The notes under the pieces: generated by a model
Database searches by the model: none
Told to the model about the DNA's origin: nothing
The model's input: the letters and a program-made list of their open reading frames with translations, nothing else
Translations under genes and position numbers: made by a program
In this document: in pieces, positions 1 to 25,682 of the stretch
How the letters are laid out: each line of letters opens with the position of its first letter
Position numbering within the stretch: the stretch's first letter is position 1
IMG/VR virus record: IMGVR_UViG_3300025127_000240
Location: 1-25,682 of that record
Reading direction: 5' to 3' (one strand)
Origin: a virus
DNA length: 25,682 bases

Positions 1-46
1 CCCCATACCAAAGTTAAAAGAAACCCTATGGTAACTAACCTACGTC

Positions 47-148
47 TCATTTTTTATTAACCTCTCTGTAATCGAGTTGAGCAGCAATAGCCATTCCTAC
101 TGTATAAAGAGCATAACCACCACCAAATATAATAAAGAGTTCAATCAT
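47..148 (-). CDS. 33-residue single-span membrane protein, unknown
   Basis: A short reading frame read directly from the sequence: ATG at 148, TGA at 47-49. The product begins MIELFIIFGGGYALYT and ends in a polar tail with DYREVNKK, so one hydrophobic segment (about residues 3-23) followed by a charged C-terminus. An AGGAG ribosome-binding site lies about 9 bases upstream, and the ATG overlaps the TGA of the preceding 27-residue gene (ATGA), which suggests translational coupling. Size and shape resemble the tiny subunits of photosystems and cytochrome b6f, and it is last in a cassette holding PTOX and a PsbN-like gene, but it does not match any small subunit I can recall (PsbM, PsbT, PetG, PetL, PetN, PsaM). 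No function assigned. Confidence 0.6.
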   Translation of the reverse strand: MIELFIIFGGGYALYTVGMAIAAQLDYREVNKK

Positions 149-228
149 TTTTTAAAAACTCCTAGTTTTGCTAAAACGTAAACTCCTAAAATTGTCCAGA
201 AAACTACTTCTAATCCAACATTATTCAT
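145..228 (-). CDS. 27-residue single-span membrane protein, unknown
   Basis: ATG at 228, TGA at 145-147. The product starts MNNVGLEVVFWTILGVYVLA and ends KLGVFKK: almost entirely one transmembrane helix with a basic C-terminal end. An AGGAG motif about 10 bases upstream sits inside the last codons of the cupin-like gene, whose stop is at 234-236. The stop of this gene overlaps the start of the 33-residue gene. Two such genes in a row, each with a clear ribosome-binding site and coupled stop/start, argue against chance. Both could be accessory membrane subunits for the photosynthetic membrane, but that is inference from context only. Confidence 0.55.
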   Translation of the reverse strand: MNNVGLEVVFWTILGVYVLAKLGVFKK

Positions 229-233
229 AATAG

Positions 234-707
234 TTATTCTCCTAACGTATGTATAACGGGTTTTTCTGTCTTCAGTATATTATACAACTCCATGTTCTCA
301 GCTGTGGATACTGGATAAAACTCAGCAGAAGGATCAAACCCATCGTATCTCTTTGCCTGATTAATTACTATAGATCCATTCTCTCCTGATGTAGACCTAT
401 GAAATGTACCACGAGGTATTACCAATGCTCCACTATGTACATTGAGGTGTACAATATGATATGGATATTTCCAATCTCTATTAACTAATTCAAAAGTTCT
501 CTCACCCGATATTACTCTATTGCAATCGTCTTGGAAACTATGAATGTAAAACTGTTTACCTCCTACACAATCAGGTGGAGGTGATACGGCAGGACCTGAG
601 TGTACCACAAGGTCACTAGCATTTGATTCTTCTACAGATATATCATAGAAGATAACATCATCAGTTTCACGAAACACACGGTGTCTCTTGAAATTTATAT
701 CACCCAT
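234..707 (-). CDS. cupin-like conserved phage protein
   Basis: A 157-residue soluble protein rich in beta strand. The central part (about residues 85-120), with VHLNVHSGALVIPRGTFHRS followed by SGENGSIVINQA, looks like a RmlC-type cupin barrel: a hydrophobic strand, G-A-L-V-I-P-R-G-T-F-H turn, then another strand. His residues around 56, 85, 88, 91 and 103 could bind a metal, but I cannot match the classical two cupin motifs exactly. The start ATG overlaps the TAA of the 67-residue gene by one base (TAATG). It belongs to the cassette that contains PTOX. Enzyme or binding function is not known; the fold call is inference from motif shape. Confidence 0.6.
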   Translation of the reverse strand: MGDINFKRHRVFRETDDVIFYDISVEESNASDLVVHSGPAVSPPPDCVGGKQFYIHSFQDDCNRVISGERTFELVNRDWKYPYHIVHLNVHSGALVIPRGTFHRSTSGENGSIVINQAKRYDGFDPSAEFYPVSTAENMELYNILKTEKPVIHTLGE

Positions 708-910
708 TATGAATCAAAATACTTTTGTAAAACTGAAATACGTTCTTCTTCTTTAGCAATTAAATCAGCCTGATCAATAATTGCAGCAAGAACATCAGGA
801 TGCTCTCCAATACCTACAGGGTTTTTTAAATAGATCTCGATATTGAGTCTTGCTTTTTCAATGTTGCCTTCAGAACTTGCCTTAAGGGCTTTTAAAATTT
901 CGTTTCTCAT
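707..910 (-). CDS. conserved cyanophage small protein, unknown function
   Basis: A 67-residue, probably all-helical acidic protein. It begins MRNEILKALKASSEGNIEKA and has a central NPVGIGEHPD turn, then a second helix with AAIIDQADLIAKEEERI. I recall similar short proteins with the helix, NPVG..EHPD, helix layout as uncharacterised conserved proteins of cyanomyoviruses. No Shine-Dalgarno sequence is obvious. It lies 12 bases after the 98-residue gene and overlaps the cupin-like start, so it is in the same transcript. No function can be given. Confidence 0.7.
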   Translation of the reverse strand: MRNEILKALKASSEGNIEKARLNIEIYLKNPVGIGEHPDVLAAIIDQADLIAKEEERISVLQKYFDS

Positions 911-922
911 AGTATTTAATTA

Positions 923-1219
923 TTAATCGAAGTCTATACCAACTTCGTCTTGTACATCCCTATCTAAATCAGGGAGATGTGGTTCTACCCAGTGTTCTTT
1001 ATTATCAATACCTGCGGCATTAACATATCTCATGATGTGTTGATCAATCTGTTTATAGAGATCATGGAGGTTTAGATCCATTCTAACATCATGAGCAATT
1101 TCTGATACCTGTTGTTCTGTAAGACAGTGATCAGGATGCAGTAAATCACAACAAGGTATTCTTTTTTCAATCAACTCATTTATGTTGATATTGATTTCGT
1201 AGTCTTGATGTACAGTCAT
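923..1219 (-). CDS. 98-residue hypothetical protein
   Basis: An acidic protein (C-terminal DLDRDVQDEVGIDFD) with a CC pair at residues 23-24 and several His (residues 4, 28, 31, 43, 52, 61, 77, 80), hydrophilic and mostly helical in appearance. The start overlaps the stop of the upstream 75-residue gene (ATGA), so translation is probably coupled. The Cys/His cluster (IPCCDLLHPDHCL, about residues 21-33) could bind a metal, but the spacing is not a standard zinc-finger pattern. I do not recognise the family. Confidence 0.6.
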   Translation of the reverse strand: MTVHQDYEINININELIEKRIPCCDLLHPDHCLTEQQVSEIAHDVRMDLNLHDLYKQIDQHIMRYVNAAGIDNKEHWVEPHLPDLDRDVQDEVGIDFD

Positions 1220-1443
1220 TTTCTTACTATTAAAGTATCGTCTTCGTCATCATCGTCTTCAGCTTTGAAAACTAATAACTCAGTTCCGTTTTCAACCTCA
1301 GACATCTCTGGGTGTACGGTTCTTTTGATTGGTTTGTTCATCGTCTCAAATGTGTAAGTCATAGACTTCCACATAAAAGCAAAAGCAGCACCTGCAGTCA
1401 AAGCAAATCCAATACCAAATATGAATATCGTCATGTCGTTCAT
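1216..1443 (-). CDS. small membrane protein resembling cyanobacterial DUF2973
   Basis: 75 residues: an N-terminal transmembrane segment (about residues 4-25, IFIFGIGFALTAGAAFAFMW), a linker, the motif TVHPEM (residues 42-47), a short segment ENGTELLVFKA, and a very acidic stretch EDDDDEDD. The order 'N-terminal membrane helix, then HPEL/M, then ..ELL.V..' recalls the small DUF2973 proteins of cyanobacteria, whose role is not known. The assignment rests on my memory of that pattern, not on an alignment. It lies directly after PTOX with an overlapping stop/start (ATG at 1443, PTOX stop at 1440-1442), so the two are likely made together and may act in the same membrane. Confidence 0.6.
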   Translation of the reverse strand: MNDMTIFIFGIGFALTAGAAFAFMWKSMTYTFETMNKPIKRTVHPEMSEVENGTELLVFKAEDDDDEDDTLIVRK

Positions 1444-1943
1444 TTTAGCAACTCGATAGCATTTAGGAGTTCTTGTGAATGATGTAACTCATCGTCTTTG
1501 ATCTCCTGTATTCTAGCATCTTCTGGATGAGACTGCAAATATTTGTCATATGTTTCTGCTGCATGACATTCTACTTCATATGAGAGATGGTATGCAGAGC
1601 GAGGAGCAATCCAGTAGTATGCTACATTGACCCAGTAATATAAAAGAACAAGATGTCTTGCTAAAAAACGATCTACCCAATAGGCATTACCGCCTTTACT
1701 CTCCATGTATTCTAGATGTTCTGTTTCATTTACTGATTGATCGAAATGCTCTTTCATTAAGTAAAGGTGCTCAGGACCTCGTAGTCCCATGCTCTCACGT
1801 AAATGAAGGACACTCAAAAAAGCAAAATAGGGTGCTCGAGCAATTTCCTCTAACACCCAAAATCTTTGAAAGTCTCTTCCTTTATATAGAAAGTCAATGA
1901 TAGCAACCGTTATGTTTAACGTGATTTCATTGAATCTAATCAT
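1440..1943 (-). CDS. ptoX: plastoquinol terminal oxidase (PTOX, alternative oxidase family)
   Basis: A 167-residue di-iron oxidase that transfers electrons from plastoquinol to oxygen at the thylakoid membrane. In infected cyanobacteria it is thought to relieve an over-reduced quinone pool when carbon fixation is shut down. All six expected di-iron ligands are visible: E32 in LEEIARAPYFAF, E73 and H76 in NETEHL, E125 in ECHAAETY (the E..A..TY motif), and E152 with H155 in DELHH. The length is short relative to plant PTOX and typical of the minimal phage and cyanobacterial form. The start ATG at 1943 overlaps the TGA of the upstream membrane-protein gene, and its own stop overlaps the next start, so it sits inside a tightly coupled cassette behind the sigma70 promoter at 2,634-2,662. 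No key residue is missing, so it is probably active. Confidence 0.95.
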   Translation of the reverse strand: MIRFNEITLNITVAIIDFLYKGRDFQRFWVLEEIARAPYFAFLSVLHLRESMGLRGPEHLYLMKEHFDQSVNETEHLEYMESKGGNAYWVDRFLARHLVLLYYWVNVAYYWIAPRSAYHLSYEVECHAAETYDKYLQSHPEDARIQEIKDDELHHSQELLNAIELLK

Positions 1944-2275
1944 CTTAATGCATTAACTTTTTCTACTATCTTATCTATAATGTCTATATCAATTCCCATG
2001 AATGGTGGTATTACACCAAGCAAACGTAGTGTTCCATCTAGGAATAATGCTAGACAAGTAAATCCTAATATCATACTAATAACAGTAGCATCTCTATTGT
2101 GCTTCTTCATTGACTCCTCATCAATGCGTCTTGCTTCTTCTAGAGTTTCTTGAAGTAATTTTTCTACTTCTTTTTTAGTATAGAAACTACCTACTCCTGG
2201 AACTTTCAAGAAAGGTTTTAAATTTATTTCTGGTTTTATGTCTGATAGTGGAAGGTTACTAATCATCGTGATCAT
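1940..2275 (-). CDS. 111-residue hypothetical membrane protein
   Basis: The N-terminal half has a charged helix likely to form a coiled coil (EVEKLLQETLEEARRIDEES, residues 36-55). This is followed by one transmembrane segment (about residues 63-82, ATVISMILGFTCLALFLDGT) and a short C-terminal amphipathic helix. The start is uncertain: ATG at 2275 overlaps the end of the PsbN-like gene by 17 bases, and a second ATG lies three codons later. The stop overlaps the PTOX start (ATGA). A single-span, PTOX-coupled protein could be a membrane partner, but there is no family recognition to support it. Confidence 0.7.
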   Translation of the reverse strand: MITMISNLPLSDIKPEINLKPFLKVPGVGSFYTKKEVEKLLQETLEEARRIDEESMKKHNRDATVISMILGFTCLALFLDGTLRLLGVIPPFMGIDIDIIDKIVEKVNALR

Positions 2276-2489
2276 CCCATGGGTCTGTTAAATTTTTATT
2301 CGCGAAGAATCCTTTGTAAATTCCAAACGATGCTAATAATACAGTGATAACTGCTATTGAAATTCCTAAGGTAAAATTAGGATCGGCATTGTAATGTGGA
2401 ATTATTGCGTTGCACTTAGTCCAAGTCCCAGGTAGGGTATAGACTGGTGGGCAACTTGCTAGAATCATCATTAGATAAGTTTTGATCAT
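2259..2489 (-). CDS. psbN: PsbN-like photosystem II assembly protein with N-terminal extension
   Basis: 76 residues. The C-terminal half (about residues 38-76) matches the shape of cyanobacterial PsbN (about 43 residues): a membrane helix LGISIAVITVLLASFGIYKG, then N-L-T-D-P-W-D-D-H-D-D, close to the usual L-R-D-P-F-E-E-H-E-D ending. PsbN is not a stable photosystem II subunit; it is needed for assembly and repair of the reaction centre. The first 37 residues are extra and contain MMILASC, which fits a lipobox-like cleavage pattern, and CPPVYTLPGTWTKC. No ATG, GTG or TTG lies between codon 8 and the PsbN-like core, so the extension appears real. The first 74 bases overlap the end of the 65-residue gene in another frame. 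The PsbN call is from motif recall and should be checked by alignment. Confidence 0.7.
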   Translation of the reverse strand: MIKTYLMMILASCPPVYTLPGTWTKCNAIIPHYNADPNFTLGISIAVITVLLASFGIYKGFFANKNLTDPWDDHDD

Positions 2490-2613
2490 GGTAAGTTATC
2501 AGTTTATGAATCAAATCATCATACTGTTCCCACATCCATTCACTACCTGTTTGGTCTTGGTAAGTCCTACAAGCAGTTATTAGACGTAGTATATCATTAG
2601 TGTTAAGACGCAT
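2416..2613 (-). CDS. 65-residue conserved cyanophage protein, unknown; first gene of photosynthesis cassette
   Basis: Contains LITACRTYQDQTGSEWMWEQ followed by YDDLIHKLITYHDQN, a helical pattern I associate with an uncharacterised family in cyanomyoviruses. It is the first frame after the consensus promoter at 2,634-2,662; the predicted transcript would start about 14 bases before this ATG. No strong ribosome-binding site is visible, so initiation may be nearly leaderless. Its last 74 bases overlap the PsbN-like gene in a different frame. Function unknown. Confidence 0.7.
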   Translation of the reverse strand: MRLNTNDILRLITACRTYQDQTGSEWMWEQYDDLIHKLITYHDQNLSNDDSSKLPTSLYPTWDLD

Positions 2614-2633
2614 TCAATTCAAAACTTTCTTTA

Positions 2634-2662
2634 ATTATAGTAAACCGTACACAAATTGTCAA
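2634..2662 (-). promoter_or_regulatory. consensus sigma70 promoter for the PTOX/psbN cassette
   Basis: On the minus strand the sequence reads TTGACA (2662-2657), 17 bases, TATAAT (2639-2634): both hexamers match the bacterial housekeeping consensus exactly, with the optimal spacer. The predicted start point is near 2,627, just before the ATG at 2613. It lies in the only real gap (2614-2667) in the left part of the window and faces the whole run of ten overlapping genes down to position 47. This suggests host RNA polymerase transcribes the cassette from the start of infection. Confidence 0.85.
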
Positions 2663-2667
2663 ATAGG

Positions 2668-2946
2668 TCAGCAATTCCAAGCACGAAGCGACTTATTAAT
2701 TCTTGAATCTGGATCGCTTGCGGTCTTTTTAGAAGTTAATTTCTTTTTCATACCCTTCATTCTCGCACAAAAGCTCGCTCTACGAGGGTTCCCAACTTTT
2801 TTTGAAGGTGCCTTAAGGTCGCTTCCTGGATTTTCTCTCTCGTAGCTTTTACGTCCTTTTTCATTTAAACCCCCAGACTTATTTTTACCTGCTTTTTTAG
2901 TCCATGCAGCTTCAGTTAGGTTTTTAATATCTGAGTATGACTTCAT
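2668..2946 (-). CDS. small basic protein, DUF6321-like
   Basis: 92 residues, strongly basic (runs KKAGKNKS, KKKLTSKK). The conserved-looking core is GLNEKGRKSYERENPGSDLK, then GNPRRASFCARMKGMKKKL and a C-terminal SLRAWNC. I recall this pattern as a domain of unknown function (DUF6321) found in phages and bacteria; it may bind nucleic acid because of its charge. It follows the 2OG oxygenase gene after 18 bases and has a GATAAATA late-type element at 2,966-2,973, about 20 bases before its ATG. The adjoining promoter at 2,634 lies downstream, so this gene belongs to the structural transcript or its own late one. Confidence 0.75.
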   Translation of the reverse strand: MKSYSDIKNLTEAAWTKKAGKNKSGGLNEKGRKSYERENPGSDLKAPSKKVGNPRRASFCARMKGMKKKLTSKKTASDPDSRINKSLRAWNC

Positions 2947-2964
2947 GAGAACAGAGTATTTTAG

Positions 2965-3621
2965 TTATTTATCATTTAACTTACTTGCATTTCTATCAAA
3001 ACCTCCATGCATGTTCTCCCATTCTTTATAAGGAGACTTATGTAAATTCATTGCTGCACATACACGTCTACCTTCTGTTGGTTTGACTCGGTGTTCTAAA
3101 ATACCAGGGAACATTACAAGCATTCCTTCCTTTGGATGTAGATCTAGTCTATCTTCAAAACATAGAGGTGATGCATTTTTCTCGACTTCTATGTAATAGA
3201 CTGCTGCCCAGTCTGCTGGATAGTGCCCATGTTTTCTAGCATGATTTCCTTTACTGTATTCTGCAATCCAAAAGTTATCAACCAGAAATGGAATTTGTAA
3301 ATCATTCTGGTAGTAACTAGATAATTTTTTTGCTACATCTAAAGAATAATTAAGAAGTTCACTTACAATAGGTTCTGGACATTCTACATGCATATCAAAA
3401 CTACTTCTCCAATCTGTTTTTAGATTAGACATTTTAGTTCCAAGATACTTATGTCTATGTCTTTCAATATATTCTTTTAGTTCTTGATTAATTCTTTCAA
3501 AATCAGGAACTGTAACTGTGAATACAGGACAAGGTTTATCTACTTTTTGAATTTTTATTGGTTGTTTTCCTGGATTATCCAGACTGCGACTCACGTTTCT
3601 AATATAAGATGGTCCGTTCAC
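2965..3621 (-). CDS. putative 2OG-Fe(II) oxygenase (TIGR02466-like)
   Basis: 218 residues. The core about residues 117-192 has the jelly-roll dioxygenase pattern: HARKHGHYPADWAAVYYIEV (candidate metal ligands H131 and H133), then MLVMFPGILEHRVKPTEGRR with H177 as distal ligand and R185/R186 to hold 2-oxoglutarate. This layout resembles the TIGR02466 group of putative oxygenases common in marine phages and bacteria; substrates are not known. The start is GTG at 3621, preceded by GGAGG at a good distance and overlapping the TGA of gp16 (GTGA), so it is translated with the packaging genes. Confidence 0.8.
   Translation of the reverse strand: MNGPSYIRNVSRSLDNPGKQPIKIQKVDKPCPVFTVTVPDFERINQELKEYIERHRHKYLGTKMSNLKTDWRSSFDMHVECPEPIVSELLNYSLDVAKKLSSYYQNDLQIPFLVDNFWIAEYSKGNHARKHGHYPADWAAVYYIEVEKNASPLCFEDRLDLHPKEGMLVMFPGILEHRVKPTEGRRVCAAMNLHKSPYKEWENMHGGFDRNASKLNDK
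2966..2973 (-). promoter_or_regulatory. possible T4-type late promoter (GATAAATA)
   Basis: Seven of eight bases match the T4 late element TATAAATA on the minus strand. It is about 20 bases before the ATG of the 92-residue basic protein, which is the usual distance for a late leader. It lies over the last codons of the oxygenase gene. AT-rich sequence makes chance matches likely, so confidence is modest. Confidence 0.4.
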
Positions 3622-4028
3622 CGTTTACCTCCACCCATTTCTTTGAGCATTTTTTGTAGTTCAGTTGTGCTACCAACAAACATCGCATTGTTAGTAACAT
3701 TTTTAGGACCTTTTGCTTCTTCATCAAGGTCTTTCATCTTCTTGTGAAGATCTTGTAATTTCTCAGTCATGTCTGCGACATGCTTCATTGCCGCTACAGC
3801 AACTTCATATGCCCTAGGGTGCCCACTTTCCTGTGCTACCTCTAATGCTCCTTGTACTGCCTCCTGACCTTGTTCTATCAAAGAGTACAATTCTCCACGA
3901 GTATATTCATAATCTTTTACTTGATCATCTTTATCACCTTTAGGTAAACTAGGTTTACTAGGTTTGATCTCTGTAGACTCAACTTCAATGTCGAGCATAT
4001 CCTCCATGTTTTCTTCTAGACTACTCAT
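3618..4028 (-). CDS. gp16: small terminase subunit (T4 gp16)
   Basis: 136 residues (T4 gp16 is about 164). Small terminases recognise DNA and regulate the large terminase during head filling. The match to T4 gp16 is seen in the order SGHPRAYEV (residues about 69-77, T4 has NADSPRHMEV), the helix MKHVADMTEKLQDLHKKMKD, and the C-terminal NNAMFVGSTTELQKML (T4: NATVFMGSPTELMDEI). The N-terminus is acidic and probably disordered. The ATG overlaps the gp15 stop and the stop overlaps the oxygenase GTG. In T4 the next gene would be 17 (large terminase); here it is not in the window, being displaced by the cassette to the left. Confidence 0.92.
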   Translation of the reverse strand: MSSLEENMEDMLDIEVESTEIKPSKPSLPKGDKDDQVKDYEYTRGELYSLIEQGQEAVQGALEVAQESGHPRAYEVAVAAMKHVADMTEKLQDLHKKMKDLDEEAKGPKNVTNNAMFVGSTTELQKMLKEMGGGKR

Positions 4029-4825
4029 AAGATATCAAATCCACTATTGAACCCGAAGTCATCATCAGGTGTTACTAGTATATCATCATTAGCATCAACT
4101 TGTCCATCTTGGTTCTTATCTGTTTTTGCTTTTGGAGAGTATGTTAGTTGTGCAGCTCTGCGACCAACTGCCTGATCTCCAATAGTCTCGATGACTTTAG
4201 CAGTCCTGATAATATCTGCCTTACTGTAAGGACCATATAGATATGTCTTCGCAGAGAATTGTAATGTATAAACTACAAGTCTTCTGTTTAAGAAACTCTC
4301 ATCCCACTCATCTTCTAGATTTATAGAGTTGAGTGTAATAGCAACATCTCTTTTCTCATCCATATCTGGAATCATCTTTAGTGTAATATTAAAAGATGGT
4401 TGAAAGAAAGGAAGGATTTGTTCTAAAATTTGTAAACCTGTGTCTTGATCTTTTGATAGAATACCTAACTCAAAGTTTACTGTATATGGTACGGGAAGGT
4501 ATTGTACTCTTACTTCACTACCACTGTCTGCAACAACGTTTTTGTATTTTTGGACAGGACTTGTTTTTCTAGTAGAATCATATGAGATACCAGTCATCTC
4601 AAAATACATTCTAGGCATTGTGATTGCTACCTTCTGTGTGGAAGGGTTCTCAAACAATCTGTATAAAAACTTTTGCTTTGGTCCATACGCCAGAGCTACC
4701 TTTTCCGTTTCAATAACCTGACCTGTCTCTGGATCTCTTGTCTTTACATCAATATTATTGAAGAGTGTTCCAAAACCGATTACTGTTCTTCGGATGGTTT
4801 CGTTATAAAAATGTGATCCTAACAT
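4025..4825 (-). CDS. gp15: tail sheath stabiliser and completion protein (T4 gp15)
   Basis: 266 residues against about 272 in T4. gp15 forms the hexameric ring at the end of the tail that holds the sheath and joins tail to neck. Recognition rests on the N-terminus MLGSHFYNETIRRTVIGFGT with NNIDVK (T4: FYNSSFRRYATLMGDLFSNIQIK), the central VNFELGILSKDQDTGLQILE and QILPFFQPSFNITL (T4: QILPYFQPHFNTTM), and NRRLVVYTLQFSAKTYLYGP. Stop/start overlaps (ATGA) with gp14 and gp16 place it in the neck/packaging operon in T4 order. Confidence 0.93.
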   Translation of the reverse strand: MLGSHFYNETIRRTVIGFGTLFNNIDVKTRDPETGQVIETEKVALAYGPKQKFLYRLFENPSTQKVAITMPRMYFEMTGISYDSTRKTSPVQKYKNVVADSGSEVRVQYLPVPYTVNFELGILSKDQDTGLQILEQILPFFQPSFNITLKMIPDMDEKRDVAITLNSINLEDEWDESFLNRRLVVYTLQFSAKTYLYGPYSKADIIRTAKVIETIGDQAVGRRAAQLTYSPKAKTDKNQDGQVDANDDILVTPDDDFGFNSGFDIL

Positions 4826-6237
4826 CAGAAACTACCTGTAAAATTACCAAACTCACCAAAAGGATTACCTTCAGAGAAATCAATTATATCATCTGCTCCG
4901 TCTTCAATTGCTTTATTAGCATCATACTCAGAGTTAGAGTTATCTATTGAACTGAACGATCCTAATGTATATAGCGCACCAGAAACAGTACCGTTTATAA
5001 GGTCACCATCACGAAAATCTCCAGACTTATTCATCAACTCTAAAGTTAAATTACTACCATTCCATCCACCAACTTCACCAATACTATCTGTAGCAAGGTC
5101 ATACATCCTTGCTCTTTGTCCACTAGTATCTGTATTTGTGTATGCATTAATACAATATCTGTTATTAGCAGCATCGTAATAGAAATGACCTTTAGTTGTA
5201 GTTGCAGTCGTTCCATTATATGTGTAACGATACCTTAGTCTTTCATCTTCAAAATACCAATAGAAATACTTGACTAAAGTTGTAGTTGCAAATACAGGAT
5301 CAAATGATCCACTGTGATCCACATAGATTTTACCTGTTCCATCAGAGGTCCAAGATCTATTACCACCTTGATCATTATAGTTTCCTGCTACAACATGCTC
5401 TCTCGCAACAAAATCTTTAGCAGTTTGTGGACCATCTATTGTAACTGTAGGTGCAGTTGTATATCCACTACCAGCATTTGTAATAGTAATAGCATTTACA
5501 ACACCATTGTAGATGGTTGCTGTAGCAGTTGCGGGTATATCTCCTCCAGCAACGTCGGGTGGTTGTGATATTGTTATATTAGGAGCAGTCATGTAACCAG
5601 AACCACCAGCACCTATAACAATATTATTTACTGAACCTTGATCAATTGTACTAGTAGCAGTAGCAGTTGATTGTAAATTGCTGAGATTCAATGTAGTCAT
5701 TACAGAGTGATCTAATTCAATAGCGTCAATCTCTGCAATACCAGTATCAAACTCATCATCACCCTGCTCGTATATCTCAGCAGTGAGTGTATAGAAGTAA
5801 AGATCTCCTAATGGATAGAATGGTACCTCTCTTTCTACAAACTTAATTTCATATGCGTTACCAGTCAGAGGATAGTAAATTAAATCTCCTTCATTAGGTC
5901 TCTGTGAGATAGTAAGATTTAAAGCAGGAACTAAAGACTGCTCCCATCTCCTTCTAGACATGACGAATTGAATCTCATCACTAATTCTTACACCAAACTT
6001 ACTAACAAAATCTACAGGAGATCCAAATCCCTCAACGTTGATTAGTAACATTTCAATCATATAAGATTGATTGAACTCTGAGTAAATGACTTCACCCAAA
6101 GTCTTATCCCTCAGCATAGTTCTAGGGACATAAAAACAATCAGTACCAAACAATTTGATTTGTTCGTCAACCAAATCTTGTACTAGATTCTGTTCGGTAG
6201 TCTTACCACCGTGCTGAGGAAAGTAAACTTTTTTCAT
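4825..6237 (-). CDS. gp14: neck protein (T4 gp14) with large internal insertion
   Basis: 470 residues against about 256 in T4. The first 165 residues are gp14-like: GTDCFYVPRTMLRDKTLGEV (T4: GVECYYVPREYV), then NVEGFGSPVDFVSKFGVRIS and EGDLIYYPLTGNAYEIKFVE (T4: [20 protein letters not shown]). The very end, FSEGNPFGEFGNF, again looks like a gp14 tail. Between about residues 181 and 440 is extra material: two GSGY repeats (about 210-225 and 255-270, with TAPNITI and TAPTVTI), then a Tyr/Asn/Thr-rich segment resembling a small beta domain. gp14 sits in the neck collar under gp13, so the insertion would be exposed at the collar. It overlaps gp13 and gp15 by ATGA junctions. Confidence 0.9.
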   Translation of the reverse strand: MKKVYFPQHGGKTTEQNLVQDLVDEQIKLFGTDCFYVPRTMLRDKTLGEVIYSEFNQSYMIEMLLINVEGFGSPVDFVSKFGVRISDEIQFVMSRRRWEQSLVPALNLTISQRPNEGDLIYYPLTGNAYEIKFVEREVPFYPLGDLYFYTLTAEIYEQGDDEFDTGIAEIDAIELDHSVMTTLNLSNLQSTATATSTIDQGSVNNIVIGAGGSGYMTAPNITISQPPDVAGGDIPATATATIYNGVVNAITITNAGSGYTTAPTVTIDGPQTAKDFVAREHVVAGNYNDQGGNRSWTSDGTGKIYVDHSGSFDPVFATTTLVKYFYWYFEDERLRYRYTYNGTTATTTKGHFYYDAANNRYCINAYTNTDTSGQRARMYDLATDSIGEVGGWNGSNLTLELMNKSGDFRDGDLINGTVSGALYTLGSFSSIDNSNSEYDANKAIEDGADDIIDFSEGNPFGEFGNFTGSF

Positions 6238-7070
6238 CCGATCATATCAAGTGGTGGTAGTTCGTATGTGCTGATGGAATCTTCCATGAGTGCTGCAATC
6301 TCACCTAAAGCATCTTCATATAATTGTCTTCCGTTCATTGATACACCACCTGGAAGTGTTACACCATTGAACTTAATTAGGTTCTGTCCCCAAGATCTCT
6401 TCATAAGGGCAGTAGCATATTTTTTAACAAACAAATCATTAAAGACTTCTGTAAATGTAGATGGATCTAGAGCTCTGTAACATTCTATAAGTAACCATTG
6501 ATCTTTAGTTACTCTATTTGGATCAATATCAATATACAAACGATCTTGTCTAGTGTTGAATCTGAATTGAACTAGAGAACCCGTATTGATAATCATATCA
6601 ATAGTTTCAAAGTGTTGCTTTACCATGTAGTAGTTGACCATATCAACACCACCAAAAGCAAGACCTGTTCCTGATGTATATGAGAACAAGTCCATCAAAT
6701 AGTATTGGTTGTTAAGACCGAAAAGACTGTTCCTTACAAAGTTAGAACTAATACCATATACTTTAGAGATACCAAATACATGTTCTGGAATCTCTAAGTA
6801 GTTCTTTCTATTCTCCCAAGTTGCTGCATCTGGAGCAGCAGTAGTAACAGTTTCGTTTGCTGTTGTAAACCTTGTTACATCGTCATCAGTAAACTCGTGC
6901 TTGAGATACATTTTCTCAGCACCATTAAAATGTCTTTCTCTAAAATACTGTAGTGCGTCATCAATTGCGTCATCAATCTGATCATCATCTAAATTGATTT
7001 CAAGCACGGGAGCACCCAACTGTCTCAGACAGTAGTCTCTCAGTTCTTGTCTGCTTGCTGGTTGCGCCAC
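6234..7070 (-). CDS. gp13: neck protein (T4 gp13)
   Basis: 278 residues (T4 gp13 about 309). gp13 forms the neck ring that closes the filled head and binds gp14 and the tail. The N-terminal helix with LRDYCLRQLGAPVLEINLDD and DQIDDAIDDALQYFRERHF is typical of cyanophage gp13. The mid region DRLYIDIDPNRVTKDQWLLI and the C-terminal FVKKYATALMKRSWGQNLIK, VTLPGGVSMNGRQLY are also characteristic. The start is GTG at 7070; no in-frame ATG lies before it. A GGGG run about 9 bases upstream and AGGAG further up could serve the ribosome. It opens the gp13-14-15-16 run behind a CTAAATA element. Confidence 0.93.
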   Translation of the reverse strand: MAQPASRQELRDYCLRQLGAPVLEINLDDDQIDDAIDDALQYFRERHFNGAEKMYLKHEFTDDDVTRFTTANETVTTAAPDAATWENRKNYLEIPEHVFGISKVYGISSNFVRNSLFGLNNQYYLMDLFSYTSGTGLAFGGVDMVNYYMVKQHFETIDMIINTGSLVQFRFNTRQDRLYIDIDPNRVTKDQWLLIECYRALDPSTFTEVFNDLFVKKYATALMKRSWGQNLIKFNGVTLPGGVSMNGRQLYEDALGEIAALMEDSISTYELPPLDMIG

Positions 7071-7097
7071 AAAAAATACCCCATATTCTCCTAGAGG

Positions 7098-7104
7098 TAT
7101 TTAG
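7098..7104 (-). promoter_or_regulatory. possible late promoter (CTAAATA) before gp13
   Basis: The minus strand reads CCTAAATACC; the TAAATA core matches T4 late promoters, and I recall CTAAATA as a late-type variant in cyanomyoviruses. It is about 28 bases before the gp13 GTG, in the gap 7071-7105 after the 143-residue gene. A weak stem (7074-7102) overlaps it. Confidence 0.45.
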
Positions 7105-7105
7105 G

Positions 7106-7537
7106 TTATTTCTTTTCTTCTACCTTAATTTCGTGTAGAAACCAGTGTCTTGCTGCAGCAAGAGTATCAAATATTCTCTTATGTCCACCAAATTCACAGT
7201 ACCAAGTGATACCTCCTCCTGGTCCTTCTGGAATTTTATCCATTAGAAGTTGGTTATCAGATAAATTATGCATTGCCTCTAACTCACCTTCGGAATCCGC
7301 TGTAAGCATTGCATCAATTACCATGTGGTATTTCATAGGATCCCACTTCTCTTCGATCTCTCGTACAACGTCATACAAAGGTAGTTCGTCTAAAGACTTA
7401 CCATACCCCGTTCTATCAATTTCTACAACTTCTGCATCTCCCCAGTCTCCACCTCCACGACGAAGTTCTTCTAGTTCATCGCCTACAGCAAAGCGATGTT
7501 CCATTCCCTCAGGGAGGTTTTCCGTAATTTCACCCAT
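7106..7537 (-). CDS. 143-residue hypothetical protein
   Basis: An acidic soluble protein starting MGEITENLPEGMEHRF, with a basic/Gly patch ELRRGGGDWGDAEV and a C-terminal half with GGGITWYCEFGGHKRIFDTL and AAARHWFLHEIKVEEKK. I do not recognise the family. No good ribosome-binding site precedes the ATG; an internal ATG at codon 12 (7502-7504) follows AGGGA, but too close to be convincing. It is the first gene after the late-type element at 7,571-7,578 and may be co-transcribed with gp13. Confidence 0.7.
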   Translation of the reverse strand: MGEITENLPEGMEHRFAVGDELEELRRGGGDWGDAEVVEIDRTGYGKSLDELPLYDVVREIEEKWDPMKYHMVIDAMLTADSEGELEAMHNLSDNQLLMDKIPEGPGGGITWYCEFGGHKRIFDTLAAARHWFLHEIKVEEKK

Positions 7538-7570
7538 TTTGTGTTACAATAAATAAGGACAGTATAACAT

Positions 7571-7578
7571 TATTTATC
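7571..7578 (-). promoter_or_regulatory. probable T4-type late promoter (GATAAATA)
   Basis: Seven of eight bases match TATAAATA. It is placed about 34 bases before the minus-strand ATG at 7537, and is immediately next to the -35 box of the divergent sigma70 promoter (7582). In T4-like phages this element is read by the sliding-clamp/gp33/gp55 machinery, so the minus-strand structural genes would be late. Confidence 0.6.
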
Positions 7579-7581
7579 CTA

Positions 7582-7610
7582 TTGCGAGTTGATGAGTTAT
7601 GCTGTATAAT
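7582..7610 (+). promoter_or_regulatory. sigma70-type promoter for the plus-strand island
   Basis: TTGCGA (7582-7587), 17-base spacer, TATAAT (7605-7610): the -10 is exact and the -35 matches four of six. The predicted start is near 7,617, giving a leader of about 17 bases with GAGGA before the ATG at 7634. A weaker AATAAATA element at 7548-7555 on the same strand could act late. Confidence 0.75.
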
Positions 7611-7633
7611 GTCTGTATTACCGAAGAGGAATA

Positions 7634-8083
7634 ATGAGCGTCAAAGCATTAATAATTGAAGGTGGTGAAACTGTCATCGCTGAAGTACAAGAAGTACACG
7701 ATAAACAAAAACAAGAATTTTTAGGTTATAGGGTAAAAGACCCATACGTTGCTAACCTTGTATGGGAACCTGCTGAGAATGATCCTGAAGTAGATGGAGC
7801 AGTGGGTAATGCTAAACAAGGAAGAGTTGACTTTAATTATTGGGCACCTCTTTCTGATAGCAGAGAATTTGATTTTGTAAAAGAATATGTTCGTGTTATC
7901 TATGAACCAAGTCCTTCTACTCTAGAACTATACTTCTCAGTTCTTGCACATCATCAAGAAAATTTTACAAAAGAAATTACACCTGATCTTTCTAAGACTA
8001 TTGTTACAATGCCTAATGAAGCTGGTCCAGATGGAGCAGCAATTGCTAACGATTCTGCTGACCCTAATGCATTTGATTCATAA
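7634..8083 (+). CDS. 149-residue hypothetical protein, first gene of plus-strand island
   Basis: The N-terminal 45 residues (VKALIIEGGETVIAEVQEV then GYRVKDPYVANL) look like a small beta barrel of the Sm-like kind seen in several short cyanophage proteins, but that is a resemblance only. The C-terminal part is polar and ends ANDSADPNAFDS. A clear GAGGA precedes the ATG. The stop TAA shares its last base with the next ATG (TAATG), so the four island genes are coupled. Function unknown. Confidence 0.8.
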   Translation: MSVKALIIEGGETVIAEVQEVHDKQKQEFLGYRVKDPYVANLVWEPAENDPEVDGAVGNAKQGRVDFNYWAPLSDSREFDFVKEYVRVIYEPSPSTLELYFSVLAHHQENFTKEITPDLSKTIVTMPNEAGPDGAAIANDSADPNAFDS

Positions 8084-8970
8084 TGAGTGATTTAATTATT
8101 AATCGGGGTCTTCGTGATAAGATCCTGCAACCAGACTGGGAACATATTCTAGGAAGTATTGTTTCTACAGCAGACATTGAAGATTATGGTGACTATGCAG
8201 TCATTGATAATTTTATAGAAAAGGTTGACGAACTAGCAGAAGTAATGGAAAGTTACCCTGCAGACGCTAGAGAAAAACTTGTAGAAGCATCACATAAAGA
8301 ATTTGGTGAGTTTCTTCAAGGATTTAAAATGCCTGGTATCACTCAGTTGTTACCAACACATTATTTTACTCCACTACTGTTTGCATGTTATAAATCATTC
8401 ATTGAATGTGAATTTATTCCACATGATTTAGATGCTAACATTTCTGAACAAGGAAAAATTGATTTTTTACGAAGACTTCCAAACCTTTGTTCAGTGCAAG
8501 GTAGAGTTTTTCATGATAGTATGATTGTAAGTAAGAATGCAAATTTACCTAACCTAGGTAACTTTGATTTTCATGCTACTCTTATTCTCAATGATCCACC
8601 TGAGGGATGTGGTGTTTCTCTTTGGGATATTGATTGGGAAGGACAAAGATTTGCTAGTGTTGAAGACCTTTTAGATATAGAAGATCAACAAATAAAATCT
8701 GATGTTAGTCAATGGTTAAACGAAAATGCCGTATGTACAAAAGAAACAGTAGCTTACGAACACTTTGATGGTAATGAACATTTTGATAGATCTAGATTTA
8801 TTGAAGCAAAGAAAAATAGATTGATTCTTCATAAAGGAACAATCTTTGTAAACCACGAGTATAAAGGTGGTGGTGATTTCTACTTTTTAAATGTTCTTAT
8901 GAATACTCCACCAAAACCAAAAGAGTTAGATGGTAATGAAATTGGAGACAATAATGGAGAGAACTTTTAA
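8083..8970 (+). CDS. possible degenerate 2OG-oxygenase-fold protein
   Basis: 295 residues. The N-terminal 120 residues are mostly helical and unrecognised. The C-terminal half has the strand and turn order of the DUF6445/2OG jelly roll: FDFHATLILNDPPEGCGVSL, a long loop, then KKNRLILHKGTIFVNHEYKG. Candidate ligands are H144-D145 or H164, and H250 or H258. The standard H-x-D pair is not clear, so it may be inactive or have a variant site. It shares layout with the next gene and may be a distant paralogue. The start follows the TAATG junction; the last 17 bases overlap the next gene. Confidence 0.7.
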   Translation: MSDLIINRGLRDKILQPDWEHILGSIVSTADIEDYGDYAVIDNFIEKVDELAEVMESYPADAREKLVEASHKEFGEFLQGFKMPGITQLLPTHYFTPLLFACYKSFIECEFIPHDLDANISEQGKIDFLRRLPNLCSVQGRVFHDSMIVSKNANLPNLGNFDFHATLILNDPPEGCGVSLWDIDWEGQRFASVEDLLDIEDQQIKSDVSQWLNENAVCTKETVAYEHFDGNEHFDRSRFIEAKKNRLILHKGTIFVNHEYKGGGDFYFLNVLMNTPPKPKELDGNEIGDNNGENF

Positions 8971-9805
8971 TATTCCAAAACTTGAACTAGAAAATTTCTC
9001 TACATATTCAACCAAAGAATTGATGGCGATCACAGAGATGAACAAAATCGAGGATATGGAAATTGATATCAGTACTGTAGAGGGTCTCAAAAATATGAAA
9101 GTTAATAACATCATGAAGAGACCTCTTGAACTAAGTGATTTCATGCGTAATTTTCCTGCAGAAAATAAAGAGAAAAGTTCAATGGAAGAGTTATCTTTCA
9201 GTGGTAGTAAGTCTCCTGGATTGCAGCAACCAATAGAAAGAGCTTTCATGACTTTCTTGGGGTACCAACTCTGGCATCTCTGTAAACAAATGAGATTTCT
9301 TAAGTATAGAGAAAAAGATATTAGTTGGAAATATTATTCCAATTTTTATTATAAAGGAATGCGTTCTTTCAATAAAAATTTTCTACCACATGTAGATCCA
9401 TTTTCATATGCTGCTAATATTTTTCTAACCGAATCTGAACAGCATGGAACTTCTTTCTTTAAATATACTGATAAAGAAACTGGTAAAGATTTTTATTCGA
9501 TGTCTGATATCATGTCTGCTGGAGATAAATTTAGAACTGCATATACTGATGGACTAGTAGAAAATTATCAATATGAAATATCAGATCCTGATGAGGCAGA
9601 TAAAGTTATTGGAATGATGACTCCTAAAAATGGTGATGACGAATGGACTCATTTTGAAGGAGATCACTTTTATAAAAGATATTATTTTATGCCTTCTACT
9701 TTTAACTCTATGTCCATGTATAGAGGAAATAGATGGCATAGTGCTACGTTCGATGCTAAGAATACAAAATGTGGTAGATATTCTCTAGTTGCTTGCATCT
9801 TATGA
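8954..9805 (+). CDS. putative 2OG-Fe(II) dioxygenase (DUF6445-like)
   Basis: 283 residues. I chose the ATG at 8954 because GGAG lies 6 bases upstream; earlier in-frame ATGs at 8930 and 8936 have no such site. The C-terminal half carries H146-V-D148 (NFLPHVDPFSYAANIFLTES), then a long variable loop, then MYRGNRWHSATFDAKN with H262, and R275 in CGRYSLVAC. This H-x-D...H...R set is what an active 2-oxoglutarate oxygenase needs. The N-terminal 90 residues are unrecognised. It overlaps both neighbours (17 bases upstream, ATGA downstream). Substrate unknown. Confidence 0.75.
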   Translation: MERTFNIPKLELENFSTYSTKELMAITEMNKIEDMEIDISTVEGLKNMKVNNIMKRPLELSDFMRNFPAENKEKSSMEELSFSGSKSPGLQQPIERAFMTFLGYQLWHLCKQMRFLKYREKDISWKYYSNFYYKGMRSFNKNFLPHVDPFSYAANIFLTESEQHGTSFFKYTDKETGKDFYSMSDIMSAGDKFRTAYTDGLVENYQYEISDPDEADKVIGMMTPKNGDDEWTHFEGDHFYKRYYFMPSTFNSMSMYRGNRWHSATFDAKNTKCGRYSLVACIL

Positions 9806-10344
9806 AAAAGATGGTTTGGGATAGGTCTGAGATTAAGACCTTTGAAAATGTTTTTCCTCGAGAAGACTTCATGGAATTAACAGATTACATGAGGTATCCA
9901 AATTGGTCATATGGTAACATCTCAAATCCTAATGCACCATCTACTCCATTCTTTCATAACGATCTTATGGAAGAACCATTTTTCACAGAACATCTATTTA
10001 AAAGAGTGTGTGTTTTGACTGGTAGGTTTTGGGTATTAGATAGATGTTATGCTAATGGTCATGTGTTTGGAACTCAAGGTGCTGCTCACCAAGATGACTC
10101 TTCTGGTGATGGATATACATTTTTAGTTTATTCTAATTTTGTAAATAGTGAGGTTAAAAAATGGAAACCTGAATGGGGAGGTAAAACTATTTTTTATCTA
10201 ACTAAAACCGAGCACATGTGGGTGTTACCCAAACCAAATACTGCTACATATTTTCCTGGTGATATATTTCACCATGCAGAATCTACTACCAGACACTTTG
10301 AAGGATTTCGGATATCTGTAGCATGGAAATTAAAGGCAAAATAA
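9802..10344 (+). CDS. putative prolyl-4-hydroxylase-like 2OG-Fe(II) dioxygenase
   Basis: 180 residues from the ATG at 9802 (overlapping the previous TGA as ATGA; an in-frame TTG at 9793 is less likely). The dioxygenase core is clear: H96-Q-D98 in GAAHQDDSSGDGYTFLVY, WKPEWGGKTIFY, then NTATYFPGDIFHHAES with H157 or H158, and R170 in EGFRISVAW. The order H-x-D, EWGGKT.F, P.PN......FPG...H, R is that of the P4H-type family. These enzymes hydroxylate proteins or small molecules using iron, oxygen and 2-oxoglutarate; the target here is unknown. It is the last gene of the island and is followed at once by a terminator. Confidence 0.85.
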   Translation: MKKMVWDRSEIKTFENVFPREDFMELTDYMRYPNWSYGNISNPNAPSTPFFHNDLMEEPFFTEHLFKRVCVLTGRFWVLDRCYANGHVFGTQGAAHQDDSSGDGYTFLVYSNFVNSEVKKWKPEWGGKTIFYLTKTEHMWVLPKPNTATYFPGDIFHHAESTTRHFEGFRISVAWKLKAK

Positions 10345-10370
10345 AAGGGGTCTTGCGACCCCCTTTTTTG
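10345..10370. terminator. bidirectional intrinsic terminator between convergent genes
   Basis: The plus strand reads AAAAGGGGTCTTGCGACCCC then C and TTTTTT: a stem GGGGTC/GACCCC with a TTGC loop. A run of A on the left and T on the right means it can end transcripts from both sides. It fills almost the whole gap between the stop of the P4H-like gene (10342-10344) and the stop of the convergent 137-residue gene (10372). Confidence 0.9.
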
Positions 10371-10371
10371 T

Positions 10372-10785
10372 TTAAACGATTCCGTCTGTTATAACGTTAT
10401 CCGTATCTAGATAGAAACCTTCCAGTGCAACTTTTTTATATTTTGCTGAAGGGCAATTAGCATTCCAAAGATCAGTAATTGCTTGAATTACCTCATGTTT
10501 TAGAATTTCTTTTCCTCCATGACCAGGAGCAATACCCGCCATATCAAAAGTCATTCCACCCTCGTCTCTTAAAAGAGCGTTGTATGCTGCGTCTGCAGAA
10601 GACAACATCATAAAATTTGCCTTAATTTCTTCATCAGTTGCGCCATCTGGTTCAAAATCCCAGTCAGCACCTAGTTTAGCAGTAACTGCTTCCAATCTGG
10701 ATTTCATTTCTGCTCTTGAATTAGGATTTGTAGATAGGGTATATCCTACATTAAATCCTTTTTGTCTGTTTTCTAATTCAGCCAT
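10372..10785 (-). CDS. 137-residue hypothetical protein following the fibre gene
   Basis: A soluble, mixed-charge protein: MAELENRQKGFNVGYTLSTN, a helix AEMKSRLEAVTAKLG, then ANFMMLSSADAAYNALLRDE and a Gly-rich stretch GIAPGHGG. I do not recognise it. It starts 28 bases after the stop of the 1,901-residue fibre gene with AGGT about 10 bases before the ATG, and ends at the bidirectional terminator, so it is the last gene of the fibre transcript. A role as a fibre chaperone or small virion protein would fit the place, but nothing in the sequence shows it. Confidence 0.7.
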   Translation of the reverse strand: MAELENRQKGFNVGYTLSTNPNSRAEMKSRLEAVTAKLGADWDFEPDGATDEEIKANFMMLSSADAAYNALLRDEGGMTFDMAGIAPGHGGKEILKHEVIQAITDLWNANCPSAKYKKVALEGFYLDTDNVITDGIV

Positions 10786-10812
10786 TGTTTTTTACCTATA
10801 TGTTAAAGATGA

Positions 10813-13800
10813 TTATGCCTGAGATTCAGACCATGTAATACGTGCTGAGATCTGATAAGGTGTGGAGTTAGAAACACCACCAGAGTCAACGATGTTAGCG
10901 ACCACGGTTAAGAGGTCAGGTCCGTTAGGATATATTCCGTCTCCTCCAAGAATTGAGTTACCTAGAGCACTAATTCTAGATAAGTCGAAGGTAGTAGCAG
11001 AAGTCTCACCATTACCAGCACCAGATGCACGGAAGGAAAGGATCACTGATCCTCCAGAAACCGTATCGTCTGAGGCGTGTTTAACAAGTTGACATAGTGA
11101 AGGATCGTCCACGTTCTCAAATGTATCAGTTGAAAGTGATGGGTTAATGATCAGAGAAATCTCTGTTTCATGTGTAGTTAGAATACCAACTGAGTCGAGT
11201 GCAAGTTGCATTCGGTTGATAATCTCTCTTTCTCCTAGAGCACCAGTAATAGATGAGTCTACTGAAGGTGCAAGTCGGATTGATACAAGAGGAATATTCA
11301 ATGGAATCAAGTTAACCACGTTAGTTGCAGGAGAACCTACACCAAATGCAGTTCCACTTGGTACCGCAGGATTTCCTAACTGAGAGTTAATTTGTGAGTA
11401 GTAATTCCTTGGGAAGGAACTTGTTGTTCCTTGTAAGTATTGAATATAAACATAATGAGTAGAACCAGAAGTATATGTTCTAGTATTAATCTGTCTACCA
11501 TTCGAGAAGTAACCAGCAGCAACACTAGACTGGAATATGTTAGTGTTAACTGTTAATGCACTAGCATCACCTGATGGGAAAGGAATACGGATGTAGTAGT
11601 ACCTTGTCCAATAAGATCTATAAGACTCAAGAATTGTACTGTTACCATTTGATGTAGCAGAAGTACCAGAACTGTTAGTAAACTTAAGTGAGTTACCTGA
11701 CGCAGTGAATAGATACGCTTCGTCATCCTGGAACATACCATCCATAATAACTGAAGTACCCCAGTGGAACAGAGTTCCAACGTAAGTAGGTTTATCACCA
11801 TTCTCAATTTCGTAACGTGCAGGTAGGTTACCTGAACGGAAGTAAGATTCAGTTAGTTTGTTGTTATGCTTAAACTCGTGGAAGTACTTAACATGTCCAT
11901 GAGCATCCTTAAATCCGAAACGGATCTTACCAGCACCATACCAAGAGTAATCCATGTAAGCCATCTGGATCTTGGATAGATCTAGAATGTATGAAGACTT
12001 ACCAACACCATCTGCCTTATCAATATTCCACTGAGTCTGTGGTACTTTCGTATCAATAGTCTTAGTTAGAATAACGTCAGCATTTGATACACCTCTATAA
12101 GAAGGTTGGATTGTAATTTGATTATCACTTGTAACCTTAACAACCTTGTAAGACATACCACGGATAACGATCTTATCTGATGGATCTAACTGTGATGTAA
12201 ACATGGTATCTGTACCAGTCACAATGTGGGAGTCTCTAGTAACAGAAACTCTACCAGGAATCTGTAGAACAGAAGACCTTCTTACACAATTGATTGAGTC
12301 ACCGTCGAACTCGTAGAAGAATCCGTTCTGATCATCAAACATACCACAACGAATATCGCAATCACTCCAAGAAAGAACTGCAAGTGTTGGGAATCCACCA
12401 CCACTAGTAGCAGTTGGTTCATCTAACAATAGATAAGTGAATCTAAAGTCATCAACAATTGTTTCAACAGGACTTTCAATATTAAATTGATTAATATCGG
12501 TATTAATAACTTTAATTCTTAATGCAGTAGTCAACTGGTGAGGTTTGTTGCATCGTGCAGTAGCAGTGAATTTTCTAGCAAATTCAACTGTACCAGCAGT
12601 AAAGTCAGAAACTATTGGTTGTGTAAGTTCAAGTGTAGTTCCGTTAGTGATTGATCTAATTCTAGCCTCAGTATCGAAGCATCCTTGTGCGGTTGTAGTT
12701 CCTAGAACTCTTTGACCAGCAACAAGACCAGTAGTAGAAGCAACTGTTAGTGTTGTGCTATTAGCAGTACCAGAAACATTATTATCAACAACGTTAACAC
12801 CAGTTGCAACGTAGTTAATATCTAGAATTGGAATCTGAGGAATGAAGTTAATAGCAAGTGAAGTCTGAATACCTTTACCTGACTGATAACGGAAGTACTT
12901 ACGTGTCTGTCTAGAAATTCTAGAGTTAGGTGACTTAGAAGTACCGATTTCCATACCACCGTCAAATGGTCTGTGTAGGAAGAATCCATCAGGTCTTACG
13001 TAGATGTAAGAAGGAATTAGATAGTTTGTACCAGATTGTGAGAAACTGAATGCATTATCAACGAGTAATAGATCGTCGTCAGTGATAGCAGTAACTCTTC
13101 TTTCTTCAAGAACACCTGGACTACCAGCAGTTGTATTAACAACCTTGATAATATCACCGATCTTAAAGAATCTCTGGAACGCTGAGTTTGTACCAACAAC
13201 CCTTCTAGAACCACTAGTAACTTCAATTGAACCAGTACCAGTAACTTCACCAGATAGGTTTCCAGAAATAAATTCATGAATACCAGATGATGTACTACTG
13301 AATGTTAACAAGTTAGTACCTGCTAATGCATCTGCTAGTGTAGGTGCAAGTTTAAAGTGATTGTTATCAACTAGAACTGCATAGTAATCAGTGTTATGAG
13401 ATATTCCACCGATATCTGAATTACCTGCATTGTTGTAGATAATTCTAGTTCCAGTAGAGTAGAAGTGGTTGGTAATGTTAACAACATGATTCGTAGTGTC
13501 TATTGCAGCAGCAGAATCAAACTGTTTAACTGTTGGTGGAATTTTGAATGGAATTGTAACTTCAAGTTCAGTCTCAGAGATTGCTCTTGTAGTTGTATAT
13601 GAACCATCAACAGTACCAAAGTCTGCAGTTGTGTTTTCAAAGGTTTGAATTCCAGAACCCTTAGAAGAGAATTGAATTTCAGTACCGTTAGATGCGTTTG
13701 AAGCACTTGATGCTAACTGGAATCTGTTACCATTAATAACGATAACGTAGTAAGAATTACCAGCAGTTAATCCACTTGGAACTGATCCAGTAGTAGTCAA

Positions 13801-16518
13801 TCTCATCAATTCTCCATTAGAGAATAAGTTATCCTGAATGTAGAATGAATATGCAGTTGTGTTTGTAATAATACCAGTAAATGTAATGGTACCAGTTGCG
13901 TATCTCAATCTTACAGGAGAAGAACCTGTGCTTGTTTTAATTCTAAAACGGTTATTATCAATTCTATTAATGTAGAATGTACCAGAGTTATAGTTACTCT
14001 GATTCATGTATACATCATAGAAGTATCTGATAGTACCACCATTAGTAATGTTTAGAGATACTTGCTGGTTTTCAGGGAATCCATGACCTTCATAGTAGAA
14101 AGAATCATTAGTTGAAGTATTTCTCTTAACAAGTGCGATGTACTGGTTAGTGTAACCGTCTTCGTTGTAACCACCAAAGTAACGGTTTAGATATGCACCC
14201 CATCCTTCTTGATAGTACCAGAAGAACCAGTGGTTACCTCTAACTCTGATATAGTTTGCTTCAACATAGTCAGTATAGAAGTTATCTCTATAGTAGTAAG
14301 TATTACTGAGGTTATTTCCATAACCCTGAACAGTATATGCTCTACCCCACTCGTTACTTTCACCTTGGTCATTAATGTATCTGTTATTCTGGTCAGTTAT
14401 AAAGTCATAGTTACCTTGATATCTTTCAGCAGTACCTAGAGGAAGTGTCTCGTGGTTATAACCATAAGTTCTTGGTTGAGTACCACGGTTGTTGTGGTAT
14501 TCATTAATATGGAATTTAGTTGTGCTATTATCACCAACTTCAGGTCGTCTAGTGGTGAAGAATACAGTTCTATCCCATCCAGTTTGACCTAGACCGTAAT
14601 TATTATATCTTGAGAAGTCATGACCAGATCTGGTTCCACCTTGATCCCAGTAGTAAGTATAGAAGTATGCGTACCAGTTATAGTATGCTTTATACTCTCT
14701 ACGAATGTTATATACAAGACCAAAGTTATGATTACCAAAAGTCCAAGTACCATCATGAGGATAAGATCCTGAAGGATATGCATCACTTAAATTGATTAGG
14801 TTGTTAAGACGCTGAGATTGATGAAGTTTGATATTGTTATCATCAACTTTTTCAACATAGTAAACTTGCATTCTTTGCATACCACCCAAAGGTCTGTTAC
14901 CTACGTTTGGATAGTAAAGTAATGCATAGTGATTTTCTAACTGGTGATTAGTTAACTTAATACTGTTATTACCATAGTCAACATCACTCTCACCAAATCT
15001 AAGAGTATATGTACACTCATAGTTAAAGGTGAAAGTTTGAGTTCTATCTACTTCTCTGTTAACAGTTATAGTTGAGTCTTCGTCAGCAAAAGGTCTTCCA
15101 TCAGGTGCAGTTGCTGTAGGATCTGCAATCTCAAGAATCTTAGGAGAAACTGTGTTAACAAAATAGAAGTTTGTGTTGTCTGCAAAACCGTGCTCAGAAA
15201 CAGTAGTTAGATAAACTTTAGAAGTTGTCTTAGTTGCGATTGTAAAATTAGCTCCCATTTCAGGGTGAGCAGTACAATAGTAACCTAAAGGAGAAGGAGT
15301 TGCTGCATCAACGTAAATTCTGGTGTATGCTCCTGCTGTACCTTGAGTACCGTGCTCATAAACAAATGTAGTATATGCAGTACCACCACCATGAGTACCA
15401 TCAGTAGTTGTGGAAAACTTGAATGGGTGAGTTGCAGTGCTTGGATCTGATGTATCAAAAGTGTAGATAGATTTTCTAGAAAGTTCTAGAGTACTTTGCA
15501 TTACACCATCAATGAAATATTTGTTTCCACCAGATGCAACACCATTACTTCCATCAAGAGTGTAAGTTGTGTTAGTACCTAGAGCTTCAATAACCTCTCC
15601 ATTTTGGAATGCTCCAGTAGCGTTGTAAATATGGACATCTGCTCCATCAACTTTACCAATAGTACCAGAGGCATTACTAGTTTGACCACTTACAACTGCG
15701 CCAACGACATATTCATTAGTATCAACAGTAGTTGTAGCTGTAAGTTTAATAATTGCTTCTACAGTAACAGGTAGGTTATACAAGTCAGACACAATACCAA
15801 TTGATTGGTCTAGTGAAATTTGTGAACCTTGGAAGAATTTACCTGGAATAATAGAGGTATATGTACCTTGTAAATCTCTAGTAGTAGGTTGATTTGATCT
15901 TGCTTTATATGTAAAAGTTGTAGTAGTAGGAACTGCCTGAATAATGTAAGTACCTTCTGCAGTAATTTCCGAAAGACCAGTAACAGTAATTGGAACACCA
16001 CTTGTTAGACCGTGTTCAAAACTTGTTTCAACTGTAATAAGTTCTGAACCTGCAACTGCTGCTACTCTAGAAATAAAGGGGATAGTAGTATCAGAAGTAG
16101 ATGCGTAGAACGAAGGGATGTTGTTAATTGTTTGAATAGTTTCCCATTTAGATGACTGAGGTCCGTACTCAAAGTCGGTATCAATTAAGTTTTCTGGGTT
16201 TGATACTCTGAATTTAGATACAGCGTCAACAAATGTTTCAGACGGTTCAAAATGTACAGCGTCTTCTTCTTCAAAAATTTGGAGCGAGTCTGTATCACTC
16301 ATCGACGTAGTGTCGTGAGCAAGAGTTATAGTCGTCTCGTCTGCACTAGCATCATAACTAAACTCACCAGTTTTGGTGCTATCAGCAAAGTTATAGATGA
16401 TAATGTTATCAGTAGTGTTAGTGATCATCAAAAGACGACGCTTATGATGATTACCTTTTATTTTGACCTTCTTTTCTGACGCATCAAATACGAAGTCAAA
16501 GAGCAACGATTTTGCCAT
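10813..16518 (-). CDS. giant fibre-like virion structural protein (1,901 residues)
   Basis: Almost certainly an extended virion protein, probably tail fibre or baseplate fibre: beta-rich, Thr/Ser/Asn/Gly-rich, hardly any cysteine. An N-terminal domain (1-110) is followed by small beta modules (e.g. SFEHGLTSGVPITVTGL at about 166). About 333-425 is a cupredoxin-like module (YFIDGV...THPFKFS...GYYCTAHPEMG). About 591-792 is very rich in Tyr, Asn and Trp. Two related modules of about 70 residues share the pattern G..ISHNT.YYAV.VD.N.FKLA and GL.AGNSYYVIVINGNRFQLA. A conserved stretch contains MDYSWYGAGKIRFGFKDAHG and ESYFRSGNLPARYE. The C-terminal domain of about 160 residues (VSIRLAPSVDSSITGALGER ... 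GNSILGGDGIYPNGPDLLT ... ITWSESQA) recurs in large cyanophage structural proteins. AAGGGG lies about 10 bases before the ATG. Confidence 0.88.
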   Translation of the reverse strand: MAKSLLFDFVFDASEKKVKIKGNHHKRRLLMITNTTDNIIIYNFADSTKTGEFSYDASADETTITLAHDTTSMSDTDSLQIFEEEDAVHFEPSETFVDAVSKFRVSNPENLIDTDFEYGPQSSKWETIQTINNIPSFYASTSDTTIPFISRVAAVAGSELITVETSFEHGLTSGVPITVTGLSEITAEGTYIIQAVPTTTTFTYKARSNQPTTRDLQGTYTSIIPGKFFQGSQISLDQSIGIVSDLYNLPVTVEAIIKLTATTTVDTNEYVVGAVVSGQTSNASGTIGKVDGADVHIYNATGAFQNGEVIEALGTNTTYTLDGSNGVASGGNKYFIDGVMQSTLELSRKSIYTFDTSDPSTATHPFKFSTTTDGTHGGGTAYTTFVYEHGTQGTAGAYTRIYVDAATPSPLGYYCTAHPEMGANFTIATKTTSKVYLTTVSEHGFADNTNFYFVNTVSPKILEIADPTATAPDGRPFADEDSTITVNREVDRTQTFTFNYECTYTLRFGESDVDYGNNSIKLTNHQLENHYALLYYPNVGNRPLGGMQRMQVYYVEKVDDNNIKLHQSQRLNNLINLSDAYPSGSYPHDGTWTFGNHNFGLVYNIRREYKAYYNWYAYFYTYYWDQGGTRSGHDFSRYNNYGLGQTGWDRTVFFTTRRPEVGDNSTTKFHINEYHNNRGTQPRTYGYNHETLPLGTAERYQGNYDFITDQNNRYINDQGESNEWGRAYTVQGYGNNLSNTYYYRDNFYTDYVEANYIRVRGNHWFFWYYQEGWGAYLNRYFGGYNEDGYTNQYIALVKRNTSTNDSFYYEGHGFPENQQVSLNITNGGTIRYFYDVYMNQSNYNSGTFYINRIDNNRFRIKTSTGSSPVRLRYATGTITFTGIITNTTAYSFYIQDNLFSNGELMRLTTTGSVPSGLTAGNSYYVIVINGNRFQLASSASNASNGTEIQFSSKGSGIQTFENTTADFGTVDGSYTTTRAISETELEVTIPFKIPPTVKQFDSAAAIDTTNHVVNITNHFYSTGTRIIYNNAGNSDIGGISHNTDYYAVLVDNNHFKLAPTLADALAGTNLLTFSSTSSGIHEFISGNLSGEVTGTGSIEVTSGSRRVVGTNSAFQRFFKIGDIIKVVNTTAGSPGVLEERRVTAITDDDLLLVDNAFSFSQSGTNYLIPSYIYVRPDGFFLHRPFDGGMEIGTSKSPNSRISRQTRKYFRYQSGKGIQTSLAINFIPQIPILDINYVATGVNVVDNNVSGTANSTTLTVASTTGLVAGQRVLGTTTAQGCFDTEARIRSITNGTTLELTQPIVSDFTAGTVEFARKFTATARCNKPHQLTTALRIKVINTDINQFNIESPVETIVDDFRFTYLLLDEPTATSGGGFPTLAVLSWSDCDIRCGMFDDQNGFFYEFDGDSINCVRRSSVLQIPGRVSVTRDSHIVTGTDTMFTSQLDPSDKIVIRGMSYKVVKVTSDNQITIQPSYRGVSNADVILTKTIDTKVPQTQWNIDKADGVGKSSYILDLSKIQMAYMDYSWYGAGKIRFGFKDAHGHVKYFHEFKHNNKLTESYFRSGNLPARYEIENGDKPTYVGTLFHWGTSVIMDGMFQDDEAYLFTASGNSLKFTNSSGTSATSNGNSTILESYRSYWTRYYYIRIPFPSGDASALTVNTNIFQSSVAAGYFSNGRQINTRTYTSGSTHYVYIQYLQGTTSSFPRNYYSQINSQLGNPAVPSGTAFGVGSPATNVVNLIPLNIPLVSIRLAPSVDSSITGALGEREIINRMQLALDSVGILTTHETEISLIINPSLSTDTFENVDDPSLCQLVKHASDDTVSGGSVILSFRASGAGNGETSATTFDLSRISALGNSILGGDGIYPNGPDLLTVVANIVDSGGVSNSTPYQISARITWSESQA
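15235..15522 (-). other. cupredoxin-like module inside the fibre protein
   Basis: Residues about 333-428 of the fibre protein. The order is YFIDGVMQSTLELSRKSIYT, FDTSDPSTATHPFKFST, TFVYEHGTQGTAGAYTRIYV, GYYCTAHPEMG. H364, C415, H418 and M421 are spaced as in type 1 copper sites (distal His, then Cys-x2-His-x2-Met on one loop). The module is known to me as a recurrent one in marine phage structural proteins; copper binding is inferred. Confidence 0.65.
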
Positions 16519-16617
16519 TTTCTGTTATTCCCCTTGGATTTGTTTAAAGTAACGAAGTGTTGTTTTCAAGTCAGTGCTCGCATATAATATAAAATCTCTT
16601 GTAAAAAAGTTTTGGGT

Positions 16618-16827
16618 TCACCAACCCATTGCCGCCATCATTCCCATCGAAATGGTAATTTGATCGACAACGTAGTCTTGCCTTGCGTGAGGGATACCAC
16701 CCGCAGTGTTTCCGTCGTGTAGTACCAGACTCATTGTGTCGGTGTCTACAGTTAGTTCCGCAAGGGCACCAGTAAATGTAGAGTGTTGTACCGTAGTACC
16801 TCGTCTCAACTGTACCTGTTTGGTCAT
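16618..16827 (-). CDS. short fibre-like protein with Mtd-type N-terminal domain
   Basis: 69 residues: MTKQVQLRRGTTVQHSTFTG, ALAELTVDTDTMSLVLHDGN, TAGGIPHARQDYV, ending GMMAAMGW. The 'QLRRGTT..H..FTGA..E.TVDTD...LV.HDG.TAGG' pattern is the N-terminal fold of the major tropism determinant family, which forms the virion-attached end of many phage fibres. Here it stands alone with a short tail instead of a receptor-binding domain, so it may be a small fibre cap or connector. AAGGGG lies about 8 bases before the ATG, and an exact late promoter is 30 bases upstream. Confidence 0.85.
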   Translation of the reverse strand: MTKQVQLRRGTTVQHSTFTGALAELTVDTDTMSLVLHDGNTAGGIPHARQDYVVDQITISMGMMAAMGW

Positions 16828-16856
16828 GGGTATCCCCTTAGAATTTATGCTAGTTT

Positions 16857-16864
16857 TATTTATA
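16857..16864 (-). promoter_or_regulatory. T4-type late promoter (TATAAATA, exact)
   Basis: All eight bases of the T4 late consensus on the minus strand, in the 51-base gap between the giant repeat protein and the Mtd-like gene. The start point would be near 16,850, giving a leader of about 23 bases with an AAGGGG ribosome site before the ATG at 16827. It would drive the Mtd-like, fibre and 137-residue genes to the terminator at 10,345-10,370. Confidence 0.8.
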
Positions 16865-16878
16865 AAAACAAAACATCT

Positions 16879-19800
16879 TTAAATGATAGTCACAAACGTG
16901 AATCCAGGTTCAAACTTACGGAATTCTTCATCAGCGGTACCATCGAGGTTAACAGTACCAGATCCAGTATGAGCTGCAATTGGTATGTATTTAACATCAC
17001 CTGATTGCTCTTGCGTCTTCTCATCACCAGCAACAGGAGCAAGTCCTGTCTCAGGAGTGACGTAATTAGAGTTGATTCTAAGTTGTTCATCAACTTCTGC
17101 TTGTGTCCAACGTTCTCTAACAAGACTAATTTCAAACAGTCCAGTAGTATCATCTGTTTGAGCAATAAGAACAGCAACACCACCTGTAGTGAATAGAGAT
17201 CCAGATCCTTTATAGTGCGGAATAAATCTGATTTCTGTAGCAGCACCTGAGATATTGTATTGTGCTGTATCTCCAACATACCTGTCTGTTTGACTCTCGT
17301 CTGATGTTCCAGATATTGTTGTAGAACCTGATCCTTGATAACCCAAACGAATAAATGCTTCGTTTGCTCCACCAGATACACCAAAGAGACCTGTTGCTGA
17401 GTAGTTGAATGTAACTGTATCCGCAACTCCATTGAATGCGAATAGAGAACCAGTAGCAGCATGTGCTCGTAGAGATCTCTCGACTGTAGATCCAGTGATT
17501 GAAATAGATCCAGATCCGTTGTATGCTCTTGCTCTTGGAGTATCTGCTGTACCAGTAATTCTGAAGAGAATAATACTCTCTGATTCGTTGGTAGTCTTGG
17601 ACTCTGCAGCACCACCTGTGGTGAATAGAGAACCAGAACCAGCAAAGCTTCCAGTAAACTTGGAGACAGATTCTCCAGATAGTTGAATCTGTAAAGTCTC
17701 GTCGTCTGCAAATGTAACTTTTTCGTTGATTGCCTGACCAGAGAATGTGGATATAGTTCCACTTCCAATGTGAGGACGAACAACTGCACTGGTACTTTCT
17801 CCAGATAATGCAAAGAGACCAGTTGCATCTGGACTGAAGGCAATCCTCTCTTCTGCAAAAGCAACTGCAGCACCACCTTCCAAGAAGTCCATGACTCCTG
17901 TTCCAGTGTAATTATCAAGTTGTCTATCGTCTGCCTCTCCACTAAGTGTGATTTGTGCAGTGCTCTCTGGAGGATTGGCGATGAAGGATTCTCCAACAAC
18001 ACCACTGAATCCATAAAGACCAGTTGCTGCTTCATTAAATGTAACGCTCTCTGCAGCACCGCCAACTGTGAATAGAGAACCAGATCCAATCTCTCCATTG
18101 CTATGTTTTTCAACAGCAGATCCAGATAGAGTTGTAGATCCAGAACCAACATAACGTTCTGTATGTTTCTCTATAGATTGACCAGTAGCAACGAAGAGGA
18201 CTGTGCTTTCTGGTGGATTGGTTGTGATAACCTCAACAGCACCACCAGCAGTAAATAGATTTCCAGATCCAATGTATCTGTCTGTTTGTTTCTCAACACC
18301 ATCACCAGTAACAAATATGGAACCAGAACCAATGTTGTTAGGTGTGAATATAACACGTCCGACTGTACCACCAATAGTGAATTCAGCAACATCACCAACA
18401 TAACGTTCTGTATGTTTCTCGATTGAGAACCCAGATATACTTGTAGAACCTGATCCGACATAAGGTGCTCGAGTGAATGCCTCATCTTTGGTTCCTCCAA
18501 GAGCAAAGAGTGCGATATTCTCTGGAGGATTGCTTGTAACTCTTTCTGCAGCACCACCGAATGTAAAGATATTTCCACCAACAACAGGCATGTACTTGAT
18601 GTTGAATATAACATCACCACTGAGTGTGATGGTTCCACCCATCTCATCTGCCTGTGCAACTTTCTCGACACATGTACCAGAGAATCCACCGTAGGAACCA
18701 GATCCAACATAATCCTTGACGATCGTTGGATCTCCAGTAGTACCAGCAACTGTAAAGAGTGCAGTATCTTCTGGTGGATTTGTAGTGATAGATTCACTAG
18801 CACCACTAGCAGTGAACAGATTACCTTCACCATCAAAGTGATATTCAACGCTAAGAGTAGCAAAACCACTCCAAGTGTATTCTGGTGCATCTCCAAGATA
18901 TGCCTCTGTATGTTTCTCGGAAACTCTTGTTCCAGAGAATCCACCATAAGAACCAGATCCGATGTAAGGTGTTCGGGCAAATGCTTCGTTGCCTGTTCCT
19001 TGTAACTGATAGAGTCCTGTAGATTCTTCTACAACACCAACTGCTTCCGCTGCACCGCCTGCAGTAAAGAGGTTTCCAGAACCAGGGTATCTGACTCTGT
19101 AGATAAACTCGACTGCACCACCGATTGTGTATAGTCCAGTTGCTTCCTCTGCAACTCCAACCTTCTCGATAAGAGCTTGACCAGAGAACGTAGATAGAGT
19201 TCCACCTTGAACAACTGCAATGACTGTAGTAGATTCTGCAACAGTACCAGTTGCATCAAATATAATTGTGCTTTCTGGTATATTTGTAGTCTTGGATTCT
19301 GCTGCTCCTCCAGTAGTGAATAGAGATCCAGATCCAACATGATTAACGATGTAGTTGAATTCAACTTGACCGCTGACTGTGTAAAGACCAGTCGCTTCTT
19401 GTGTTGCAAATAGAACTCTCTCTGTTATAAATGGAGCAAATGGTTGTCCACCATGTCCACCAACCGTTGTGAAAGAACCAGATCCAATTTCTGTTGCTGG
19501 AGTAAAGGATTCTCCTGTAGTTCCACCAACAACAAAGAGTGCAGTATCTTCTGGAGGATTACTTGTGATAGCTTCAGCAGATCCACTTGCAGTGAATAGA
19601 GATCCAGATCCAACATAATCATCAGTCTGTCTTTCGACTGCATTTCCAGATAGAGTATACTGAGCAGTATCTCCAGTGTAATCTTGAGTTGCTCTCTCGA
19701 CTGCAGTACCAGATAGTGTGATAGCAGTTGCAGTACCAATATAACGTTCTGTATGTTTCTCAATACCAACACCAGATACTGTAAAGAGACCTGTTGCTGC

Positions 19801-22800
19801 TTCGTTGACTGTAACTGTCTCTGCAACTCCACCAGCAGTAAATAGATTTCCAGATCCGATATATCTGTCTGTCTGTTTCTCAACTGCGGTACCTGATCCA
19901 GTGAACAGAATGGTACGTTCTGGAGGATTAGTTGTAGTAGATTCGACAAGTCCACCAGCAGTAAATAGATTTCCAGAACCAGTAAATCTGAATGTGAACC
20001 TGTAAGTATTACCAATAAATGCAGGTGCTGTAAATAGTTCGATAGTACCAGCACCATCAATCTCACCAAATCTAGCGAAACGTTCAATTGCTGCACCAGA
20101 GAATCCACCGTAAGAACCAGAACCAGTATACCTTCTCTCGAATGGAGTAGAAGCTACACCACTTATAGTGTAAGTTCCGTGTGCAGGATCAAGTATATGT
20201 GCTAGATTTCCGTCAGCACCGTAATCTTCCTCACCATCTGTGAGTGGATTGGTTATCTGACCTTGATCTTCGTTAGATGTAGCATTAGCATCGACACTTC
20301 CATAATCCTCAGATGTGAGTGTATTAGGAAGATCTCTGTCGTATACCCAAGTTCTAGATTCTGCAGCACCACTGAGTGCGTTGAGTGTTCCAGATCCATT
20401 GAATGCGTGAGTTCTAAGTATGGCGACAACACCACTGACTGTAAAGAGTCCAGTAGTATCATCTGTCTGCGCAACTGTCTCTGCTGCTCCACCAGCAGTG
20501 AATAATGTACCAGAACCAACCCAAGAAGGAAGTCTAACAACATGCGCTGCACCACTGGTTGTATAGGTTCCTTGAGCAGGAGTAATGACTGTATTGAGAA
20601 TACTACCATTGTCTTCCTCACCCGCAGTAGTAGGAAGATTAATGCTACCGTCATCCTCATTGGTGGTTGATGTAGCAGAAACAAGACCATTGTCTTCCTG
20701 AACAAATGGTAATACAAGTTCATCACTGTAATCATAAGTCCTAGACTCTGCTGCACCACCGATAACAGGTAGAGTACCGAAGGCATCATACTTCCAACAG
20801 AATCTATATGTGTTACCAATAAATGCAGGAGAAGTAGATAGACTAAACAATCCTGTTGATTCTTCTGCAACTCCAGAAGATTCTGCAGCACCACCAAAGG
20901 AGAATAGAGAACCAGAACCAACCTCAGCAAATATAGGTTCAAACTTGACGTGACGTGCTTGCTCTTGTGTCTTCTCATCACCAACTTGAGGGACGAGACC
21001 TGTTTCAGGAGTAACATATGAAGCGTTACCAGCAAGAAACTCATCAATCTCTGCCTGAGTAAGAGGATCTCTAGTAAGACTGAGAGTGATTCCACCAGTT
21101 GTTCCAGTAACAGTCTGATCATAAAGAACAGTACCATTGCTTTCCTCACCAGCAGATAGAGGATCAACAATGGTTCCGTGATCTACGTCTGGATTAGGCG
21201 CAGTTCCAGTAACAAGACCATTATCTACAGATGAGAATACAACAACAGAACTGTCGTTATAGTCGAAGGTGACTTTCTCGACACATCCACCGATACTGAA
21301 TAGAGATCCAGATCCAACATAATCTCTAGACCTAGAGAATGCAGATGTACCAACAACAGTGAAGAGGTAAGTTGATTCGTAATCAAGGACAAATACCTCT
21401 GCTGCACCTGATGCTGTGAATAGAGAACCAGAACCAGTATATCTACGAGTAAATGGAGTCTCAGCAACACCAGTAAGATCAATTGTTCCTGTAAGAGGAT
21501 ATGTGGTAGCAGTATTGATGACTGTACCATTGTTCTCTTCTCCTGCAGTAAGAGGATCGCTGATAAGACCATTGTCTTCCAGAACTGTTGCAGTAGAACT
21601 GATAAGACCATTGTCTTCTGTGCTGAATACATCAATAGAGGTTTCGTTGTAATCCCAAGTAACTGCCTCTGCACATCCACTGAGTCCAAATAGAGATCCA
21701 GTACCAACATAATCTCTCGTTCTTGGAGTTTGCGCAACACCAACAATATCGAATAGTCCAGTTGCTTCTTCCGCAAATGTAACTTTCTCGACAAGAGCTT
21801 GACCAGAGAATGTACTGAATGTACCTCCACCAGTTTCAGGTACAATACTTTTCTCTACAGAGTTGCCGCTTACAACATATGATCCTGTTAGTGGGAACGT
21901 TGTAGAAGTATTGACGATCGTTCCGTAAGTAAATTCACCTGCGGTTGTTGTCTCTGCAATCGAACCATCATCAAAGTGATCGGTAAGGTAATTGGTTGGA
22001 TCAATAACATTACCATAATCATCAGTTGTAACAACATCAATTGAGGTTTCATTGTAATCCCAGGTGACTGCTTCCGCTGCACCATTAAGAGTGAAGAGAG
22101 AACCACTACCAATGTAAGGTCTTGTTCTACTGAATGCTGTAGATCCAGATACATTGAATAGACCGAATGCATCATCTGTTTGTGCGACTGCCTCAACAGC
22201 ACCACCGATTGTGAATAATCCACCAGAACCAATCTGAGAGAAGATAGGTTCAAACTTAACATCTCTTGCTTGTTCCTGTGTTTTGATATCGCCTGCCTGA
22301 GGAACGAGTCCTGTCTCAGGAGTAACGTAATCTGGATTACCAGCAAGTATTTCATCAACTTCCTCTTGAGTAAGAGGTTGTCTTGTGTAAGAGAACGTGA
22401 AGATAGGTCCAGTTCCACCAGCGTAAGGTTGAACTGTTTGAGTGTATAGGATTGTATTGTAGTCTTCTTCACCAGCAGTGAGAGGATCTGAAACTAAACC
22501 ACTATCTTCAAAGACTGTTGTTGTAGCAGTGATGTTACCATAATCATCAGAAGTAAATACAACTTGCTCACCATAATCAAATGTGACTTTCTCAACTCCA
22601 CCACCAACAGAAGGTATGATACCACTACCGATGTAAGGTCTAGTTCTGGCGTATACAGTTGTACCAACAATATCAAACAGTGCAGTTGCTTCCTCTGCAA
22701 ATGTAACTTTCTCAACCAGAGCTTGACCAGAGAATGTGGATATAGATCCAGATCCAATAAATCTACGAGTAAATGGAGTCTCTGCAACACCGCTAGTAGC

Positions 22801-25620
22801 AAGTGTACCTGTGAGTGGGTATGTTGTAACAGTATTAACAATAGTACCGTTATTTTCCTCACCATCAGTTAATGGAGAAGCAACAGATCCATTGTCCTCA
22901 GTTGTCTGAACTGAGTTAGTAATAAGACCATTGTCTGTAGTAGTAACAACGACAATAGAAGTTTCATTGTAATCCCAAGTTGCAGACTCTGCGGCACCAC
23001 CAATACTGAACAATCCACCTTCAACAAATGGTGCGTTCCAACAGAACCTATAAGTATTACCGATAAATGCAGGTGCTGTAGATAGACTGAATAGACCAAA
23101 GGTATCGTCTGTCTGTGCAACAACTTCGACTGCTCCACCAATAGCAAAGAGAGAACCAGAACCAATCTGTCCAAAGATCGGTTTGAATTGAACATCTCCT
23201 GCTTCTTCTTGTGATTTTTCTTGTCCATCAACAGGAACTAAACCTGTCTCAGGTGTAACATAGTCTGGGTTAATATTCAGACGTTCATCAATCTCTGCTT
23301 GAGTCCAAGAAGGTCTTTGATAAGCAAATGTAATTCCACCAGTAGTACCTTGTACAGTTTGACTGTAAATAACACTACCAAGATCTTCTATTCCTTCTGT
23401 TAATGGATTTGTAATAGATCCATAATCTATATCTGGATTAGGCGCAGTTCCTGTAATCAGACCGTTATCAACAGGTGTAGCAAAAGTGACTATAGAAGAT
23501 AAGTTATAATCAAATGCTGCTGCCTCTGCTGCACCACCAACAGAAGATAGAGTTCCACTAAAGATTTCACGGAATACAACAGCATCTAAACCAGATCCAG
23601 ATATATTCGCAGAACCAGATCCAACATAATCATCAGTCTGTTTCTCTATACCCTGACCAACTACAGAGAATAGATAAGTGTCTTCTGGAGGATTAGTTGT
23701 AGTAGATTCAGAACCACCACCAACAGCAAAGAGAGAACCAGTAACAGCGGAAACAGTAAATGTATTAAGAATACTACCATTATCATCAATACCCTCAGTA
23801 AGTGGATCAATGATCTCACCATGATTAACGATAGATCCACTAGCAGTAATAAGACCGTTATCATCTGTAGTGAATACAACTACTGTGTCTTCGTTGTAAT
23901 CAAACGTTGCAGACTCTGCTGCACCACCAACTGAGAATAGAGAACCAGATCCAACGTAATCATCAGTTTGTTTTTCTCCAGCAATATCAAAGTGGTATCT
24001 TGGAATAGGATATCCAGGATTCCAGAAATAAGTGTTGTATAGGAATGCTTTTCCAAGGCGAAGTTGTGTTGGTCTACGTGTGTGGATATAATATGGTGGT
24101 TCCTTTGGTTGACCAAAGAAATTTGTTTGAATAAGCTGCCCTGGGAAGATAGCTGATTCACCTTTCTCTTGAATAATAACTTTTTCAACAGATGTACCTG
24201 ATACAGAGAAGAGTCCTGTACCAAACTGTCCGAATATTGGTTTATATTGTACGTCTTCTGATTCTTCCTGTGTCTTCTCAACACCAACTTGAGGAACTAA
24301 TCCTGTTTCTGGAGTAACATACTGTGGGTTGATGGTAAGTTTTTCATCAATCTCTTCTTGTGTCCAAAGACTTCTGACGTAAAATACTCTAGGACCACCA
24401 GTACCGCCAAAGACATCTTCACTAAATCCAATATGTCCATGATCAACAGCACCTTGTGGTATACCTTCTGTTGTAGTACCAAAGTCTACATCTGGATTAG
24501 GTGCAGATGCTGTAATAAGATCATAATCTTCAGTACTGAAGAGATTAACAGAATCTTGACTCTGATGGAATGTTGCAGTCTCGACTGCACCACCTAGTGA
24601 GAATAAAGAACCAGAACCTAACCAAGAATTAGTTTTTCTTTTACCAGCAATATCAAGGCGCTGAACTCCCGTAGGGTAGTTTGGCGTATTTAAGAAATTC
24701 TGACGATTTATATAATATGGGAGACTAGGATTAAAGACGGAATTCCAATCAATTGCTCTTCTGTTGTATAGGAATGATCTTCCAAGACGAGGTTGCTTAG
24801 GTCTAGCAGTGTGGATATAATATGGTGGTACTGCTGGTTGACCAGAGTATGTGTTTTGACTGGGCGGTACAAAGTCTTGAATAAGCTGCCCTGGGAAATC
24901 AGCTGATTCACCTTGTGCTTCAAAACCAGTTGATTCAGCAACTGTACCTGTTACAGCAAAGAGTCCAGAACCTGTTTGTCCGAATGTTGGTTTATATCTT
25001 TCAGATACTTCACCACCAATTATATGACTAAATCCAGAACCAACCCATTCATACCTATTGATAGGCATATCAGGGATTCCTGTAGCAGTAGTTCTAGTTT
25101 GGTAACGTAAACCAGTTTCTTTACGCTCACCTAATGTAAACTTACCTCTAGCTGCTTCTACTGTTTGTATATCATGAACAGTTCTGCGTCTCTGTCCAAA
25201 TACTATGGAACCGTAATCTTCCTCTCCCTCGCTGAAAGGTTCTGTAATGCTGCCGCCATCTGGAGTCGGAAAATAAAGAGCTTGACCCAGAATTGCTTTT
25301 TGGTTTTGTAGATAACCCTCATGTAAGGGTTCTATAGTTCCATAATCATCATCTGATAATAGTAGATCAGAATCGGTATTATAAGATGCGTTAAATGTTT
25401 CTACCGCCGCACCATCAAATGTTGCTCCACCTGAACCCAACCAGAATGCGGAACTGCGTTCCATACCATCAGATATCTCGAATATGGTTCCTGAACCAAT
25501 CCATATACGTTTGAGTGACTGCCCAGCGACACCAGACGCTGCGATATTACCAGAACCAAGATAACTCGTCCTAGCAAACGCTTCGTTCGTTGTAGAGGTC
25601 ATAGACGCAACAGCGCCCAT
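16879..25620 (-). repeat. degenerate tandem coding repeats (about 60-70 bases per unit)
   Basis: The repeat is visible at DNA level: strings such as GAATAGAGATCCAGATCC or GAATAGAGAACCAGAACC recur dozens of times on the plus strand, encoding GSGSLF on the minus strand. The region 16,880-20,200 is almost pure short units. From about 20,200 to 25,400 the short units are interrupted by longer modules; the YVTPETGL module lies near 16,975-17,120, 20,935-21,080, 22,240-22,400, 23,170-23,320 and 24,235-24,380. Such near-identical stretches invite recombination and assembly errors. Confidence 0.85.
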
Positions 25621-25682
25621 AGGTGAAATACTTTGATTTACAATCTCTCCTCTATCTCCATCAATATCACTTTCTGCTAAGA
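16879..25682 (-). CDS. giant repeat virion protein, 5' end beyond the window (at least 2,933 residues)
   Basis: The frame runs without a stop from 16879 to the right edge; an ATG at 25620 exists but 20 more in-frame codons precede it with no stop (LAESDIDGDRGEIVNQSISP), so the true start is likely outside. The protein is almost wholly repeats. The basic unit is about 20-23 residues, for example YVGSGSLFTASGSAEAITSN, alternating with units like ATGLFTVSGVGIEKHT. In the N-terminal two-thirds these alternate with about 11 acidic modules (pattern D-N-G-L-I ... P-L-T-x-G-E-E-D-x-G) and five copies of a module TQAEIDE...YVTPETGLVPQ...KTQEQA...PIF. It is probably a long beta-repeat fibre or whisker of the virion, next to other fibre genes; the exact role is unknown. 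Confidence 0.88.
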   Translation of the reverse strand, partial: LAESDIDGDRGEIVNQSISPMGAVASMTSTTNEAFARTSYLGSGNIAASGVAGQSLKRIWIGSGTIFEISDGMERSSAFWLGSGGATFDGAAVETFNASYNTDSDLLLSDDDYGTIEPLHEGYLQNQKAILGQALYFPTPDGGSITEPFSEGEEDYGSIVFGQRRRTVHDIQTVEAARGKFTLGERKETGLRYQTRTTATGIPDMPINRYEWVGSGFSHIIGGEVSERYKPTFGQTGSGLFAVTGTVAESTGFEAQGESADFPGQLIQDFVPPSQNTYSGQPAVPPYYIHTARPKQPRLGRSFLYNRRAIDWNSVFNPSLPYYINRQNFLNTPNYPTGVQRLDIAGKRKTNSWLGSGSLFSLGGAVETATFHQSQDSVNLFSTEDYDLITASAPNPDVDFGTTTEGIPQGAVDHGHIGFSEDVFGGTGGPRVFYVRSLWTQEEIDEKLTINPQYVTPETGLVPQVGVEKTQEESEDVQYKPIFGQFGTGLFSVSGTSVEKVIIQEKGESAIFPGQLIQTNFFGQPKEPPYYIHTRRPTQLRLGKAFLYNTYFWNPGYPIPRYHFDIAGEKQTDDYVGSGSLFSVGGAAESATFDYNEDTVVVFTTDDNGLITASGSIVNHGEIIDPLTEGIDDNGSILNTFTVSAVTGSLFAVGGGSESTTTNPPEDTYLFSVVGQGIEKQTDDYVGSGSANISGSGLDAVVFREIFSGTLSSVGGAAEAAAFDYNLSSIVTFATPVDNGLITGTAPNPDIDYGSITNPLTEGIEDLGSVIYSQTVQGTTGGITFAYQRPSWTQAEIDERLNINPDYVTPETGLVPVDGQEKSQEEAGDVQFKPIFGQIGSGSLFAIGGAVEVVAQTDDTFGLFSLSTAPAFIGNTYRFCWNAPFVEGGLFSIGGAAESATWDYNETSIVVVTTTDNGLITNSVQTTEDNGSVASPLTDGEENNGTIVNTVTTYPLTGTLATSGVAETPFTRRFIGSGSISTFSGQALVEKVTFAEEATALFDIVGTTVYARTRPYIGSGIIPSVGGGVEKVTFDYGEQVVFTSDDYGNITATTTVFEDSGLVSDPLTAGEEDYNTILYTQTVQPYAGGTGPIFTFSYTRQPLTQEEVDEILAGNPDYVTPETGLVPQAGDIKTQEQARDVKFEPIFSQIGSGGLFTIGGAVEAVAQTDDAFGLFNVSGSTAFSRTRPYIGSGSLFTLNGAAEAVTWDYNETSIDVVTTDDYGNVIDPTNYLTDHFDDGSIAETTTAGEFTYGTIVNTSTTFPLTGSYVVSGNSVEKSIVPETGGGTFSTFSGQALVEKVTFAEEATGLFDIVGVAQTPRTRDYVGTGSLFGLSGCAEAVTWDYNETSIDVFSTEDNGLISSTATVLEDNGLISDPLTAGEENNGTVINTATTYPLTGTIDLTGVAETPFTRRYTGSGSLFTASGAAEVFVLDYESTYLFTVVGTSAFSRSRDYVGSGSLFSIGGCVEKVTFDYNDSSVVVFSSVDNGLVTGTAPNPDVDHGTIVDPLSAGEESNGTVLYDQTVTGTTGGITLSLTRDPLTQAEIDEFLAGNASYVTPETGLVPQVGDEKTQEQARHVKFEPIFAEVGSGSLFSFGGAAESSGVAEESTGLFSLSTSPAFIGNTYRFCWKYDAFGTLPVIGGAAESRTYDYSDELVLPFVQEDNGLVSATSTTNEDDGSINLPTTAGEEDNGSILNTVITPAQGTYTTSGAAHVVRLPSWVGSGTLFTAGGAAETVAQTDDTTGLFTVSGVVAILRTHAFNGSGTLNALSGAAESRTWVYDRDLPNTLTSEDYGSVDANATSNEDQGQITNPLTDGEEDYGADGNLAHILDPAHGTYTISGVASTPFERRYTGSGSYGGFSGAAIERFARFGEIDGAGTIELFTAPAFIGNTYRFTFRFTGSGNLFTAGGLVESTTTNPPERTILFTGSGTAVEKQTDRYIGSGNLFTAGGVAETVTVNEAATGLFTVSGVGIEKHTERYIGTATAITLSGTAVERATQDYTGDTAQYTLSGNAVERQTDDYVGSGSLFTASGSAEAITSNPPEDTALFVVGGTTGESFTPATEIGSGSFTTVGGHGGQPFAPFITERVLFATQEATGLYTVSGQVEFNYIVNHVGSGSLFTTGGAAESKTTNIPESTIIFDATGTVAESTTVIAVVQGGTLSTFSGQALIEKVGVAEEATGLYTIGGAVEFIYRVRYPGSGNLFTAGGAAEAVGVVEESTGLYQLQGTGNEAFARTPYIGSGSYGGFSGTRVSEKHTEAYLGDAPEYTWSGFATLSVEYHFDGEGNLFTASGASESITTNPPEDTALFTVAGTTGDPTIVKDYVGSGSYGGFSGTCVEKVAQADEMGGTITLSGDVIFNIKYMPVVGGNIFTFGGAAERVTSNPPENIALFALGGTKDEAFTRAPYVGSGSTSISGFSIEKHTERYVGDVAEFTIGGTVGRVIFTPNNIGSGSIFVTGDGVEKQTDRYIGSGNLFTAGGAVEVITTNPPESTVLFVATGQSIEKHTERYVGSGSTTLSGSAVEKHSNGEIGSGSLFTVGGAAESVTFNEAATGLYGFSGVVGESFIANPPESTAQITLSGEADDRQLDNYTGTGVMDFLEGGAAVAFAEERIAFSPDATGLFALSGESTSAVVRPHIGSGTISTFSGQAINEKVTFADDETLQIQLSGESVSKFTGSFAGSGSLFTTGGAAESKTTNESESIILFRITGTADTPRARAYNGSGSISITGSTVERSLRAHAATGSLFAFNGVADTVTFNYSATGLFGVSGGANEAFIRLGYQGSGSTTISGTSDESQTDRYVGDTAQYNISGAATEIRFIPHYKGSGSLFTTGGVAVLIAQTDDTTGLFEISLVRERWTQAEVDEQLRINSNYVTPETGLAPVAGDEKTQEQSGDVKYIPIAAHTGSGTVNLDGTADEEFRKFEPGFTFVTII

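Follow-up and report, generated by a model that had tools for sequence, protein, structure and literature searches.

The window analyzed here, namely the whole 25,682-nucleotide stretch of the IMG/VR virus record IMGVR_UViG_3300025127_000240, is from a marine cyanobacterial virus and encodes a small protein in which a core of the PsbN family is preceded by a conserved N-terminal module. This extension is real, is separable from PsbN and is shared with other proteins. Module proteins were defined as those with the motif P-x-V-[YW]-x-L-P-G-T-W within ~20 residues of the N-terminus, ahead of a single helix. The window protein has this motif at such a position, and no match was found in 100 shuffles of the window. 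The preliminary description of this DNA, which noted an N-terminal extension, missed that it is a module common to non-PsbN proteins and to a host protein linked to the plastoquinol terminal oxidase, PTOX, and also missed PTOX itself, one gene downstream in the window. The features of the region are collected in Table 1.

Table 1. Features of the psbN-like gene and its surroundings in the window
Feature	Position	Strand	Basis and remarks
psbN-like ORF	2259..2489	(-)	76 aa counted from first ATG; ORF call, Pfam and PHROG matches
Likely true coding region, from Met8	2259..2468	(-)	69 aa, MILASCPPVYTLPGTW...; probable, from homologue starts and phrog_8051 boundary
Module core PPVYTLPGTW (P-x-V-[YW]-x-L-P-G-T-W), residues 14-23	2421..2450	(-)	Motif comparison
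Cys13 to Cys26 stretch, predicted lumenal disulfide	2412..2453	(-)	Cys pair counts
PsbN domain (PF02468) with C-terminal LTDPWDDHDD	2262..2384	(-)	Pfam match
Transmembrane helix	2319..2375	(-)	Residues 39-57 by hydropathy; AlphaFold helix ~residues 37-61
PTOX, plastoquinol terminal oxidase	1440..1943	(-)	Pfam/PHROG; one gene downstream of psbN
Small membrane protein gene of 111 aa, phrog_7360	1940..2275	(-)	PHROG; between psbN and PTOX
Small gene, phrog_5190	2416..2613	(-)	PHROG; upstream neighbour, also precedes stand-alone module gene in L180/L191
DUF6321 gene	2668..2946	(-)	Pfam, synteny; next upstream syntenic neighbour
Small terminase (T4 gp16-like)	3618..4028	(-)	PHROG, synteny; slot anchor
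Tail-sheath stabiliser	4025-4825		Profile match; upstream of psbN-like ORF

Identity, start site and surroundings of the gene

The ORF is translated from its first ATG into MIKTYLMMILASCPPVYTLPGTWTKCNAIIPHYNADPNFTLGISIAVITVLLASFGIYKGFFANKNLTDPWDDHDD. The preliminary description had assigned the C-terminal half to the PsbN family and had made this assignment dependent on a profile match. Such a match was found in the Pfam profile search, where PF02468 covers residues 36-76 (E=1.4e-9; 38.1 bits against a curated cut-off of 25), and the assignment can thus be kept. The NCBIfam PsbN equivalog model NF009650 scores 43.3 bits, below its cut-off of 70, and the protein should therefore be considered a homologue rather than an equivalog. 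The window core is 40% identical to Prochlorococcus PsbN over 42 residues, and the L, D and H of the L-x-D-P...H tail are invariant throughout the phage family. The PHROG entry phrog_8051 (69 aa, without a name) covers residues 8-76 at 69 of 69 positions (E=4.7e-42). A PDB search with the window protein gave no match, and AlphaFold models the helix with confidence and the module without a confident fold (pLDDT ~51-67).

As had been stated earlier, there is no alternative start near the PsbN core, but the ORF has further ATGs at codons 7 and 8. In most homologues, the first residue corresponds to Met8 (MIFLSC..., MFLASC..., MTFLSC...; MIFLSCPPVYTLPGTW...), as it does in phrog_8051, and the extension therefore comprises ~30 residues. 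The 37 residues previously given are thus too many, although the conserved extension itself holds. Judging from these homologues, the window protein probably starts at Met8 (2468). With this start, the stretch ahead of the helix is 31 residues long (38 if the first ATG is used), as compared to ~11 in host PsbN. In P-SSM4, the Met8-equivalent start overlaps the preceding stop codon by 4 nt. The starts of T4-GC163, the family of the window gene, are annotated inconsistently in GenBank/RefSeq cyanomyovirus records (in P-SSM4, 5 residues upstream of the shared start), and in most of these records the product is a hypothetical protein.

A tblastn search found the protein in ~40 cyanophage records, mostly of Prochlorococcus and Synechococcus myoviruses, and relatives are encoded by at least 488 IMG/VR stretches. 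The extension is found in hundreds of contigs and in most isolates; its reading frame is intact across the ~40 phage records and a large number of independent contigs of IMG/VR, and chance, a frameshift or a mis-assembly is thus ruled out as its origin. The view that psbN is rare among phage photosynthesis genes must also be abandoned given these numbers and the published record. T4-GC163 was described as a 'possible PsbN' found in all Prochlorococcus T4-like phages and 'universal and exclusive' to those isolated on Prochlorococcus (Sullivan et al. 2010, PMC3037559), and another work counted psbN with the most abundant photosynthesis genes in its viral samples (PMC8940887). The exclusivity, however, fails, as S-SSM4, S-SSM7, S-SSM6a/b and S-TIM4, which were isolated on Synechococcus, also have T4-GC163. 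The P-TIM40 and P-TIM68 records carry a PsbN annotation. NZ_RMVE01000006.1 (188 kb), from an assembly named Nonlabens xiamenensis, also has a psbN-module gene, which is almost identical to the P-TIM40 one; this contig is probably of cyanophage origin and a contaminant in a Flavobacteria assembly.

The window neighbourhood is that of a T4-like cyanomyovirus. Its genes are ordered gp16, (2OG oxygenase), DUF6321, phrog_5190, module-PsbN, 111-aa gene and PTOX, while the order in L180 and L191, two loci with a stand-alone module gene, is gp16, DUF6321, phrog_5190, stand-alone module, (petE) and PTOX. As these orders match, one slot holds either the fused or the stand-alone form. A strict either/or between the two forms was rejected, since L022 and L188 carry both. 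Both petE (plastocyanin) and gnd (6-phosphogluconate dehydrogenase-like) can join the module/PTOX cluster in phages, with petE lying between the module gene and PTOX in L175 and L191; a petE/PTOX/gnd cassette has been described in cyanophages (Sullivan et al., PMC3037559). Relatives of phrog_7360 lie near other fused module genes, on either side (one cluster, 39 loci). Elsewhere in the window, a 2913-aa ORF of repeated GSGSLFxxGGxAE-type units (16879-25620, minus strand), next to a 1901-aa virion structural protein (phrog_5838), probably encodes a large repetitive fibre or structural protein.

A constrained, separable module and two PsbN-type cores

In 15 distinct phage genes, selected by core patterns only and thus without use of the module, pN/pS was 0.087 for the module, 0.062 for the linker, 0.29 for the helix and 0.13 for the tail, values that are rough because synonymous sites are near saturation. 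The extension is more constrained than the PsbN helix. Among 212 distinct sequences gathered with the pattern P-x-[VIA]-[YW]-x-L-x-G-T-W, the cysteines flanking the motif are both present in 122 and both absent in 87, with none having only the first and 3 having only the second, which in these exceptions sits inside the helix. Cys pairs and Cys-free forms are each seen in both of the PsbN classes described below. As the cysteines are gained and lost jointly, a disulfide is the simplest reading, and this pattern suggests a lumenal Cys13-Cys26 bond in the window protein.

The same first cysteine had been proposed as a lipid-attachment site. In such a lipoprotein, signal peptidase II would cleave at LASC, and the mature form would be lipid-anchored at Cys13. 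A LASC-like sequence is indeed found in the window copy and in some relatives. However, most homologues start only ~5 residues before this Cys and show no signal peptide with a positively charged n-region and a hydrophobic h-region, and the Cys is not invariant as in a lipobox, being missing in most stand-alone forms and in most of the P-SSM2-type class 2, where K, R, T or N mostly takes its place. Where present, moreover, it is always paired with the second Cys. We thus regard a lipoprotein as extremely improbable.

The motif also stands at the head of small membrane proteins that are not PsbN, for example MFFASHPSVYTLPGTWEPQPD...RRKRKRI (T4-GC646, phrog_33944). It is the isolates with a short psbN-like gene (MIIPHYNFDPN..., 49 aa), namely S-SSM7/S-SSM6a and P-RSM4/S-TIM4, that encode the module in trans, and in contig L413 the short psbN and a stand-alone module gene are two genes apart. 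Short forms made up 26 of the 65 parsed in IMG/VR, a number that should not be read as a frequency, as the search was seeded with the short form.

The cores to which the module is fused are of two classes. Class 1 phage cores, that of the window included, end with D-P-W-D-D-H-D-D, while class 2 cores (P-SSM2, P-SSM7) extend further with R-D-x-I-D-E-H-A-K-M-H-E-L-G-I-A-H-G-H-G-G. Prochlorococcus-type hosts encode a canonical PsbN next to psbH; another of their proteins also resembles PsbN and has the His-rich tail of class 2. PsbN of Cyanobiaceae hosts is 47-50 aa long and has no extension. In a tree of the 38-residue cores, of which only the deep split was used because the columns are few and the branches long, the class 1 cores cluster with host PsbN and those of class 2 with the His-tailed paralogue, at 99/99 support in each case. 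The best BLAST matches agree with this tree (89/89 for class 1 and 37/37 for class 2). Since the two classes share the module and have I-x-P-H-x-N linkers that resemble each other, the module has been joined to two different cores, either by two fusions or by core replacement. The second host paralogue, with the tail R-D-x-I-x-E-H-A-K-M-H-E-L-G-I-A-H-G-H, was seen in the Prochlorococcus-type genomes L269-L279 and L282-L285. In several host genomes of 1.7-1.9 Mb it is the sole PF02468 match, such that canonical psbN has there been lost, has diverged or was not assembled.

That the cores track two separate host PsbN paralogues bears on whether the tail is merely PsbN-like, with the gene encoding a generic phage membrane protein (e.g., for superinfection exclusion or lysis). 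The small size, the single helix, the variable genomic location among phages and the score under the NCBIfam equivalog cut-off (43 vs 70 bits) would all fit such a protein. Nonetheless, given also its occurrence in cyanophages, the module homologue in Prochlorococcus and the retained PsbN tail, we consider this very unlikely.

Host homologues, PTOX and the proposed function

A strict VY[TN]LPGTW codon scan of GTDB, together with a pattern search, returned only phage-like contigs and chance matches. The idea of a module confined to phages was, however, overturned when profiles recovered stand-alone host genes of diverged sequence, namely MVFLSNPQVWHLPGTWSEQP...SKRKRSS and MFFLSIPQAWHLVGTWSEQLP...SKKIKG, which, judging from genome size and context, presumably belong to LLI-like and high-light-like Prochlorococcus, respectively. 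Such a homologue is present in 43 of 300 Cyanobiaceae genomes, all of ~1.6-2.0 Mb and thus Prochlorococcus-sized. No Pfam or NCBIfam family covers this host protein (M-x-F-L-S-x-P-Q-x-W-H-L-x-G-T-W-S-E-Q).

PTOX (PF01786) was detected in 35 of the 43 module-positive genomes and in 1 of 37 sampled module-negative genomes (Fisher p=9e-14, where the data are clade-structured and kinship is ignored); one host genome, G001, has the module and no detected PTOX. In high-light-like genomes, the two genes lie ~2 kb apart on the same strand, and in LLI-like genomes both are present, far apart. The window PTOX is 57% identical to that of high-light-like Prochlorococcus. In phages, PTOX lies 7-602 nt downstream of the module gene, always on the same strand, in 11 of 33 stand-alone loci, while fused genes are near PTOX in 12 of 149 class-1 loci, several of which are near-copies of the window, and in 1 of 43 class-2 loci. 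Two further observations concern these surroundings. A high-light-like host module gene is directly preceded by a FAD-dependent, carotenoid-isomerase-like gene (L342:8881-10410, minus strand), with PTOX further downstream. The window gene at 234-707 (minus strand; phrog_9052, with a doubtful hemagglutinin label) is 53% identical to L343:7062-7607, which lies ~1.4 kb from the stand-alone module gene of an LLI-like Prochlorococcus genome.

In the stand-alone module proteins, K/R residues are absent ahead of the helix and number 4-6 behind it, a charge pattern from which these proteins are predicted to be N-out. Literature on plant PsbN places the C-terminus in the stroma, with only a few residues of the N-terminus reaching the lumen, and describes a role in PSII reaction-centre assembly in plants, PsbN being apparently non-essential in Synechocystis (PMC4823308). 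Taken together, the PsbN topology and the N-out charge pattern predict that the module of the phage protein is lumenal and its PsbN tail cytoplasmic. A proposed role of cyanophage PTOX is to shunt electrons from PSII to O2, and the enzyme is expected on the cytoplasmic membrane face. As this is the face opposite the predicted side of the module, contact between module and PTOX would need another partner.

We tentatively favor, with somewhat less than even confidence, that the fused protein is a lumenal PTOX/electron-transport module welded to PsbN, which would act as a PSII-PTOX adaptor. It would be a thylakoid membrane protein in two parts, made by a T4-like cyanophage of the Prochlorococcus type, with a lumenal module ahead of a PsbN core, the latter being related to host psbN and consisting of one helix and a cytoplasmic L-x-D-P-W-D-D-H-D-D tail. 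The ~30-residue module with its Cys pair would face the lumen; it is homologous to the small Prochlorococcus membrane protein that co-occurs with PTOX and, in high-light-like strains, is genetically linked to it. Phages have the module either in a gene of its own, which frequently lies in the PTOX/petE region, or as part of a PsbN fusion. The fused protein could then bring a lumenal electron-transport or PTOX-associated module to sites of PSII assembly or repair, such that PSII made with phage D1/D2 would pass electrons via plastoquinone to O2, the PTOX valve, during infection. PTOX-linked disposal of electrons at new PSII centres is proposed on two grounds, the association of the stand-alone form with PTOX and the role of PsbN in PSII assembly, and we infer the lumenal side, the disulfide and the adaptor role, be it physical or functional. 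Host PTOX transcripts rise in infected cells, where O2 is a proposed electron sink (PMC5082946). Several points argue against the adaptor: fusions are found in phages without their own PTOX (P-SSM2, P-HM2 and P-SSM7; PMC3037559, Table 3), fused genes are rarely near PTOX, the co-occurrence is confounded by clade, G001 has the module alone, PTOX is expected on the opposite membrane face, the module lacks a confident AlphaFold fold, and Synechocystis apparently does not need PsbN. A broader proposal would have the motif mark a thylakoid module of Prochlorococcus and cyanophages, hitherto undescribed, which acts together with PTOX and whose fusions to two PsbN paralogues couple PSII assembly to the plastoquinol-oxidase valve during infection; this is possible but doubtful.

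The distance of most fused genes from PTOX would also be expected of a plain phage PsbN serving PSII reaction-centre assembly or repair, in which the module, unrelated to PTOX, does no more than aid membrane insertion, dimerisation or stability. The tail and helix are conserved, and phages that make D1/D2 would gain from an assembly factor. On the other hand, host PsbN works without a module, and the module is strongly constrained, also occurs without PsbN in phages and hosts and, when stand-alone, tracks PTOX. We consider this account possible, but somewhat less likely than the adaptor. The module might also mark another lumenal partner, such as plastocyanin, cytochrome b6f, a carotenoid enzyme or a lumenal PSII factor, with the PTOX link reflecting a shared operon or niche. 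The predicted lumenal topology, the intervening petE and the adjoining carotenoid-isomerase-like gene of high-light-like hosts are in line with this, yet PTOX accompanies the module in LLI-like genomes too, although the genes are distant there, and such a partner seems unlikely. A short motif that tracks PTOX in hosts and is fused to a PSII assembly factor in phages names a candidate PTOX partner and offers a testable PSII-PTOX link. The comparison also exposes a Prochlorococcus gene family near PTOX that has no annotation, and shows phages recombining a small protein of host type with PsbN-type cores of two different kinds, both known from hosts.

Comparison with known systems

The gene family is known, while its module anatomy has no previous discussion in open-licence full texts. 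The window gene belongs to T4-GC163/phrog_8051, most members of which have the extension; in these texts, T4-GC163 is described by its PsbN domain only, with no mention of the module, its separability or its stand-alone relatives. These texts likewise describe no partner protein of PTOX and list phage PsbN without a role.

With PsbN of cyanobacteria and chloroplasts (PF02468), the window protein shares the single helix and the C-terminal L-x-D-P-[FW]-[DE]-[DE]-H-[DE]-D. It departs from a PsbN of ~43 aa with few residues before the helix, and its gene, unlike that of host PsbN, has the additional ~30-residue module and is not beside psbH. T4-GC646/phrog_33944, which adjoins PTOX in P-RSM4 and S-TIM4, shares the P-S-V-Y-T-L-P-G-T-W module and the predicted topology but has a KRKR-tailed anchor instead of PsbN and no Cys pair. 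The small Prochlorococcus membrane protein has a homologous N-terminal module and a single helix; it differs in being a stand-alone gene, in having W for Y and no Cys, and in its non-PsbN tail. Finally, the second Prochlorococcus PsbN-like paralogue (tail MHELGIAHGHGG) is the nearest host relative of the class 2 cores, with which it has the His-rich tail in common. It lacks the module, and the window core belongs instead to class 1.
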